A stretch of DNA of 64,000 bases from positions 7,449,001 through 7,513,000 of the forward strand of contig FNSS01000001.1 in assembly GCA_900104855.1 (NCBI GenBank). The letters run 5' to 3'. The DNA is from Rhizobiales bacterium GAS188 (GTDB lineage Bacteria > Pseudomonadota > Alphaproteobacteria > Rhizobiales > Beijerinckiaceae). The notes under the pieces were generated by a model, which saw only the letters and a program-made list of their open reading frames with translations, was not told the origin of the DNA and did no database searches. Positions 1-64,000 of this stretch are shown here, piece by piece (the stretch's first letter is position 1; the number at the start of each line of letters is the position of its first letter). Both the position numbers and the translations under genes were made by a program.

Positions 1-1
1 G

Positions 2-67
2 GAATCGCTCCTTGATGTCTATCTGCACGCCATCGAAAGCTCAGCGCCGCTGGCGAAAGCCGCCTGA
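2..67 (+). CDS. 3' end of an unidentified protein
   Basis: An open frame enters from the left edge and reads 21 codons to a TGA at 65-67 (ends ...APLAKAA). It could be the C-terminus of a plus-strand gene lying mostly outside the window. The stretch is too short to assign a family, and it may be a chance frame. Confidence 0.3.
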   Translation, partial: ESLLDVYLHAIESSAPLAKAA

Positions 68-137
68 AACGGCCTCTCGTGCAGCGAATCCGAAATTCGC
101 ATCACCACACTAGGCCCGACGGAAGGCTCCTTGTCGA

Positions 138-401
138 CTAAGACTTCCGGAGCCTGTCGACCAGGAGCTCGATAGTTGCGATCGAACGAAAATTCTCAAC
201 CGTGAGCTCGGGTTGCGGTATGGTGAGATCGAATTCGGCCTCGACCGCCAGCATCAGATTGACCATGTCGATCGAGCTCAGGCCGATCTCGCTGAGCACG
301 TCGCTCACCGAGATCGGTCGATCGATCGAATTCTTCTCCAGGATTTGACGCACAAGGCCGATCAGCCTGTGTCTCGACCCACCGGATGGGCTATCCAGCA
401 T
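138..401 (-). CDS. acyl carrier protein-like (aminoacyl carrier candidate)
   Basis: This 87-residue protein has the size and helical pattern of a free-standing carrier protein. The phosphopantetheine site reads EIGLSSIDMVNLM, with Ser43 as the expected attachment residue; the usual Asp before it is a Ser here. A GGGAG-type ribosome site precedes the ATG. It is divergent from the flavoenzyme at 856 and sits close to the amino acid:[carrier protein] ligase at 2245. Ligases of that family are known to aminoacylate small carrier proteins encoded nearby, so this is the most likely acceptor of the activated amino acid. The partner assignment is inferred from position. The holo form needs a phosphopantetheinyl transferase not found in this window. 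Confidence 0.85.
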   Translation of the reverse strand: MLDSPSGGSRHRLIGLVRQILEKNSIDRPISVSDVLSEIGLSSIDMVNLMLAVEAEFDLTIPQPELTVENFRSIATIELLVDRLRKS

Positions 402-597
402 CTCGACGCTCCCTCGAGCTCCCGTCGGACGGATAACCTCTCATCGTCCGAACAGCGAATATCTGCGCCCGACCCATAAGCTGCAAGCCGCAGAATACTC
501 TGAAGCAATTTGACGACATTTTATCGAAATTGCTATTCATCTGTGCCGCCTCGCGATGGGGCGACGGATTTGGACGCATAGTCGGACGAAATTGCGG

Positions 598-629
598 CAA
601 GTGACCGCATCTTCAAGTGACCGCATCTT
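598..629. repeat. 16-bp tandem direct repeat, 2 copies
   Basis: The unit CAAGTGACCGCATCTT occurs twice in a row (598-613 and 614-629) without mismatch. It lies in the 454-bp gap between the divergent carrier-protein and dehydrogenase genes. I see no convincing gene in that gap, which probably holds both promoters. Confidence 0.85.
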
Positions 630-855
630 TCCTTTCTACGCCGTGATCCGCTTCCGCCATCGAGGTCCGCTTTCCTTATCGAGATCGCCTGGGCCTGTGG
701 TCACATTGTCGTGGCCCCGGCGTTGCTACTGCCTTTCCGGCAAGTCCAGCGATGTCCCAATCCGGGACGAAGCGCGAGGCCGTGAGAATGCGTGATGGTC
801 CAAGACGGCTTTGACATCGCGCATCCACACCACAGGCGACCGAGAGGGTAAGACG

Positions 856-2097
856 ATGACCATGGTCGATATGCGTATTGCCAAGCCGGCCGGCCCCCGC
901 GCCAAGATCTTCGATGAGCTGATCAAATCGACCGGCGTATCCCTGGACCTCAAGGCCCGTGTGGAGAGTGCGGCTGTGATCGCAGCCAGCGCTGCCGCAC
1001 TCGTCGACGAGGGCGCCCGCTTTCCCGACGAGGCCTTCGCGGCGCTGCGGGAACAGCGTCTCTTGGGCATCCTGGTGCCGCGCGAGCTCGGCGGCGAAGG
1101 AGCGAGCATCTCGGACGTCGTCGATGTCTGCTACCGGCTCGGCCGGGCTTGTTCATCGACCGCGATGATCTATGCCATGCATCAGACCAAGGTCGCCTGC
1201 CTGGTGCGGCATGGCTACAAGAATCCCTGGCATCAGCGCCTGCTGCAACGGCTTTGCGCCGAGCAATTGTTGCTTGCCTCCTCGACCACGGAGGGGCAAG
1301 GCGGCGGCAATGTCCGTTCCAGCGAAGCCCCCATCGAAAGCGACGGCCACCGGATCGCGCTGACGCGCAATGCCGGCGTCATTTCCTACGGCGCCAAGGC
1401 CGACGGCATCGTGACCACGGCACGCCGCTCCGCCGACGCTTCGAGCTCCGATCAAGTGCTCGTGGCCTTCCTGAAAGAGGACTACACGCTCGAGCCGCAA
1501 AGCAGCTGGGACACGCTCGGCATGCGGGGCACCTGCAGCTCGGGGTTCATCCTGCGGGCAACGGGCGAACAGGCTCAAATCCTGCCTGACCCTTATGAGA
1601 AGATCCACGCCCAGACCATGACGCCGGTCGCCCATCTGATGTGGGCCGGCGCCTGGACCGGCATCGCCACCCATGCGGTCGACCGCGCCAGATCCTTCAT
1701 CCGCAAGGCCTCGCGTCAATCGGGCGGCCAGCTGCCGCCGGGCGCCGCGCAATTCACCAAGGCGAACTCATCCTTGAGCACGCTGCGCGCGGTCGTCGCC
1801 TCGGCGGTCGGGCGCTTCGAGCAGGTCCTGCACGACGAACGAGCCCTCGGCTCAGTGCCGTTTCAGGCCATGATCAATATGACCAAGGTCGACGCATCCG
1901 AGCTCGCGGTCACGACCGTGATGAGCGCGCTGCGGGCTTGCGGACTTTCGGGCTATCGCAATGACGGCGAGTTCAGCGTCGCCCGTCACCTGCGCGATGT
2001 GCTGTCCTCGCCGCTGATGATCAACAATGAGCGCATCATCGCCAACACGGCAACGGCGTCGCTGATGAGCGGCGCCCCGGACTCGCTGAGGGAGTGA
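856..2097 (+). CDS. acyl-CoA dehydrogenase family flavoprotein
   Basis: The 413-residue protein has the acyl-CoA dehydrogenase layout: an N-terminal helical domain (LREQRLLGILVPRELGG near residue 75), a middle beta domain (STTEGQGGGNVRSS, WDTLGMRGTCSSGF), and a C-terminal helical domain. I chose the ATG at 856, preceded by GAGAGGG, over an upstream TTG at 811. The family oxidises acyl thioesters with FAD. Relatives such as the pyrrole-forming PltE/RedW enzymes oxidise aminoacyl groups tethered to carrier proteins. Lying between a carrier protein and an amino acid:[carrier protein] ligase, this enzyme may act on an aminoacyl-S-carrier rather than on a CoA ester. That role is inference. Confidence 0.85.
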   Translation: MTMVDMRIAKPAGPRAKIFDELIKSTGVSLDLKARVESAAVIAASAAALVDEGARFPDEAFAALREQRLLGILVPRELGGEGASISDVVDVCYRLGRACSSTAMIYAMHQTKVACLVRHGYKNPWHQRLLQRLCAEQLLLASSTTEGQGGGNVRSSEAPIESDGHRIALTRNAGVISYGAKADGIVTTARRSADASSSDQVLVAFLKEDYTLEPQSSWDTLGMRGTCSSGFILRATGEQAQILPDPYEKIHAQTMTPVAHLMWAGAWTGIATHAVDRARSFIRKASRQSGGQLPPGAAQFTKANSSLSTLRAVVASAVGRFEQVLHDERALGSVPFQAMINMTKVDASELAVTTVMSALRACGLSGYRNDGEFSVARHLRDVLSSPLMINNERIIANTATASLMSGAPDSLRE

Positions 2098-2133
2098 CGC
2101 CGGCAGCAGGCAACGCCGCCTGCCGCAGCGCCA

Positions 2134-2214
2134 AATCTCCTGACACATCAAATCTCCTGACCCATCATATCTCCTGACCCATCATATCTCCTGACCCATC
2201 ATCTCTCGTGACCC
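2134..2214. repeat. 17-bp tandem repeat, about 4.8 copies
   Basis: The unit is (A/T)ATCTCCTGACCCATCA, with copies starting at 2134, 2151, 2168, 2185 and a degenerate partial copy at 2202. It fills most of the gap between the flavoenzyme and the ligase and ends about 30 bp before the ligase start codon. Each unit carries a CTCCTGA core. No coding function is apparent. Confidence 0.9.
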
Positions 2215-2244
2215 TTGCCGAGATCACAGCCAGAGCGGATCGAC

Positions 2245-3183
2245 ATGAATATCGCCATCAGGAAAATCGAAGACCTGCATTCCGTGGACGCGGAGGATCC
2301 GCAGGCCGCGCTGATCTTGGCGCTCTTCGGGCCGATGAGCGTCGAGGGCGTCTATGCGCGCACGGGCCTTTATGAAAGCGCCGTCGAAGGGCTCCAGCGC
2401 TTCATCACGCGCCGGCGCGAGCCGGGTACCGAAGTCTTCAGGTTCCCGCCCGTCATGAGCCGCCGCCATCTCGAGAAATCGGGATATCTCAAGAGCTTCC
2501 CCAATCTTCTCGGCTGCGTCTGCGCCCTGCACGGCCCCGATGCCGACATCCATTCGGCCGTCGCCCGCTTCGAGGCGGGGGCCGAGTGGACCTCCTCGCT
2601 GACGGCCGCCGATCTCGTGCTCACCCCTGCCTCCTGCTACCCGATCTATCCGCTGGCGGCCGAACGCGGCCCGGTTCCGGCGGGCGGCCTGCATTTCGAC
2701 GTCGCCTGCGATTGCTTCCGCCGCGAGCCGTCCCGCGACATCGACCGCCTGCAATCCTTCCGCATGCGCGAATATGTCTGCATCGGTTCGCCCGAGAAGG
2801 TCGCCGCATTCCGCGAGCGCTGGATCAAGCGCGGCCTCGAGATGGCGGCCGAGCTGAAGCTGCCCTGCAAGGTCGACCAGGCCAGCGATCCCTTCTTCGG
2901 CCGCGTCGGCCAGGTGATGGCGATCAGCCAGATCCAGCAATCCCTGAAATTCGAGCTGCTGATCCCGTTGCGCTCGGTGGACCGCCCGACCGCCTGCATG
3001 AGCTTCAACAATCATCGCGACCATTTCGGCGAGGTCTGGGACCTGCGCGACGAAGCCGGCAATGTCGCGCATACGGGTTGCGCCGCCTTCGGCATCGACC
3101 GGCTGGCCGTGGCGTTGTTCTGGACCCATGGCCTCGAGATTGGCAAATGGCCCGCGACGGTTCGCGACGCTCTCGGGCTCTAG
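2245..3183 (+). CDS. amino acid:[carrier protein] ligase (class II aaRS-like)
   Basis: The 312-residue protein is a truncated class II aminoacyl-tRNA synthetase homologue lacking the tRNA-binding N-terminal arm of SerRS. It belongs to the amino acid:[carrier protein] ligase family described from Bradyrhizobium (Bll0957). That family activates glycine or alanine with ATP and loads it on the phosphopantetheine of a carrier protein. Starting at the ATG at 2245, the expected zinc ligands fall at Cys131 (PASCYPIY), Glu176 (FRMREYVCI) and Cys279 (AHTGCAAFGIDR), the positions I recall for Bll0957. Motif 3 is TGCAAFGIDRLAVALF. Its stop overlaps the stop of the convergent SDR gene. The substrate amino acid and end product cannot be read from sequence. 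Confidence 0.93.
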   Translation: MNIAIRKIEDLHSVDAEDPQAALILALFGPMSVEGVYARTGLYESAVEGLQRFITRRREPGTEVFRFPPVMSRRHLEKSGYLKSFPNLLGCVCALHGPDADIHSAVARFEAGAEWTSSLTAADLVLTPASCYPIYPLAAERGPVPAGGLHFDVACDCFRREPSRDIDRLQSFRMREYVCIGSPEKVAAFRERWIKRGLEMAAELKLPCKVDQASDPFFGRVGQVMAISQIQQSLKFELLIPLRSVDRPTACMSFNNHRDHFGEVWDLRDEAGNVAHTGCAAFGIDRLAVALFWTHGLEIGKWPATVRDALGL

Positions 3184-3929
3184 GCGGTGCTCCCGGCATC
3201 GACGGTCATGACCGTGCCGGTGATGTTGCGTCCTCCCTCGCCGAGCAGGAACTCGACCGCGCTCGCCACATCCTCGACTTCCGGCAGGCGGCGTAGCGCG
3301 CTGCGCCCGGCCACCTTGCGGCGCTGATCGTCGCCGAGACCGCTCGTCATGTCGGTGTCCATGAAGCCGGGCGCGACCGCGTTGACATTGATGCCGACCC
3401 GCCCGACCTCGCGGGCGAGAGAGCGCGTCAGGCCGATCATGGACGCCTTGGTGCTGCCATAGACGGCAAGCCCGCTGAAGCCCGTGAAGCCGATGATGGA
3501 GGTGATATTGACGATGCGCCCCTTGCCCTCGGCCATCATCGCACGCACCGCATATTTGGTGAGGATGAGCGGCGACAAGGTGTTCAGGCGCACCAGCGTC
3601 TCGATCTGAGAATTGTGCATCGTCGCCAACAGCCCGTCAGTGCCGAGCGCCGCATTGTTGACGAGCCCGTAGATCGGGCCGAATTCCCGGCGAATCCGCT
3701 TGACGAGGTCTGGGATGGCCTTGATCTCGGCGAGGTCGAAAGGGATGAAATGCAGAGAGCCCAAATGTAGCGAGTCCTGGCCGGCTTCGGCGAGGTCCTC
3801 GATCGCCGATTTGAACTGCGCGCTGTCTTTGCGGGCGATGGCGATGACGCGGTAACCGGCGCCAGCGAGCCTGCGCGCGATGGCGAGGCCGAGCCCGCGG
3901 CTGCCGCCGGTGACCACGACGTTAAGCAT
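3180..3929 (-). CDS. SDR ketoreductase (FabG-like)
   Basis: The 249-residue classical short-chain dehydrogenase has the NAD(P) motif TGGSRGLG near residue 8, NNAALG, and a catalytic S-Y-K set (ITSIIGF and YGSTKASM). A FabG-like C-terminus (GFMDTDM, ITGTVMTVDAG) follows. It is the last gene of an operon with the acyl ligase (8-bp overlap) and carrier protein 2, so it probably reduces a beta-keto or related carbonyl on an acyl-carrier intermediate. An ATG-independent extension upstream exists but would overlap the ligase heavily; the Met at 3929 gives the canonical start of the Rossmann strand. Confidence 0.88.
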   Translation of the reverse strand: MLNVVVTGGSRGLGLAIARRLAGAGYRVIAIARKDSAQFKSAIEDLAEAGQDSLHLGSLHFIPFDLAEIKAIPDLVKRIRREFGPIYGLVNNAALGTDGLLATMHNSQIETLVRLNTLSPLILTKYAVRAMMAEGKGRIVNITSIIGFTGFSGLAVYGSTKASMIGLTRSLAREVGRVGINVNAVAPGFMDTDMTSGLGDDQRRKVAGRSALRRLPEVEDVASAVEFLLGEGGRNITGTVMTVDAGSTA

Positions 3930-5334
3930 TGGAGCGCGCCAGCTTGCCGGCCGTCGTGACATCGAGCGACGCCACGATGCGGATCGAGGCCGGAACCTTA
4001 TAGGGGGCAAGCTTGTCGCGGCACGCCTGCAGGATCCCCTTCTTGATCTCGCGGTCATCCGCGCCGGCTTGCGCGGCCAAAGCCTCATCCGTCAAGACGA
4101 CTTCGGCAACGATGATCGCGCCCGTTATCGGATTTCGCCTCGCCTTGACGAGCGACATCCGCACGCTTGCGTGGCGGTTGATGATCGCCTCGACTTCCTC
4201 GGGGTGTACCTTCAATCCGCCGACATTGATGATGCCGCCCCGCCGGCCGACGAAGTAATAGCGATCGCCACGCAGCTCCAGCATGTCGCCCGTATCGACG
4301 AAGCCGTCAGCGTCGGCGACCGCGCCGCCCCTTTGCCCGACATAGAGGCTCGCCGTGCGCGACGAACGGATGCGCAGCGAGCCATCTTCGACCTTCATCC
4401 GCACATCCCCGTCGCGCTGCATCAGGTTTGCCGGGAAGCCCTCGAGCCCATCGGTGACCTCGAAGCCGACGCCTGCCTCGGTCGAAGCATAGGCATGGCC
4501 GATCGCCGCGTGAGGATAGACGCGGCGCAGATTGTCGAGGATCGCCTGATCCGCGATCTCGCCCGACAAGCGCACATAATCGGGCGCAATCGCGCCGGCA
4601 TCGGGACTCATCAGGGCGCGTCGCCAATGGCTGGGCGTGCCTGAGATATGCGTCACCTTGGCGCGTGCGAGGCGATGCAGGTAATCGGCGACTGTCTCGG
4701 CGGCACTCGAGAGCACGAGCGAGCCCGTGCCGGTGACGGCGCGCAGGAAGATCTGCAGCCCGCCATAGCGGCGAATATCGTAGAAGGTGGCCCAGACGAT
4801 GGGAGTTTCGCGCTTTGTGAGGCTCTTGGGGGGGCTCTTGATCGCGCCGGTCAGGCCGTCGAGGCTGTGCATCACGAGCTTCGGCACGCCCGTGGTCCCC
4901 GAGGTCAGGAGCACCCATTCGGTGGCGCGCTCGCGCGCCACCGCTGCGGCACGCGGCACGATCGGCAAGCTGGAAGCGACAATCGGCAGGGACAGGCCGG
5001 GGAAAGCCGCGGCGTCGCGGTCAGTGATGATCGCCTCCGCAGCGGCATCGGCGGCGATGGGGGCCAGATATTCGGGCGGCAGATCGGCCGGGCACAGGGT
5101 GATCCGGCCTGCGACACCGTCGAGCTCGATCAGCGCCAGCGCCGAAGCCAATTGCTCCCTGGTGGCGATGAGCACCGACCGGCCGGCGAGATCCGCGAGA
5201 GGTAAGCCAAGCGTCGTGCCGGCGATGATTTCGCCAAGGGCGACGCCGGCATCGGCTCCCAGCAGCATGCGTCCGGACAGGTCGCCGGTGCCACGCAGCG
5301 CTTCAAGCAATGAGCTTGAACTATTTCGCTGCAT
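3922..5334 (-). CDS. AMP-forming acyl/amino acid ligase (ANL superfamily)
   Basis: The 470-residue protein carries the adenylation motifs in order: LLTSGTTGVPK (P-loop), YASTEAG, DTGDM, the hinge RRGGIINVGGLKVHPEEVE, and a C-terminal TAGKLAR holding the catalytic lysine. It is shorter than a typical acyl-CoA synthetase, with a compact N-terminal part. It overlaps the upstream carrier-protein gene by 14 bp and the downstream SDR by 8 bp, so the three are translated as one operon. The likely job is to activate a carboxylic acid and load carrier protein 2. The substrate is unknown. Confidence 0.88.
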   Translation of the reverse strand: MQRNSSSSLLEALRGTGDLSGRMLLGADAGVALGEIIAGTTLGLPLADLAGRSVLIATREQLASALALIELDGVAGRITLCPADLPPEYLAPIAADAAAEAIITDRDAAAFPGLSLPIVASSLPIVPRAAAVARERATEWVLLTSGTTGVPKLVMHSLDGLTGAIKSPPKSLTKRETPIVWATFYDIRRYGGLQIFLRAVTGTGSLVLSSAAETVADYLHRLARAKVTHISGTPSHWRRALMSPDAGAIAPDYVRLSGEIADQAILDNLRRVYPHAAIGHAYASTEAGVGFEVTDGLEGFPANLMQRDGDVRMKVEDGSLRIRSSRTASLYVGQRGGAVADADGFVDTGDMLELRGDRYYFVGRRGGIINVGGLKVHPEEVEAIINRHASVRMSLVKARRNPITGAIIVAEVVLTDEALAAQAGADDREIKKGILQACRDKLAPYKVPASIRIVASLDVTTAGKLARSNA

Positions 5335-5566
5335 CTTCGTAGAATTTCACAAAGTCCCCGAATGTCACCGGAAAATAGACCTCTTCCGAAGAGGTAAAGG
5401 GGTCCACGCCCAATTTGTCTTCAAGGCGAGAGACCAATATCGCAAAGCACAGGGAGTCGAGGCCGGAGTCCAATAAAGGAAGGTCATCCTTCAGCGCCGC
5501 GACAGTCTTGCCCTGCTCGGAGGCAACGTCCTCGATCTCCGAGATTATGGTGGACTTAACCGACAT
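5321..5566 (-). CDS. acyl carrier protein 2
   Basis: This 81-residue carrier protein has a canonical phosphopantetheine motif, LLDSGLDSLCF, with Ser38 as the attachment site. It is the first gene of the operon with the AMP-forming ligase and the SDR, and its 3' end overlaps the ligase by 14 bp. It differs clearly from the carrier protein at 138-401, so the locus holds two separate carriers. Confidence 0.9.
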   Translation of the reverse strand: MSVKSTIISEIEDVASEQGKTVAALKDDLPLLDSGLDSLCFAILVSRLEDKLGVDPFTSSEEVYFPVTFGDFVKFYEDAAK

Positions 5567-5651
5567 GCGCTATGCACTCCGCGATTGCCGCTCTCGATAT
5601 CCCTGACCGAGGCAGCAAATCAAGTCTATCGGGTCGCTATGGTGAAGATCC

Positions 5652-6542
5652 TTGCTGAACGTATCAGAGGCCAAAATCCGCTGCCGTCAGATCCGCGATG
5701 AGGATATCGGCGCAGTCATCGAGCTTCTGGCGAAGGGGTTTCCCGAGCGCAGCCGGAGCCATTGGGCCCGCGGCCTCGAGCGCCAGCGCGCCCAGGCGCT
5801 TCCCGATGACAGCCCGCGATACGGATATCTTCTCGAAAGCGCGGCCGTGCCGGTCGGCATCATCTTGCTGTTGTGCACCTCCCAGCACCTTGGCGAAGAG
5901 GCCGTGACGCGCTGCAACCTGTCGAGCTGGTATGTGGAGCCTACCTTCAGAAGCCATGCGTCGCTGCTGATCTCTTTCGCCATCAGGCAAAAGCAGGTCA
6001 CCTATGTGAATATCTCGCCGGCGAAGCACACCTGGCCGATCGTCGAGGCACACGGGTTCACCTGCTACAGCAGCGGACAATTCCTGGCGGCGGCCGCGGT
6101 GAACCGAGCGGAGCCGAGTGTCCGCCTGCATGAGATCAAGCCAGGCGGCTCCTTGCCGCCGCAGCTGAAGATTGCGTCGGCCGATGCCGGGTTGCTGACG
6201 GCCCATGCCGATTATGGCTGCCTGAGCCTCGTCTGCGAGGCAGCGGATGGCGGCCACCCCTTCGTCTTCCAGCCGATTGGCGTCAAGAGAGGCCTAATTC
6301 GCGTCCCCGGCGCGCAACTCATCTATTGCGGCTCGATCAGCGATTTCGTCCGCTTTGCCGGGGTGCTCGGTCGCTTCCTGCTGAAACGCGGGATGGTCTT
6401 CGTCTCGCTCGATGCGAACGGCCCGGTCGAAGGCCTGGTCGGCACCTTCCGCACCTCCTGGGGACGCAAATATTTCAAGGGGCCGAATGCGCCGCGGCTC
6501 GGCGATCTTGCCTATACCGAGATAGCGATCTTCGGCCCGTAG
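5652..6542 (+). CDS. GNAT-like acyltransferase, function unknown
   Basis: The 296-residue protein begins with a GNAT-like strand and helix (RQIRDEDIGAVIELLAKGFPE) and keeps a beta-strand followed by SSWYVEPTFRSHASLL, as in acetyltransferase cores. The C-terminal half is not one I recognise. The start is TTG at 5652; I found no ATG early in the frame. It is divergent from carrier protein 2 with an 85-bp gap, so the two may share a control region. It could transfer an acyl group from one of the carriers, but that is inferred only from position. Confidence 0.7.
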   Translation: MLNVSEAKIRCRQIRDEDIGAVIELLAKGFPERSRSHWARGLERQRAQALPDDSPRYGYLLESAAVPVGIILLLCTSQHLGEEAVTRCNLSSWYVEPTFRSHASLLISFAIRQKQVTYVNISPAKHTWPIVEAHGFTCYSSGQFLAAAAVNRAEPSVRLHEIKPGGSLPPQLKIASADAGLLTAHADYGCLSLVCEAADGGHPFVFQPIGVKRGLIRVPGAQLIYCGSISDFVRFAGVLGRFLLKRGMVFVSLDANGPVEGLVGTFRTSWGRKYFKGPNAPRLGDLAYTEIAIFGP

Positions 6543-6578
6543 CGAGATCTTCGGCCCGTAACAAGATCTTGGGCCCCT
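6524..6578. repeat. 17-19 bp tandem repeat, 3 copies
   Basis: Three imperfect copies of AGCGAGATCTTCGGCCCGT run from 6524, 6541 and 6560. The first copy is the end of the acyltransferase-like gene including its stop codon, so the gene's 3' end has been duplicated into the intergenic space. Confidence 0.85.
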
Positions 6579-6711
6579 AGCAAGTTGCTCCCCTGCATCG
6601 CGGCCGGGATTAGGGATATATCGAGTTTTTCATCGCAATAACATGCGGGCTGCGGCATCTGAGCCAAGACATCTTGCAGCATCGCCGCTGCCGATCTTCG
6701 AGAAGGCCTTC

Positions 6712-8391
6712 ATGGACGCGCATGCAAATCAACGGACCGCCGCCCGGGTGCTCGTCGATCAATTGATCGCCAACGGCGTCAGCCAGGTTTTCTGTGTTCC
6801 CGGCGAGAGCTTCCTCGCCGTGCTCGACGCCCTCCACGACAGCGACATCACCGTCACGGTGTGCCGCCAGGAGGGCGGCGCCGCCATGATGGCGGAGGCC
6901 GTGGGCAAGGCGACCGGAAGGCCCGGCATCTGTTTCGTCACGCGAGGCCCCGGTGCGACGAACGCCTCGGCCGGCATCCACATCGCCCAGCACGATTCCA
7001 CGCCCGTGATCATGTTCGTCGGCCAGGTCGAACGCAATCTGCGGGAGCGGGAGGCATTCCAGGAGATCGACTATCGCGCCATGTTCGGCGGCATGACCAA
7101 ATGGGTGACGGAAATCGACGACCCAGCCCGCATGCCCGAACTGGTGTCGCGAGCCTTCTACACCGCAACCTCCGGTCGTCCCGGCCCGGTCGTCGTCAGC
7201 CTGCCGAAGGACATGCTGGGCGAGCTCGTCGCCGTCGCCGACGCGCCTCTCTTCGAACCCGTCGAGACCTCTCCGGGCGCGCCCGAGATGGCGCAGCTCG
7301 AAAGCCACATCGCGGGCTCCGAACGCCCGATCTTCGTCCTGGGCGGCAGCCGTTGGACCGAGGATGCCTGCGCGGCGGTCAGACGCTTCGCCGAGCGCTT
7401 CGACATGCCGGTCGCGACCAGCTACCGGCGCGCGCCGCTCTTCGATGCGCTGCATCCTTGCTATGCCGGCGATATCGGCCTTGCTCCCAATCCCAAGCTG
7501 GTGACCAGGATCAAGGCCTCCGATCTCGTGGTCTGGGCGGGCGGACGCCTGGGCGAGCTGCCCTCGCAAGGCTATACGCTCTTCGAGCTGCCGGGGCCTC
7601 GCCAGGCCCTGGTGCATGTGCATCCGGGCGCCGAGGAGCTCGGCCGCGTCTACCGGCCGGCTCTCGCCATTCACGCTGCGCCGACACGCTTCGCGGCGGC
7701 GCTCGACACCTTGAAGCCGCCGGCCCATATCGGCTGGGGCGAGGCGACCAAGGCGGCTCATGGGGAATATCTCGCCTGGTCCGAGCTGCCGACCGAGCAA
7801 CCGGGCGGGGTGAATCTCGGCTCGGTCATGGTGTGGCTGCGCGAGCATGTGCCCTCCGACACGATCATCTGCAACGGATCCGGCAATTTTGCCGCCTGGA
7901 TCCATCGCTTCTATCGTTTCAGGCACTTCGCCACCCATATTGCCTCGACCTCCGCCTCCATGGGCTATGGCATGCCGACGGCAGTCGCCATGAAGCGTCT
8001 GCATCCGTCGCGGATGGTGTTGTCCGTGAATGGCGACGGCGATTTCCTCATGAACGGCCAGGAATTCGCAACCGCGGTGCAATATGACCTGCCGATCATC
8101 GTCATCATCTGCGACAATGGCATCTATGGGACGATCCGCATGCATCAGGAGCGCGAGTTTCCCGCACGGGTCTTTGCGACCGAATTGCGGAATCCAGACT
8201 TCAGCGCCTATGCGCGCGCCTTCGGCGGGTTCGGCGCGACAGTCGAAAGAACCGAGGATTTCGCTCAGGCTTTCAAGGCCGCGCAGGCATCGGGCAAGCC
8301 TGCGATCATCCATCTCAAGATCGATCCGGAGGCCATCACGCCGACGACGACACTCATGAAGATCCGTGAGCAGGCCCTGCGCAGACAGTGA
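6712..8391 (+). CDS. ThDP-dependent lyase, acetolactate synthase-like
   Basis: The 559-residue protein has the three-domain layout of acetolactate synthase and benzoylformate decarboxylase relatives. It has the catalytic glutamate in CRQEGGAAMMAEA (Glu54) and a central domain of the DHS-like type. The ThDP/Mg motif VNGDGDF...CDNGIYG lies near residues 440-470. The ATG at 6712 follows GAGAAGG. Its stop overlaps the GTG of the esterase, so the two form an operon. No regulatory ilvH-type subunit is nearby, which argues against a housekeeping acetolactate synthase. A 2-oxo acid decarboxylase or carboligase role is more likely, with substrate unknown. Confidence 0.88.
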   Translation: MDAHANQRTAARVLVDQLIANGVSQVFCVPGESFLAVLDALHDSDITVTVCRQEGGAAMMAEAVGKATGRPGICFVTRGPGATNASAGIHIAQHDSTPVIMFVGQVERNLREREAFQEIDYRAMFGGMTKWVTEIDDPARMPELVSRAFYTATSGRPGPVVVSLPKDMLGELVAVADAPLFEPVETSPGAPEMAQLESHIAGSERPIFVLGGSRWTEDACAAVRRFAERFDMPVATSYRRAPLFDALHPCYAGDIGLAPNPKLVTRIKASDLVVWAGGRLGELPSQGYTLFELPGPRQALVHVHPGAEELGRVYRPALAIHAAPTRFAAALDTLKPPAHIGWGEATKAAHGEYLAWSELPTEQPGGVNLGSVMVWLREHVPSDTIICNGSGNFAAWIHRFYRFRHFATHIASTSASMGYGMPTAVAMKRLHPSRMVLSVNGDGDFLMNGQEFATAVQYDLPIIVIICDNGIYGTIRMHQEREFPARVFATELRNPDFSAYARAFGGFGATVERTEDFAQAFKAAQASGKPAIIHLKIDPEAITPTTTLMKIREQALRRQ

Positions 8392-9368
8392 GCGCAAGCC
8401 TCATGACGCGTGGTCGATCGCAGGACGAGCTCATGCCGATGGACAAGCATGCCAAGCGCTTCCTGGACATGCTGGCGATCACCGGCTCGAAGGATGCGAC
8501 AGGCGAAACCGCTGCGCAGCGGCGGGCCGCCTATCAGAGCCTGATGAGGTTGTCGCAATCCTCAACCGAGCCCTGCGCCATCGAGGATCGCGTCATGACC
8601 GGCCCCGGCGGCCCCTTGGCGCTCCGCGTCTACATCCCGGGCTCGGCCCCGGCCGGCCGCCTGCCGGGGCTCGTCTATTTCCATGGGGGCGGCTTGGTTG
8701 CCGGTAGCCTCAACGACTATGACGGCATCTGCTCGGCGCTGGCGGCCGAGACCGGCTGCCGGCTGGTGTCGGTCGATTATCGCCTGGCGCCCGAGCACAA
8801 ATTCCCTGCAGCCGTCATCGACAGCTATGCGGCGACGCTATGGGTCGCCGAGCATGCGGCCGAACTGGGGATCGACCAGGACCGTATCGCGGTCGCGGGC
8901 GATTCCGCTGGCGGCGGGCTCGCCGCCGGTGTCTGCCAGATGGCAAAGCAGGAGAACGGCCCGGAACTCGCGCTGCAGTTGCTCTTATGCCCGGTCCTCG
9001 ATTGCGATCCGGCGACGCCATCTCGCCTCGCTTTCGCGCAGGGACATCTGCTCGACCAGGCGACCATGGACCGCGATCTTGCGCATTATTGCCCGAGCGG
9101 CGTCGATCCAAAGGACCCTCGCCTATCGCCGCTGCGTGCGCACGAGCTCGCGGGATTGCCGCAAGCCCAAATCCACACTGCGGAATTCGACCCGCTGCGC
9201 GACGAAGGGAAGGCTTATGCCGAAAGGCTGGCACTCGCCGGCGTCAAGGTGAACCATAGGTGCCATGCCGGCATGATCCACCATTTCTATGGGATGGCCG
9301 GCATCATTCCATACGCGCGGACGGCATTGAGGCTGATCGGCGCCGAGGTCAAATCAGCGCTTGCCTGA
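8388..9368 (+). CDS. HSL-family alpha/beta hydrolase (esterase)
   Basis: The 326-residue protein has hormone-sensitive-lipase family marks: the oxyanion motif YFHGGGLV, the nucleophile motif GDSAGGG, an Asp in AEFDPLRDEG and a His in MIHHFYG. The GTG at 8388 overlaps the stop of the ThDP enzyme (GTGA), which suggests translational coupling; an ATG at 8403 is an alternative start. It probably hydrolyses a short acyl ester. A role in releasing a product of the upstream enzymes is speculative. Confidence 0.88.
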   Translation: MSASLMTRGRSQDELMPMDKHAKRFLDMLAITGSKDATGETAAQRRAAYQSLMRLSQSSTEPCAIEDRVMTGPGGPLALRVYIPGSAPAGRLPGLVYFHGGGLVAGSLNDYDGICSALAAETGCRLVSVDYRLAPEHKFPAAVIDSYAATLWVAEHAAELGIDQDRIAVAGDSAGGGLAAGVCQMAKQENGPELALQLLLCPVLDCDPATPSRLAFAQGHLLDQATMDRDLAHYCPSGVDPKDPRLSPLRAHELAGLPQAQIHTAEFDPLRDEGKAYAERLALAGVKVNHRCHAGMIHHFYGMAGIIPYARTALRLIGAEVKSALA

Positions 9369-9440
9369 GAGCACATAAGCCTGAGCGAGCCTATTTGGCG
9401 CCGAGAGCCTGATTGAACCATAGCTGCGCCCGGCTGCAGA

Positions 9441-11294
9441 TCACAGGCGCAGCGTCCCGGCCTTGATGAGCTCGTAGAGCGCAGCGTCCAAGGGCACATA
9501 GGCGCGCAGCTGCGGATGGTCGAAATAGAGACGGTCCGACACGATGGCTGGATCGAAGCCTTCGCGGACCAGATTGTGCTTCTTCTGCTTGAAGGTCTCG
9601 GTGATCTCGAGCTCAGTGCCGATCCTCAGGAATAAGGGGCGCGCATAATCGGCCAACCTTTCGGTGAGATGGGCGCGAAGCGCCACGAGATCGAAGGAAG
9701 TGTCGACCACCAGCGCAGCCATGCCGGCGCGCCCCTCGGTGCCCGGCACGGCGACGCCATAGGCATTCGCCTCGACGACACCGGGACAAGACGAGATCGC
9801 CTCCGACACCTCGACGGTCGCGACATTCTCGCCTTTCCAGCGAAAGGTGTCGCCGACACGATCGACGAAATAGAAGAAGCCCATTTCGTCTTGCCGCATC
9901 AGATCGCCCGTGCGCAGCCAGGAATCGCCTTCGGCAAAGACATTGCGCAGGATCTTCTTCTCGGTATCTTCGCTGCTGGTATAGCCTTCGAAGCGATTGG
10001 CCGGATTGGAACCGTCGGCCGAGATCTTGCCGATGGCCTCGCCGACCTCGCCGCGCGAACAGCGGACGCAGAATCCGTGCTCATCACGAGCCGGTTCGCT
10101 CGTCTCGATATCGAATTTGACGATCGCGGCCGGGAAGCCATGTGCCATGAAGGGCGGAATGCGGCCGATCGCGCCGGGCTTGCCTTCGAGATTGTAGAGC
10201 GAAAAATTCCCCTCCGTCGCCGCATAGAATTCCAGGATCTGCGGAATGCGAAAGCGCTCCTTGAATCCGTTCCAGACATCGGCACGCAAGCCATTGCCGC
10301 AGCACAATCTCAGCCGATGCTCCCTGACGCTCTCCGACGCCGGCGAGTTGATGAGATAGCGGCAGAGCTCACCGATATATTGGAACAGCGAACAGTCGAA
10401 TGCGACGATATCGTCCCAAAAGCTGCGCGCCGAGAACTTCTCCTTGATCACCACGGAACCGCCGGCGACGAGGAGGCTGCCCGTCGCGACCACGCCGCCG
10501 ATGCTGTGATACATGGGCAGGCAATTGTACATGCGATCGCTCGCGCGCGCATCCATCATGCCGGCGAACCAATAGCTCCACGACATGATGCGGTGGTGGC
10601 TGACATTGGCGGCCTTCGGCAGGCCGGTCGTCCCCGAAGTGTAGATGCACAGGGCCCGCTGCGAGAGCGACACGTCGCGGCGCTCCGATGCGGCGAGCTC
10701 CTCGCCGCCATAGCGCTCGATCTCGAGATCGATCCGGGTGAAGCCATCATCCTGCATGCCGGGCGTCGCGCCATGCACCGATAGCGGCACGGCGCCGTCG
10801 AGATGCGAGGCCGCCTGCCCGAAGGCTTCGAGCAGCTCCGCCGCGACGATGACATGTTTCGGATCAGCGATCTTGATGCAATGGGCGAGCGCCGCATTGG
10901 TCAGATTGGTGTTCAGCAGCGCCACCACGCCTCCGACCTGCGTGATGCCGAGCCAGATCGCCATATATTCCGGGCGATTGGGCATCAGCAGGCAGATCGT
11001 CCCGTCGACCCGCAAGCCCTGGTCGAGCGCCCAACGTGCATAGCGGTTCGCTCGTTCGGCCAGTTGGCGGAAGCTGAAGCATTCGCGATCAGACAGCAGA
11101 GCCGGCGTATCGCCCGCGGCCTGCGCCTGTTCGGCGATGACCATGGGAAGCGTCCGCAAGGGCGCACGCCCGATGCGCGAGGTCAGCTCGAGCGCGCGCA
11201 GCCAGCCCTTGGTTGCCGATGCAGCGGGCCGAGGCGCATCTGCCGTTCTGTTCTGCTCGCTGACGTCCATCGCCGAAATTGCCCGGATTGCCAT
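9441..11294 (-). CDS. FATP/VLCS-type fatty acyl-CoA synthetase
   Basis: The 617-residue ANL enzyme has YTSGTTGLPKAANVSHHR, YAATEGN, LRTGDL, and the VLCS/FATP-type hinge FVDRVGDTFRWKGENV. A C-terminal ITETFKQKKHNL is typical of very-long-chain acyl-CoA synthetases. It converts a fatty acid, ATP and CoA to acyl-CoA. It converges on the esterase and is not in an operon. A Met at 11270 is an alternative start. It may supply acyl-CoA to the neighbouring pathway or serve general lipid metabolism. Confidence 0.88.
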   Translation of the reverse strand: MAIRAISAMDVSEQNRTADAPRPAASATKGWLRALELTSRIGRAPLRTLPMVIAEQAQAAGDTPALLSDRECFSFRQLAERANRYARWALDQGLRVDGTICLLMPNRPEYMAIWLGITQVGGVVALLNTNLTNAALAHCIKIADPKHVIVAAELLEAFGQAASHLDGAVPLSVHGATPGMQDDGFTRIDLEIERYGGEELAASERRDVSLSQRALCIYTSGTTGLPKAANVSHHRIMSWSYWFAGMMDARASDRMYNCLPMYHSIGGVVATGSLLVAGGSVVIKEKFSARSFWDDIVAFDCSLFQYIGELCRYLINSPASESVREHRLRLCCGNGLRADVWNGFKERFRIPQILEFYAATEGNFSLYNLEGKPGAIGRIPPFMAHGFPAAIVKFDIETSEPARDEHGFCVRCSRGEVGEAIGKISADGSNPANRFEGYTSSEDTEKKILRNVFAEGDSWLRTGDLMRQDEMGFFYFVDRVGDTFRWKGENVATVEVSEAISSCPGVVEANAYGVAVPGTEGRAGMAALVVDTSFDLVALRAHLTERLADYARPLFLRIGTELEITETFKQKKHNLVREGFDPAIVSDRLYFDHPQLRAYVPLDAALYELIKAGTLRL

Positions 11295-11452
11295 CTGTCA
11301 TATGATTTGACGGCCATTCGCCGTCGAGCGCCGCGCCTGCGAGGACAGCAGGACAGCGAGACCATACCCTCACGCCGAGCATGATCCGCAGGGCTTATAG
11401 GCGGCTCGTCAAGGCATACCAAATTGAAGGCCTATTCAAGATTGATGGGTAA

Positions 11453-11465
11453 GGTTAACTTAACC
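11453..11465. promoter_or_regulatory. 13-bp palindrome, possible operator
   Basis: GGTTAACTTAACC is a perfect 6-1-6 palindrome about 160 bp upstream of the acyl-CoA synthetase start, in the 580-bp gap shared with metY. It may be a regulator site. Apart from this and the repeat at 11712, I see nothing definable in the gap. Confidence 0.3.
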
Positions 11466-11711
11466 ATGGTCCCCGCGAGCGCAGTGGCTAGTCCCTCCTC
11501 CGGCGCTGCGGCGGCCAGCCGCCCCTTTCGAGCACCTCACGGGGTCGAGGGGCGCGCAGGGTGACAATCCGGCCCGGTCGCGAGCTCATGCAGAGCATGG
11601 CCCGGCATTTGCGAAAACTGCACTAAGAGCCATCTGCTGTCCCAATTCGGCACCCCGAACGACTTATGCGGAGCGCATCGTGACTATGCTGGAACACCGC
11701 CCCGCAGCATT

Positions 11712-11765
11712 TTCTCTTGGTGCCACGACTTCTCTTGGTGCGACGACTTCTCTTGGCACCACGAC
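11712..11765. repeat. 18-bp tandem repeat, 3 copies
   Basis: The unit TTCTCTTGGTGCCACGAC occurs at 11712, 11730 and 11748, with one to three substitutions per copy. It sits 110-160 bp upstream of the metY-like gene. Confidence 0.9.
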
Positions 11766-11873
11766 GACCGAGGGTCTCTCCCGGCATCGTGCCCGTAGAA
11801 AGATTCCAAGTAATTCTCGATAGTTGACGAAGTATCTTGATGTTCTTGACCAACTGGATCGGCGGACCGGCAA

Positions 11874-13178
11874 ATGCGAAGTGAAACCATCGCGCTGCAT
11901 AGCGGCTACGAGGTCGATCCGACGACCAAATCGGTGGCAGTGCCGATTTACCAGACCGTCGCCTACGAATTCGAAAGTGCCGATCATGGGGCGGCCCTGT
12001 TCAATCTCGAAGTCGACGGCTTCCGCTACAGCCGCATCGGCAATCCCACCAATGCCGTTCTCGAGCGGCGGGTCGCCGAGCTCGAAGGAGGCGTTGCATC
12101 GCTTGCCGTCAGCTCCGGCCAGGCGGCCTTGCACTTCGCGATCGTCAACCTCGCCGATTGCGGCGGCAACATCATTTCGGTGCCACAGCTTTACGGCACG
12201 ACGCATACGCTCTTCGCGCATATTCTTCGCCGGCAAGGCATCGAAGCCCGCTTCGCGGCGAGCGACCAGCCCGGCGCCATCGAAGCCCTGATCGACGACA
12301 AGACCAGAGCGGTATTCTGCGAGAGCATCGGCAATCCGGCCGGCAATATTTGCGACATCGAAGCGCTGGCCGAGGTGGCGCATCGCCATGGGGTGCCGCT
12401 GATCGTCGACAATACGGTCGCAACTCCGATCCTGCTTCGCCCGATCGAATATGGCGCGGATGTCGTCGTGCATTCCTTGACCAAGTTCATGGGAGGACAT
12501 GGCACCACGCTCGGCGGCGCCATCGTCGATAGCGGCCGCTTCCCCTGGATCGAGAACGCCGCGCGCTTTCCGATGTTCAACGAGCCTGATCATTCCTATC
12601 ACGGTCTCGTCTATGCGACGCATTTCGGCCCCAGCGCCTATATCGAGCGTTGCCGCAGCGTCTATCAGCGCACCATGGGGTCGGTTCTGTCGCCGCTGAA
12701 CGCCTTCCTGCTGCTGCAAGGGATCGAGACTGTCGCGCTGCGGGTCGAGCGCCATGTCGAGAACGCCCGGAAGGTCGCCGAATTCCTGCGCGCCGACGCG
12801 CGCGTGGAGTGGGTCAATTATGCGGGATTCAGCGACAATCCCTACAACACACTGGCCAAAAAATACCTGAACGGCCATGGCTCCTCGCTATTCACCTTCG
12901 GGGTCAAGGGCGGGCTCGAGGCCGGCAAGGCCTTCTACGATGCGCTCAAGCTGATCAAGCGGCTCGTCAATATCGGCGATGCCAAGTCGCTTGCCTGCCA
13001 CCCGGCATCGACGACGCATCGCCAAATGCCTGCCGAAGAGCAGCGAAAGGCGGGCGTCACGCCGGAAATGATCCGCATCAGCGTCGGCATCGAGCATGTG
13101 GCCGATATCCTCGAGGACCTGGATCAGGCCCTCGATGCGGCATCTCGCTTCGTGAACATGACGCTGGTGGCGCAATAG
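11874..13178 (+). CDS. metY: O-acetyl/O-succinylhomoserine sulfhydrylase-like PLP enzyme
   Basis: The 434-residue protein is a Cys/Met-metabolism PLP enzyme of the longer O-acylhomoserine sulfhydrylase type. It shows YSRIGNPTN near residue 52, SGQAALHFAI near 81, VDNTVATP, and the PLP lysine in HSLTKFMGGHGTT (Lys204). It makes homocysteine from O-acylhomoserine and sulfide. A homoserine acyltransferase-like gene follows 29 bp downstream, so the pair covers two successive steps of methionine synthesis. Because it lies beside a biosynthetic-looking locus, it could instead use a non-sulfide nucleophile. I looked for a SAM-II-like leader upstream and could not support one. Confidence 0.88.
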   Translation: MRSETIALHSGYEVDPTTKSVAVPIYQTVAYEFESADHGAALFNLEVDGFRYSRIGNPTNAVLERRVAELEGGVASLAVSSGQAALHFAIVNLADCGGNIISVPQLYGTTHTLFAHILRRQGIEARFAASDQPGAIEALIDDKTRAVFCESIGNPAGNICDIEALAEVAHRHGVPLIVDNTVATPILLRPIEYGADVVVHSLTKFMGGHGTTLGGAIVDSGRFPWIENAARFPMFNEPDHSYHGLVYATHFGPSAYIERCRSVYQRTMGSVLSPLNAFLLLQGIETVALRVERHVENARKVAEFLRADARVEWVNYAGFSDNPYNTLAKKYLNGHGSSLFTFGVKGGLEAGKAFYDALKLIKRLVNIGDAKSLACHPASTTHRQMPAEEQRKAGVTPEMIRISVGIEHVADILEDLDQALDAASRFVNMTLVAQ

Positions 13179-13207
13179 CGGGCGCTCGGCGAGTTGGGAG
13201 AAGGGCC

Positions 13208-14215
13208 ATGCCTGTCGTTCTGAGAGGGCCTCGATCGGATTACGGCCCGCTGCCGGGGGCGGGCGTCGTCGCATCTTCCCGCCTGAACGGGGGCAGAGCG
13301 CAGATGACCCACACCATCGAGATCGGCCTCATCAACAATATGCCGGATGCCGCGCTGCAGGCGACCGAGCGCCAATTCATCGAGCTGCTCGGCGCTGCTG
13401 CCGGCGAGTTCACGGTGCGCATGCACTTTCTGTCGCTTCCGCAGGTGCCGCGTGGCGACACCGTCGCTTCCCATCTGCAGGCGACTTATGCGGATATGGG
13501 CGAATTGGCCGCTGGCCGCCTCGACGCCCTGATCGTGACCGGCACTGAGCCGCGCGCAGCCTCGCTCGACCAGGAGCCCTATTGGGACAGCCTCACCGAG
13601 ATCATCGACTGGGCCGAGCACAACACCATCTCGACCATCTGGTCATGCCTCGCCGCGCATGCCGCCGTGCTGCATCTCGACGGCGTGCCGCGGCACACTC
13701 TCAGGGAGAAGCGCTTCGGGGTTTTCGCCTGCACCCCCATCTCGGATGACCCGCTCCTGTCCGGCATGCCCACGCCGCTATCCATTCCGCATGCCCGTTG
13801 CAACGAATTGAAGGAGAGCGAGCTCCTCAGCCATGGTTATCGCGTGCTCACGCGGTCGCCGGAAGCGGGCGTCGATATGTTCGTCAAGCAATGGCGAAGC
13901 CTGTTCGTCTTCTTCCAAGGTCATCCGGAATATGATGTGGATTCGCTATTGCGCGAATATCGCAGGGATATCGGTCGTTTCCTGCGGGGAGAAAGCGAAA
14001 GCTGTCCACCAATACCAAAGAATTATTTCGACGCTCGAAGCGAGAGCGCGCTCCTGGCTTTCGAGGCCGGCGGCCGGACCGACCGCAGCCCGGAAATGCT
14101 TGCGAGCTTCCCCGACGACCTGGTCATTCGATCGGAGCTGGTCAGGAACTGGCGCGCCTCCGCGATACCGGTGATCCGCAACTGGTTGTTCTATCTCGCC
14201 TCTCGGAAAAGCTAG
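13208..14215 (+). CDS. metA: homoserine O-succinyl/acetyltransferase (MetA-like)
   Basis: The 335-residue protein belongs to the MetA (glutamine-amidotransferase-like) acyltransferases. It has GLINNMPDAAL near residue 40, the nucleophile in TIWSCLAAHAAVLHLDG (Cys147), and the His-Glu pair in FFQGHPEYDVD. The nucleophile loop reads SCLAAHA rather than the enteric CWGAQA, so it is a divergent branch. About 32 residues precede the usual MetA start; an internal Met at residue 33 is an alternative. It supplies O-acylhomoserine to the upstream sulfhydrylase. The acyl donor cannot be decided from sequence. Confidence 0.87.
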   Translation: MPVVLRGPRSDYGPLPGAGVVASSRLNGGRAQMTHTIEIGLINNMPDAALQATERQFIELLGAAAGEFTVRMHFLSLPQVPRGDTVASHLQATYADMGELAAGRLDALIVTGTEPRAASLDQEPYWDSLTEIIDWAEHNTISTIWSCLAAHAAVLHLDGVPRHTLREKRFGVFACTPISDDPLLSGMPTPLSIPHARCNELKESELLSHGYRVLTRSPEAGVDMFVKQWRSLFVFFQGHPEYDVDSLLREYRRDIGRFLRGESESCPPIPKNYFDARSESALLAFEAGGRTDRSPEMLASFPDDLVIRSELVRNWRASAIPVIRNWLFYLASRKS

Positions 14216-14319
14216 CTTGCCTCTGACGCTGTCGGCTGACTCCAGTTTCTTGCTGGTCAGCCAAGTTCTCATTGCCGGGCACAACCTGTCGGTGCAAATC
14301 TCGCACCTGCTGAAACGCT

Positions 14320-14343
14320 GTTGTTGATCATGCAATCATCAAC
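14320..14343. terminator. hairpin downstream of metA
   Basis: GTTGTTGAT and ATCATCAAC form a 9-bp stem with one T:T mismatch around a 6-base loop, 105 bp after the metA stop. There is no T-tract, so it is a weak terminator candidate and could equally be an operator. Confidence 0.3.
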
Positions 14344-14516
14344 ATCAGATCTCAGCCTTCGCAACATAGGTCCTGTCCGAATACCTGCGCATCAACGCGT
14401 TGCAACCGGCAGGCCACGGCGAATCTCACATATTTTCGACATGAACATGATGTAATGTGCCAGTCACTTTGCGGTCGGCATCGATCGCTTTGGGGGACAC
14501 GGCGATTCCTTGGCCC

Positions 14517-14623
14517 CAAGTCCTTGCCACAAATTCTGGCCCCAAGTCCTTCGTTCCAAGTCCTTCGTCCCAAGTCCTTCGTTCCAAGTCCTTGGCCCAA
14601 AGTCCTTGCCGCAAGTCCTGCCC
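14517..14623. repeat. 14-bp tandem repeat block
   Basis: The unit CAAGTCCTTCGTTC is repeated with drift at 14543, 14557, 14571, 14585, 14599 and 14612, preceded by a related copy at 14517. It lies in the 990-bp gap between metA and mucR, where no credible gene is seen. Open frames across it are low-complexity products of the repeat. Confidence 0.9.
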
Positions 14624-14776
14624 AAGCGACATCATGCGATGTCGAGATGTGGCCGGCAGCACTGGCCGAGCACTATGCGCTTTGCCCTCCCGGTAAGGCC
14701 AGGGGCCGTGCTGTGGCCCGATGAATACCCAGATCTTCGTCGACCATCGTCGATTTGCCGAAAAGATGACCAAGAT

Positions 14777-14828
14777 TCACAGATTTGGAATCACAGATTG
14801 GAATCGCAGATTGCAATCTTAGATTGCC
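14777..14828. repeat. 13-14 bp tandem repeat, 4 copies
   Basis: Copies of TCACAGATTTGGAA-like sequence start at 14777, 14791, 14804 and 14817, degrading toward the right. The block is unrelated to the one at 14517 in the same gap. Confidence 0.85.
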
Positions 14829-15203
14829 TTTGCCTACCGATCGGGACAGGCCGGCACCGGCGTAATATTCGCCTGATCGTGACCACAGAAAAGCGAATCA
14901 GGCGAGCGCCAATTCGGCACGCGTTGACTGAAACGTGATCCTGTCAGTCCAGGCCAGCACATATCTTGGCGGTTGCATGCACGAAATTCGCAGATGTCCG
15001 GAAAATTGGCTTGCATATCGAGAATCCGCTGGTATCTACGCAGCTTAGCCGTGTATGATGCGCGGAGGTTCGATGGCAGCTCGGCATGCCGGGTATTCCC
15101 AAAAACAACCAGCGGGAATTGAGGTTTTGCCAACCGGCTTTCGTTTATCTACAATCTATGTCAGTTAAGCGGGGGGATCAGACATCCAACGGAGGATAAT
15201 TAC

Positions 15204-15713
15204 GTGGCAGAACAGACAGGCACCGAGATGAATGATCTCGTCACCATGACCGCTGACGTGGTCGCAGCCTATGTTGCTCAGAATGCGCTGCCGAGCTCGG
15301 AGCTTCCTGCTCTCATCCAGCAAATCCATTCGACGCTTCAGCAAGTCGCGAGCGGGGTGCAGCATGCTCCCGATCAACCGCTGACGCCGGCGGTGCCGAT
15401 CAAGAAGTCGGTCACGCGCGACTACATCATCTGCCTGGAAGACGGCAAGAAGTTCAAATCGTTGAAGCGGCACCTGCGCAGCTCTTTCGATTTGAGCCCT
15501 GAGGAATATCGCAAGAAGTGGGGCCTCCCCTACGATTATCCGATGGTCGCTCCCGCTTATGCGCAGACCCGCTCCGATCTCGCCAAGAGCATGGGTCTCG
15601 GCAATCTGCGCCAGAAGGCCAAGCAGGCCGCTTCGCCGCGCGTCAGCAGCAAGGCTGGAGCCCGCAAGGGCAAGGCTGCGCCCGCCGCCAAGGGCCGCAG
15701 AAAGTCGAAGTAA
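15204..15713 (+). CDS. mucR: MucR/Ros-family transcriptional regulator
   Basis: The 169-residue protein has the Ros/MucR core: YIICLEDGKKFKSLKRHLRSS, then SPEEYRKKWGLPYDYPMVAPAYA, then a Lys/Ala-rich basic tail. Family members bind AT-rich promoters and act as H-NS-like regulators of surface polysaccharide, motility and cell-cycle genes in Hyphomicrobiales. The zinc-finger positions of classical Ros are not kept: CLED replaces CLEC, and SSF stands where the second His would be. It starts at GTG 15204 after GGAGGA. It is monocistronic with a long upstream region, as is common for mucR. Confidence 0.92.
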   Translation: MAEQTGTEMNDLVTMTADVVAAYVAQNALPSSELPALIQQIHSTLQQVASGVQHAPDQPLTPAVPIKKSVTRDYIICLEDGKKFKSLKRHLRSSFDLSPEEYRKKWGLPYDYPMVAPAYAQTRSDLAKSMGLGNLRQKAKQAASPRVSSKAGARKGKAAPAAKGRRKSK

Positions 15714-16086
15714 GGCTGCTCTGCCCGCCAAGTGCGGCGCGATCCGATGATTGCGCCGCCGGCGGAAGAGGAGAATCTCGCAACGGTCGGGCTCGAGCTA
15801 TCGCCTGGCCGGTTTTCGTGCGGACAGGCCGCGCCTAAAGCTCAAGGCCCGACAGAATCGGGGCTTGGGCCTTTGGCCGTTGTCGAGGCGGCATGTCGTC
15901 AGGCGAAACCGCGTGGAGGGCGGCGCTCGCCCCGCCGCGCCCCTGCATGCGAAATCGTGATCTTGCCTGAAACCCCGCCGGATGTAGATTTCCCGGAGCC
16001 ATCAGCGGCTTGGCGCTGCGCGACACTCGCACGAGCTCCCTCGCCGCGACCATCGGCGAAGGCGCAGGCCCGCAGGAGCAGTTTCG

Positions 16087-17457
16087 ATGACCATGTCCCG
16101 TCGCCGCTTGCTGCGGCTTGCGACACTCGCCCCGATCGCGGCCCTCGCGGCCCGATCCGCGACCCGCGCCCAACCTGTCATGGCCGCTGCCGCAAGCGAG
16201 TTGCCGCCCATCGTCTTCGTGCACGGCAATGGCGACTATGCGGCCCTCTGGTCGACATTGCTCTGGCGCTTCGAAGCGAATGGCGCAGCACCCGCCCGGC
16301 TGACGGCGCTCGATTTCACAGATCCATCCGCACGCAGCGATGACGCGGTGGCGCAGGCCGGACGCTCATCGACCGAGGACCAGCTGCGCGAGATCACGGC
16401 CGTCATCGACGCCACGCGCAACCGGACCGGCGCCGCCAAGGTCGCGCTCGTGGGCAATTCGCGCGGCGGCTATCCTATCCGCAACTATATCGCCGCACAT
16501 GACGGTGCCAATGTCAGCCACGCCGTGCTCTGCGGCGTGCCGAACCATGGCGTGTTCGACTGGGCCGAAAATCCCGGAAGCGAGTTCAATGGCCGCGGCC
16601 CCTTCCTGCGAAGGTTGAACGGAGGAGACAGCGAGGTCGTGCCGGGCGTTGCCGTCCTCACCTTGCGCAGCGACGGCAACGACAAATATGCTCAGCCCGA
16701 CGGAGGTTTCGTCGGCCGCAAGGGCGGCCCGACCGGCATAACCTTCGAGGGTCCGACCCTGCGGGGTGCGACCAATATCGCGCTCCGACAGCTCGACCAT
16801 CGCGAGCTCGCCTTCCATCCGCGGGCTTTCCGGGAGATATTCCGCTTCATCGCCGGCCGAGAGCCCGAGCGGATCGACATCGACCCGGAGCCGCTTGTGA
16901 CCCTCGACGGCCTGGTGACCGGGGCGCTCAACGGCACCTACACGAACCGCCCCCTCGCAGGCGCGACCCTCGAGATCCATCGCGTCTCGCGCGAGACGGG
17001 CGAGCGTCAGGGCGAGCCGGTGCATCGGCGCCTTATTGGAGCGGATGGGCGCTGGGGGCCGCTTACGGCGCAATCGGACTGGGCGCTCGAATTCACCCTC
17101 GCGGCCGACGGATATCCGACCACGCATATCTACCGCTCGCCTTTCCCCCGCTCCTCGTCGATCGTCCATGTGAGGCCCGGGCGCGCACTCGGCCCCGCCG
17201 ACACCGGCGCGGGCGCCGTGCTGATCATGTCGCGACCGCGAGGCTATTTCGGGATCCCGCGCGACGTCGTCCTCTTCGACGGGGCGGAGCCTGGCGACGT
17301 GGCGCATGGCGTGCCGGGCGATTCGACCTCGACCTTGCGCTTGCAGGCAAGCGAGATCGGTCGTCCGGTCAGTTGCGTCTTCAATGAAGAGCGGATCGTG
17401 GCGCGCGCCTGGCCCGCCTCGGAGAACAGGCTCACCATCGCGGAGCTGACCTATTGA
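16087..17457 (+). CDS. Tat-exported alpha/beta hydrolase
   Basis: The 456-residue protein starts with a twin-arginine signal (SRRRLLRLATLAPIAALAA, ending around ATRAQP). A hydrolase core follows with IVFVHGNGDY, the nucleophile in VGNSRGGYP, and a late His (LDHRELAFHP). After residue 270 a beta-rich domain (LVTGALNGTYTNRPLAGATLEI) resembles a carboxypeptidase-regulatory/Ig-like module. It is probably a periplasmic or secreted esterase, amidase or polymer hydrolase. The 370 bp upstream, after mucR, hold no gene I can support. Confidence 0.82.
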   Translation: MTMSRRRLLRLATLAPIAALAARSATRAQPVMAAAASELPPIVFVHGNGDYAALWSTLLWRFEANGAAPARLTALDFTDPSARSDDAVAQAGRSSTEDQLREITAVIDATRNRTGAAKVALVGNSRGGYPIRNYIAAHDGANVSHAVLCGVPNHGVFDWAENPGSEFNGRGPFLRRLNGGDSEVVPGVAVLTLRSDGNDKYAQPDGGFVGRKGGPTGITFEGPTLRGATNIALRQLDHRELAFHPRAFREIFRFIAGREPERIDIDPEPLVTLDGLVTGALNGTYTNRPLAGATLEIHRVSRETGERQGEPVHRRLIGADGRWGPLTAQSDWALEFTLAADGYPTTHIYRSPFPRSSSIVHVRPGRALGPADTGAGAVLIMSRPRGYFGIPRDVVLFDGAEPGDVAHGVPGDSTSTLRLQASEIGRPVSCVFNEERIVARAWPASENRLTIAELTY

Positions 17458-17502
17458 GAGAAGGCCCGGCGGCCCTTGCAGGCGCGCGGGCCCCGAGCGG
17501 CG

Positions 17503-17976
17503 TCAGCGTCTCTTCGGAGCGCCCTTGCCGGCGCCCGCAGCCGCTTGATCCTCGCCGCCGGACATCTGCGACTTTATCGTAAAGCTCAGGATCGGGCTTG
17601 CGACATCGACGACAGCGGCCTTGTTGATGCCCTTTGCCGGGTCATAGGCTCCCGTCAACATGACCACCCGCCCGAGATTCTGGGACAGATCGAGGGCCGC
17701 GGAACCGGCATCGTCGGAGAAGACATTCACCGGCTTCTGGTCGATGCCGTCCGATTGCTGGGCATTGGTGAACTGGACCAGGACCTCGTTCTTGCCGGTG
17801 ACGATCGCAACATAGCAAATCTCGGCCTCGCTGCGGCACGGGAAGAAGCCCGGCGGGGGCGGAGGAGGAGCGGCTGCGGCAGCCGGCTGCTTCGCCGGCG
17901 CCTTGGCCGGCGCGGCCTGAGCTTCGGTGGCAAAGGCCAAGGCGACCACGGCGACGACGGCTATCGCGATGCGCAT
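17503..17976 (-). CDS. periplasmic protein, function unknown (IalB-like size)
   Basis: This 157-residue protein has a signal peptide (MRIAIAVVAVVALAFATEAQA), a proline- and alanine-rich linker, and a domain starting FFPCRSEAEICYVAIV. Two cysteines there may form a disulfide. The start at 17976 follows AAGGAGA; longer upstream frames are antisense to the next gene. Its size and small secreted fold resemble invasion-associated locus B proteins, but I cannot confirm the family. Confidence 0.75.
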   Translation of the reverse strand: MRIAIAVVAVVALAFATEAQAAPAKAPAKQPAAAAAPPPPPPGFFPCRSEAEICYVAIVTGKNEVLVQFTNAQQSDGIDQKPVNVFSDDAGSAALDLSQNLGRVVMLTGAYDPAKGINKAAVVDVASPILSFTIKSQMSGGEDQAAAGAGKGAPKRR

Positions 17977-18135
17977 TGCGTTTCTCCTTGATGGGAGCCG
18001 CCGAGAAGAGCGCGGCCGCTCGAACTTAGCGCAGCCGGATGACATGACAAGCACGGGGAGCGGATGGCGGCATCCGCTCGCGGGCTTTGCCCTCGAGGCG
18101 GTGAAACTCGAGGAGGCTGCGTCCGTATCTCGAAC

Positions 18136-19443
18136 ATGAAGATCGCCATCATCGGAACGGGCATCGCCGGCAACGGGGCTGCCTATGCGCTCGCGACCGG
18201 CTCGCGTCACGCCATCACGGTTTACGAGAAGGCGCCGCGCCCGGGTGGCCACACGGCTACCGTGGATATCGACTATGACGGGACGAAGCTCGCCGTCGAT
18301 ACCGGATTCATCGTCTATAACGAGCCCAACTACCCCAATCTGACCGCGCTCTTCCGCGAGCTTGGCGTCGCCACCCAGCCCTCCGATATGGGATTGTCGG
18401 TCTCCCTCGACGGCGGCAGGCGCGAATGGGCGGCACGCGACTACAGGATCCTCACCGGCTTCCTCGCCTCGAGGCGCAATGCCGTGTCGCCGCGCTTCTG
18501 GGCGATGATCAAGGAGATCATGCGCTTCAATCGCGAGGCGCCGCTCGATCGGGCGCAAGGCGTCATGCAGGGCCGGACCTTGCGCCAATATCTCGCCTGG
18601 AAGCGCTATGGCGACGGGGTGATCGAGGACTATCTCAAGCCCATGGGCGCGGCGATCTGGTCGATGCCCCCTTGCCGCGTCCTCGACTTCCCAGCCGAGA
18701 GCTTCATCGCCTTCTTCGAGAACCATCATCTCTTGACATGGTCGAAACCGATCTGGCGCACCGTCACGGGCGGGGCGCGCAACTATGTCGAGGCTATGAC
18801 CCTTCGCTATCGCGACCGGTTGCGGCTCGGCTGCGGCGCGGCCTGCGTCGAGCGCGGCCCGGACGGCGTCTTCGTCACGGGGACGGACGGCCATACGGAA
18901 CTCTTCGACGAGGCGATCATCGCTTCGCACACCGATGAGACGCTCTCCATGCTGGGCGACGCGAGCGATGCCGAGCGGAAGATCCTGTCCGCGATCGCCT
19001 ATGCGCCGAACAGGGTGTTCTTGCATCGCGATGCACGGCTGATGCCGCGGCGCAAGGCCGCCTGGGCCGCCTGGAACGTGCTCGACTGGGGCGGCCGCGA
19101 GGACGACATCGCCGTCACCTATTGGATGAATGCGCTGCAGGGGATCGACCCCGGCAAGCCGCTCTTCATCAGCCTCAACCCGCCCTTCGAGCCGGCCGCC
19201 AGCCTCACCTTCGCGCGCTTCAGCTACTCCCACCCGCAATATGACAGCAAGGCGCTCGCCATGCAGCCACGCCTCGGCGAGATCCAGGGGCGATCGCGGC
19301 TGTGGTTCTGCGGCGCCTGGACCGGCTACGGATTCCATGAAGACGGGCTGGTCTCCGGCCTCGAAATCGCTGAGCGGCTCGACGCACGGCTCACTTGGCG
19401 CGAGTCTTGGCGCGCATCCGCGATGCAGGTCGCAGCCGAATGA
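18136..19443 (+). CDS. FAD-dependent amine-oxidase-like oxidoreductase
   Basis: The 435-residue protein opens with the dinucleotide-binding fold MKIAIIGTGIAGNGAAYALA, followed by VYEKAPRPGGHTATVD. It ends with an FAD-contact segment (LWFCGAWTGYGFHEDGLVSG). It belongs to the flavin amine-oxidase/desaturase group commonly encoded next to DUF1365 and a CFA-type methyltransferase. Its stop overlaps the ATG of the DUF1365 gene, so the three form an operon. In Rhodobacter a similar gene set is linked to singlet-oxygen responses and furan fatty acid formation. Applying that here is inference. Confidence 0.88.
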   Translation: MKIAIIGTGIAGNGAAYALATGSRHAITVYEKAPRPGGHTATVDIDYDGTKLAVDTGFIVYNEPNYPNLTALFRELGVATQPSDMGLSVSLDGGRREWAARDYRILTGFLASRRNAVSPRFWAMIKEIMRFNREAPLDRAQGVMQGRTLRQYLAWKRYGDGVIEDYLKPMGAAIWSMPPCRVLDFPAESFIAFFENHHLLTWSKPIWRTVTGGARNYVEAMTLRYRDRLRLGCGAACVERGPDGVFVTGTDGHTELFDEAIIASHTDETLSMLGDASDAERKILSAIAYAPNRVFLHRDARLMPRRKAAWAAWNVLDWGGREDDIAVTYWMNALQGIDPGKPLFISLNPPFEPAASLTFARFSYSHPQYDSKALAMQPRLGEIQGRSRLWFCGAWTGYGFHEDGLVSGLEIAERLDARLTWRESWRASAMQVAAE

Positions 19444-20360
19444 GCGCGCTGCCGCAGGCCCCGATGTTCCGCGCCGGGCCGGCAGAGCCTGCCTGCCTCT
19501 ATGACGGCCATGTCATGCATAAGCGGCTGCGCCCGCTGATCCACCGCTTCCGCTATCGCGTCTTCTCGCTGCTGATCGACCTTGACCGGCTCGAGGAGGC
19601 GAGCAGGCTCTCGCCCGTGTTCTCGGTCAATCGCAGCAATCTCGTCTCCTTCCACGAAAACGATCACGGGCGGGGCGACGGCACCGCCCTCGCCGTTCAG
19701 GCACGCCTGCTCGCTCACGAGGCCGGGGTCATCGGCGAGGTCACCCGCGTAACGCTGCTATGCTATCCGCGCATACTCGGCTACGTTTTCAACCCGTTAT
19801 CGGTCTATTATCTGCACGACCGGTCCGGCGCCCTCGCCTGCGTCCTCTACGAGGTGCACAACACCTTCTCGCAACGCCATATCTATGTGGCGCCGGTGCG
19901 GAGCGGGGAGCTCGACGCGACCGGCTTGCGCCAGGCGAGAGACAAGCTACTTTATGTCTCTCCCTTCATCGACATGGCCATGCGCTACGAGTTCTACCTG
20001 AAGCCTCCCGGCGATACTGTATTCCTGCGCATCCGGGAACGCGACAGGGACGGCCCCCTGCTTGTGGCGAGCTTCGCCGGGGCGAAACGGGCCCTGTCCA
20101 CGCGCCGCCTCCTGGCCTCTTGCCTCGCCATCCCGGCCCTCACCTTCAAGGTCGTCGCTGCTATCCATTGGGAGGCGCTCAAGCTCTGGCTCAAGGGAGC
20201 GCGCCTCGTGCCCCGCCCTGCTCCACCGGCCGCGACCAGCCTCGACGGCCAGGGCGCCTTCAGCGTAGTCTCAGGGCATGGCTCCGATGCAGGAAGCGAA
20301 GCGCGCAAAGCGCCTCTTGATCCGGGCGCCACATTGGGGAATAGCTTGACGCCGTCATGA
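19440..20360 (+). CDS. DUF1365 family protein
   Basis: The 306-residue protein matches DUF1365 with YDGHVMHKRLRPLIHRFRYRVFSLLIDLD near the N-terminus and NPLSVYYLHD, YEVHNTFSQRH and PFIDMAMRYEF further on. The function of the family is unproven. It overlaps the upstream FAD oxidoreductase (ATGA) and the downstream CFA-type gene (4 bp), so it probably acts in the same lipid modification. Chosen start: ATG at 19440. Confidence 0.9.
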   Translation: MSALPQAPMFRAGPAEPACLYDGHVMHKRLRPLIHRFRYRVFSLLIDLDRLEEASRLSPVFSVNRSNLVSFHENDHGRGDGTALAVQARLLAHEAGVIGEVTRVTLLCYPRILGYVFNPLSVYYLHDRSGALACVLYEVHNTFSQRHIYVAPVRSGELDATGLRQARDKLLYVSPFIDMAMRYEFYLKPPGDTVFLRIRERDRDGPLLVASFAGAKRALSTRRLLASCLAIPALTFKVVAAIHWEALKLWLKGARLVPRPAPPAATSLDGQGAFSVVSGHGSDAGSEARKAPLDPGATLGNSLTPS

Positions 20361-21613
20361 TGCGCATGAATACATCTCCGAACGGAACCGGCACCGAAAA
20401 AGGGGCCATTCTCACCGCTTTTCCCGAGGACGTGCCTTTCCTGGTGCGCAAGGTCCTCGCGCCCACCACCCGCATCCGCTCGGGCGCCTTGCGGATCACC
20501 TTGCCGGATGGACGCGCGATCCATCTCGACAGCGGCCAGCCCGGCCCGCAGGCCGAGCTCGTCATCAAGGATTACGGCTTCGCCCGGCGGCTCTTCGCCG
20601 GCGGCGAGATCGGCTTCGGCGAAGGCTATCTGCAAGGCGAATGGGAATCGCCGCGGCTCGAGACGCTGATCGAGCTCATGAGCGTCAACCGCGACGTGAT
20701 CGACGAGGTGCTGCCCGGGCGCTTCTGGACGCGCATGCTGCAGCTTGCCGGCCATGTCCTCAACCGCAATACGCGGACAGGCTCACGCCAGAACATCAGG
20801 GCGCACTACGATCTCGGCAATGCGTTCTACCAGACCTGGCTCGATCACACGATGACCTATTCGGCGGCTGTGTTCGAGCCGGGCGACAATGACCTCGCCT
20901 CTGCCCAGACCCGCAAATACCGGTTGCTCGCCGAGCGTGCCGGCCTGCAGCCTGGTGACGACGTGCTCGAGATCGGCTGCGGCTGGGGCGGCTTCGCCGA
21001 ATTCGCGGCGAAGGAGCTCGGCTGCAAGGTCACCGGCCTGACGATCTCCAAGGAACAGTTCGACTTCGCCACCGAGCGCATGCGCAAGGCCGGTCTCGAC
21101 GATCGCGTCACGATCGCCATGCGCGACTATCGCGACGAAAAGGGGATCTTCGACCGGATCGTGTCGATCGAGATGTTCGAGGCGGTCGGCGAGGGCTTCT
21201 GGCCGGGCTTCTTCCGCCAGATGCGGGAGCGGCTGCGCCCGGGCGGCACGGCGGGCTTGCAGGTGATCACCATCGCCGAGCGGCTCTTCCCCTCCTATCG
21301 ACGCGACGTCGATTTCATCCGCCGCTATATTTTCCCGGGTGGCATGCTGCCGACGGCCAGCATCATGCGCGGGCTCGGCGACAAATACGGTTTGCCCATG
21401 CTCAATGAATGGGCCTTCCGCAACGATTATGCGGCGACCTTGGCCCAGTGGCGCGAGCGCTTCCTCGCCGCTTGGCCCAAGCTCAAGCCGCTCGGCTTCG
21501 ACGAGCGCTTCCGCCGCATGTGGGAATATTATCTGTCCTATTGCGAGGGCGGCTTCCGCGCCGGTTCGATCGATGTGCGCCAGATGGTGTTTTCGCGGCC
21601 TATTAGCGAGTAG
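20357..21613 (+). CDS. cfa: cyclopropane-fatty-acyl-phospholipid synthase family methyltransferase
   Basis: The 418-residue SAM-dependent enzyme has an N-terminal lipid-binding part and a methyltransferase core: RAHYDLGNAFYQTWLDHTMTYS, VLEIGCGWGGFAEFAA, ERLRPGGTAGLQVITI and YIFPGGMLP. It methylates unsaturated acyl chains of phospholipids. It is the third gene of the operon with the FAD oxidoreductase and DUF1365. That company fits methylated or furan fatty acid synthesis as well as plain cyclopropanation, so the symbol is a family label. Confidence 0.9.
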   Translation: MMRMNTSPNGTGTEKGAILTAFPEDVPFLVRKVLAPTTRIRSGALRITLPDGRAIHLDSGQPGPQAELVIKDYGFARRLFAGGEIGFGEGYLQGEWESPRLETLIELMSVNRDVIDEVLPGRFWTRMLQLAGHVLNRNTRTGSRQNIRAHYDLGNAFYQTWLDHTMTYSAAVFEPGDNDLASAQTRKYRLLAERAGLQPGDDVLEIGCGWGGFAEFAAKELGCKVTGLTISKEQFDFATERMRKAGLDDRVTIAMRDYRDEKGIFDRIVSIEMFEAVGEGFWPGFFRQMRERLRPGGTAGLQVITIAERLFPSYRRDVDFIRRYIFPGGMLPTASIMRGLGDKYGLPMLNEWAFRNDYAATLAQWRERFLAAWPKLKPLGFDERFRRMWEYYLSYCEGGFRAGSIDVRQMVFSRPISE

Positions 21614-21710
21614 AGAGTGGTGAAATAGTGAAATAGTGAGTAGTGAGTAGTGCAGAGGCCAGCGAATACTATTCACTATTCACCATTCACCATTCACGAC
21701 CTCTCTACTC
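21608..21710. terminator. inverted and tandem repeat between convergent genes
   Basis: GAGTAGAGAG (21608-21617) and CTCTCTACTC (21701-21710) form perfect 10-bp outer arms. Between them GTGAAATA and GTGAGTA units on the left face ATTCACTATTCACCATTCACC units on the right, so most of the segment can fold. It contains the stop codons of both convergent genes and is a likely bidirectional terminator built from short tandem repeats. Confidence 0.6.
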
Positions 21711-22493
21711 ACGCCTGTTCCAGCCGGTCACGCGCGCCATCAGCGGAAAATAGATCGCGTAGGGCAGCATACGGCCGAGCTTGCAGATCCAGGCGAGGCG
21801 TTTGGGGAAGGTGATCTCGAAGCCGCTGGCCGCAAAGCCATCGACGATGCGTCGCGCGGCTTCCCCCTCCCCCATCAGGAACGGCATGGGGAAGTCGTTC
21901 TTAGCGGTCATCGGGGTCTCGATAAAACCCGGGTTGACGACCTGAATGGTGACGCCCATCCGGTCGCAATCGAATTTCAAAGCCTCGCAGATATGGATGG
22001 CGGCGGCTTTCGATGAGCCATAGGCCGCAGCCTTCGGCAGGCCCGTATAGCCGGCGATCGAGGCCGTGACCCCGATCTGGCCGCGCTTGCGCTCGGTCAT
22101 CCGCGGCAACACGGCGGCCAGCCCGTTGACGACGCCGAAGACATTGACCTCAAAGGCATTGCGGAAGGCCTCGGCATCGAATTTCCCCGCCCTCACATAG
22201 GGCGCGACGCCGGCATTGAGGAAAGCGAGCATGACGGGCCCGTGGGCGAGCTCGACCGCGGCTACGGCGCGCTCGATCGCCGCGGCATCGGTCACGTCGC
22301 AAGGGTGGCCGATGATGCGCCCGCCATGTCCCTTAGCCTCCCCGGCCAGCGCCTCGAGCGCGTCTGCCGAGCGCGCACTGGCAGCGACGGTAAAGCCGCG
22401 CCGCGCCAGTTCGAGGGCCGTCGCTCGTCCGATGCCGGAACTCGCTCCCGTCACCCAGGCGACGCCGTCGGCGGGCTTGGCGCGGTAGGTCAT
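21705..22493 (-). CDS. short-chain dehydrogenase/reductase
   Basis: The 262-residue SDR has VTGASSGIGRATALELARRG at residue 15, NAGVAP, and the catalytic motif ASIAGYTG...YGSSKAAAIHI. A C-terminal hydrophobic stretch (LGRMLPYAIYFPL) suggests membrane association. It converges on the CFA-type gene. SDRs accompany the FAD oxidoreductase/DUF1365/CFA set in other alphaproteobacteria, so it may act on the same lipids. Confidence 0.87.
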   Translation of the reverse strand: MTYRAKPADGVAWVTGASSGIGRATALELARRGFTVAASARSADALEALAGEAKGHGGRIIGHPCDVTDAAAIERAVAAVELAHGPVMLAFLNAGVAPYVRAGKFDAEAFRNAFEVNVFGVVNGLAAVLPRMTERKRGQIGVTASIAGYTGLPKAAAYGSSKAAAIHICEALKFDCDRMGVTIQVVNPGFIETPMTAKNDFPMPFLMGEGEAARRIVDGFAASGFEITFPKRLAWICKLGRMLPYAIYFPLMARVTGWNRRE

Positions 22494-22570
22494 GTCTCAT
22501 CCTTTGCGGCTCACCGTTCGGATGCGCATTCCGGCACCGATGAGGCAACGAGCTTAGCGCCGGACCTGCC

Positions 22571-23569
22571 CTACGCAAGCTCGTGGCGCGATGCGGCTTC
22601 CGCGCCTGCGGCAGGCAGGCAGCCGAGGCTCTCGAGCGTGGCGCTGACGGCGAGATCGAGCGGCGTATGCGGCTCGGCGCCAAGCGCCGCGACGAGGCGC
22701 GCATTGTCGAGCCTGAGGGGTTCGCGCCAGAGATAGCGCATCTCGCGCATCTCCCGGAACAAGGTGACGAAGGGCGATGCCGCGACCACCACCGCCCAAG
22801 GAAAGCGGCGCACCTTCAGACGCGGCTGCCCGACCGCCTTGCGGATCGCCTCGACCATCTGCGTGCCGTCGGCATCGAAATGCCCAGCGAAGTGGAAGAC
22901 CTCGAAGGCGCTCGCCGTGTCCTTGCGCTCGATCAGGCGCATGATGGTCTCGGCGACGTCCGGGAGGTAGGCCCAGGCGTGCCCGACCCTTTGCTGGCCT
23001 GGATAGGTGATCTTGCGCAGCTTCCGGCCGGGCGTGACGAGCCCCTGGGCGAACCAGTTGTTGCCTGCCTTCGGCCCGAAGAAATCACCGGCGCGCAGGA
23101 TGAGCGTGCGCACGCCGGTCTCGGCCGCAGCGCGCAGCCGCCGTTCCATCTCGACCCGGATGGCTCCCTTGCGGGTCAGCGGGTTTTGAGGCGAACCCTC
23201 GGTCAGCACCGGGAAAGCGTCGGGGCCGAAATTGTAGATGGTGCCCGGCAGGACGATGCGGGCGCCCGTAGCGCGCGCCGCCGCGATGCTGCTCTCCAGC
23301 ATGGGCAGCACGAGCTGACCCCAATTGCGATAGCCCGGCGGATTGACCGCGTGCACGATGAGCGAAGCGCCTTGAGCCGCCGTCAGCACATCCTGCGGGC
23401 GCATGGCGTCGCCTTGCAGCCATTGCAGTTTCGGCCGGCTCTTTTGCGCCTCGCCCGGATTGCGGTGCAGGGCCCGCACCTGCCAGCCGCGGGCGAGGAG
23501 CTTCGCCGCCATCTCTCCGCCGATTCCGCCCGTCGCACCGAGCACCAGCGCCGTCTTCACTTCCGACAT
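22571..23569 (-). CDS. NAD-dependent epimerase/dehydratase family protein
   Basis: The 332-residue extended SDR starts with ALVLGATGGIGGEMAAKLLARG and keeps the atypical-SDR pattern (LPGTIYNFGPDAFP, ILRAGDFFGP). It is transcribed divergently from a LysR regulator across 96 bp, an arrangement in which that regulator often controls the gene. The substrate is unknown. Confidence 0.87.
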   Translation of the reverse strand: MSEVKTALVLGATGGIGGEMAAKLLARGWQVRALHRNPGEAQKSRPKLQWLQGDAMRPQDVLTAAQGASLIVHAVNPPGYRNWGQLVLPMLESSIAAARATGARIVLPGTIYNFGPDAFPVLTEGSPQNPLTRKGAIRVEMERRLRAAAETGVRTLILRAGDFFGPKAGNNWFAQGLVTPGRKLRKITYPGQQRVGHAWAYLPDVAETIMRLIERKDTASAFEVFHFAGHFDADGTQMVEAIRKAVGQPRLKVRRFPWAVVVAASPFVTLFREMREMRYLWREPLRLDNARLVAALGAEPHTPLDLAVSATLESLGCLPAAGAEAASRHELA

Positions 23570-23665
23570 CGCAACCTCCGCTTCCTGTCGATCCGCAGCG
23601 GAAGATGCCGTTATTCGTCGTCATACGGAATTGTCAAAGCCGGCATAGTCATTATACATTTTCGT

Positions 23666-24568
23666 ATGAGCACCGAAGATCCCGGCTGGGAACTCTATCG
23701 CTCCTTCCTCACCGTGCTGCGCGAGGGCTCGCTGTCGGGCGCAGCAAGAGCGCTGGCTTTGACCCAACCGACCATCGGGCGGCATGTGGCCGCGCTCGAA
23801 GCGTCGCTCGGCATTGCGCTCTTCACGCGCTCGCCGCAGGGCCTCGAGCCGACGGAGGCAGCGAATGAGCTGCGTCCCCTCGCCGAGACCATGGCGGCGA
23901 GCGCCCAAGCCCTGCTGAGGGCGGCTTCCGGACGCGGCCAGGAGATGCGCGGCACGGTGCGCCTCACGGCCAGCGAGGTCGTCGGGGCGGAGGTGGTGCC
24001 GCCCATCCTGGCGGAGCTGCGCGAGACGCATCCCGAGCTCGTCATCGAGCTTGTCCTCTCGAACCGCAATGACGACCTCTTGCGAGGCGATGCCGATATC
24101 GCCATTCGCATGGTCCGCCCCACACAAGGGGCTCTGCTGGCACGGCATGTCGGGGAGGTGTTGTTGGGCTTTCACGCCCATCACCGCTATCTCGACCGGC
24201 ATGGATCTCCAGCGAACCTCGACGAGCTCGCCTCGCATGCGCTGATCGGCTTCGACCAGGAGAGCGGGCCGGCCCGCATCCTGATCGAACGGGGCCTTCC
24301 GGTGCGGCGCGAGCTCTTCGCCTTGCGCACGGATAGCGATCTCGCTCAGCTCGCCGCCATAAGGGCGGGCGTCGGCATCGGCATCTGCCAGGTCGGGATC
24401 GCGCGCCGCAACCCTGATCTCTGCCATCTCCTGCCGGCAGCCTTCTCGCATGGGCTCGATACCTGGATCGTCATGCATGAGGATCTGCGCGCCAACCGGC
24501 GCTGCCGCGCGGTCTTCGACACGATGGTCGCCGGTCTCACGGCCTATATCGCGACGGCTACGGTTTAG
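23666..24568 (+). CDS. LysR-family transcriptional regulator
   Basis: The 300-residue protein has an N-terminal winged helix-turn-helix (GSLSGAARALALTQPTIGRHVAALEASLG) and a LysR substrate-binding domain (RLTASEVVGAEVVPPIL, VGIGICQVGIARRNPDL). I chose the ATG at 23666; the longer upstream frame runs antisense through the epimerase gene. It probably regulates that divergent epimerase gene. Confidence 0.9.
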   Translation: MSTEDPGWELYRSFLTVLREGSLSGAARALALTQPTIGRHVAALEASLGIALFTRSPQGLEPTEAANELRPLAETMAASAQALLRAASGRGQEMRGTVRLTASEVVGAEVVPPILAELRETHPELVIELVLSNRNDDLLRGDADIAIRMVRPTQGALLARHVGEVLLGFHAHHRYLDRHGSPANLDELASHALIGFDQESGPARILIERGLPVRRELFALRTDSDLAQLAAIRAGVGIGICQVGIARRNPDLCHLLPAAFSHGLDTWIVMHEDLRANRRCRAVFDTMVAGLTAYIATATV

Positions 24569-24595
24569 AGCACCGGCGTCCAGGCTTGAGCTGCC

Positions 24596-24681
24596 CCCCT
24601 CACCCGGAGCCTTCCCCTCGGATCAAGTCCGAGGGTCCGGCTCCGACCTCTCCCACAAGGACCCACAAGGGGAGAGGTGAC
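24596..24681. repeat. palindromic intergenic element
   Basis: Nested inverted repeats are present: CGGAGCC/GGCTCCG, CCCTCGGA/TCCGAGGG and ACCTCTCCC/GGGAGAGGT. The last pair encloses a 10-bp direct duplication (CCCACAAGGA/CCCACAAGGG). This looks like the dispersed palindromic elements common between genes in Hyphomicrobiales. Confidence 0.65.
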
Positions 24682-24722
24682 GCCAATCGCTTTTCAAATC
24701 CTTCTATCGTGAATTTATCAGG

Positions 24723-25361
24723 TTAGGTAACCCTGCGATTCCTGGCGCGATGGGCGGCCGCCTTGGCGCGGTTGCCGCACAGCGCCATGCTGCACCAGCG
24801 CCGCGCATGCGCCTTGGTGCGATCATAGAACATGAGCACGCAATCGGCGCCCTCGCAGGCGTGAACGCGACGAAAATCGGCGTGGCAGACGAGATCCCCG
24901 ATCGCTTCGGCAATCGGCATCAACAGCCGCTCAGGGGACGTCCACCGCCGGACCTGGCGCCAGCTCAGGGCGTGCGACCCGCCGTGATCATGGGCCTCCG
25001 AAGGCGCAGCTTCAATCACGCGGTAAGTGTCGTCGCGCGAGAGCAGCCGATTGAGAGGGGCGAGCTCGTTCACGACATCGGTGCCGAGCTCGTTTCCGGC
25101 ATGCAGGTCGATGAAGCCGAGCAGCCACTGGCGCAGCTCCCGCGCTTGGCCGGCAACCGCATCGAGGGCGCCGAAAGCATCGGCCTGAGCGCGGAATTGC
25201 CGCGCCACCGCGGCATCGATCGCATCCGCCTGGACGAGCCAGTCGAGAAACCGCGAGCCGTCGCTCAGCCAGTCGGTCCCGTCAGGCGCGGGACCGACCC
25301 TGCTGTTGAGGAAATCCATGGCGAGGTGGTCGCCGACGAAATGGGGCAGTCGCTCGGTCAT
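24723..25361 (-). CDS. CGNR zinc-finger (ABATE domain) regulator
   Basis: The 212-residue protein has the N-terminal ABATE-type domain (FVGDHLAMDFLNS) and a C-terminal CGNR zinc finger (VHACEGADCVLMFYD, RRWCSMALCGNRAKAAAHRAR). These are presumed transcription regulators of stress or detoxification genes. The start at 25361 was chosen because it lines up with the family N-terminus; the longer frame has no support. It is divergent from the hydrolase at 25574, a likely target. Confidence 0.88.
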   Translation of the reverse strand: MTERLPHFVGDHLAMDFLNSRVGPAPDGTDWLSDGSRFLDWLVQADAIDAAVARQFRAQADAFGALDAVAGQARELRQWLLGFIDLHAGNELGTDVVNELAPLNRLLSRDDTYRVIEAAPSEAHDHGGSHALSWRQVRRWTSPERLLMPIAEAIGDLVCHADFRRVHACEGADCVLMFYDRTKAHARRWCSMALCGNRAKAAAHRARNRRVT

Positions 25362-25573
25362 CTCGCAATCACTTCCTCGCGACCACTTTTTCTGGCGCCC
25401 ACTTGTCCTCGGAATGATTTGGGCCAGCCCGGTAACGCTCCGGATATGTAACCTGAAAAATGCCAATTGACAAGTTATCTTTGTAACCTCTATGAGTCGC
25501 TTTATCAGGTTACGAATATCTGCGACGTCGGCAATCTCGCGGGCGTCGATCGCGACCCAGGGAGGTCCAAGCC

Positions 25574-26443
25574 ATGATCCGCTACCAAACCGCAGAGATC
25601 GACGGCCATAAGCTGTTCTATCGGGAAGCCGGCGATCGCCAGGCGCCAGCCCTCTTGTTGCTGCACGGCTTCCCGACATCCTCGCACATGTTCCGCAACC
25701 TCATTCCCTCGCTGGCGGATCGCTACCGGATCATCGCCCCGGACTTGCCGGGTTTCGGCTTCTCGGAGACGCCGGCCGGCTTCACTTACAGTTTCGACAA
25801 CCTCGCCAAGGTCATCGATGGCTTCACTCAGGCGATCGGCCTGCAGCGCTATGCGATCTTCGTGTTCGATTACGGGGCGCCTGTCGGATTTCGCCTGGCG
25901 CTGGCGCATCCAGAGCGGATCACGGCGATCATCTCGCAGAACGGCAATGCCTATGCGGAAGGCCTGAGCGAAGGTTGGAACCCCATCCGGAAATATTGGG
26001 AAGAGCCGACCGAAGCCAACCGTGCGGCGATGCGCGCCTTCCTCACTCCGGAGACGACCAAGTGGCAATATGTGCACGGCGTCGCGGATGAGACGCTGGT
26101 GGCGCCGGAGAGCTACGGGCTCGATTCGGCGCTGTTGGCTCGGCCGGGCAATGACGAGATCCAGCTCGACCTGTTCCTCGACTATGCGAGCAATGTCGCT
26201 CTTTATCCCGAGTTCCAAGCCTATTTCCGCAGCAAGCGGCCGCCTCTCCTCGCGGTCTGGGGCAAGAACGATCCCTTCTTCCTGCCGCCCGGCGCCGAGG
26301 CCTTCAGGCGCGACAACCCGAACGCCGAAATCCGCTTCTTCGACACGGGTCATTTCGCGCTCGAAACCCATGTCGAGGAGATCGCTGCCGCCATCCGCGA
26401 ATTCCTGGGCAGCAATGTCATTCGAGCTGCCGCGGCTGAATAG
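25574..26443 (+). CDS. alpha/beta hydrolase, haloalkane dehalogenase/epoxide hydrolase-like
   Basis: The 289-residue protein shows LLLLHGFPTSSHMF, an aspartate at the nucleophile elbow (VFDYGAPVGF), a second acid in WGKNDPFF, and a His in DTGHFALE. An Asp nucleophile is the hallmark of haloalkane dehalogenases and epoxide hydrolases rather than esterases. A CMD-family gene follows, and a CGNR regulator is divergent. Confidence 0.86.
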   Translation: MIRYQTAEIDGHKLFYREAGDRQAPALLLLHGFPTSSHMFRNLIPSLADRYRIIAPDLPGFGFSETPAGFTYSFDNLAKVIDGFTQAIGLQRYAIFVFDYGAPVGFRLALAHPERITAIISQNGNAYAEGLSEGWNPIRKYWEEPTEANRAAMRAFLTPETTKWQYVHGVADETLVAPESYGLDSALLARPGNDEIQLDLFLDYASNVALYPEFQAYFRSKRPPLLAVWGKNDPFFLPPGAEAFRRDNPNAEIRFFDTGHFALETHVEEIAAAIREFLGSNVIRAAAAE

Positions 26444-26562
26444 ACGGCGTAGCGCTTGCGCAACGGCCATCGCGCCCTTGCCTTAGCGCCTTGTCCCTTC
26501 GGTGCAGCGCGCCTTCTGCGCGGCGCTGCACCCCCCAACCATCCCCGCCAAGGAGACGCATC

Positions 26563-27192
26563 ATGACCAGGCCGGAAACCCAGAGCCCTCGACCGCTGAC
26601 CGGAAAAGCCCTCTTCGATGACCTCACCGAGGACACGGCGCCGGCCGCAGCCCAACCGCTATTGGCGAAGGCGCGCGAAGTCTTCGGCTTCGTGCCCAAT
26701 CTGGCGATCACGATGGCAGCGGTTCCAGCCGCGCTCGAAGGATATTTCCACGTGCTGCAGGCCTTCGGGGAGACACCGCTGAGCCCGATCGAGCAACAGA
26801 TCGTTCTGATGTCGGTCAGCCGCGCCAATCAAGCCGACTACTCTCTCGCCATTCATGCAGCGCTCGCGGCAAAACTCAGTGCAGACGCCGACACCGTCAG
26901 AGGCGCCGGTACGGGCGGCGCGATCGGCGACCCGAAGCTGGCGGCGCTGCGCCGATTCTCGGAAGCGCTGACGGTGAGCCGCGGTCAAGTTTCCGCAAGT
27001 GAGGTCGAGAGCTTCCTCGCCGCCGGATATGACCGCGCCGCCCTCGTCGCGGTCGCTTTCGGGGTTGCTGTGAAGACATTCGCCAATACGCTTGCGCATT
27101 TGGCAAAGACACCAGTCGATGCGGCTTTCGCGCCGGCTCTCGCAAGCTTGCGGCAGGGCACGGAAAGCCGCGTTCAAGCTCTCGGTGGGTGA
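26563..27192 (+). CDS. carboxymuconolactone decarboxylase family (AhpD-like)
   Basis: The 209-residue protein contains an AhpD-like core (REVFGFVPNLAITMAAVPAALEGYFHVLQAF). The ATG at 26563 follows AAGGAGA. The usual CxxC redox pair of AhpD is absent in the translated sequence: the expected place reads ANQADYSLAIH. A thiol peroxidase role is therefore doubtful. It probably forms a unit with the upstream hydrolase. Confidence 0.82.
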   Translation: MTRPETQSPRPLTGKALFDDLTEDTAPAAAQPLLAKAREVFGFVPNLAITMAAVPAALEGYFHVLQAFGETPLSPIEQQIVLMSVSRANQADYSLAIHAALAAKLSADADTVRGAGTGGAIGDPKLAALRRFSEALTVSRGQVSASEVESFLAAGYDRAALVAVAFGVAVKTFANTLAHLAKTPVDAAFAPALASLRQGTESRVQALGG

Positions 27193-27358
27193 GATTCCTG
27201 CAGGCGCGATTAGGGCGGCATTATTCGCACGGCGAGTTGCATAGCGAGTTCTTGGCCACGCCGCCGGGACTTGCCATCCCGATCCCGCCATGGCCTATCG
27301 GGGGCGCGATGCGGCCCTCCGAATCAGGTTGTGTGCCATCGATCGCTTCTCGTGGGGA

Positions 27359-28558
27359 ATGGCGATGATCGATCGGCGCTGGACCATTCTCTGCGTGCTG
27401 TTTCTGGCACGCACCGCGATGGGATTTCAGTTCCAGTCGATTGCCTCGGTTGCGCCTCAGCTCTCGAGCAGCCTCCTTATCACCTACACCGAGATCGGCC
27501 TGTTGATCGGGCTCTATTTCCTCCCCGGCGCCCTGATCTCGCTGCCGGGCGGCTTCGTCATGCAGCGTTTCGGCGACAAGACGATCTGCGCCTTCGGCCT
27601 GTGCCTGATGGTGATCGGCGGGCTGGTGCTCGGCATGAGCGAGAGCTTCGCGATGGCCTTTGCGGGCCGGCTGATCAGCGGCACCGGCGCCATCCTCTTC
27701 AACCAGGTGCTCACCAAGATGGCGACCGACTGGTTCGCCGGCCGCGAGATCGTCTTCGCGATGGCCGTGGTGCTGGCAAGCTGGCCTTTCGGCGTGGCGG
27801 CCGGGCTGCTGCTCCAGCCAGCTCTCGCCACGAGCTTCGGCTGGGCAAGCGTCATGCGGCTCTGTGCCGGGCTTTGTGGACTTGCCCTCCTTCTTGTCGC
27901 GGTCGCCTATCGCTCCCCGCCCGCGGCCAGCGCCGGCGCACAGGTACCACTGCCAGGCCCGGCGCGGCCGCTCTCTTTGCCACCTAGACCGCAGCTCGCC
28001 CCCGTGACGGTCGCCGGCATCATCTGGGCCAATGCCAATGTCGGCCTCGTGCTGTTCTTCAGCTTCACGCCGGAGCTCCTGCGCGAATTCGGCTTCTCGC
28101 CCATCGCCGCGGGGTCGCTGCCGAGCTATGCCTTATGGATCCTCATGCTGTCGGTGCCGCTTGGCGGCTATCTCGTCCAGCGAGCCGGCAGGCCGGACGC
28201 CGCCATCATTCTGTGCTGCGGCGTGACCGGCGTGACCTTGGCGCTGCTGTCGCTCGACCTCGCGCCGGCCGCCCTGTGCGCCATCTTCGGGCTGGTCATG
28301 GGAATTCCAGCCGGTGCCGTCATCGCCCTGCCGGCACGCATCTTGAGCGCCGAGGACCGCGCCGCGGGGCTCGGGGTGTTCTTCACCGCCTATTACGCCC
28401 TGATGGCGCTCGGACCGCTATTCGCAGGCTGGCTACGCGACCGTTCCGGCACCGCCGTGACCGCAATGTTGTTCGCAGCCGTGCTTTTTCTCGCCATCGG
28501 CCCCTTGCTCCTGCTATTCCAGCGCCTGGCGGCGGTGGCAAAGCCGGTTGCCGAATAG
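27359..28558 (+). CDS. MFS transporter
   Basis: The 399-residue membrane protein has about 12 hydrophobic segments, an MFS loop-2/3 signature (LPGGFVMQRFGDKTI) and a central loop near residue 190. It resembles cyanate/nitrate-type (CynX/NarK-like) MFS carriers in overall pattern. The substrate is unknown. The ATG at 27359 was chosen because translation from there begins with the first membrane helix. Confidence 0.87.
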   Translation: MAMIDRRWTILCVLFLARTAMGFQFQSIASVAPQLSSSLLITYTEIGLLIGLYFLPGALISLPGGFVMQRFGDKTICAFGLCLMVIGGLVLGMSESFAMAFAGRLISGTGAILFNQVLTKMATDWFAGREIVFAMAVVLASWPFGVAAGLLLQPALATSFGWASVMRLCAGLCGLALLLVAVAYRSPPAASAGAQVPLPGPARPLSLPPRPQLAPVTVAGIIWANANVGLVLFFSFTPELLREFGFSPIAAGSLPSYALWILMLSVPLGGYLVQRAGRPDAAIILCCGVTGVTLALLSLDLAPAALCAIFGLVMGIPAGAVIALPARILSAEDRAAGLGVFFTAYYALMALGPLFAGWLRDRSGTAVTAMLFAAVLFLAIGPLLLLFQRLAAVAKPVAE

Positions 28559-28704
28559 CCTGATCCGAGTGGATCGACGCCGGCGGATGTCTCGCACCCG
28601 ACGGAATCAATCCATATTACCAAAGCGTTGTGGCCAGACTTTAACCGGCAGATTGATGCCGTGTGTTGGAGCCGGGCCACGATGGCAGCCGCAGAGAGAC
28701 ACCG

Positions 28705-29418
28705 ATGCAGACCGAGCTGTTGTTCCGTGCCGATGCCTATGAGCGCGACTGCGCAGCGAGCGTCGTCACCGTGAATGAGCGCGGCGGGATCGTGCTCGAT
28801 CGCACCGTGTTCTATGCCCAAGGCGGCGGCCAGCCGGGCGATAAGGGGACGATCGAGGTCGATGGGCGCGAGATCAGCATCGCGACGACGGTGTACGACC
28901 AGGCCGATAAGGGCATCGTGGTGCATGTGCCGGCCGAGGCCGGACTATTGCCGTGCGCCGGCGCGGCGGTGACGGCAAGGCTCGATTGGGAGACGCGCTT
29001 CAAGCGCATGCGCATCCACACGGCGCTGCACCTCCTTTCCTGCGTGCTGGCCTATCCGGTCACGGGCGGGGCCATCGGCGAGGGCGAAGGGCGGCTCGAC
29101 TTCGACATCCCCGAGGCCGGCCTCGACAAGGACGAGCTGACGGCGAAGCTGCAGGAGCTCGTCGATCGCGACGCCAAGGTCGGCCAACGCTGGATCACCG
29201 ATGAGGAGCTGCTCGCCAATCCCGGCCTCGTCAAGACCATGTCGGTCAAGCCGCCGATGGGCTCGGGCAAGGTGCGGCTCGTGGAGATCGAAGGCATCGA
29301 CCTGCAGCCTTGCGGGGGCACGCATGTGGCGCGCACCGGCGAGATCGGCAAAGTGCTCGTGACCGCGATCGAGAAGAAGGGCAAGCTGAATCGCCGCGTG
29401 CGCATCGGCCTCGCCTGA
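28705..29418 (+). CDS. alaX: alanyl-tRNA editing protein AlaX
   Basis: The 237-residue free-standing editing domain has AQGGGQPGDKG at the start, the zinc ligands of the HxxxH motif (RIHTALHLLSC) and the CxxxH motif (LQPCGGTHVA). It hydrolyses Ser- or Gly-mischarged tRNA-Ala in trans. It has the N-terminal beta domain of the longer AlaX type. Confidence 0.92.
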   Translation: MQTELLFRADAYERDCAASVVTVNERGGIVLDRTVFYAQGGGQPGDKGTIEVDGREISIATTVYDQADKGIVVHVPAEAGLLPCAGAAVTARLDWETRFKRMRIHTALHLLSCVLAYPVTGGAIGEGEGRLDFDIPEAGLDKDELTAKLQELVDRDAKVGQRWITDEELLANPGLVKTMSVKPPMGSGKVRLVEIEGIDLQPCGGTHVARTGEIGKVLVTAIEKKGKLNRRVRIGLA

Positions 29419-29481
29419 GTCCTGCCGCTCGAGCCAAGAGCCTGCGTCGAGGCCACATCCATGACTGAGGACACCCCCTAG

Positions 29482-30129
29482 ATGCAGCGAGGACACATTA
29501 TGGAAGGCGTCACCGTCGTCGATCATCCGCTGGTCGGCCACAAACTGACCTTGATGCGCGACAAGCGGCGTTCGACCAAGGGGTTCCGCCAGCTGCTCAA
29601 CGAGATCGGCATGCTGCTCTGCTATGAGGTGACGCGCGACCTGCCGACCGAGCTGATCGAGATCGAGACCCCGCTCGAACCCATGATGGCGCCGCAGATC
29701 GCCGGTAAGAAGCTCGTCTTCGCACCCATCCTGCGCGCCGGCGTCGGCTTCCTCGACGGCATGCTCGAGCTCGTCCCCTCGGCCCGCGTCGCCCATATCG
29801 GCCTCTACCGCGACCCGAAGACGCTGACCGCCGTCGAATATTACTTCAAGGCGCCGACCGACCTCGCCGACCGCCTGGTGATCATCATGGACCCGATGCT
29901 GGCGACCGCGAATTCGGCCACCGCCGCCGTGGAGCGCCTCAAGGAGCGGGGCGCCAAGGATATCCGCTTCGTCTGCCTGCTCGCCGCGCCCGAAGGCATC
30001 GCCAAATTGCGCGGCGAGCATCCGGATGTGCGCATCTGGACAGCGGCTGTCGATAAGCGGCTGAACGAGCATGGCTATATCCTGCCGGGCCTCGGCGATG
30101 CGGGCGACCGCATGTTCGGGACGCGCTGA
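29482..30129 (+). CDS. upp: uracil phosphoribosyltransferase
   Basis: The 215-residue protein converts uracil and PRPP to UMP. It shows [17 protein letters not shown], the PRPP loop [16 protein letters not shown] and the C-terminal uracil-site segment GDAGDRMFG. The usual start may be the internal ATG giving [10 protein letters not shown], six residues in. Confidence 0.95.
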
Positions 30130-30173
30130 GGACTCAAGGACGGATGCGCCGAGACCGAGTGCCTCGCGTCGGC

Positions 30174-31385
30174 TTACGCGCTCGAGCGGATATGATGGCG
30201 CAGCAACGGATAGACCTGGCTCTCCCATCTGCGGCCGTTGAAGACGCCGTAATGGCCGACGCCCGTCTGCATATGGTGCGACTTCATATAGGGCCGCAAT
30301 CCGCTGCATAGATCCTGCGCGGCGAGCGTCTGTCCGACCGCGCAGATGTCGTCCTTCTCGCCTTCGATCGTGAACAGGAAGGTGTTCTTGATAGCGCGCG
30401 GCGAGACGGCGCGCTCGCGGAACCGCATCTTGCCGCGCGGCAGCTCGCAATCCTGGAAGATCGACTTGACCGTCTGCAGATAGAAATCCGCGCTCAGATC
30501 CATGATCGCGAAATACTCCTCGTAGAAGGACCTGATGGCGCGCGCCTTCTCGAACTCGCCTTTCATCCTGTGGGCGAACATGTCACCGAACGACTTCGCG
30601 TGCCGATCGACGTTCATGCTCATGAAGGCCGCAAGCTGCAGATATCCCGGATAAACATGGCGGCCGCCGCCTGGGAGGCGCGCCGGCACCACCTCGACCA
30701 GGTTGTCGCGGAACCATTCGATCGTGTGCTCATTGGCGAGATCGTTGACCGGCGTCGGCGCAACCCGCGTATCGATCGGGCCGGCCATCAAGGTGAGGCT
30801 CGCGGGCTGGTCCGGATCCTTGTCTTCCGCCATCAACGCCACCGCGGCGAGGGCCGCGACCGTCGGCTGGCAGACCGCGACCACATGCGATCTCGGACCG
30901 AGATGTCTGATGAAATCGATCACGTGCTGGACGAATTCCTCGAGCCCGAAAGCGCCCGCCGAGAGCGGGATGTCGCGAGCATTGTGCCAGTCGGTGACGT
31001 GGACCTCGTGATCGCGCACCAGGGTCCGGATCGTGCCGCGCAGCAAGGTCGCGAAATGTCCCGACATCGGCGCGATCAGGAGGATCTTCGGTTCGTTCTC
31101 AGAGGCCGCCTTGCGGAAACGCTCGAGCCTGCAGAACGGCGTCGTCACGACCGTGTCCTGCTCGACGAAGACCGGGTGTGATCCCGTCTCGATCGCCGGA
31201 ATATCGAATTCTGGGCGCGTATGGGTGAAACCGCAGAGCGCCAGAAGCTCGCAGAAACCCGCCATGCGCTGCAGCGGATCGGTGAGCAGCCCGCAATCCC
31301 ATCGCGACAGGATGCGCTCGGCGTCCGCGGCGATTGCACGCATGGGGCCGGAGAGATCGGCGAACGCCTGATAGCTGTCGTACAT
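30174..31385 (-). CDS. phaZ: intracellular polyhydroxyalkanoate depolymerase
   Basis: The 403-residue protein starts MYDSYQAFADL and carries the lipase-box variant AVCQPTVAALAA with a cysteine nucleophile, then HMQTGVGHYGVFNG holding the His. These are marks of intracellular amorphous-PHB depolymerases, so the host stores PHB granules. A longer upstream frame exists, but this Met is the family start. Confidence 0.92.
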   Translation of the reverse strand: MYDSYQAFADLSGPMRAIAADAERILSRWDCGLLTDPLQRMAGFCELLALCGFTHTRPEFDIPAIETGSHPVFVEQDTVVTTPFCRLERFRKAASENEPKILLIAPMSGHFATLLRGTIRTLVRDHEVHVTDWHNARDIPLSAGAFGLEEFVQHVIDFIRHLGPRSHVVAVCQPTVAALAAVALMAEDKDPDQPASLTLMAGPIDTRVAPTPVNDLANEHTIEWFRDNLVEVVPARLPGGGRHVYPGYLQLAAFMSMNVDRHAKSFGDMFAHRMKGEFEKARAIRSFYEEYFAIMDLSADFYLQTVKSIFQDCELPRGKMRFRERAVSPRAIKNTFLFTIEGEKDDICAVGQTLAAQDLCSGLRPYMKSHHMQTGVGHYGVFNGRRWESQVYPLLRHHIRSSA

Positions 31386-31491
31386 CGTCGCGCCCACTCG
31401 TGAGGAGCACATTTCGACAAAGCAAGGCCTATGCCATTGGCATGCGGCTTGCTTCCTTGAAACTCGACGAGAACTGGAGCGCGCGCCGCTC

Positions 31492-32145
31492 ATGCCGCAC
31501 GTGACCTTGACATTGAGCAGCAAGAACTACTCCTCCTGGTCGCTGCGCGGCTGGCTGATGGCCATGATGTCGGGCGTGAAGTTCGAGGAGGTCCTGATCC
31601 CGCTCGAGAATCCCGATGCGCGCGCCGAGATCCTGCTCATCTCGCCCTCGATCCTCGTGCCTTGCCTCGATTATGACGGGACGAAGGTTTGGGACACGCT
31701 CGCCATCGGTGAGTTCCTGAACGAGGTCGCGCCCAAGGCCCGCATGCTGCCGGCGAACCGGGCGCTGCGCGCCCATTGCCGTTCCATCTGCGGCGAGATG
31801 CATTCGGGCTTCGTGTCGTTGCGCTCCGCCCTGCCGATGAACCTCAAGGGGCACTTCCCCAATTTCAAGATCTGGTCGAAGGCGCAATCCGATATCGAGC
31901 GCATCGCCAGCATCTGGCGCGACTGCCTCACCACATATGGCGGGCCTTACCTGTTCGGGGAATATTCGCTGGCCGATGCGATGTATGCCCCGGTCGCGAC
32001 CCGCTTTCGCACCTATGACGTGCGGCTCGACCCGGTCTGCGCGGGCTATTGCCAGCGCATTTTGGCGCATCCCCATATGCTGCGCTGGCAAAAGGAAGCC
32101 GAAAGCGAAGTCGACGAGATCGAGGAATTGGAGGTGGAGTTCTGA
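31492..32145 (+). CDS. glutathione S-transferase family protein
   Basis: The 217-residue protein has an N-terminal thioredoxin-like domain (LTLSSKNYSSWSLRGWLMAM, SPSILVPCLDYDG) and a C-terminal helical domain (YLFGEYSLADAMYAPVATRF). Ser residues near 11-14 may activate glutathione. It is divergent from phaZ across about 105 bp. Confidence 0.88.
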   Translation: MPHVTLTLSSKNYSSWSLRGWLMAMMSGVKFEEVLIPLENPDARAEILLISPSILVPCLDYDGTKVWDTLAIGEFLNEVAPKARMLPANRALRAHCRSICGEMHSGFVSLRSALPMNLKGHFPNFKIWSKAQSDIERIASIWRDCLTTYGGPYLFGEYSLADAMYAPVATRFRTYDVRLDPVCAGYCQRILAHPHMLRWQKEAESEVDEIEELEVEF

Positions 32146-32198
32146 CGTTCGCGCCTAGCTAGCACCGACTGTCATGGAAGGGTGAGTCGTGTCCGCTC

Positions 32199-32334
32199 AT
32201 CCCTCCTCCGCGAAGCGCGGCGAGCGGGGGAGAGCGAGGTCCTTGCCGAGCGGACGGGTGGGGGCCTTTTTCGGATACGGACCCCACCCGGCTCGCTACG
32301 CTCGCCACCCTCCAATGCTCCGCATGGGAGGGAT
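32199..32334. repeat. complex palindromic intergenic element
   Basis: Outer arms ATCCCTCC (32199) and GGAGGGAT (32327) enclose inner pairs GGGTGGGG (32256)/CCCCACCC (32282) and a CCGCGAAGCGCGG hairpin. It lies in the 290-bp gap between the GST gene and the hypothetical gene. It is probably a dispersed repeat and may end transcription from both sides. Confidence 0.6.
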
Positions 32335-32432
32335 AGGCGCATAGCGATCCACAGATCAGCTTTCTACGATTCCCCGTACTAGGCGCGGCCAGCCGGAACG
32401 CCCACCCCTCCGCGCCTTCCGACAGAACGGCC

Positions 32433-32951
32433 TCATTTGCCGGGAGCCTTAGTGCCGGTCCCCGATCGGCCATCCAGGGGATAGTAGCTCTCAAACCCTG
32501 GCAAATCGTCCTGCCTTCGTCCTGCATACGACCATATACAGGAAAGTCTCGGATAATTATTGAAGTCGACAGAATATTGGCAATTCATCTGCGCGACGCG
32601 ATGGCTATCACTCCAGCGGAATTCAAAGGATTTTGTTTTGGATTCGCCTCCAGGAACGAATGTCCCGTCAATGACCTTCGTCACCCCTCCTATCGTACGA
32701 AGCAGGCGTATCCCGTGACGATCGGTGAGCTCGATTCGCGCCCGGCCCTTATAGGCGGCGCCTTGAGCCGGTCTCTGCCCGATAAGCACATAATGACCTG
32801 CGAAGAAATCGTCCGGAGGAGCACCTGGAAAGGGATCGTCCTGCATCTCCGCCGCATCGCTCGGAAGGGGCGCTGCGGACCACGCCAGACAACCGACAAG
32901 AGCGGCGAATTTCAAAAAGGCCCTGGCTCGGCGGATGGGCCTTGCGTTCAT
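32433..32951 (-). CDS. secreted protein of unknown function
   Basis: The 172-residue protein has an N-terminal signal-like segment (FLKFAALVGCLAWSAAPL) and a beta-rich body (YKGRARIELTDRHGIRLLRTI). I do not recognise the family. Its ATG overlaps the stop of the enoyl-CoA hydratase gene (ATGA), so it is the last gene of that operon. Confidence 0.75.
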   Translation of the reverse strand: MNARPIRRARAFLKFAALVGCLAWSAAPLPSDAAEMQDDPFPGAPPDDFFAGHYVLIGQRPAQGAAYKGRARIELTDRHGIRLLRTIGGVTKVIDGTFVPGGESKTKSFEFRWSDSHRVAQMNCQYSVDFNNYPRLSCIWSYAGRRQDDLPGFESYYPLDGRSGTGTKAPGK

Positions 32952-33751
32952 CGCTTGCCTTCGTTCGAGCGCTTGCGCGCTGCTTTCGCTTCGAGGAAGC
33001 CCCGCATGGCGAGCTTCGGTTCCGGCGTCTCCCATGAAGCCGCGAAGGCCTCGATCCCGGCCTGCACGGCGGCGGAGGGCGGCATCTCCTCCCAATCCAG
33101 GATCAGCTTCTTTTGCAGCCTTATGGCATTGGGGCCGCACGCCAACAGCGCCTCGACCCACTCCTCGACCGCCGCATCGAGCGCGTCCGGCGCCGCCAGA
33201 CGCTCGACGAAGCCCCAGCTTAGCGCCTCTGCGGCCGAAATATTCTGGCCGAGCAGCAGAAGCTGGCGGGTGCGCCCATAGCCGATCAGCATCGGCAATA
33301 GCGCCGCTTCGACGACGGAGGGAATGCCGAGCCTCACTTCCGGCATGCCGAAGACGGCGGTCTCGGCCGCAATCCGCAGATCGCAGGCCGCCGCAACTTC
33401 GACCCCGGCGCCGAGCGCATAGCCCTCGATGCGGGCGATCACCGGCACGGGCAAGCGGCGCAGCACATCGCAACAGCGATGCACCTGCGTGATGAAGGCG
33501 CGCGCCGAGATGGGGTCGAGTTCGGCCATCTCGTCGATATCGGCCCCGCTGATGAAGGCCCGCCCGCCCGCGCCTGTCAGCACGACGACGCGCAGCTCGT
33601 CGCGGCCGGCGAGCGCCTCGATCGCGGCGATGAAGCGCTCCATCAACGGGGTGTTGAGCGTGTTCGCCTTCACCGCATTGTCGAGCGTGACACGCGCCAC
33701 GACGCCTTGCGGCCGGGTCTCCAGCTCGACCTTCACCTCACCGTTCGTCAT
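32948..33751 (-). CDS. enoyl-CoA hydratase/isomerase family protein
   Basis: The 267-residue crotonase-fold protein shows the oxyanion-hole segments AFISGADIDEM and IEGYALGAGVEVAAACDLRIA. A catalytic Glu lies in FGMPEVRLGIPSVVEAALLP. It is 3 bp downstream of the penicillin acylase gene and coupled to the next gene, so the acyl product of the acylase may be handled as a CoA ester here. No CoA ligase is in the operon. Confidence 0.9.
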   Translation of the reverse strand: MTNGEVKVELETRPQGVVARVTLDNAVKANTLNTPLMERFIAAIEALAGRDELRVVVLTGAGGRAFISGADIDEMAELDPISARAFITQVHRCCDVLRRLPVPVIARIEGYALGAGVEVAAACDLRIAAETAVFGMPEVRLGIPSVVEAALLPMLIGYGRTRQLLLLGQNISAAEALSWGFVERLAAPDALDAAVEEWVEALLACGPNAIRLQKKLILDWEEMPPSAAVQAGIEAFAASWETPEPKLAMRGFLEAKAARKRSNEGKR

Positions 33752-33754
33752 GGT

Positions 33755-36151
33755 TCAACTTTCCGGCAGCAGCGCGATCCGCGCTACGATCTCAGGCTCG
33801 ATCCGGGCGCGGCTATAGAGCAGCGGCACATAGTCGCCGCGCGCCCAGCCGGGGGCGAGATCGCGGTAATGCTGCGAGCGCGGATCGCCCGACTGGCCGG
33901 GCGAGTTCATGCAGACGCTGTTGTCCCATTCCCCGACATCGATGACGAGGCGCACCGAAGCCCCGTGCGTGACGCGGAAATCGCTCTGCCGATAGCCTGT
34001 GTGCATCGGCGTCGAGCCGCTGCCACCCTTCGGCAAAGGGCCGACATCAGAGGCGGGCATCGAGGGCAGCGCCAGATTGGACAGGGCGTGCTCGAAGAAA
34101 CCGTGATGCAGCGCGCCCCAGCGCCAGGTCGCGGGATCATCGCCGAGGCGCCGGCGACATTCGGCGACCGCAGCGGCGAGCGTCTCGCGCAGCAATGCGT
34201 CGCGCTGCGCCAGTGGATCGGCGCCGAAGCGCCCATCGGGCACCTCGAGAACATGCAGCAGCCCGTCGATATCCCCGGGCAGCAGGAGCTTCGCGAGCGC
34301 CGCATCCGGCGAGAGGCGCGCCAATAGGGCGGGCCGCAGATGGCGCATCCACCAGACCTCGAACAGCGCCGCTGCGGCGCTGTCGGCGTCGAGCGCGCAA
34401 TTCCAGCCTTCGAGCAGGGCGCGCCCGAGCGCGGCATCGCCGTCGAGCCTGGGCAGGCGCGCGAGCAGCCGGGTGAGACGTCGCGCCGGCATCGATACCA
34501 CATCGGTCTGCAGGGCCTGCGAGGAGGCGACGGTGTCGCCGCTCTTGGCCTGCAGCACTTCGTGGATGCGAGTCGTTCGCGAGCGCTCCGACCATTCATG
34601 GCCGATCGGCACGCGGGCATGCGGCCAGTCGGCCGGCAGATTCATCTCGTTGGCGGTGGCGACGAAGCCCTCGGGCGGGTTGAAGCGCACGGGCAGTTCG
34701 TCTTGCGGCACGAAGCCGTCCCATTCATGGCTGCCATCGCCCGGCACCGGCAGGAGCCCGTTCCAGTTCGGCCGCTTCGGCATCTTGCCGGCCGGCATCC
34801 AGGCGACATTCCCCTCGACATCGGCATAGATCATGTTGATCGAGGGCGCCCCCCAATGGCTCACAGCCTCGCGAAATTGCATGAAATTGGGGGCGCGCAT
34901 CGCTGCGAGGCTCGCGAGATAGGCGCCCGCGCCCGGCGCGAACCAGACCGATTTGACCGCAATGGCGCGCCGGCGCGCGGCGTCCTCATGGATGATCGGG
35001 CCATGGCGCGAGAATTTGAGCGTGAGCTTCTGGTCCGGCGCGCCCTTGACCGCGATGACCTCGTCGACGACCTGCATCGCCTCGAAGCCGCCCTCATAGC
35101 GGTAGCGATCGGGCGCGCCGGCTTGCGTCTCATAGACATAGACGTCCTCCTGATCGGCGCAGAAGATCGTCAGCCCGAAGGCGATCGTGCCGTTATGGCC
35201 GATCGAGATGCCGGGCACGGCGGGCTCGCCCGCTCCGACCGCATCGAAGCCCGGCGCCGAGAGATGCACCAGATAGCGCAGCGACGGCACCGCATGGGCG
35301 CGATGCGGATCATTGGCGAGGATCGGCCTGCCGCTCGCCGTGCGGCTGCCATGGATGACCCAGTTATTCGATCCGGTCGCGGCGAGATCCTCGACCACCT
35401 CGCCGAGCTCATTGACCTTGCTCCAGCGCTCCGCCTCGGCGAGCGAGGCGCCGAGCCGTTCCTTGGTGAAGGTGACGCCGGCGATGGCGAGTTTGAACAC
35501 GTCGATCGCCTCGACCCCGATGCCCGCGAGGTCGAGCCCTTCGGCCAGGCTCGCCACGGCCGGTGGGTCGAGATGCGAGCGCAACGCATCGGTCGCAGCA
35601 TCCGTCCGCGACAGGATGATGGCGCGCAGGATCTCGGAAATGGCGTTGCGGGTGAGCCCATGCGAGCGGATGCGCACCACATCCTGCGCGGCCCAGCGCG
35701 CCGGTCGCGTGCCGAGCGCCGCGAATTCCGGCGGCAGCCGCTCGGGCTCGCGCTCGGTCAGGGCCACATAGGCATTGATGCCGGCCGTGAAGGCTTCGCA
35801 GATGGCGCGCATATCGGGGCAACCATAGGCGTCCCATTCACGCTCCATGTCGCCGCGATAGAGGAAGAGGCGCGCGGCGCGGTCCTGCATCAGGAAGCCC
35901 GGGCCGAAATCCTCAGCGAGCAGGCCGAGCCCGCGCTTGCGCCACAGATCGATCTGCCACAGGCGGTCGCGCGCCGCGTTGAAGCCTTGCGCGAAGAACA
36001 GATCGTCGAGGCTTTCGGCCCTGATATGCGGCACGCCCCAGCGATCGACCGCGATCTCGGCCGGCTGCTTCAAGCCGGTGGTGACAAAGCTCTCTTGCAC
36101 AAGGCTCTCTTGCACAAGGCTCTCTTGCGAGATTCCAGGACGCTCCTGCAT
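33755..36151 (-). CDS. penicillin acylase family amidohydrolase (Ntn)
   Basis: The 798-residue protein is a penicillin/AHL acylase-type Ntn hydrolase precursor. An N-terminal domain (VDRWGVPHIRAESLDDLFFAQGF, ARDRLWQIDLWRKRGLG) is followed by the autocleavage site in ATGSNNWVI with nucleophile Ser261, then ILANDPH and GISIGHNGTIAFGLT. No signal peptide is present; residues 8-22 instead are a threefold QESLV-type repeat encoded by a 15-bp tandem repeat, so the enzyme looks cytoplasmic. It removes acyl groups from amide-linked amines. The upstream amidase lies 10 bp away. Confidence 0.9.
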   Translation of the reverse strand: MQERPGISQESLVQESLVQESFVTTGLKQPAEIAVDRWGVPHIRAESLDDLFFAQGFNAARDRLWQIDLWRKRGLGLLAEDFGPGFLMQDRAARLFLYRGDMEREWDAYGCPDMRAICEAFTAGINAYVALTEREPERLPPEFAALGTRPARWAAQDVVRIRSHGLTRNAISEILRAIILSRTDAATDALRSHLDPPAVASLAEGLDLAGIGVEAIDVFKLAIAGVTFTKERLGASLAEAERWSKVNELGEVVEDLAATGSNNWVIHGSRTASGRPILANDPHRAHAVPSLRYLVHLSAPGFDAVGAGEPAVPGISIGHNGTIAFGLTIFCADQEDVYVYETQAGAPDRYRYEGGFEAMQVVDEVIAVKGAPDQKLTLKFSRHGPIIHEDAARRRAIAVKSVWFAPGAGAYLASLAAMRAPNFMQFREAVSHWGAPSINMIYADVEGNVAWMPAGKMPKRPNWNGLLPVPGDGSHEWDGFVPQDELPVRFNPPEGFVATANEMNLPADWPHARVPIGHEWSERSRTTRIHEVLQAKSGDTVASSQALQTDVVSMPARRLTRLLARLPRLDGDAALGRALLEGWNCALDADSAAAALFEVWWMRHLRPALLARLSPDAALAKLLLPGDIDGLLHVLEVPDGRFGADPLAQRDALLRETLAAAVAECRRRLGDDPATWRWGALHHGFFEHALSNLALPSMPASDVGPLPKGGSGSTPMHTGYRQSDFRVTHGASVRLVIDVGEWDNSVCMNSPGQSGDPRSQHYRDLAPGWARGDYVPLLYSRARIEPEIVARIALLPES
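36086..36130. repeat. in-frame 15-bp tandem repeat, 3 copies
   Basis: The unit AAGGCTCTCTTGCAC (36086, 36101, 36116) sits inside the start of the penicillin acylase gene, in the plus-strand reading shown. Fifteen bases per unit keep the frame and give repeated QESLV. Confidence 0.9.
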
Positions 36152-36161
36152 GGCACTCGCC

Positions 36162-37586
36162 TCAAGCAGCTTGAGGCAGGCGGGGGTCGACCGGCCTTGC
36201 GGTGCCGAGGCCGAGCATGTCCTCGATGAGCTTCGCCGCGGCGAGGATGCGGCCTTCGCCACGCGGCGGCGCCGCGATCTGCAGCCCGACCGGCAGGCCG
36301 AGTTTCGTATGGCCGCAAGGCAGCGACAACGCCGGCGAGAACACGAGCGTGATCGCATAAGCGATGGCGAGCCAATCGATATAGGTCTCGAAGCGGTGGC
36401 CGGCGCATTCGGCGAGGTAGCGCTCGCCCACCGGGAAGGCCGCGCAGATGGTGGCTGGCGTCAGAAGCAGATCATAGGTCTCGAAGAAAGCGCTGGCGCG
36501 CTGGAACATCGCCACCCGCTGATGCTCGGCGCGCGCCGTGTCGGCGACCGTCAGGGCAAGCCCCTTCTCGATGTTCCAGACGACTTCGGGTTTTAGAAAT
36601 TCGCGATGCGTATCGAGGAGGCCTCCGAAGCTGATCGCGAAATTCTGGGCCCGCAAGATCTGGAAGCATTCATGCGCTTCGGAGAAATCGGGATGGGCTT
36701 CCTCGACGATCACCCCGTCGCCGGCGAGGCGCAGCGCCGCGGCGCGGGTGATGGCGGCGACCTCCGGATCGACCGGCGTGATGCCGAGATCGGCCGAATA
36801 GGCGACCCGCTTCGGCTTCCAGCCGGAACGCACCGCCTCACGAAAGCTCGGCGCCTCGCGCGGCAGCGACAGAGGGGCGCCGCGATGAGCACCGGACATG
36901 GCGTCGAGGAACAGCGCCAGATCCTCGACGGTGCGCGCCATCGGGCCCTGCACGCCGAGCGTCTGGTCGAGCTTCGTCGGCGCGTCCGAGGCGCAACGCC
37001 CGACGCTCGGCCGCAGCCCGACGACGCCGCAAAAGCTCGCGGGGTTGCGCAAACTGCCGCCCATATCCGAGCCATGCGCCAGCCAGGCCGTGCCGGAGGC
37101 GAGCGCCGCCGCGGCGCCCCCCGAGGAGCCAGCCGCCGAACGCGTGACGTCGTGCGGGTTCTTGGTCGCCCCGAACACCTCGTTGAAGGTGTTGGCGCCG
37201 GCGCCGAATTCCGGCGTGTTGGACTTGGCGTAGACGAGACCGCCCTCGGCCTCGATCATCTCGACCACGATATCGGAGCGCTCAGGCACGAAATCGGCGA
37301 AGACCAGCGAGCCTTTGGTCGTGCGCACACCGGCGACATTCGACAGATCCTTGATCGGCACCGGCAGTCCGGCGAGCAGGCCGCGCTCGCCGACCGGGCG
37401 GCGCATCAAGGCATCCGCCTCACGGCGCGCCCGGTCGAGGCATAAGGTCGGAAGGGCGTTGACGACGCCGTCCACCTCGGCGATGCGGGCCTCCAAGGCG
37501 TCGATGAGGTCGTGCGGCGAAACATCGCCCTTTCGCAGGCGCCCGACCAGATTGCACGCCGTCTCGCCGATCAATTCAGAACTCAT
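36162..37586 (-). CDS. amidase signature family protein
   Basis: The 474-residue protein has the amidase signature (TRSAAGSSGGAAAALASG) with its Ser-cisSer-Lys triad. The Lys is in PVPIKDLSNVAG, and the second Ser is in SDMGGSLRNPASFCG. It hydrolyses amides to acid and ammonia or amine. It is first in an operon with penicillin acylase, enoyl-CoA hydratase and a secreted protein, which suggests breakdown of an acylated amide compound. Confidence 0.9.
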   Translation of the reverse strand: MSSELIGETACNLVGRLRKGDVSPHDLIDALEARIAEVDGVVNALPTLCLDRARREADALMRRPVGERGLLAGLPVPIKDLSNVAGVRTTKGSLVFADFVPERSDIVVEMIEAEGGLVYAKSNTPEFGAGANTFNEVFGATKNPHDVTRSAAGSSGGAAAALASGTAWLAHGSDMGGSLRNPASFCGVVGLRPSVGRCASDAPTKLDQTLGVQGPMARTVEDLALFLDAMSGAHRGAPLSLPREAPSFREAVRSGWKPKRVAYSADLGITPVDPEVAAITRAAALRLAGDGVIVEEAHPDFSEAHECFQILRAQNFAISFGGLLDTHREFLKPEVVWNIEKGLALTVADTARAEHQRVAMFQRASAFFETYDLLLTPATICAAFPVGERYLAECAGHRFETYIDWLAIAYAITLVFSPALSLPCGHTKLGLPVGLQIAAPPRGEGRILAAAKLIEDMLGLGTARPVDPRLPQAA

Positions 37587-37630
37587 GATTTTCCCGATAA
37601 TCCCTTCTCGCCCATGGCGGAGTGCTTACC

Positions 37631-37681
37631 ATTCCAGGCTCATTATTCCAGGCCCATTTTCCAGGCCCATTATTCCGGGCC
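37631..37681. repeat. 14-bp tandem repeat, about 3.8 copies
   Basis: Copies of ATTCCAGGCCCATT begin at 37631, 37645, 37659 and 37672, the last being partial. It lies between the amidase gene and the truncated binding-protein remnant. Confidence 0.85.
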
Positions 37682-37689
37682 TTGGCCGC

Positions 37690-37863
37690 TCAATTCACGA
37701 GCGGGCAGCCGCCCTGCGACAGCGACCGGAAGGACTCCTCGGCCGAGATGGTCGAGAAGTCGTTGTGGGCGCCGATGCGGACAGGCTTGGCGGCCTCGGC
37801 AAAAGCGCCGGTCGGCCAGGCACTTGCGAGCGCCAGCCCGGCGACGAAGCCCCTGCGATCCAT
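37690..37863 (-). pseudogene. truncated ABC substrate-binding protein remnant
   Basis: The 57-residue frame begins with a Tat-like signal (MDRRGFVAGLALASAWPTGAFA) followed by KPVRIGAHNDFSTI, which resembles the start of branched-chain amino acid/urea-type binding proteins. It then ends abruptly. A full protein would be about 400 residues, so this is a 5' remnant. The missing transporter may once have fed the amidase operon. It lies next to the tRNA-Asn insertion site. Confidence 0.6.
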
Positions 37864-37912
37864 GGCGATCCTCCCTGGCCTTTGCGCGCGACGATCTGCC
37901 CGCAAAGACATC

Positions 37913-37940
37913 TTGCAGCAGCGCCGCAGCATGGTATAGG
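37913..37940 (+). promoter_or_regulatory. putative tRNA-Asn promoter
   Basis: TTGCAG (37913-37918) and TATAGG (37935-37940) are separated by 16 bp and lie 11 bp before the mature tRNA. The match to the sigma-70 consensus is moderate. Confidence 0.45.
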
Positions 37941-37951
37941 GGCGGCAGTGA

Positions 37952-38027
37952 TCCCCGATAGCTCAGTTGGTAGAGCGCGCGGCTGTTAACCGCTAGGTCG
38001 TAGGTTCGAGTCCTACTCGGGGAGCCA
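37952..38027 (+). tRNA. tRNA-Asn (GTT)
   Basis: The 76-base gene folds as a tRNA: a perfect 7-bp acceptor stem (TCCCCGA/TCGGGGA), a D arm (GCTCAGTTGGTAGAGC), an anticodon loop CTGTTAA with anticodon GTT, a T arm TAGGTTCGAGTCCTA, and encoded CCA. The integrative element begins at its 3' end. Confidence 0.97.
38013..38027. other. left attachment site (attL) of the element, approximate
   Basis: The recombinase frame reads from the element into the last 15 bases of tRNA-Asn, which places the chromosome/element junction at or near the tRNA 3' end. The exact core cannot be fixed because the right-hand copy is outside the window. Confidence 0.5.
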
Positions 38028-39656
38028 CTCCGGAACAAAACCGCGAACTTCGCGCGCCGCCGTTCCTACTACTCCAGGGGCGACAAGAGCTGTCAGCAGC
38101 TTCGATTTTGCGCCTTTGATGCGAATCTCGTGGTTTCCCACCTCGACGCGCTGGGCAAGTGCCTGAATATGATGCCTCCGATAGGTCCCATCCTCGGCTC
38201 GCAGCTTTTGCCTCGCCGCCGCTGCGAACCCTCCCAGAATACCCGGCGTGATCTCGACACGATGGCCTTTTCCCCTCCCCTCCGCACGATCGACATCAGC
38301 TCGCGCTGCGTCGCGGATGGTCCGGAGCTCCGCCAGCCTGCCCTTGAGGTTCTCATCTTGAAGGTCGGCTAGCCCGCTTTCGATGGCCGCATACAGTCGC
38401 GTGAGCTTGGCGTCCGCTTCCGCCGCCTGCTTCTTGAGCAGGATGACGCGGTCCTCGATTCGTTTAGCTCGAGCTTGCCGTCGCTCTAGGAGCGCAGCCA
38501 GCAGGTCGGTCAAACGCTCCTGGCTCAGCAGCCGCGTCTCCACGTGCTCGACGACCAGTTGATCGAGCACCCTCATCGGAATCGTCCGACCACGGCACCC
38601 GCTCCTTCCCTGGCGTGCCTTCGTGCAACAGGTGTAGTAGCGATAATGCTCTGCCTTGCCGGAGGTCCGTAGGCTCATGGCGCCGCCACAATCGGCGCAG
38701 AAGCAAATACCGCCGAGCAGCGTCGATCCACATGCGAAGCGTGGCGCCTTGAGCTGTGGGCTCCGTGCCCTCAATGCCTCTTGGACGGCATCGAATTCGC
38801 TTTTGTCGATGATCGCCGGTACGGTCACATCGACGACTTCGTTCTCGGGCTTCTCCATCTTCTTTCGCCAACTGTAGACGTTGAATCGGTGCTGCCCGAT
38901 ATACGTCGTCCGCGTGAGAATCTGGTGGACAGCTCCTGTGCCCCACCGTCCGCCTGTAGCCGTTCGGATTCCGCGTTTGTTGAGGTGCTGCGCGATCATT
39001 CGCATGCCCATCGGGCCGCTATCGCCTTCGCCATGCAGCGCAAGTCGAAACATCAGCCGGATGTGGTCGGCTTGCAAGAGGTCGATTTCGAGCTTCTTTT
39101 TTGTCCGGGCTCCACGCTGCTCGGCGGAGGCGATCCGATACCCATACGGCGGCCGCGAGCCGTTCCAGTAGCCTTGACGGGCGTTCTCACGCATCGCTCG
39201 CAGTGTGTGCTTGGCATTCTCCTTGGATTGGTATTCGTCGAAAAGCGCCATGATCTGCCTCATCATGACGCTCATCGGATCGTCGCCAAGATCTTGCGTG
39301 ACCGAGACAAGCCGCACGCCGTTCTTCGCCAGCTTGCGAACATAGAACTCGAGCTGAAACTGATCCCGAAAGAAGCGCGAGAACGAATGGACGAGGATGA
39401 TGTCAAAGAGCGGCGGACGTGCAGCGGCCGCGTCCATCATTCGTTGGAATTCGGGGCGACGATCGTCAGTGGCTGAGGCGCCCGGCTCGACATATTCGGA
39501 GACGACCTTCCAACCTTTTGCCTCTCCGTAAGTTGCGAGGTGCCGCCGTTGATCCGGGATGGATAGATCGTGTTCGGCTTGGCGACCCGTCGAGACTCGA
39601 AGATAGAGAGCGGCTCGAGGAGGTACAAGATGAGCGGAATCGACGATCGCATTCAT
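38013..39656 (-). CDS. large serine recombinase (site-specific integrase)
   Basis: The 547-residue protein has an N-terminal resolvase domain (ALYLRVSTGRQAEHDLSIPDQ, nucleophile Ser22; VHSFSRFFRD), a recombinase domain (SRPPYGYRIAS, GIRTATGGRWGTGAVHQIL) and a zinc ribbon (CFCADCGGAM...CCTKARQGRSGC). A coiled coil follows (about residues 395-470). It probably integrates and excises the element at tRNA-Asn. Its last residues and TAG stop (38013-38015) are read from within the tRNA gene, so the site of insertion supplies the C-terminus. Confidence 0.92.
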   Translation of the reverse strand: MNAIVDSAHLVPPRAALYLRVSTGRQAEHDLSIPDQRRHLATYGEAKGWKVVSEYVEPGASATDDRRPEFQRMMDAAAARPPLFDIILVHSFSRFFRDQFQLEFYVRKLAKNGVRLVSVTQDLGDDPMSVMMRQIMALFDEYQSKENAKHTLRAMRENARQGYWNGSRPPYGYRIASAEQRGARTKKKLEIDLLQADHIRLMFRLALHGEGDSGPMGMRMIAQHLNKRGIRTATGGRWGTGAVHQILTRTTYIGQHRFNVYSWRKKMEKPENEVVDVTVPAIIDKSEFDAVQEALRARSPQLKAPRFACGSTLLGGICFCADCGGAMSLRTSGKAEHYRYYTCCTKARQGRSGCRGRTIPMRVLDQLVVEHVETRLLSQERLTDLLAALLERRQARAKRIEDRVILLKKQAAEADAKLTRLYAAIESGLADLQDENLKGRLAELRTIRDAARADVDRAEGRGKGHRVEITPGILGGFAAAARQKLRAEDGTYRRHHIQALAQRVEVGNHEIRIKGAKSKLLTALVAPGVVGTAAREVRGFVPEWLPE

Positions 39657-39673
39657 GGATGGTCACCCGGCTT

Positions 39674-39907
39674 CTAGGCTGGACGACCGAATAGCTCATC
39701 CAGCAGTTCACCGAAATGGGTTTCGATGATGTCGAGCTCTAGCTCCGTGACTGGGATTTTGGTTAGCCAATCGTCGCTGACGGCCAGCGGTGACGTTGGC
39801 TCGCGACGCCGACCCGTATGCGCTCGTGGCTGGTGTCGAACGTAGTCGTAAAAGTCAACCTCACGCGAAGGCTCGTCAGCGTCAGACCGTCGTCGATTGT
39901 GCGCCAT
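39674..39907 (-). CDS. small hypothetical protein upstream of recombinase
   Basis: The 77-residue frame (MAHNRRRSDADEPS...; C-terminal ELELDIIETHFGELLDELFGRPA) ends 17 bp before the recombinase start, so the two are probably co-transcribed. The acidic C-terminal helix could bind a partner, such as a directionality or accessory factor. I do not recognise the family. An inverted repeat TGCGCCA/TGGCGCA flanks the start codon. A longer frame up to 40090 lacks support. Confidence 0.55.
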   Translation of the reverse strand: MAHNRRRSDADEPSREVDFYDYVRHQPRAHTGRRREPTSPLAVSDDWLTKIPVTELELDIIETHFGELLDELFGRPA

Positions 39908-40413
39908 GGCGCAATGGCGCACCGCAAGGTGCTCGCTGCAAGCTAATTTGACCACCTCAACGAAGGACCGTTGGAGCGAACCATCGCGAATTCGCAAAGC
40001 GGCGCGTACACCGGGGAGCGCTGGCGAGCTGTGGAATAGTGTGAAGACAGGGCATCGGCGATCCGGCAGGCATTCCCTAGAACACCTCATGCGTATGAGG
40101 ACCGGGTTAAGCAGGACGGCGACAGGAAGGTGCCCCCGACCTATGCCGCAATGTCAGCAATCTAGTGGATCGGGTCGGAGGAGCGCTACCATCAATCCCC
40201 CCGACAGAGTCTACCCCTGTTTGCACTGCATCTCGCCGCCGCGAAGAAAGCCGGCCCGAATTATTGTGACCGCCAGGGCAGCCGGCCGAACCTTTCCGAC
40301 AACTGGTTGAGGATCTCCGACCCCTTAGCTCCAGCGCTGGATGACCGCTGAACTAGAACTCAATCATGTCACCGAAACTTCCGATCGCGCGGTAGAGATA
40401 CATCCAGACAAAG

Positions 40414-40459
40414 CGTAAGCTTGGCGTCCGCGTCGGCCGCCTGTTTCTTCAGTGCAGCG
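40414..40459 (-). pseudogene. remnant of a second serine recombinase
   Basis: Translated on the minus strand, this short segment reads ALKKQAADADAKLT. The intact recombinase has LLKKQAAEADAKLT at its coiled coil (around 38400-38440). The DNA is also closely similar. The rest of the copy is lost, so an older or related integrase gene once lay here. Confidence 0.7.
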
Positions 40460-40642
40460 ATCCAACCCCTCGGCGCTCCGCATGCTGCTCGCGCCGCTTA
40501 GGCAGACCATACAAAAGCTCCTCGAGCCGGCTGGCTCCAATAGCCGGTCCTCCATGTAGGACCCGACCACTCGGAAACTCATTACCGGCCACTCCCCTCA
40601 ACCTAAGCAGCGGCGCGACTTGGGATGAAGGCGGGATATGCC

Positions 40643-40703
40643 TTGACAAGGGTGCATCCTCGGTTATGATCCGATTTACGGAACAGTATTCCTTAAATAG
40701 GAA
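40643..40703 (+). promoter_or_regulatory. iclR promoter with IclR-type operator
   Basis: TTGACA (40643-40648) and TATGAT (40665-40670) with a 16-bp spacer form a strong sigma-70-type promoter. Just past the expected start point lies GGAACAGTATTCC (40680-40692), followed by another GGAA at 40700, giving alternating GGAA/TTCC half-sites. IclR-family operators commonly carry this GGAA-N-TTCC symmetry, so autoregulation is likely. Confidence 0.6.
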
Positions 40704-40709
40704 CACCAA

Positions 40710-41507
40710 TTGAGCGGCAACTTATCGCTTGAGCGCGGACTTTCGGTCCTGAGAACTTTGCGGGACGCCGGAAGCGATCTGGGGGTCCGAGAAATTGCCC
40801 GCCGACTGGACTTGAGTGCGCCCGCCGTTCAGCGGATACTCAACACCCTGTCAGAGGAAGATTATGTTGAGCAAGATCCTGAATCCAGGAGGTATCGGTT
40901 AGGATACAATTTGCTTTCTCTCGCGCGTCACGCACTCAACCAAGATATCCTAATCCAAGTAAGCGAGCCGGAATTGTCGGCATTTGCCGGCGAAGATTGC
41001 TTTAATTCATTTCTCGGGACGCGGGTCAGCGGCAAGGGCCTTTATTTGCTTGCAATACAAAGCCGAAGTCCTGTGGTCATACGATCGTCTCCTGGCGATC
41101 AGTTTTCTCTTCATTCAACAGCGCTTGGGAAGGCGTTGCTGTGGGGCCTGGATCGGGACGAGGTCGGGGCCATTCTTGGCACGGGACCCCTTGAGAAGCT
41201 GACCGACAAAACCGCCACGACCGCTGACGCCCTCCTCGGACACCTCACGTCAGCGGTCGAACGCGGCTACACGACATCAATCGACGAAAATTTTGCCGGG
41301 TTGATCGCTGTCGGCGCACCCATTCTTTCCCCATCCGGCAGTGCCCTTGCAGCGATCAGCGTCGCTTACCCGCGCTCCGTTGGGCCTCGCGTCGATATCC
41401 CGGCCCTCGGCAAGCGGCTCGGACAGGCGGCCAACCGCATATCAGCCAGGCTGCGGCTCCCAGGATCACCGGCAACACAGTCAGGGGGGTCGCGAAATGC
41501 TGCTTAA
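40710..41507 (+). CDS. IclR-family transcriptional regulator
   Basis: The 265-residue protein has an N-terminal winged helix (LGVREIARRLDLSAPAVQRILNTLSEEDYV) and an IclR effector domain (LHSTALGKALLWGLDRDEV, GYTTSIDENFAGLIAVGAPI). The frame opens with a TTG at 40710. It overlaps the M24 gene by 11 bp and probably controls the whole uptake and catabolism cassette that follows. Confidence 0.9.
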   Translation: MSGNLSLERGLSVLRTLRDAGSDLGVREIARRLDLSAPAVQRILNTLSEEDYVEQDPESRRYRLGYNLLSLARHALNQDILIQVSEPELSAFAGEDCFNSFLGTRVSGKGLYLLAIQSRSPVVIRSSPGDQFSLHSTALGKALLWGLDRDEVGAILGTGPLEKLTDKTATTADALLGHLTSAVERGYTTSIDENFAGLIAVGAPILSPSGSALAAISVAYPRSVGPRVDIPALGKRLGQAANRISARLRLPGSPATQSGGSRNAA

Positions 41508-42690
41508 CAAGCCCCGACTGCTGGAGCGGATGAAGGATTTTTGCGTCGACGTCCTAATCGCGACGTCGCCCGAAAACGTGACGTATGTCAGCGGCTTCTG
41601 GGCGCTGCCGCAATGGATCAGGCGTGGCCCGCAAGTCTATGCGGTGTGGCCTCTGCCCGATAGAGGTGAGCCGGAGATCATCACCGGCACGAGCACGCTC
41701 GATCTTATCGCAGATCAGAACGTCGACGTGGCGAAGGTGCGCCGTTACGGCGAATTTCATGTTGAAGTCACCGATCTCGGCATACCCGATGCGGTCGACG
41801 GTCGTCATATGGAATTGCGGTCCTCGCGCAGCTACGAAGACGCCTTCTCGGCGTTGGCATCGGCGCTCGACGAATTGGACATTGCCAATACCAGAATCGC
41901 TATCGACGAATCCGGCATCGACCATTCCACTATCGAGAAACTGAAAGATCGTTTTCCGTCGACGAGGTGGCTGCCCGCCGCCGCAATTCTGCGGGATGTG
42001 CGGGCCGTGAAGACCGCGGAAGAAATCGAAAGGCTCCGTACGGTCGCCAGGATCGCCGAGCGCGCGGTCCATGCCGCGCTTTCAGTCGCTCAGGTCGGAG
42101 CGACGGAAATGGAACTTGCGCGCGCCTTCCACACGCAGACCGTACAGGACGATGCGCTTCCCGTACTAGGATGCATTGGGTTCGGGCAACGGGGCGCGCT
42201 CATGAACGTGCAGCCGTCGGCCCGTAGATTAAAGGGCGGCGAAGTCATTCGCTTCGATGTCGGAGGACGCTTTCGACATTACCGGGCCGACATAGCGCGC
42301 AACGCAGTGATCGGAGCGCTCCCGTCAGACGTCGTCCAAACGCACGCTGCACTTCTCGAAGGCGTCAGACGCGGAGCCGACGCTGTTCGGCCGGGCGTGC
42401 CAGCCGCCAAGGTGTTCGAAACTGTCATGGAGACCGTCCGAATGACCGGACTCCCCAACTACATCCGAGACCATGTCGGCCATGGAATCGGGCTCGACGG
42501 TTACGATGCCCCGATACTTTCTGCCCGAAGCGCCGACGTGATCGAGGAGGGCATGGTCGTCTGCATCGAGACGCCATACTACCGAAGCGGCGAATTCGGC
42601 ATCCAGGTCGAGGATATGTTCGTCGTCCGGCGCGATGGCGCCGAATTGCTGACCGAGACCGATGGCGCCTTGATCGAGATGCGCCTGTGA
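41497..42690 (+). CDS. M24-family metallopeptidase/creatinase-like hydrolase
   Basis: The 397-residue pita-bread hydrolase has a creatinase-type N-terminal domain and a catalytic domain with all five metal ligands: Asp in RFDVGG, Asp in RADIAR, His in HVGHGIGLD, Glu in CIETPYY and Glu in QVEDMFVV. It probably cleaves an Xaa-Pro dipeptide or a related C-N bond. The complete metal site argues against ectoine-hydrolase relatives that have lost it. It starts at ATG 41497 after AGGGGGG and ends overlapping the next gene (TGATG). Confidence 0.88.
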   Translation: MLLNKPRLLERMKDFCVDVLIATSPENVTYVSGFWALPQWIRRGPQVYAVWPLPDRGEPEIITGTSTLDLIADQNVDVAKVRRYGEFHVEVTDLGIPDAVDGRHMELRSSRSYEDAFSALASALDELDIANTRIAIDESGIDHSTIEKLKDRFPSTRWLPAAAILRDVRAVKTAEEIERLRTVARIAERAVHAALSVAQVGATEMELARAFHTQTVQDDALPVLGCIGFGQRGALMNVQPSARRLKGGEVIRFDVGGRFRHYRADIARNAVIGALPSDVVQTHAALLEGVRRGADAVRPGVPAAKVFETVMETVRMTGLPNYIRDHVGHGIGLDGYDAPILSARSADVIEEGMVVCIETPYYRSGEFGIQVEDMFVVRRDGAELLTETDGALIEMRL

Positions 42691-43958
42691 TGCGGTTCTC
42701 AGGCTTCGCATGCGTCAGATGCGGCGCGGAGTTCCCCACTGGACTCCGGATCGATTCCAACGGGTGTCCGTCGTGCTTCGACGTCGCGCCCTCCAACGTC
42801 CGTGTTATCTACGCCGCAGGTGAGGAGGGCGTCTCAGGGACGGCGCCAAGCGCGCACCGACTGTCATCCCTCTGGCGCTATGCCGACGCCTTGCCGTGCG
42901 CTGCCGAGAATGCGGTCTCTCTCGGCGAAGGGGGCACTCCGCTCATCTCTATCGGCCGCATCGGTACGCAACTTGGGCTGCCAAACCTCTTCATCAAGGA
43001 CGAAAGCAGAAATCCGACTTGGTCTCACAAAGACCGGTTCTCAACGGTCGCTGTCTCAATGGCGCGGCTCGCCGGTGCGAACGTGCTTGCAACTGCGTCA
43101 TCCGGAAACGGCGGAGCGTCGCTCGCAGCCTACGCGGCGCGGGCCGGTCTTCGATGTGTTGTCGTCACGTTCGCATCGGCCGCAGGGCCAATGATGGCCC
43201 AGGTCAGGGCGTATGGCGCGACGGTGCTGTCGATGGCGCAGAAGTTAGAGCGCTGGCCCGTGATCGCTCATGGTGTCGAGAAGTTTGGATGGTTTCCTGC
43301 GTCCCCCTTCAACGCCCCCGTCGTCGGTAGCCACCCGCTCGGTATCGAGGGCTACAAGACCCTGGCTTACGAGATCGTCGACCAGCTAGTGGGGATCGCG
43401 CCGGATTGGTGCGTGATGCCCGTCTGCTACGGCGATGCGCTTGCCGGGCTCTGGTACGGATTTCGTGAGCTTTTCGATCGGGGACGCATCCGTCACCTTC
43501 CGCGCCTAGCGGCCGCCGAAGCGCACGGATCTCTTCAGCGCGCCCTCGCGAGCGACAGTGATCGCATTCCAGATGTCCGCGCGAAGTTCGACTCGCTCGC
43601 GGTCTCCATCGGCACGACGCGCAGCGCCTTCCAGGCGCTTCAGGCTCTCCGACAATCGAACGGCGTGGCCGTCCCGATCGACAACAGGGGATTGGCCGTG
43701 CTCCAGCGTCAACTCGCCTCGACCGAGGGTCTCTTCCCGGAAGTGACGTCCGTGACGCCATTGGCAGCCGTGCGCGCACTGAGGAATCGCGGCGTCATGC
43801 GCGAAAGCGACCGCGTCGTAATCGTCACGACAGCGGGCGGCCTGAAGGATGTCGTTGCGGCGGGCGCCTCAGTTGAAGGACCCATATTTCAATCGGCTGA
43901 CGAGGCGATTGCGCAGCTTGGCGCATTCAAAACCAGTACATCTTCGTCACTGACCTGA
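42690..43958 (+). CDS. threonine synthase-like PLP enzyme
   Basis: The 422-residue fold-type II PLP enzyme has an N-terminal zinc ribbon (CVRCGAE...GCPSCFD), the PLP lysine in WSHKDRFSTVA, and the phosphate loop SSGNGGASLAAYAARAG. Threonine synthases of this branch make threonine from phosphohomoserine. In a catabolic cassette the enzyme may instead perform a beta- or gamma-elimination on the amino acid freed by the M24 hydrolase. The ATG at 42690 overlaps the M24 stop. Confidence 0.85.
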   Translation: MRFSGFACVRCGAEFPTGLRIDSNGCPSCFDVAPSNVRVIYAAGEEGVSGTAPSAHRLSSLWRYADALPCAAENAVSLGEGGTPLISIGRIGTQLGLPNLFIKDESRNPTWSHKDRFSTVAVSMARLAGANVLATASSGNGGASLAAYAARAGLRCVVVTFASAAGPMMAQVRAYGATVLSMAQKLERWPVIAHGVEKFGWFPASPFNAPVVGSHPLGIEGYKTLAYEIVDQLVGIAPDWCVMPVCYGDALAGLWYGFRELFDRGRIRHLPRLAAAEAHGSLQRALASDSDRIPDVRAKFDSLAVSIGTTRSAFQALQALRQSNGVAVPIDNRGLAVLQRQLASTEGLFPEVTSVTPLAAVRALRNRGVMRESDRVVIVTTAGGLKDVVAAGASVEGPIFQSADEAIAQLGAFKTSTSSSLT

Positions 43959-44046
43959 ACGATAGGCATAAGTCACTTCTGTCCAACACAAACATAAGAG
44001 CTCTAGCACCTCAGAAATCACTAGATAGCCGAAACAGGAGATCACA

Positions 44047-44793
44047 ATGTTGCTTCGAGCCATGGCGTTGGCCGCTCTTAGCTTAAGCGTCGTCGTTCCG
44101 CCCGCCTCTTACGCTGATGAAGCCGTCAAGATCGGCATCACCATGACCGGAATTCCTTTCACCTTCGTCGATCCCGCGACCTCGGAACCGGCTGGCGCTA
44201 TGGTAGACTTGGCGAAAGCTATAGCTTTGATCAACGGCTTCCAACCACAGTTCGAAATATCGCCATTCCCGGCCCTGATCCCGGCACTGACCACCGGAAG
44301 GATCAAAATAATCTCCGCGTCGATGTATATCACAGATAAGCGACGCGAGGTGATCAATTTCAGTGCGCCCGTCTACTCGTACGGCGAGGCCTTGTTCGTG
44401 TCATCAGCGGACAAAAGCGTCAACACGATCGAGGACCTTAAAGGAGCGACCGTCGGAGCCCCAGTCGGCTCCACGATGGCTGACGATCTTCTGGCGCGAC
44501 ATACATTTGGCGAGGTCAAGCAATACGATTCAATCTCAGACATCATCCGGGATGTAAGACTTGGGCGGATCAAGGCGGGTTTTGCCGATATGCCTATCAT
44601 CGCCTACCAAATTTCCCAGAATGGAAATTTGGGAATACGGATGATTGATGACTATAGGCCCATGCATGTCGGCGACATTGCATTGGCTGTGGCCAAGGGC
44701 GACGAGCAGCTCCTCAAGAAGATCGACGACGCGCTGAGAGATCTCAAGTCTCAGGGTAGAATTACCCAAATTCTTGCGCGATACGGTCTATGA
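44047..44793 (+). CDS. polar amino acid ABC transporter, substrate-binding protein
   Basis: The 248-residue family 3 solute-binding protein has a signal peptide (LLRAMALAALSLSVVVPPASYA). Body motifs include SMYITDKRREVINFSAPVY and EDLKGATVGAPVGSTMADDLL. It is the periplasmic binding component for the permease and ATPase downstream. Confidence 0.9.
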   Translation: MLLRAMALAALSLSVVVPPASYADEAVKIGITMTGIPFTFVDPATSEPAGAMVDLAKAIALINGFQPQFEISPFPALIPALTTGRIKIISASMYITDKRREVINFSAPVYSYGEALFVSSADKSVNTIEDLKGATVGAPVGSTMADDLLARHTFGEVKQYDSISDIIRDVRLGRIKAGFADMPIIAYQISQNGNLGIRMIDDYRPMHVGDIALAVAKGDEQLLKKIDDALRDLKSQGRITQILARYGL

Positions 44794-45307
44794 TGAAGCC
44801 GCTATGCGGCAGTTGATCAGCCGCGCGTACGACCCGTCAATCACGTCGGGAAGTCCGCCAAGATGCCGGCCCCGTACGCGAGACCTATTAGGTGTATAAT
44901 CTTCCGCAATATGCCAATTATACGCTTTTTCTTGCGCAGGGCCTATGGTTCACGCTTGCGGTGACGGCGCTGGCACTCTTGCTCGCCACGGTGTTCGGCT
45001 TGTTGTGGGCCCTTTTTAGGACTTCGGAGATTGGGTTTCTCAGCAATCCGACGCGTGTCTTTATCGAAGTAATACGGGGCATTCCTCTTCTGGTAATTCT
45101 ATTATACATTTACTTCGTGGCGCCTGAAGTTGGAATTGATCTTACGGCCTTTCAGGCTGGTGTGGTCGGCCTCGCGATCGCGCATTCTTGCTATCTAGGT
45201 GAGACATTCCGCGCTGGCATAGAGGCCATAGACAAGGGGCAAATCGAGGCGGCTTTATCTATCGGCATGCGAAAGCCGCTGATGACAAGGCGGGTCATAA
45301 TCCCTCA

Positions 45308-46241
45308 GAGTCTGACTCATAAAGGCTGGCAGCATTTCACGCTCTCCCCAGCCTTCTTGTAAGGCGGCGGATGTGGGCGATGAGGATCCAAGCGACGGCG
45401 CTCTCGATGCTGGCTTCGAAGTCCTTCGCGAGCCGCCGGCATCGGCCGAGCCAAGCGAAGGTTCGTTCGACTACCCATCGACGCGGCAGGAGTTCGAACC
45501 CCTTGGCGGTGTCGGAGCGTTTGATGATCTCGAAAGTCCATTGGCCGAGCGTGGTCATGGCGTCGCGCAGCTTGTCTCCGGCATAGCCGCCGTCGGCGAA
45601 GACATGGCGCAGCCACGGATAGAGCGAGCGGATCGACGCCAGCAGGTCCGGTGTGCCGTCGCGGTCTTGGATATCGGCGGGGTGAACCTGCACGCCGACC
45701 AGATGGCCCTCGGTGTCGGTGACGATATGGCGTTTGCGGCCTTTGAGCTTCTTGCCCGCATCGAAGCCTCTGGGGCCGCCGCATTCGGCGGTCTTCACCG
45801 ACTGGCTATCGATGACGCCCGCCGTGGGGCTGGCCTCTCGCCCGACCATCTCGCGCAGGGCCATGACCAGCATGTGGTTGATGTGCGCCAACAAACCCTT
45901 GTGCGACCAAGCGTAGAAGTAGCCTTGCACTGTCGAGTAGGGCGGAAAATCCTTGGGGATCGCGCGCCATTGGCAGCCGGTCGACGCCATATAAAGGATC
46001 GCCTCCACCACCGAGCGCAAGTCCGTCTTTCTCGGCCGCCCAAACTTCGAAGCCGTCGGCAGAAACGGCTCGATCAACGTCCATTCCGCGTCGGTAAGAT
46101 CGCTTGCGTAGCGCAACGCATCGCGCCGATAGTGCGCGCGGGTGGTTTCAGTCCAAGCCATCGTGATCTCCTTTGAGCTTCGCAACCCAACGGAATCACA
46201 ACAGATTGAAATCACCCAACTTTCTTTTTTCAGTCAGCCTC
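45308..46241. mobile_element. IS5-family (IS1031-like) insertion sequence
   Basis: The 934-bp element has imperfect terminal inverted repeats: left GAGTCTGACTCATAAAG, right end reading inward GAGGCTGACTGAAAAAA. It is flanked by a 3-bp TCA duplication (45305-45307 and 46242-46244). One transposase gene fills it. The short target duplication fits the IS5 family. Confidence 0.92.
45337..46161 (-). CDS. IS5-family transposase
   Basis: The 274-residue single-frame transposase starts MAWTETTRAHYRRDALRYASDLTDAEW. It has the DDE domain: GVIDSQSVKT, HVFADGGYAGDKL, and RRWVVERTFAWLGRCRRL with the catalytic Glu. It appears intact, and its termini and target duplication are well preserved, so the insertion is recent. 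Confidence 0.93.
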   Translation of the reverse strand: MAWTETTRAHYRRDALRYASDLTDAEWTLIEPFLPTASKFGRPRKTDLRSVVEAILYMASTGCQWRAIPKDFPPYSTVQGYFYAWSHKGLLAHINHMLVMALREMVGREASPTAGVIDSQSVKTAECGGPRGFDAGKKLKGRKRHIVTDTEGHLVGVQVHPADIQDRDGTPDLLASIRSLYPWLRHVFADGGYAGDKLRDAMTTLGQWTFEIIKRSDTAKGFELLPRRWVVERTFAWLGRCRRLAKDFEASIESAVAWILIAHIRRLTRRLGRA

Positions 46242-46478
46242 TCAGGCATTCCGCATCGTTATCGCGCCTTACGCAAACAACATCGTCCTCCTGCTTAAAG
46301 ACTCTTCGCTTGTTTCGTCCATCGCTGTCGCTGACCTTACCATGAGAGGCAAGATGTTGGCGTCAACGACATTTGAGAACATTACGGTATTCTCTCTCGT
46401 CGCATTGCTTTATCTCGCTATCACAATCCCCTTGAATATTGCGATGCAACGCATAGAGCGACGCCTAGCGAGAACACG

Positions 46479-47210
46479 ATGATCAACATAAATAATTTAC
46501 ATAAATCATTTGGAGACTTGGAAGTTCTGAAGGGAATCAACGCTGATATCGACAAGGGCCGAGTAGTGTGTCTCATTGGGCCGTCGGGGTCGGGAAAGTC
46601 CACTCTCCTCCGGTGTGTTAATGGCCTTGAAAGATATCAGCGAGGCAGCATCGTCGTTGATGGGGTGCGGGTCGACGTTGGATCGCCGACAATACATGAG
46701 CTCAGAGCTCGTCTCTCAATGGTGTTCCAGAGATTCAATCTGTTTCCAAATCGTACTGCCCTCGAAAATGTCATTGAAGGGCCCGTTCATGTTTTACGAG
46801 AGGATAAGCGGGCTGCACGCGATCGGGCGACGGAGTTGCTGCGATTGGTGGGATTGCAGGACAAGACCAATTGCTATCCGTCGTCGCTCTCCGGTGGGCA
46901 GCAGCAGCGGGTCGCCATTGCCCGTGCGCTCGCGATGCAGCCAAAGGCTATCCTCTTTGACGAGCCCACTTCGGCCTTGGATCCGGAGATGGTCGGCGAT
47001 GTGCTTCAGGTCATGCGTAGGCTGGCTGAACAACATATGACCATGCTGGTCGTGACGCATGAGATGCAGTTCGCCCGAGAAGTCGCCGATACCGTCTTAT
47101 TCCTCGAAGGCGGGAGAATTTTGGAGCAAGGAGATGCAAAGGAGATGCTGCAAAATCCGTCGCAGGAGCGAACACGCGATTTCCTTCGGCGCGTAACGCA
47201 TCCGATATGA
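46479..47210 (+). CDS. amino acid ABC transporter, ATP-binding protein
   Basis: The 243-residue ATPase has Walker [10 protein letters not shown], signature [15 protein letters not shown], Walker [15 protein letters not shown] and the H-loop VVTHEMQFA. It overlaps the stop of the broken permease (ATGA) and completes the polar amino acid transporter. This stretch is visibly AT-richer than the host genes. Confidence 0.92.
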
Positions 47211-47246
47211 GATTCGGCACGGGAGCACGCCTGGAGATCATAAGGG

Positions 47247-48172
47247 TTGGTCGAAGACTGGGATCAGTACATGGCTAACAGCGCTAATCAAGTGCGTTTG
47301 CTTGCAGCCTTGGAGCGCATGATTCTCTGGCTGTCCACGTGGATGATCCACGACGCTAACCATCTGCGACCGTCCGACGATGGGCTGAAGGTGGGAGGGC
47401 ATCAGGCGTCCTGCGCATCGCTGGCGACTTTCATGGCGGCGCTCGATTTCGCCGTACTATGTCCGGAAGACCGGGTCGCCGTGAAGCCGCACGCGACACC
47501 GCATGGCACAGGACAGCTTGGCCGGCCTTCGTGGACGAGTTGGCCGCGATCCTGCGTTGGTCGTTCGCCTATGTGCAACAGAGCGGCGACAGCGCATGCG
47601 TGACGCGCGACGCGTCCAACGCGACGAGACCGGTGGCTCGGTCTACTTGCGACTTTCAACTCGCAGCGTGGAGCAGCCGCAACGGACGGTGACGGCTCGG
47701 TTAGCCTCCGACATCTTGGATGGCGCGTACTGGTGGCGTCGCCCTGGCGCCAACGCCGAGATCGTCGTCGCCTATATAGGAGTGGTTGCACCGGAGGCGA
47801 TACCGGCAGTTGGCGTGATGGCGGAGGACCGGCGTGACGTCGGGCTCCTCGCCATTACCTCTGCGGACCGGCTGCACCGCTGCACAACTCGCCCGCGAAC
47901 GCGGGCAGATCAGAGCGACGAGCCAATATCGAGCGGCTGCTTCGCCGAGGGGCTGCGGGATCGTGACCGCGATCGATGGCCACCCAGCTACGCTCGCATG
48001 GCTCGATTCCGTCCACGGCCACTGCAGGCGCCCGCTTGGTCTCGAGCATTTTGGTCAGACGGGCATGATTGCCGACCTCTACCGCCGGCACGGGCTCGAC
48101 GCACAGGCCATCGTCGCCGCAGCACAATCGCTCCAACCCGGCCGGCCGATCCGCCACTTGTGGGCAGCTTAG
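47247..48172 (+). pseudogene. decayed transketolase/pyruvate dehydrogenase E1-like gene
   Basis: Fragments in shifting frames match successive parts of a homodimeric transketolase/PDH-E1-type protein: STWMIHDANHLRPSDDGLKVGGHQAS, then WPAFVDELAAILRWSFAYVQ, then GGSVYLRLSTRSVEQPQRT and VAPEAIP, then DGHPATLAWL and PLGLEHFGQTG. At least three frameshifts and a large central deletion separate them; the intact family has about 800 residues. Confidence 0.8.
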
Positions 48173-48312
48173 CCCGAGTCCATTTGCCGACGCGCGTAAC
48201 ATAGGAGCCAACTTCAATCAGGACGATGAAGTTGAGCAAAGCGGCACCTGTCGACCGCAGACGGAAGCACCCGCATTTCCGCTGTTGTCTGGTCTGACGC
48301 GGGGTATCGGGC

Positions 48313-49059
48313 GTGATTGCCGATCGCAAAGGGATGCATCGCATCTTTCAGAACTTTGTCGACAGCATCGCAAGTGCGCCCGACTCAGCGGCACTACGCG
48401 ATGCGATGTCTGAGGCAGCGGCCTCACTGGATTTGTCGTGTTTCGCATACTTGTCGATGCCGGATCTCCCAAGGAGCCAGCCGCACCTGATTTCAACGTA
48501 TCCAACGACTTGGACGGAGCACTATTTGCGACGCAACTATGAGCGCCTGGATCCCGTGATCATTCAAGCGATTGGCGAGACTGAGCCGTTCGCATGGGGT
48601 CCCGAGATTGGATCGTCGAGGCTGTCCAACCCACAGCGAGAGCTGTTCGAAGAAGCTGCCAAATTTGGAGTACGTTATGGGTTCACAGTCCCCATTCACG
48701 ATTCTCGCGGCCCTGTCGCCGCAGTGACCTTCGCAGCCGACGAACGGCGACCACAATTCGAACGTTGCATCGGCGAACATCGGCGGGTGCTTCAACTCAT
48801 GGCGATGTATTTTCATGCTCACGCTCGCCGCAAGCTTGCTCCGAAGCGAATGATCGGCGGCGCAGTGTTGTCACCACGCGAGTTCGAGTGCCTTGAATGG
48901 GTCTGCCAAGGCAAGTCTGCCTGGGAGATTGGGCGAATTCTCGGCATTTCGCGTCGTACCGCTGCTTTCCATCTCGACAATGCCCGAGCGAAGCTTGGCG
49001 TTCGTTCCAATTACCAGGCCGTTGCCCTTCTGGTGGCATCGAAACACACGATGGAGTGA
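48313..49059 (+). CDS. LuxR-family quorum-sensing regulator
   Basis: The 248-residue protein has an N-terminal autoinducer-binding domain with the acyl-homoserine-lactone contact residues in WTEHYLRRNYERLDPVI and PFAWG. The C-terminal LuxR helix-turn-helix reads LSPREFECLEWVCQGKSAWEIG. It starts at GTG 48313, or possibly ATG 48334. It is followed by the AHL synthase gene and probably controls it and the conjugation operon. Confidence 0.92.
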   Translation: MIADRKGMHRIFQNFVDSIASAPDSAALRDAMSEAAASLDLSCFAYLSMPDLPRSQPHLISTYPTTWTEHYLRRNYERLDPVIIQAIGETEPFAWGPEIGSSRLSNPQRELFEEAAKFGVRYGFTVPIHDSRGPVAAVTFAADERRPQFERCIGEHRRVLQLMAMYFHAHARRKLAPKRMIGGAVLSPREFECLEWVCQGKSAWEIGRILGISRRTAAFHLDNARAKLGVRSNYQAVALLVASKHTME

Positions 49060-49073
49060 CTCATTTTCGTTGT

Positions 49074-49097
49074 CATCCTGTGCACTCGCACAGGATG
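49074..49097. promoter_or_regulatory. lux/tra-box-like inverted repeat
   Basis: CATCCTGTGC and GCACAGGATG are perfect 10-bp arms around a 4-base centre. The site lies 15 bp after luxR and 55 bp before luxI. Lux and tra boxes are symmetric sites with CTGTNC...GNACAG-type half-sites, so this is a likely LuxR operator controlling luxI. No T-run follows, which disfavours a terminator. Confidence 0.65.
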
Positions 49098-49152
49098 TGC
49101 CCAGCAGTAATTCGCCTCAAATCTCAAATCCGCAGCATTCGAGGAGGCGATC

Positions 49153-49785
49153 ATGATGCATCTGATTACACCCGATTCTTACGGCATCTTCGCGGAGGAA
49201 ATCGCGAATATGCACCGCCTGCGATATCGCGTGTTCAAGGAAAGGCTCGACTGGGACGTCCAGATCAGCGGCAACATGGAGGTGGACGAATTCGACGCGC
49301 TCCACCCCACCTATCTGCTCCAGCGGTCGGGGGATGGACGCGTTCAAGGTTGTGTCCGCCTGCTACCGTCGTTGGGCCCGACGATGCTCCGCGACACGTT
49401 CCCGGTGCTGCTTGACGGCAATGCCGCGCCAGCGAGTCCGACGATCTGGGAGAGCAGCCGTTTCGCCCTCGAGGTTGGTGATGAGCCTCAAATGGGGGCG
49501 AAGGGCCTTGCCCGGCAGACCTACGAGCTCTTCGCAGGGATGATTGAATTCGGGTTGTCGCGAGATCTGACCGAAATCGTGACCGTAACCGATGCCCGAA
49601 TGGAGAGGATCCTGCGGCGCGCTGGCTGGCCTCTGCGGCGGATAGCGGAACCCCACGCGCTGGGAGTGACGCTGGCAGTCGCAGGCTACCTTGAGGTTTC
49701 GGTCGAAAGCCTAGGCAGGGTTCGAAAGGCCGGCGGCCTAAGCGGCCCCGTGCTCTGGATGCCTGTCACGCTCGCCGCAGCGTAG
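49153..49785 (+). CDS. acyl-homoserine lactone synthase (LuxI family)
   Basis: The 210-residue protein keeps all the invariant LuxI residues at canonical positions: Arg24, Phe28, Trp34, Asp45, Asp48, Arg69, Glu100 and Arg103 (in RYRVF, DEFD, CVRLLP and WESSRF). It makes an acyl-homoserine lactone from SAM and an acyl carrier. GAGGAGG precedes the ATG by 6 bases. Acyl chain length cannot be predicted safely. Confidence 0.94.
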   Translation: MMHLITPDSYGIFAEEIANMHRLRYRVFKERLDWDVQISGNMEVDEFDALHPTYLLQRSGDGRVQGCVRLLPSLGPTMLRDTFPVLLDGNAAPASPTIWESSRFALEVGDEPQMGAKGLARQTYELFAGMIEFGLSRDLTEIVTVTDARMERILRRAGWPLRRIAEPHALGVTLAVAGYLEVSVESLGRVRKAGGLSGPVLWMPVTLAAA

Positions 49786-49943
49786 AGCCCGGGACAGGGC
49801 CGTCTTGCGGGCGTCCGCGGGCAACTCCCTTGCGGTCGCGGACCCAATGGAAGAATTCGCCGGTGCAGCGCGTCAAGGCTTGAGCGAGTGCCACTCATCG
49901 GATTTGAGGCGGGCCGAGCGAGGCTCCTGGAGCAACGAAGTCG

Positions 49944-50885
49944 ATGGCGGTGAGGCGGTATGATCTGCGGACGATCGAGGTCTGCTTGAGGATCCTGGAA
50001 GCTGGCAGTTTCCGCAGAGCCGCGGACCTCTCCTCAATGCGGCAATCGGTCGTCAGCCGGCGTGTCCGTGAGCTCGAGGTCGCGCTGGGTGCGCGGCTCT
50101 TCCGGCGATCCCCGAGCGGCGTTACTCCTACGGATGTAGGGAAGCGCTTCCTCGAGGTCGCACGCCGCACGCTCGCAGAACTCGATCGGGCAGCGGACGA
50201 GGCACGGACAGGCGAACTGCATGGCCCTTTCACGATCGGCTCATATCTGACGCTCCATAGCGGAAAACTGAGCGAAGCCATCGCGTTGTTCGCCGCCCAA
50301 AACTCCAAGATGAAGCTTCGGTTCGTGGATGATGACCGAACCGCGCTCCTTGCTGGCTTGAGCTCACATAAGATCGACGTTGTCTTTCTCGTCGACATCG
50401 AGGGTGCATCAATGTCGGATTGCCACATTAGACTGTGGAGGGAGCCAATCATGCTTGCATCCGCGGCGGCCCATCGCCTTGCAGATTTTTCCGCCTGCGA
50501 TTGGTGTGACGTCGCAGACGAGGCCTTTCTCGTGAGCCACTCGGGATCTGGCCCGGACGTGCGAGCGGGGCTCGAGGCGCGCTTCAATGCGTTCGGCGCT
50601 ACGCCGAACGTCACCGAACATGACGTCGCCCGGGACGGGTTGCTCGGTCTCGTCGCCGCTGGTTTGGGGGTAACGATTCTTGCTGGGTCGTCTGTAAGCG
50701 TTGCACCTGATGGTGCAGTCTGCGTACCAATCTATGAGAGCGGCAAGCCGCTGGAACTCGCCATCACGGCGTGTTGGGACCGATCGAACGACAAACCGGC
50801 TCTCGTGGGATTCCTTGATTTCCTGCGAGAGCGCTACGCCCCCTTGCCGCCAGAACTCGCAGGGAGCGCAGACGGCATTCGCTGA
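49944..50885 (+). CDS. LysR-family regulator
   Basis: The 313-residue protein has an N-terminal HTH (GSFRRAADLSSMRQSVVSRRVRELEVALG) and a LysR effector domain. It lies between luxI and the end of the trb operon and overlaps the convergent DUF2274 gene by 52 bp. A LysR gene at this place is common in Tn4371-like transfer modules. Confidence 0.88.
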   Translation: MAVRRYDLRTIEVCLRILEAGSFRRAADLSSMRQSVVSRRVRELEVALGARLFRRSPSGVTPTDVGKRFLEVARRTLAELDRAADEARTGELHGPFTIGSYLTLHSGKLSEAIALFAAQNSKMKLRFVDDDRTALLAGLSSHKIDVVFLVDIEGASMSDCHIRLWREPIMLASAAAHRLADFSACDWCDVADEAFLVSHSGSGPDVRAGLEARFNAFGATPNVTEHDVARDGLLGLVAAGLGVTILAGSSVSVAPDGAVCVPIYESGKPLELAITACWDRSNDKPALVGFLDFLRERYAPLPPELAGSADGIR

Positions 50886-51106
50886 CGAGACGCACCACCC
50901 TTCCGAGCCTTCGCGAAGGCGCGGTCGGTAGCCATGAAGCGGGTGAGCATGGGGCCTACGAGCTTTGCTGGCTCGACCGCTTGGCCCGTCTCGCGTTCGA
51001 CGGCCGAGGCATAGGCGACGAGGTCGCGATGTACGGCGGCGGTGAGTTCCACCGATAGCTTCACGGGGCGATCATCGAGGATCTCGTTGAGTTTGAGCTT
51101 TGCCAC
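50834..51106 (-). CDS. DUF2274 family protein
   Basis: The 90-residue protein (LKLNEILDDRPVKLSVELTAAVHRDLVAYA) matches the small DUF2274 proteins encoded after trbI in integrative elements. Ribbon-helix-helix-like character suggests DNA binding. It follows trbI by 12 bp and is the last gene of the transfer operon. Confidence 0.85.
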   Translation of the reverse strand: MAKLKLNEILDDRPVKLSVELTAAVHRDLVAYASAVERETGQAVEPAKLVGPMLTRFMATDRAFAKARKGGASRQRMPSALPASSGGKGA

Positions 51107-51118
51107 GAATTACCTTCC

Positions 51119-52309
51119 CTAGCTTTGATACGGCGCCAGCACGAGATCGCGATTGACGATGACGCGAACTGGAAACCCCGGCCGGATGGTGAGCGTCGGC
51201 TGAATATTGAGGTTGCGGCGGACGACCTGCTGGCCGGTCTGGTTCAAGCTGTCGCTCGAGCCGCGGCGAATGGCCTGGGCGATGTCGTTCTGGCTACTGG
51301 TGTTTCCGCTCGAGCCGATCTCGGTGCCGACGCCGAGCAGTGAAGACAAAAGCGCCGCCTCGAAGAGCTGCATCCAATGATGGTCAACCTCGTCCTCGAG
51401 ACCGGAGAACCCCTGCGTATCGGCGCCAGGTTCACGTTCGAGGACGATCGATTTGCCGTTCGGCATGATGAGCCGCGTCCAGACGAGGGCGACGCGGTCC
51501 TGGCCGAAGGCGACCTGGCTGTCGTAGATGCCGATCAGCTTCGTGCCCTGGGGGACAAGGAGGAATCGGCCAGTTGGGCTGTCGTAGACATTCTCGGTGA
51601 CCTGCGCGGTCACTTGGCCGGGCAGGTCCGAGCGGATGCCGGTGATCAGCGCGGCCGGAATGATGGATCCAGCTTGCACCACATAGGCCGAGGCTGGGTT
51701 CTGCAGGCGATCCGGAGTGACAGTGCGGCGATCGACTGGGCCATTGAGGAATGCCAGCTTGCGGTCCTGCATATTTTGCAGGCTGTCGGGATCAAGCGCA
51801 GGCGCGGTGCCAGCCTCACCCGTCCCTTGTCCGGTGTTCGCTTGTGGCGCCGGCACGGCCACCTGGATGCCGCTCGTCTCGGATCGAACGGAGACGGTCG
51901 AGAACAGCTTGCTGGTGCGCGCTGCCTCCTGCTCCTGCGCCATCTGCCGCTCAGCAGAATCGACGCCCGAGGGAGCCAGTCCCTCGGCCTTGAGGATCGG
52001 CCGGCCGAGATCACCTGGCAGCGGCGGGCCGAGCGGAGGAACATTCTTCGGCAGACCGCTATAGTCATGCGGCAGAGTCGAGAGGCCATCGGCCGTAGAG
52101 CGGTGGGTGGTGTCGTAGAGCTCGGTCGCATCCTGCCGAGAGCGTCCCGATTGCAGGGCCCAAAGTGCCATTCCGATCACGGCGGCGCTGGCTGTGCCCG
52201 CGAGCACGACCAGAACCCGGCGGGACAGGCGCGTGACGCGCGGCCGCTCAGGCCGCAGACGAAGCTCGGCGGCGATATCGGCTTCGGTCTTGCGTCCATC
52301 GCCGCTCAC
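51119..52309 (-). CDS. trbI: conjugal transfer protein TrbI (VirB10-like)
   Basis: The 396-residue protein has one N-terminal membrane segment (VLVVLAGTASAAVIGMALWAL near residue 32), a proline-rich periplasmic linker, and a C-terminal VirB10 domain (AGSIIPAALITGIRSDLPGQV, PQGTKLIGIYDSQVAFGQDR). It spans the envelope and links the inner and outer membrane parts of the mating-pair channel. It overlaps trbG by 4 bp. Confidence 0.95.
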   Translation of the reverse strand: MSGDGRKTEADIAAELRLRPERPRVTRLSRRVLVVLAGTASAAVIGMALWALQSGRSRQDATELYDTTHRSTADGLSTLPHDYSGLPKNVPPLGPPLPGDLGRPILKAEGLAPSGVDSAERQMAQEQEAARTSKLFSTVSVRSETSGIQVAVPAPQANTGQGTGEAGTAPALDPDSLQNMQDRKLAFLNGPVDRRTVTPDRLQNPASAYVVQAGSIIPAALITGIRSDLPGQVTAQVTENVYDSPTGRFLLVPQGTKLIGIYDSQVAFGQDRVALVWTRLIMPNGKSIVLEREPGADTQGFSGLEDEVDHHWMQLFEAALLSSLLGVGTEIGSSGNTSSQNDIAQAIRRGSSDSLNQTGQQVVRRNLNIQPTLTIRPGFPVRVIVNRDLVLAPYQS

Positions 52310-53310
52310 TGCGCCGGCCTCCCATCGGTGCGCACGATTCGGACACGCTTCTCGGAGTCCTTGTCGCCCATGCGAAGCTCGGCGGCCGCGAAGAGGCGAT
52401 CGACAATCATGTGGTTGCCGCGGACACGGTAGTTCACGAGATCGGATGTCTTCCCGGACGGACCGATCACGAAGAGGGGCGGCATCTCGCCCTGGGCGAT
52501 GCCGCGCGGGAACTCGACGAACACCTTGTGCCCGTCGTCGAAGGCGCGCAGCGGCCGCCAGGGTGGATTGTCACCTTCAACCGCATAGCGGAAATTGAGC
52601 TTGCCGAGGTCGAGACCTGTCTCGACGGGGGCAACCGCTTCGGCAGCCACATTCCTCCGCCGCAGGGCGATAAGTTGGTCCTGCGCGTAAAGCCAGGAGA
52701 CCGAGGCCATATAGGTCTTCTCGGTCGAGCGCAGCTCGAGATGATAGGTGCGCCGATCGGTGTTGACGACGAGGTTGGTGATGAGATCAGCCCGCGTCGG
52801 CTTGACCATGATGTGGATGCGCTTTGAGGTGCCCGTTCCGCTCTCGGTGTCGCCGATGATCCAGCGGACTGTATCGCCGGCGGCTACGGGGCCTGAGCCC
52901 ACAAGCTGCTCGCCTTCCTGCAGAGCGATATCGGTGATTTCGCCTGGCGCCGAATAGAGCTGATAGAGCGCACCATCGGCGAAGGGATAAACCTGGACAG
53001 CGTTGATGTAGCCGGCGCGCGTCGGCTGCACGCGCGCGGCTTCGTTCGCCTCATCAATGCGCACCTTCGGATCGCGCGGCTCGAGAGCAGGCCCCTTGCC
53101 TCTCGGAAGCGGTTTGAGCTGGCCTGGCAGCGGCAAGGGCCTTGGCAGCTCGACGACCTGCACGGGCTTCGGCGGATCGGCCTGCAGGGTCGCTGCTTCC
53201 GGCACCTCAGGCACGTCGTCATAGCTGATCTGAGGCGGCTTGAAGCTCTGGCAGCCGGCAAGTAAGAGCACGGTCAGCAAGCCGCATTTGGATACGGAAT
53301 GGCGATGCAT
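52306..53310 (-). CDS. trbG: conjugal transfer protein TrbG (VirB9-like)
   Basis: The 334-residue lipoprotein precursor has a lipobox (LLTVLLLAGC), a proline-rich segment and a VirB9-like domain ending GNHMIVDRLFAAAELRMG. It forms part of the outer-membrane core complex. Its ATG shares a base with the trbF stop (TGATG). Confidence 0.95.
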   Translation of the reverse strand: MHRHSVSKCGLLTVLLLAGCQSFKPPQISYDDVPEVPEAATLQADPPKPVQVVELPRPLPLPGQLKPLPRGKGPALEPRDPKVRIDEANEAARVQPTRAGYINAVQVYPFADGALYQLYSAPGEITDIALQEGEQLVGSGPVAAGDTVRWIIGDTESGTGTSKRIHIMVKPTRADLITNLVVNTDRRTYHLELRSTEKTYMASVSWLYAQDQLIALRRRNVAAEAVAPVETGLDLGKLNFRYAVEGDNPPWRPLRAFDDGHKVFVEFPRGIAQGEMPPLFVIGPSGKTSDLVNYRVRGNHMIVDRLFAAAELRMGDKDSEKRVRIVRTDGRPAQ

Positions 53311-53996
53311 CAGCCGAGCTCCTTCGACCAGTTGACGGCATTGATGAAGACGCCGAGGGGGTTCTTCCGCAGGTGCTCGGCGTCATGGGGGGCAGCGATC
53401 ACGATGGTGAGGATGGCGCTCCAGCGTTCAGTTGCGGCGAGACTGGCGTCCTGGTAGCGGCGTTCAATCCACGAAACGCGGAAGCTATCGTCGGACGCCC
53501 GGATGACGCTCGAGACCTCGACCGAAACCTGGATCTTGCCGACCTTGGAGAAGGGGTCATTGGTGCGGGCAAAATCATTCAGCGCCAGCGCGCCCTTGTC
53601 GGTGGTGAAGTCGTAGGCGCTGAGCCAGTTCTGGCGCACGATGATGGGATCGGCCGGGATCGAACGCACCTCCTCGATGAATTTCGCGAGATGCCAGGCG
53701 ATCTGCGGATCGGTGGGGCGGTAATCGGCGATGGCGGGTGCGACACTCTGGGCCTGGCCAAGCTTGTCGACCTCGACGACCCAGGGCACGACCTTGCCAT
53801 GGGTCGACTGCCAGACGAGGCCGCCGGCGAGGCCCGCGGCAAGGCAGAGGTTGCCGAAGGCGATGAGCCGCCAGTTGCGGGCCTGCACACGGGCTGAGCC
53901 TATGCGCTCGTCCCAAACTTGGGCTGCCTTGTGATAAGGCGTCTCCGGGACAGGCGTGCGCCCATAGCGGGTCTCGGCTCGACGAAACGGGTTCAC
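53310..53996 (-). CDS. trbF: conjugal transfer protein TrbF (VirB8-like)
   Basis: The 228-residue protein begins MNPFRRAETRYGRTPVPETP at a GTG. It has a membrane segment (IAFGNLCLAAGLAGGLVW) and a VirB8-like periplasmic domain (VRQNWLSAYDFTT, FRVSWIERRYQ). The GTG overlaps the trbL stop (GTGA). Confidence 0.94.
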   Translation of the reverse strand: MNPFRRAETRYGRTPVPETPYHKAAQVWDERIGSARVQARNWRLIAFGNLCLAAGLAGGLVWQSTHGKVVPWVVEVDKLGQAQSVAPAIADYRPTDPQIAWHLAKFIEEVRSIPADPIIVRQNWLSAYDFTTDKGALALNDFARTNDPFSKVGKIQVSVEVSSVIRASDDSFRVSWIERRYQDASLAATERWSAILTIVIAAPHDAEHLRKNPLGVFINAVNWSKELG

Positions 53997-55330
53997 TTGG
54001 GTTCCTCCGAGAGATCGACTTCCGCTGAGCCGCCGCCATGATCGCCGGATCGCACCGCATGCGCGGCCGTCGAGACACCGTGGCTCGCGGCCTGGCTGCG
54101 GCGCAGGCGCTGCGCCCATTCCGGGGCAACGCCCGGCGCGGACGCGGACACCGCCCTCGCTGGCGACGATCCGGATGAAGCATCCCCCTGCCCTGTCGTG
54201 CGGAAGACAGCACGACCGCCCTCGGCAAAACTCGTCTGGAGGTTGCTGGCGACGCGGTCAGCCATGCGGCTGAAAGGCTCGGTCGCCGCAGACATGCTCG
54301 CGGCGGCAATGCCCGACAATCCGGCAGAAACGCCGCGGATTTCCGATTGTCCGGATGCTGCAGCACCGAGCTCATAGGCAGATGCCGCACCACCTGTGAC
54401 ATAGGCTCCGCCGCGCGCGATGCCGCTGACTGCGCTTCCCGCCGAAGTCAGACCGGCACGGGCACCCATGGCGCCGGCGACGCCGAGGCCGCCCGCCGCG
54501 AGCGTTGTGCCAACGGCCGCGCCTGCACTGAGGTGCGGTGCGCCGGAGACGAGGCCTGTCGCGATGCCGGGTCCGAAAATGCCGAGACCGAGCATCGAGA
54601 GTGCCGCAAGCACGAGGGCGAGCGCATCCTGGACGGTCGGCTGATCGGCAAACCCTTGCGTGAACTGGCCGAACAAGGTCGTGCCGATGCCGACGATGAC
54701 GGCGAGCACCAGCACCTTGACGCCCGACGCAACGACATTGCCGAGCACCTTCTCGGCGAGAAATGCCGTCTTGTTGAAGAGTCCGAAGGGAACGAGGATA
54801 AAGCCCGCGAGCGTCGTCAGCTTGAATTCGATCAAGGTGATGAAGAGCTGCACCGCCAGGATGAAGAAGGCGGCAAGCACGATCAGCCAGGCGACGAGCA
54901 GCACGAAGATCTGGACGAAGTTCTGGAAGAAGGAGGTGAAGCCCATGAGCTGGCCTGCGGCCTTCAGGATCGGCATGCCGGCATCGATGCCAACCTGCGC
55001 GATGCGGCCAGGCTGCACGAATTGATCGGCCGAGAGGCTCGAGCCTGAGGCCTTCAGCCCAAGGCCAGCGAACGAGTTGAAGACGATCTTCGCGAGGCCG
55101 TTGAAATTGCCGATCAGGAAGGCAAAGAAGCCCACATAGAGCGTCTTCCTGATGAGGCGCGCCAGGACATCTTCTTCGGCTCCCAGAGCCCAGAATAGGC
55201 CGGCGAGTGTGATGTCGATGGCGATGAGGGTCGAGGACAGGAAAGCGACTTCGCCATGCAGGAGGCCGAAGCCTGAGTCGATATAGCTCGTGAAGACACC
55301 GAGGAATTGATCGATGACGCCGGTATTCAT
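53993..55330 (-). CDS. trbL: conjugal transfer protein TrbL (VirB6-like)
   Basis: The 445-residue polytopic inner-membrane protein has several hydrophobic segments in the first 280 residues (VLLVAWLIVLAAFFILAVQLF, VLVLAVIVGIGTTLFG) and a long Gly/Ala/Ser-rich C-terminal tail. The ATG at 55330 overlaps the trbK stop (ATGA); longer upstream frames lie inside trbK. Confidence 0.94.
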   Translation of the reverse strand: MNTGVIDQFLGVFTSYIDSGFGLLHGEVAFLSSTLIAIDITLAGLFWALGAEEDVLARLIRKTLYVGFFAFLIGNFNGLAKIVFNSFAGLGLKASGSSLSADQFVQPGRIAQVGIDAGMPILKAAGQLMGFTSFFQNFVQIFVLLVAWLIVLAAFFILAVQLFITLIEFKLTTLAGFILVPFGLFNKTAFLAEKVLGNVVASGVKVLVLAVIVGIGTTLFGQFTQGFADQPTVQDALALVLAALSMLGLGIFGPGIATGLVSGAPHLSAGAAVGTTLAAGGLGVAGAMGARAGLTSAGSAVSGIARGGAYVTGGAASAYELGAAASGQSEIRGVSAGLSGIAAASMSAATEPFSRMADRVASNLQTSFAEGGRAVFRTTGQGDASSGSSPARAVSASAPGVAPEWAQRLRRSQAASHGVSTAAHAVRSGDHGGGSAEVDLSEEPK

Positions 55331-55695
55331 CGGTGCCACCCTGCGGAACCTTCGTCGGGCATGGCCGGCTTCGCAGGCACCGCGGCAGGCAAGTGGTCGT
55401 CGCCACTCAGCGAGGGAAATAGATCGAGCTTGAGATCCTGGTGAGTGCGCCTGACATCGAAGAAGCGGTCGCGGTTCTTGGCCCATATTTGCCGGCAAGC
55501 GTCGTCAGTGGCTGCTTCCAGCCCGATCGCTTGGCAACGTGCGAGTTCCGCCGTCGAAACGCCGGAACTCGATGTCTCGTGTGTGTTGGGGGGATTTGTT
55601 CCGCATTCACAATCGCGGAGCGTCATCGCAATGGCGATGAGCGATGCGACGAGGACACCGGCGCCGGCCATCCGGACGAGAAGATTGCGATCCAT
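55327..55695 (-). CDS. trbK: TrbK-like lipoprotein/entry-exclusion candidate
   Basis: The roughly 122-residue protein has an N-terminal hydrophobic segment (LLVRMAGAGVLVASLIAIAM) followed by cysteines (LRDCECGT) and a hydrophilic domain (ARCQAIGLEAATDDACRQIWAKNRDRFF) typical of TrbK-alt. It lies between trbJ and trbL, where trbK is expected. An entry-exclusion role is known for TrbK of IncP plasmids and is inferred here. Confidence 0.82.
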   Translation of the reverse strand: MDRNLLVRMAGAGVLVASLIAIAMTLRDCECGTNPPNTHETSSSGVSTAELARCQAIGLEAATDDACRQIWAKNRDRFFDVRRTHQDLKLDLFPSLSGDDHLPAAVPAKPAMPDEGSAGWHR

Positions 55696-55704
55696 CACAG
55701 ATGC

Positions 55705-56436
55705 TCACTGATGGAACATCTGGACGGTCTGGGCTTGGTAGCCACGTCCGTTCGTCAGAAACTGGTTGAGCTGCGCGCTCGCCTGCGCCTGAGCCTCGGC
55801 GCTGCCGGCGCCGCTCAGCGCCATTGCACGGCCCTGCGCGGCGAGCAGTGCCGTCAGATCGATCAGCTGCTTCGTTTGCAGGGCGACGAGCTGATTGCCT
55901 GCTTGCGAAGCCTGCAGAGCTCCGGTCGCCGACTGGCTCGAGGAGACAAGCGCGTCGAGCTGGGTCTTGGTTGAATCGAGGTTTTGCACGACCGTCGCCT
56001 GGACGTGCAGTGCGTCCTGGAAGCCGGCGAGTGCGTTTTTCCAGCGTTCCTGCGCGTCGCTGACGAGCTGTGCCGAGGAAGTCGAGCCGGAATAGCTCTG
56101 CGGGTAAAGGCGCGTGAAGGCCTGATCGATGCTCTGGACGTCGTAGGCGATGCGTTGCGCTCCGGTGAGCAGCTGCCGTGTCTGGCCGATCGACTGGTCG
56201 AGCTGTGACAGCGAAGAATAAGGAAGGCTGGCGAGGTTCTTTGCCTGGTTGATCAGCGAGGTCGCCTGATTCTCGAGGCTCTTGATCTGATTGTTGACCT
56301 GATCGAGCGCACGGGCCGCCGTCAGCACATTCTGGACGTAGTTCGTTGCGTCGAAGACGGGTACCTGAGCACGCGACGGCAGGACGAGCGCCAGTGCAAA
56401 GGCGGAAGAAAGCAAAAGGTCGCGCATAGAGTTCAC
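55705..56436 (-). CDS. trbJ: conjugal transfer protein TrbJ (VirB5-like)
   Basis: The 243-residue secreted protein has a signal peptide (LLLSSAFALALVLPSRAQ) and a mostly helical Gln/Ser-rich body (NQIKSLENQATSLINQAKNLASLPYSSL). It is a minor pilus component. A GTG start overlaps the trbE stop. Confidence 0.93.
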   Translation of the reverse strand: MNSMRDLLLSSAFALALVLPSRAQVPVFDATNYVQNVLTAARALDQVNNQIKSLENQATSLINQAKNLASLPYSSLSQLDQSIGQTRQLLTGAQRIAYDVQSIDQAFTRLYPQSYSGSTSSAQLVSDAQERWKNALAGFQDALHVQATVVQNLDSTKTQLDALVSSSQSATGALQASQAGNQLVALQTKQLIDLTALLAAQGRAMALSGAGSAEAQAQASAQLNQFLTNGRGYQAQTVQMFHQ

Positions 56437-58868
56437 GGGGTCGGCTCCAAGGAGGGATCGAGAATGAGGTCGGCAGCCCAGGCAGCGCCTTTGGCTCTGA
56501 GCCAGGCGCGTGCGAATCCCGGGCGTCCGTGCTCGGCTATGAGCGCGGTGATCGCAGCCTGGTCGGTCTTTGAGGAAGCGGCCATCAGCGCGAGCGCGGC
56601 CTCGCCTAAGCCCAGCTCGAAGAGGCGGTTGCCGCGGCGGGACTGGCAGTAATAGTCGCGCTTCGGTGTTGCCCGGCTGATGATCTCGATCTGGCGATCA
56701 TTGAGACCGAAGCGGCGATAGATCGAGGTGATCTGCGGCTCGATCGCCCGCTCATTCGGCAGGAAGATGCGGGTCGGGCAGCTCTCGACGATGGCCGGCG
56801 CGATGGCACTCGTCTCGATGTCGGCAAGCGATTGGGTGGCGAATATGACGGAGGCGTTCTTCTTCCTGAGCGTCTTCAGCCATTCCCGGAGCTGTTGGGC
56901 AAAGCCCGGATCATCGAGCGCGAGCCATCCCTCATCGACGATCAACAGCGTCGGGCGCCCGTCGAACCGTCCTTCGATGCGGTGGAACAGATAAGCAAGC
57001 ACCGCCGGCGCCGCGCCCGTGCCGATCAGCCCTTCGGTCTCGAAGGCTTGGACATTGGCCTCGCCGAGGCGCTCGGTTTCCGCATCAAGCAGGCGGCCGA
57101 ATGGACCTCCCAAGCAATAGGGCCGCAGCGTCTGCTTCAACACATTGGCCTGGAGCAGCACCGAGAGGCCGGTCAGCGTCCGCTCCGCCACGGGAGCGGA
57201 GGCCAGCGAGTTCAACGCCGACCAGATGTGCTCCTTGGCGTCTGGCGTGACGCCGATGCCTTCGCGCGCCAGGATGGCGACGAGCCATTGGGCCGCCCAG
57301 CCGCGTTCGGCCGCGTCATCGATACGGGCAAGCGGCTGCAGAGCGACGGGCTCCGCCGCGTCGTCGGAAAGTGCGCCGCCAAGGTCGTGCCAGTCGCCAC
57401 TCATCGCGAGAGCAGCCGCGCGGATCGACCCACCGAAATCGAAAGCGAAGACCTGCGAGCGCTCGTAGCGCCGGAATTGCAGCGCCATCAGCGCGAGCAG
57501 CACGCTCTTGCCGGCGCCGGTCGGCCCGACGATCAGGGTGTGCCCAACATCCCCCACATGCAGCGAGAAGCGGAACGGCGTCGAGCCCTCGGTCTTGGCG
57601 AAGAAGAGCGGCGGAGCGTCGAGATGCTCATTCCGTTCCGGCCCCGCCCAGACCGCGGAGAGCGGCATCATATGGGCGAGGTTCACGGTCGAAACCGGCG
57701 GCTGGCGGACATTGGCGTAGACCTGTCCCGGCAGCGACCCGAACCAGGCCTCGAGCGCGTTGACCCGCTCGACCATCGAGGTGAAATCGCGGCCCTGGAT
57801 CACCTTTTCGACGAGGCGCAGCTTGGCGTCGGCGATCGACGCGTCCTCGTCCCAGACCGTCACGGTCGCCGTGACATAGGCCTCGCCAAAGAGATCCGAT
57901 CCAAGCTCTTGGAGAGCGAGATCGGCATCTTGTGCCTTGTTAGCGGCATCCGTATCGAGCAGCGCCGAGGCCTCGTTGGTCATCACCTCCTTCAGGATGG
58001 CTGCGACCGATTTGCGCTTGGCGAACCATTGACGGCGGATCCTGGTCAGGAGCTTCGTGGCATCGGTCTTGTCGAGGCAGATGGCCCGCGTCATCCAGCG
58101 ATACGGGAAGGCGAGCCGGTTGAGCTCGTCCAGGATGCCGGGATGGGTCGATGACGGAAAGCCCATCACGGTGAGCGTGCGCAGATGCGCGGAGCCAAGC
58201 CTCGGCTCCAGGCCACCCGTGAGGGGCTCATCGGCGAGGATCGCATCGAGGTGCATCGGCACCTCGGGAACCCGGACGTTCTGCCGCTTGGTCGAGATGG
58301 TCGCGTGCAGATAGGTGAGCGTCTCGCCATCATCGAGGAAGCGGGCTTCCGGCACGAAGCCTTCGACGAGTTGCAGCACGCGATTCGTGCGGTCGATGAA
58401 GCCTGAGAGCGTCTCGTGCGGGTCGACGCCTTGTTGCGCCCTGCCCTCATAGAGCCAGGCTTCGGCGCGTGCGGCATCCTCGGCGGGCGGCAGGAAGACG
58501 AAGGTCAGGAAATACGCGCTCTCAAAATGCGCTCCCTCCTCCTCGAACTGCGCCTTGCGCTCGGCATCGATCAGCGCTGAGATCGGATCGGGAAACGTGC
58601 TCGCGGGATAACTCTGCGCTGGTCCCCTCGCCGCTTCGACGAAGATGGCCCAGCCAGAGCCGAGACGTCGCAGCGCATTGTTGAGGCGCGCGGAGACGCC
58701 GACGAGCTCGGCCTGCGTCGCGGAATCGAGGTCTGGACCACGGAAGCTCGCCGTGCGCTGGAAGCTGCCATCCTTGTTGAGGATGACGCCCGGCGCGACG
58801 AGCGCCGCCCAGGGCAGGAAATCCGGGAGGCCTGCCGGCTTCTTGCGATATTCGGTAAGGTTCAGCAT
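56433..58868 (-). CDS. trbE: conjugal transfer ATPase TrbE (VirB4-like)
   Basis: The 811-residue ATPase has an N-terminal VirB4 domain and a motor domain with Walker A VGPTGAGKSVLLAL, Walker B LLIVDEGWLALDD and SVIFATQSLADIE. It powers assembly and transport in the mating-pair channel. The start at 58868 (MLNLTEYRKKPAGL) is the family start; a longer frame overlaps trbD. Confidence 0.96.
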   Translation of the reverse strand: MLNLTEYRKKPAGLPDFLPWAALVAPGVILNKDGSFQRTASFRGPDLDSATQAELVGVSARLNNALRRLGSGWAIFVEAARGPAQSYPASTFPDPISALIDAERKAQFEEEGAHFESAYFLTFVFLPPAEDAARAEAWLYEGRAQQGVDPHETLSGFIDRTNRVLQLVEGFVPEARFLDDGETLTYLHATISTKRQNVRVPEVPMHLDAILADEPLTGGLEPRLGSAHLRTLTVMGFPSSTHPGILDELNRLAFPYRWMTRAICLDKTDATKLLTRIRRQWFAKRKSVAAILKEVMTNEASALLDTDAANKAQDADLALQELGSDLFGEAYVTATVTVWDEDASIADAKLRLVEKVIQGRDFTSMVERVNALEAWFGSLPGQVYANVRQPPVSTVNLAHMMPLSAVWAGPERNEHLDAPPLFFAKTEGSTPFRFSLHVGDVGHTLIVGPTGAGKSVLLALMALQFRRYERSQVFAFDFGGSIRAAALAMSGDWHDLGGALSDDAAEPVALQPLARIDDAAERGWAAQWLVAILAREGIGVTPDAKEHIWSALNSLASAPVAERTLTGLSVLLQANVLKQTLRPYCLGGPFGRLLDAETERLGEANVQAFETEGLIGTGAAPAVLAYLFHRIEGRFDGRPTLLIVDEGWLALDDPGFAQQLREWLKTLRKKNASVIFATQSLADIETSAIAPAIVESCPTRIFLPNERAIEPQITSIYRRFGLNDRQIEIISRATPKRDYYCQSRRGNRLFELGLGEAALALMAASSKTDQAAITALIAEHGRPGFARAWLRAKGAAWAADLILDPSLEPTP

Positions 58869-58876
58869 GGCGGACC

Positions 58877-59146
58877 TCAGACGCCGAGATAGGTCGGGTA
58901 GCGCAGGTGCCGGCGCACCACGTCCACGAACTGCGCGTCGCGCTTGGCGGCCCAGACCGAGGCCGCGTGCCCGATCACCCAGAGCAGCAACCCCGCGATC
59001 CACAGACGCAGCCCCAACCCGATAGCGGCGGACAACGTGCCGTTGAGGATGGCGACGGCACGGGGCGCACCGCCCATCAGGATCGGCTCGGTCAGAGCGC
59101 GGTGGACCGGCGCGTCGAAGCCCGGAATGCGGTCGACAGCGTCCAT
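58877..59146 (-). CDS. trbD: conjugal transfer protein TrbD (VirB3-like)
   Basis: The 89-residue protein has the TrbD pattern (PGFDAPVHRALTEPILMGGAPRAVAIL) and a membrane segment (LRLWIAGLLLWVIGHAAS). Its ATG overlaps the trbC stop (TGATG). Confidence 0.94.
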   Translation of the reverse strand: MDAVDRIPGFDAPVHRALTEPILMGGAPRAVAILNGTLSAAIGLGLRLWIAGLLLWVIGHAASVWAAKRDAQFVDVVRRHLRYPTYLGV

Positions 59147-59478
59147 CAGACGAGCGCTCCACCGCCGAAGGAGAAGAAGGACAGGAAGAAGCTCGAGGCG
59201 GCGAAAGCGATCGAGAGACCGAAGACGATCTGGATCAGCCGACGGAAGCCACCGGATGTGTCGCCGAAGGCGAGTGAGAGCCCGGTCACGATGATGATAA
59301 TCACCGCGACTATCTTGGCGACCGGGCCCTGCACCGATTCCAGGATCTGCTGGAGCGGCTGCTCCCAAGGCATATTGGAGCCGGCGGCAAAGGCGGGGCT
59401 CGCGACGACCGCCGCAGTTGCGACGAGGAGCGCGGCGCCGCAGAGGCGAGCGCCGCGTCGTGTTGATTGGAGCATCAT
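59146..59478 (-). CDS. trbC: conjugal transfer pilin TrbC (VirB2-like)
   Basis: The 110-residue prepilin has a signal peptide ending near SPAFAAG and two membrane segments (VAVIIIIVTGLSLAFG and IVFGLSIAFAASSFFLSFF). It is the major pilus subunit candidate. It overlaps trbB by 4 bp. Confidence 0.94.
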   Translation of the reverse strand: MMLQSTRRGARLCGAALLVATAAVVASPAFAAGSNMPWEQPLQQILESVQGPVAKIVAVIIIIVTGLSLAFGDTSGGFRRLIQIVFGLSIAFAASSFFLSFFSFGGGALV

Positions 59479-60476
59479 GGGTGTGTTCCTTCGGAGACGA
59501 AGCCGGGTTCAACCCTGGCATCGAGGACGAGATAGTCGCCGGTCCCACCGTCGAGGCCTTTGACGAGGGCGACCTCTACGAGCTTGCGCTCCGAGCCGCG
59601 TCCTGCGAGCACGGCTATGAGGTCGATGGTCTCGGCGATCAGCGCCCGGGGCACCGTGATCACGGCTTCCTGGATCAGTTGCTCAAGGCGTCGGAGCGCG
59701 CCGAGTGCGGATCCCGCATGGATGGTCCCGACGCCGCCCGGATGGCCGGTGCCCCAGGCCTTGAGCAGATCGAGAGCCTCCGCGCCCCTGACCTCACCGA
59801 TCGGGATGCGGTCGGGCCGCAGGCGCAACGACGAACGCACGAGATCGGAGAGCGATGCCACCCCGTCCTTGGTGCGCAGCGAGACGAGGTTCGGCGACTT
59901 GCATTGAAGCTCGCGGGTATCCTCGATCAGGACGACTCGATCATCAGTCTTCGCGACCTCAGCGAGCAGTGCATTGACCAGCGTCGTCTTGCCGGTCGAG
60001 GTGCCGCCGGCGACGAGCACGTTCCTGCGCTTCGCCACGGCAAGCTGCAGCACATCCGCCTGGGACGCGGTCATGATGCCGGCCGCGACATAATCGTCGA
60101 GCGTGAACACCGCGACGGCAGGCTTCCGGATCGCGAAGCTTGGAGCTGCCACGACCGGCGGCATCAGCCCCTCGAAGCGCTCTCCTGTCTCGGGTAGCTC
60201 GGCCGAGAGGCGGGGTGCGCCCGCGTGGACCTCGGCGCCGACATGGTGCGCGACGAGCCGGATGATCCTCTCCCCATCAGTCGCCGAGAGGTGAGCGCCG
60301 GTGTCGCAGAGCCCGCCTTTGAGCCGGTCGACCCACAAGCATCCATCTGGGTTGAGCATGACCTCGACGACGGACGGGTCGGCAAGCCAAGCCGATATCT
60401 CCGGCCCCAGTGCTGTCCGCAGCATCTGGGCGCCACGAGAGACCGCCGCATCGCGAAAGGAAAGATTGCCGACCAT
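59475..60476 (-). CDS. trbB: conjugal transfer ATPase TrbB (VirB11-like)
   Basis: The 333-residue secretion ATPase has Walker [17 protein letters not shown], an Asp box ([12 protein letters not shown]), Walker [18 protein letters not shown] and a His box (GTIHAGSA). It is the first gene of the trb block. About 165 bp with no gene separate it from copG. Confidence 0.96.
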
Positions 60477-60642
60477 GATCCCCGTCCGTCACGACCGCTT
60501 CGGCGGTCATCGCGTCGGGGATGAGTAGAGAAGGCAGGAAATGGGGCGGCGCAACAACCTTCAAGAGGTCATCGCGCTCCAGCGTAGAAAGGCAGGGAAA
60601 TGGCGGTCTCGCCAGCAAAAGGCGTCCGCGCGAAACGCGACC

Positions 60643-61107
60643 CTACGGGTCGTGGCTCGCTTCTCGCGGTGAGTCGTTCCCGGCGTCCGTGTCTATTCGC
60701 TGGCCGATGTCTTCAGGGATTTCCTGCAGCAGGCTCTGCCCCTTCGCGAGCCGGCGTCCGAGAGCCTCGATGAAGCCTTCGTAGCGCTCGCGGCCCTTGG
60801 CCTGGGCGCTCGCCTGCGCGTCGTTCGGCAAGGGAGGCGTGATGGTCAGCCAGAAGCGAATGAACAGCGCGAGCGTCTCGATGGATATCCCGACATTGCG
60901 CTCGAGCCGCTGCAACTGCCGCGACTGTCGGTCAAGTCGTCGCGCGAAGGCCGCCTCGCGGCGATCGTCACCGTCCGGTGAAAGGAAGGAGGCGACTGCT
61001 GCCTCAACGATCGCCGAGCGAGACAGCCCCTTGCGATCGGCGAGATCGCCGATCTGCCGCAACAGATCCGCCGGGAAGTAGACGTTCATCCGGTTCTTCA
61101 TCGCCAC
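60643..61107 (-). CDS. CopG/ribbon-helix-helix family regulator
   Basis: The 154-residue protein has an N-terminal ribbon-helix-helix (MKNRMNVYFPADLLRQIGDLADRKGLSRSAIVEAAV) and a C-terminal helical part. A CopG gene between traG and trbB is standard in Tn4371-like transfer modules; it may regulate the trb operon. It is 3 bp downstream of traG. Confidence 0.9.
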   Translation of the reverse strand: MAMKNRMNVYFPADLLRQIGDLADRKGLSRSAIVEAAVASFLSPDGDDRREAAFARRLDRQSRQLQRLERNVGISIETLALFIRFWLTITPPLPNDAQASAQAKGRERYEGFIEALGRRLAKGQSLLQEIPEDIGQRIDTDAGNDSPREASHDP

Positions 61108-61110
61108 GCC

Positions 61111-63093
61111 TCAGAGACCAAGGTCATCGCCCGGATCCATCGAGGCTTGGCGAGCCAATCGGCTCATCCGTCGACGCAGAACGTCGTTGCGCCGTGTCAG
61201 CTCGTCCGGTTTGTCTTCGACGATTGCGAATTCCTGCAGGGGTTCAGACGTCTCCTTCACCATCGCCTCATGCTCGGGGAGTTCCGGCTCCCGGCGAATG
61301 CCGCTATTCGCCTCATCCTCTTCGGCCTGCTCGGTAACCGCGACGAGAGCAGCAGACGAGTCTCGAACTGGCAGTTTCGACCAATCGTCGGATGCAGGCT
61401 TCCTCGGCTCCTGCGTGACAATGTCAGGCGGCGGACGAATCCGTTCAACGAACCTCCGATCCTCAAAATATCGCGCCTTCTTGGCCCGAATCGGCGGCAC
61501 TCCCGAAACAAGAACGAGCTCATCGGCGGGCGGCAGCTGCATCACTTCGCCTGGCGTCAGCAGTGGCCGCGGCGTCTCCTGCCGCGAGACCATGAGGTGG
61601 CCGAGCCAGGGTGACAGCCTGCTTCCGGCATAGTTCTTCATGGCGCGCAACTCGGTCGCGGTCCCCAGCGCATCGGAAACCCGCTTCGCCGTTCGCTCAT
61701 CATTGGTGGCGAAGCTCACCCGGACATGGCAGTTGTCGAGTATCGCATTGTTCGGCCCGTAGGCCTTCTCGATCTGGTTCAGCGATTGCGCGATCAAGAA
61801 GCTCTTGAGCCCATAGCCCGCCATGAAGGCGAGTGCAGACTCGAAGAAATCGAGCCGCCCGAGCGCCGGGAATTCGTCGAGCATCAGCAGGACGCGGTGC
61901 CTCCGAGTCTTCGCGTTCAGATCCTCCGTCAGCCGTCGGCCAATCTGGTTCAGTAGGAGACGCACGAGCGGCTTTGTCCGGCTGATGTCCGATGGCGGCA
62001 CCACGAGGTAGAGCGTTGCGGGTCGGGCCTCCTCCACGAGATCGGCGATCCGCCAATCGCAGCGACGGGTCACCTGCGCAACGATGGGATCGCGGTATAG
62101 GCCGAGGAAACTCATGGCCGTTGACAGAACGCCTGAGCGCTCATTCTCGGATTTGTTCAGGAGCTCACGGGCCGCGGAGGCCACGACCGGATGCGGAGCG
62201 CCGCCGAGATGCGCCGTGGTCATCATGGCTCGCAGCGTGGTCTCGATCGGCCGCTTCGGGTCGGACAGAAAATTAGCGACGCCCGCGAGCGTCTTATCCT
62301 TCTCGGCATAGAGCACATGAAGGATGGCACCGACGAGAAGGGAATGGCTTGTCTTCTCCCAGTGATTGCGTCGCTCGAGCGCGCCCTCCGGGTCGACCAG
62401 GATGTCGGCGATGTTCTGGACATCGCGGACTTCCGCATCACCGCGCCGGACTTCCAATAGCGGGTTGTATGCGCTCGATCCCATATTGGTCGGATCAAAG
62501 AGCAGCACGCGGCTGAAGGCGGCCCGCCAGCCGGCGGTCAGGTGGAAATTCTCGCCCTTGATATCGTGGACGATGCAGCTTCCCGGCCAGGCGAGAAGCG
62601 TCGGCACGACGAGGCCAACGCCCTTGCCGCTTCGCGTCGGGGCAAAGCACAGCACGTGCTCTGGCCCATCATGGCGTAGATACCCTTCCTCGAAGCGCCC
62701 GAGCACCACACCATCGGCGACGAGAAGACCAGCGTCGCGGATCTGCACTGCCGTCGCCCAACGAGCTGAGCCGTAGGTCGCGGCCTCCTTCGCCTCACGC
62801 GCTCGCCAGACGGACATCGCGATTGCAATTGCGACAGCGGCGAACCCTCCCGAAGCCGCGATGCAGGCGCCTTCCAGGAAGATATCCGGGGCATAGGCGT
62901 CGAAGGAGAACCACCACCAGAAAAAGGCCGGCGGCGGATAGAGCGGAAACTCGCCGAGTTGCGCCCACGGCATTCCGAGTTCCGGCTGATAGCCGAGCCG
63001 CCAGGCCGTCCACTCGGTTGCGGCCCAGATGGTCGTCAGCACAATCGCAAGGACGATCGTGACCTGGCCCCACAAGACCCTTGTTGCAGACAC
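61111..63093 (-). CDS. traG: conjugal transfer coupling protein TraG (VirD4-like)
   Basis: The 660-residue type IV coupling protein has two N-terminal membrane segments (about residues 10-28 and 75-100), Walker A FAPTRSGKGVG, Walker B VLLMLDEFPALG and an acidic C-terminal tail. It docks the relaxase-DNA complex at the channel. The start is GTG at 63091-63093. It leads the transfer operon. Confidence 0.95.
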   Translation of the reverse strand: MSATRVLWGQVTIVLAIVLTTIWAATEWTAWRLGYQPELGMPWAQLGEFPLYPPPAFFWWWFSFDAYAPDIFLEGACIAASGGFAAVAIAIAMSVWRAREAKEAATYGSARWATAVQIRDAGLLVADGVVLGRFEEGYLRHDGPEHVLCFAPTRSGKGVGLVVPTLLAWPGSCIVHDIKGENFHLTAGWRAAFSRVLLFDPTNMGSSAYNPLLEVRRGDAEVRDVQNIADILVDPEGALERRNHWEKTSHSLLVGAILHVLYAEKDKTLAGVANFLSDPKRPIETTLRAMMTTAHLGGAPHPVVASAARELLNKSENERSGVLSTAMSFLGLYRDPIVAQVTRRCDWRIADLVEEARPATLYLVVPPSDISRTKPLVRLLLNQIGRRLTEDLNAKTRRHRVLLMLDEFPALGRLDFFESALAFMAGYGLKSFLIAQSLNQIEKAYGPNNAILDNCHVRVSFATNDERTAKRVSDALGTATELRAMKNYAGSRLSPWLGHLMVSRQETPRPLLTPGEVMQLPPADELVLVSGVPPIRAKKARYFEDRRFVERIRPPPDIVTQEPRKPASDDWSKLPVRDSSAALVAVTEQAEEDEANSGIRREPELPEHEAMVKETSEPLQEFAIVEDKPDELTRRNDVLRRRMSRLARQASMDPGDDLGL

Positions 63094-63236
63094 ATCTCGG
63101 CTCCTTGGCGGCCAATGCAGTCAAGGTCGGCTCGCAGTCATGCCGCTGACAAGGTGCAGTCGGTCTGGAGCAAAGATTTGGCGACTGTGGCGCGCAACGA
63201 CATGCGCTAGGGTGGCTAAGTGACGAGTATCAAGCG

Positions 63237-63250
63237 AATCATGCATGATT
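63237..63250. promoter_or_regulatory. 14-bp palindrome upstream of traG
   Basis: AATCATGCATGATT is a perfect palindrome about 145 bp upstream of the traG start, in the 273-bp gap after the LysR-type gene. It may be an operator for the LysR-type, LuxR or CopG regulators. Nothing else is defined in this gap. Confidence 0.35.
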
Positions 63251-63366
63251 GGAACGACGGGGCATGATCACACGCGGCTCGGGTTGGTTTCGCCGTTCTT
63301 GGCCGCATTGCGCCCACATTCGGTCATTCGTGCCAAAGTTTCTTTGCTCCTAAAGCCGCCATTCGG

Positions 63367-64000
63367 TCATCTGGCCGGCGACGGCTGCACCGTCGCCTCG
63401 CGCGATACGGACAGTCCCGCGAGAAGTGGAGCGTAGGCGGCGAGCCTGCTGGAGACGAACTCCGTGAAGAGCCGCACGCGCTTCGTCTTGCGTGTCTCCC
63501 CCTGCGTGAGAAACCAGAGCGTTCCGTACATGTGGAGCTCAGTACCCGGCACTCTGACCAGCAGGGGGTCCGCATCTCCGACGAAGCACGGCAGCGTCGT
63601 GATCCCAAGCCCTTGCCGTACAGCAACGATCTCCGCTGCGGCGTCCGTGGTCCTGAACGGAACCCCCGTGGTGCGAACCTCACCCTCGCTGGCCCAGTCC
63701 GGAATGCCATGCATGCTTATGACGATCCACCGGATGGGATCAGGCGCGCCCGCACGCCATGAAGCTAGTCGATCGCGGGATATGTAGACACCTCCGAACA
63801 GCTCCGGCCCCTTCAGGCCGTGAAGATTGAGCGGCAGGGTTTTGCGGTCGTAGACGACGCGGATTGCGACGTCGGCCTCGCGGTTGGTCAGGTTCGCCAG
63901 CTCGCCGGACGACAAGATTTCCATCTCGATGTCCGGATGCAGACGCGCGAACTCGGCAAAGTCCGGGATGAGCAGGTGTGTCGCGAGGATCGGTGTCAAC
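63367..64000 (-). CDS. LysR-family regulator, C-terminal part
   Basis: The frame enters from the right edge and encodes only the LysR effector domain (LHPDIEMEILSSGELANLTNREADVAIRVVYD, VRQGLGITTLPCFVGDAD). The HTH and the true start lie beyond the window. It is upstream of traG on the same strand, where Tn4371-like elements often have a regulator. Confidence 0.82.
   Translation of the reverse strand, partial: LTPILATHLLIPDFAEFARLHPDIEMEILSSGELANLTNREADVAIRVVYDRKTLPLNLHGLKGPELFGGVYISRDRLASWRAGAPDPIRWIVISMHGIPDWASEGEVRTTGVPFRTTDAAAEIVAVRQGLGITTLPCFVGDADPLLVRVPGTELHMYGTLWFLTQGETRKTKRVRLFTEFVSSRLAAYAPLLAGLSVSREATVQPSPAR

What the first reader, a model, noticed from the sequence alone, without database searches (positions are those of the whole stretch)
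138..6542. Candidate undescribed aminoacyl-thioester pathway built on two carrier proteins
Sequence shows a carrier protein, an acyl-CoA-dehydrogenase-like flavoprotein and an amino acid:[carrier protein] ligase with the zinc ligands Cys131/Glu176/Cys279. Next to them is a second carrier protein with its own AMP-forming ligase and ketoreductase, plus a GNAT-like protein. Family knowledge: such ligases load Gly or Ala on small carrier proteins, and the downstream product is not established as far as I know. Inference: the flavoprotein oxidises the tethered aminoacyl group, as PltE/RedW do for prolyl-carrier, and the product may be joined to an acyl group from carrier 2 by the acetyltransferase-like enzyme.
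Basis: partly seen in the sequence, partly recalled or inferred. Interest (0 to 1): 0.85.

Follow-up and report, generated by a model that had tools for sequence, protein, structure and literature searches.

The report
Two-carrier amino-acid thioester gene cluster
A block of about a dozen neighbouring genes appears to load an amino acid, probably glycine, onto one small carrier protein and another acid onto a second carrier, and to modify and join them into a product nobody has identified; it offers a concrete, testable role for a family of tRNA-synthetase-like enzymes whose purpose is still unknown.

Summary
In detail: the seven genes named are at 138-6542. They belong to a larger recurring set reaching about 14215 (plus ThDP enzyme, esterase, FadD, MetY, MetA). 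In 199 genomes of the window's family, clade A ligase (31), CP2-ligase (38), GNAT (40) and MetA (37) co-occur, all four in 30; ligase and CP2-ligase lie within 10 kb in 21 of 31. The ligase is closest in the PDB to Bll0957, an amino acid:carrier ligase of unknown biological role. Two inferences change. The flavoprotein lacks the usual dehydrogenase glutamate in 9 of 9 sequences, its best fold match is the monooxygenase DszC, and a flavin reductase adjoins the cluster in 6 of 125 loci (five genomes); I prefer a monooxygenase to a PltE/RedW-type oxidase, although dehydrogenases match better by sequence. The 'GNAT-like' protein is a tandem GNAT. A sister ligase clade has DUF1839 beside the ligase (20 of 21 loci; no hit in 125 clade A or CP2-module loci); a similar neighbourhood was predicted in 2010 to aminoacylate surface sugars (PMC2922099). 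I found no account of the two-carrier version in open-licence papers. Product unknown. Real; new variant of a poorly understood kind.

The parts
138..401 (-). CP1, small carrier protein; presumed Ppant serine in the motif GLSSIDMV
   Evidence: PF00550 30.9 bits; serine aligned in 11 of 11 sequences; divergent from the flavoprotein gene in 24 of 25, 7 of 8 and 7 of 7 loci holding both
856..2097 (+). Acyl-CoA-dehydrogenase-superfamily flavoprotein, read here as a probable two-component monooxygenase acting on aminoacyl-CP1 (ORF opens at 811; probable start 856)
   Evidence: PF02771/PF00441; no Glu at the usual base position; Foldseek top match DszC, a dehydrogenase second, KijD3 rank 14
2245..3183 (+). 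Amino acid:[carrier protein] ligase, clade A; closest solved structure Bll0957 (ORF opens at 2215)
   Evidence: NF005479 450.8 bits; PDB 3mey 458 bits; C131/E176/C279; tree
3180..3929 (-). SDR, FabG-like ketoreductase; start MLNVVVTGG overlaps the end of the AMP-ligase gene by 8 bp
   Evidence: PF13561, PF00106; start; within 150 bp of the AMP-ligase, same strand, in 29 of 29 and 76 of 77 loci holding both
3922..5334 (-). AMP-forming ligase, presumed to load CP2
   Evidence: PF00501 and PF13193; 38 of 199 family genomes; 371 relatives found in a scan of 84,980 species genomes, best 80 kept
5321..5566 (-). CP2, small carrier protein with motif GLDSL
   Evidence: PF00550 24.9 bits; within 150 bp of the AMP-ligase, same strand, in 27 of 30 and 79 of 79 loci holding both
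5652..6542 (+). Tandem-GNAT protein, presumed acyl/aminoacyl transferase; 85 bp divergent from CP2
   Evidence: AlphaFold pLDDT 84.7; Foldseek to tandem GNAT structures, best E 1.5e-9, TM to query 0.57, 6% identity; 40 of 199 family genomes
6643..8391 (+). ThDP-dependent enzyme of the acetolactate synthase type (PRK08199)
   Evidence: NF006052 880.6 bits, cut-off 539; next to GNAT, same strand, in 14 of 15 and 6 of 6 loci holding both
8388..9368 (+). Alpha/beta-hydrolase (LipP1-like esterase), possible release enzyme; overlaps the ThDP gene by 4 bp
   Evidence: PF07859 245.7 bits; in 14 of 38 and 8 of 80 loci
9441..11294 (-). FadD/FATP-like acyl-CoA synthetase (PRK08279)
   Evidence: NF006134 762.6 bits, cut-off 625; in 16 of 38 and 71 of 80 loci
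11874..13178 (+). MetY-like O-acylhomoserine gamma-replacement enzyme
   Evidence: TIGR01326 603.9 bits, cut-off 495; paralogues of 49% and 43% elsewhere in the genome
13304..14215 (+). MetA-like homoserine O-acyltransferase
   Evidence: NF003776 426 bits, cut-off 358; present in 31 of 31 clade A ligase genomes

Best explanation
This is a dedicated two-carrier assembly pathway for an amino-acid-derived small molecule or surface substituent. Steps inferred from family membership: the ligase adenylates a small amino acid (glycine, if it behaves like Bll0957; that specificity is recalled) and loads it on CP1. The acyl-CoA-dehydrogenase-like flavoprotein, fed reduced flavin by a reductase, monooxygenates the CP1-bound aminoacyl group, most likely on nitrogen or on the alpha carbon. 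The AMP-forming ligase loads a second carboxylic acid on CP2 and the SDR reduces it there. The tandem GNAT transfers one carrier-bound group to an amine, forming an amide. MetA and MetY supply a homoserine-derived amino acid by gamma-replacement; an aminotransferase (BCAT) and the ThDP enzyme handle a 2-oxo acid; the hydrolase may release the product. Shown here: gene content, families, co-inheritance, conserved order, missing dehydrogenase glutamate, GNAT fold, flavin-reductase neighbours in some genomes. Inferred: every reaction, the order of steps and the product.
For: Co-occurrence in 199 genomes: clade A ligase 31, CP2-ligase 38, GNAT 40, MetA 37, all four 30; pairwise Fisher p 7e-26 to 5e-33, uncorrected for relatedness. 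Ligase and CP2-ligase within 10 kb in 21 of 31 (coordinates). Two Bauldia loci have 13 genes in one run. One genome has reductase, flavoprotein, ligase, CP1, MetY and MetA consecutive on one strand (L077). Flavoprotein: Ile in 9 of 9 at the MCAD-type position and Ala/Ser in 9 of 9 at the IVD-type position (placed by eye); DszC best fold match, KijD3 rank 14; flavin reductase (PF01613, 144 bits) beside the cluster in 6 of 125 loci, five genomes, next to MetA or the flavoprotein on the same strand each time. An independent 2010 prediction for related loci also favoured monooxygenation.
Against: By sequence, dehydrogenases match better than monooxygenases: 3pfd 57.3, 7p98 50.1 and 5ol2 49.1 bits against DszC 39.3 and KijD3 33.4; profile 7p98 76.0 against nitrososynthase 3mxl 51.6; best family model a FadE16-type dehydrogenase, 101.7 bits, below its cut-off of 600. 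By fold they are nearly tied, on a fair model (pLDDT 73, last 33 residues below 50). 119 of 125 loci, the window included (L069), show no such flavin reductase; the nearest homologue in the genome is 7 Mb away. In Bradyrhizobium the two carrier modules sit in different places. The CP2 module occurs without clade A ligase in 7 of 38 family genomes (four of these have a clade B ligase) and without one in 2 of 2 Acidobacteria/Rokubacteria genomes searched. Substrates of both ligases are untested.
Confidence: 0.5

Rival explanations
1. The product is a substituent of a surface sugar: an amino acid, oxidised on CP1, or the acyl group of CP2 is transferred to the amine of an amino sugar in an exopolysaccharide, lipopolysaccharide or flagellar glycan.
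For: Predicted in 2010 for a ligase neighbourhood that includes Atu2574. A CP2-ligase-SDR trio, 31-34% identical over the ligase, lies in loci with NeuB-family genes in 3 of 5 distant relatives. A similar gene set (homology not tested) is in Aeromonas flagellin glycosylation islands (PMC7874193 passages). A chain-length-determinant/kinase-like gene (Wzz domain confirmed in the 2 tested) lies beside the cluster in 4 of 38 loci, and a glycosyltransferase in L109.
Against: No glycosyltransferase or nucleotide-sugar gene belongs to the recurring set; the one glycosyltransferase cluster seen recurs in 3 loci. No NeuB hit in the 125 cluster loci. DUF1839 had no hit in those 125 loci. MetA, MetY, BCAT and the ThDP enzyme point to amino-acid chemistry.
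Confidence: 0.3
2. One reading: the flavoprotein is a dehydrogenase/oxidase that makes an imino- or dehydro-aminoacyl-CP1, as PltE and RedW do for prolyl-carrier.
For: Acyl-CoA dehydrogenase family membership; dehydrogenases outscore monooxygenases by sequence and 3pfd is the second fold match; 7p98 is a dehydrogenase with Thr rather than Glu at the usual position in the alignment, so the fold can do without it.
Against: No Glu at the usual position in 9 of 9 sequences; RedW model 29.3 of 650 bits; flavin reductase neighbours in five genomes.
Confidence: 0.2
3. The modules are independent pathways that merely travel together: the CP1 ligase makes one metabolite, CP2-ligase-SDR another, MetA/MetY extra methionine.
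For: Modules are separable in Bradyrhizobium and in 10 of 31 family genomes; the CP2 module exists without the clade A ligase.
Against: 0 of 31 clade A ligase genomes lack the CP2-ligase or the MetA gene; the GNAT pairs with either module; single-run clusters in Bauldia.
Confidence: 0.1

Closest known systems
Amino acid:[carrier protein] ligases Bll0957 (Bradyrhizobium) and relatives (Mocibob et al. 2010, 2013; recalled, papers not held)
   Same: Closest solved structure (458 bits), same zinc ligands, acyl-CoA-dehydrogenase gene beside it. In B. diazoefficiens bll0957 and bll0958 (acd) are both upregulated in a phaR mutant (PMC10888616, one table passage).
   Different: The published work, as recalled and as cited in passages of a 2022 review (PMC9437257), leaves the biological role open; the CP2 module, MetA/MetY and GNAT links are added here.
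   Same: CP, redox flavoprotein and ligase; monooxygenation of the aminoacyl group proposed.
   Different: Its Atu2574-plus-glycosidase context resembles the sister clade here (DUF1839 beside the ligase in 20 of 21 loci); that Atu2574 is DUF1839 is my inference. Clade A has a tandem GNAT, CP2-ligase-SDR, MetA, MetY, ThDP enzyme and BCAT instead.
Prolyl-carrier oxidases PltE/RedW
   Same: Acyl-CoA dehydrogenase fold, substrate presumably on a carrier protein.
   Different: Catalytic glutamate not kept; RedW model far below cut-off.
Two-component flavin monooxygenases DszC, KijD3, DnmZ
   Same: Among the closest folds; they also lack the dehydrogenase glutamate (recalled); flavin reductase nearby in five genomes.
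   Different: Lower sequence scores than dehydrogenases; the substrate would be tethered to a carrier protein; activity untested.
ACP / AMP-synthetase / ketoreductase set in Aeromonas flagellin glycosylation islands (PMC7874193, passages read)
   Same: The same three gene types; the distant trio relatives here lie in loci with NeuB-family genes.
   Different: Homology to the Aeromonas genes not tested; no amino acid:carrier ligase is named in the passages read.

Membership tests
Amino acid:[carrier protein] ligase | Family profile above the curated cut-off | tested here: met
   NF005479 450.8 bits against 357
Amino acid:[carrier protein] ligase | Zinc ligands Cys/Glu/Cys | tested here: met
   C131, E176, C279, columns invariant in 13 of 13
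Amino acid:[carrier protein] ligase | Carrier protein encoded nearby | tested here: met
   Window: CP1 at 138-401. CP1 found in 25 of 38, 8 of 80 and 7 of 7 loci; the ligase itself in 29, 8 and 7 of them
Amino acid:[carrier protein] ligase | Loads Gly or Ala on holo-carrier and not on tRNA | not testable with these tools
   needs enzymology
Prolyl-carrier oxidase (PltE/RedW) | RedW profile above cut-off | tested here: not met
   NF045652 29.3 bits against 650
Acyl-CoA dehydrogenase / prolyl-carrier oxidase | Catalytic Glu at the MCAD-type position (position recalled; profile alignment to 7p98) | tested here: not met
   I389 in 9 of 9
Acyl-CoA dehydrogenase / prolyl-carrier oxidase | Catalytic Glu at the IVD-type position (recalled; placed by eye, no IVD alignment shown) | tested here: inconclusive
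   A or S at 259 in 9 of 9, invariant H260 beside it
Two-component flavin monooxygenase | Fold of DszC/KijD3 | tested here: inconclusive
   DszC ranks first but dehydrogenases are close behind and score higher by sequence; model pLDDT 73
Two-component flavin monooxygenase | Flavin reductase partner | tested here: inconclusive
   Beside the cluster in 6 of 125 loci, five genomes, not in the window; nearest in G000 is remote
Sister system with DUF1839 (clade B) | DUF1839 next to the ligase | tested here: not met
   No hit in 125 clade A or CP2-module loci, 44 of which hold the ligase; 20 of 21 clade B loci have it
GNAT acyltransferase | GNAT fold, here two domains | tested here: met
   Foldseek 3n7z, 2i00, 7q3a and others, E about 1e-9, TM to query 0.35-0.58 in the top 20
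GNAT acyltransferase | R/QxxGxG/A pyrophosphate loop (motif recalled) | tested here: not met
   N-terminal domain reads R-x-x-A with R100 and A103 invariant; read by eye; would fit a donor other than free acetyl-CoA

The most novel reading that the evidence does not exclude
Aminoacyl-CP1 is N-oxygenated on the carrier, and the N-oxygenated amino acid is joined by the tandem GNAT and the MetA/MetY pair to a homoserine-derived unit and the CP2 acyl group. That would be a new class of N-O-containing amino acid metabolite built on a tRNA-synthetase-like ligase, spread through Bradyrhizobium and Methylobacterium relatives. Suggestive only: oxidative enzymes of three unrelated families turn up in related settings (the DszC/KijD3-like flavoprotein here, a Haem_oxygenas_2 protein in the Acidobacteria/Rokubacteria version, an AurF-like protein beside a distant ligase in an acidobacterial MAG).
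Probability: 0.15. Interest if true: 0.88.

Novelty: new variant of a known kind. Interest (0 to 1): 0.7.

Why it matters
Amino acid:carrier protein ligases have solved structures and known biochemistry, but a 2022 review still says the role of the loaded carrier is unknown (PMC9437257 passages). This work splits them into two clades with different partner genes, names the partner set of the clade that holds the Bradyrhizobium Bll0957 type, and shows that it is co-inherited with a second carrier module and homoserine enzymes. The open question becomes testable by single-gene deletions in tractable laboratory strains. It also suggests that some genes annotated as acyl-CoA dehydrogenase, methionine biosynthesis or fatty acid ligase in these genomes serve this pathway rather than primary metabolism.

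Tried and rejected
Sphingolipid-type pathway (acyl-ACP ligase, ACP, reductase and GNAT resemble it, recalled): set aside because no alpha-oxoamine synthase was seen among the recurring clusters (by eye, no dedicated search). Amino-acid recognition by the CP2 ligase through an Asp at the NRPS position 235: first suspected from the motif YDIRRYGG, dropped because the alignments to MenE and 4CL put an Arg or Tyr near there; substrate left open. Rhizobitoxine- or AVG-like gamma-replacement, canaline, hadacidin and DMSP-like routes were considered from memory; I found no specific gene for any. Known gene-cluster literature: no match. Chance adjacency: rejected. Some statements are my reading of tool coordinates or scores, not a script: 21 of 31 within 10 kb; the 31-genome cut between clade A and the rest (scores 380 and 347 on either side; the tree separates the sampled members; 39 other genomes with a ligase hit are not counted as clade A); the 37-genome MetA set (above 200 bits; 4 weaker genomes of 41 dropped). 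The Fisher values ignore relatedness. The two locus sets overlap: at least three contigs (L090/L110, L094/L117, L098/L142) are in both.


Full report
What is there. The ligase passes its curated model (450.8 of 357 bits). It is closest in the PDB to Bll0957 (3mey, 458 bits) and keeps C131, E176 and C279. Spacing in the window suggests co-transcription: SDR/AMP-ligase overlap by 8 bp, AMP-ligase/CP2 by 14, ThDP/hydrolase by 4, and CP2 and GNAT diverge from an 85 bp gap.

The set is bigger. Orthologue clustering of 40 neighbourhoods and a comparison with the 80 best loci of a scan of 84,980 species genomes (371 relatives found, best 80 kept) show a recurring set: CP1, flavoprotein, ligase, SDR, AMP-ligase, CP2, GNAT, ThDP enzyme, alpha/beta-hydrolase, FadD, MetY, MetA, and a branched-chain-type aminotransferase (BCAT). 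In Bauldia litoralis and a second Bauldia all 13 lie in one run. In the window twelve of them, BCAT excepted, reach to 14215; a BCAT homologue (52%) is 0.5 Mb away. The genome also has other MetY-like genes (49%, 43%) and a second, 35% MetA, so the cluster copies look dedicated. Two contigs of the family match Methylobacterium jeotgali and Methylobacteriaceae records in length and position, so the family is probably GTDB Beijerinckiaceae (name recalled); the window's species was not identified.

Co-inheritance. In 199 genomes of the family, drawn evenly from a larger group: clade A ligase in 31, CP2-ligase in 38, GNAT in 40, MetA type in 37. All 31 ligase genomes have the CP2-ligase and the MetA gene and 30 have the GNAT; 30 have all four. 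Fisher p values are 7e-26 to 5e-33 but ignore relatedness; by genus the four genes occur in 12, 14, 17 and 16 genera. Ligase and CP2-ligase are within 10 kb in 21 of 31; in the other 10 they are on different contigs or, in G087, about 1.1 Mb apart (coordinates). Against the reading: 7 genomes have the CP2-ligase without clade A ligase (four of them have a clade B ligase), 4 have GNAT without CP2-ligase, and 2 have MetA without CP2-ligase. The three other species of the window's genus have neither ligase. In Bradyrhizobium, FadD-CP2-AMP-ligase-SDR and CP1-flavoprotein-ligase-GNAT sit in separate places. In Bradyrhizobium dw_411 the latter block also holds BCAT, MetY and MetA (L203).

Two clades of ligase. 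A tree of 44 sequences puts 21 family ligases in one fully supported clade (B, 100/100) apart from the window and Bradyrhizobium sequences. The window lies in a supported set of 17 rows (96/96) with the Bradyrhizobium ones; the remaining clade A rows branch outside it without resolved order. In clade B the flavoprotein (42-49% identical; 20 of 21 loci) and ligase are followed by DUF1839 in 20 of 21 loci; a CP was picked up by my CP1 query in 8 of 21. The locus without DUF1839 (L247) ends about 0.1 kb past the ligase. A glycosidase neighbour was checked by profile only in L108. DUF1839 gave no hit in the 125 clade A or CP2-module loci, 44 of which hold the ligase. The 2010 note in proof of PMC2922099 (section 17 read) describes ligase, ACP, a redox enzyme, Atu2574, a glycosidase and liposaccharide genes, and predicts ligation of a monooxygenated amino acid to a surface-sugar amine. 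I infer that Atu2574 is DUF1839; a 2023 paper classifies DUF1839 as papain-like and suggests glycan processing at the cell wall (PMC10318531, three passages). So the two clades share a front end and differ in the presumed transferase: DUF1839 in B, tandem GNAT in A.

The flavoprotein. Profile alignment to 7p98 places I389 where dehydrogenases carry the usual Glu; it is Ile in 9 of 9 sequences. The other known position, placed by eye, is Ala or Ser, followed by an invariant His260 (the reference positions are recalled). Foldseek ranks DszC first, a dehydrogenase second, TdsC third, KijD3 14th, all with similar scores, on a fair model (pLDDT 73). By sequence the dehydrogenases do better: 3pfd 57.3, 7p98 50.1, DszC 39.3, KijD3 33.4 bits; with a profile, 7p98 76.0 and the nitrososynthase 3mxl 51.6. 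A flavin reductase (PF01613, 144 bits) lies beside the cluster in 6 of 125 loci, from five genomes: next to MetA in four genomes, and in L077 upstream of the flavoprotein in the same-strand order reductase, flavoprotein, ligase, CP1, MetY, MetA. The other 119 loci, the window's included, have none nearby, and flavin reductases are common (6 hits in this genome), so this is support by tight adjacency, not by frequency. I prefer monooxygenation to the PltE/RedW analogy (RedW model 29.3 of 650 bits) but cannot prove it.

The GNAT-like protein. AlphaFold (12-row alignment, pLDDT 84.7) and Foldseek match tandem GNATs such as 3n7z, 2i00 and MAB_4324 (E about 1e-9, identity 6-16%), with N-myristoyltransferases further down. 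It is divergent to CP2 in 22 of 23 and 11 of 11 loci and follows the ligase in 7 of 7 Bradyrhizobium ligase loci, so it can belong to either module. Its first domain lacks the usual glycine of the CoA loop (motif recalled), which fits a carrier-bound donor but is weak evidence.

The CP2 module. CP2-AMP-ligase-SDR is the most widely spread part. In Acidobacteria and Rokubacteria MAGs it usually comes with FadD, MetY and MetA plus a Haem_oxygenas_2 protein (10 loci) and a PLP decarboxylase (7 loci), one member of each confirmed by profile; a clade A ligase was found in 0 of 2 such genomes searched. Five distant relatives were read: three lie in loci with NeuB-family genes; the other two have no NeuB hit, no CP2 hit, and keep ligase and SDR, 7 kb apart in one. 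Aeromonas flagellin glycosylation islands carry the same three gene types (PMC7874193 passages); homology was not tested. This supports a role as acyl-donor module and keeps a surface-sugar target open. A chain-length-determinant-like gene beside 4 of 38 clade A loci (Wzz domain confirmed in 2 of 2 tested) and a glycosyltransferase in Bauldia point the same way.

Literature. [quoted passage not shown] bll0957 and bll0958 are both upregulated in a phaR mutant of B. diazoefficiens (PMC10888616, one table passage). The original Mocibob 2010 paper was not held; Gly specificity of Bll0957 is recalled. No paper describing the two-carrier set appeared in the listings of searches, which cover open-licence PMC only.

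Verdict. The mechanism is plausible to the level of modules (about 0.5 for the outlined scheme); the product is unknown. It is a new variant of a known but functionally unexplained kind.

Noticed in passing
window 66-109: A 25-41 base stretch is repeated at 15 other places in the same genome at 85-100% identity; looks like a small dispersed repeat.
   Followed up: no
L112-L115, L120, L124, L133, L135, L139, L164: Acidobacteria and Rokubacteria MAGs carry the CP2-ligase-SDR module, usually with FadD, MetY and MetA, together with a Haem_oxygenas_2-like protein and often a PLP decarboxylase, and no amino acid:carrier ligase in the stretch read.
   Followed up: partly
L205:4297-6383: A distant amino acid:carrier ligase (33%) in an acidobacterial MAG lies next to an AurF-like N-oxygenase (PF11583, 136.6 bits) and, by eye, near a Rossmann reductase-like and an AMP-ligase-like gene.
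   Followed up: partly
L227, L228, L229: Distant CP2-ligase-SDR trios sit in loci with NeuB-family genes in other proteobacteria, like the uncharacterised ACP/reductase/AMP-synthetase set reported in Aeromonas flagellin glycosylation islands.
   Followed up: partly
L245-L262, L264, L107, L108: Clade B ligase system: flavoprotein, ligase and DUF1839 in a fixed order in 21 family loci (DUF1839 in 20).
   Followed up: partly
window 14352-15000: Stretch with imperfect repeated peptides in several frames (for example repeats of LGPKS/FVPSP), possibly a short tandem repeat region just after MetA.
   Followed up: no
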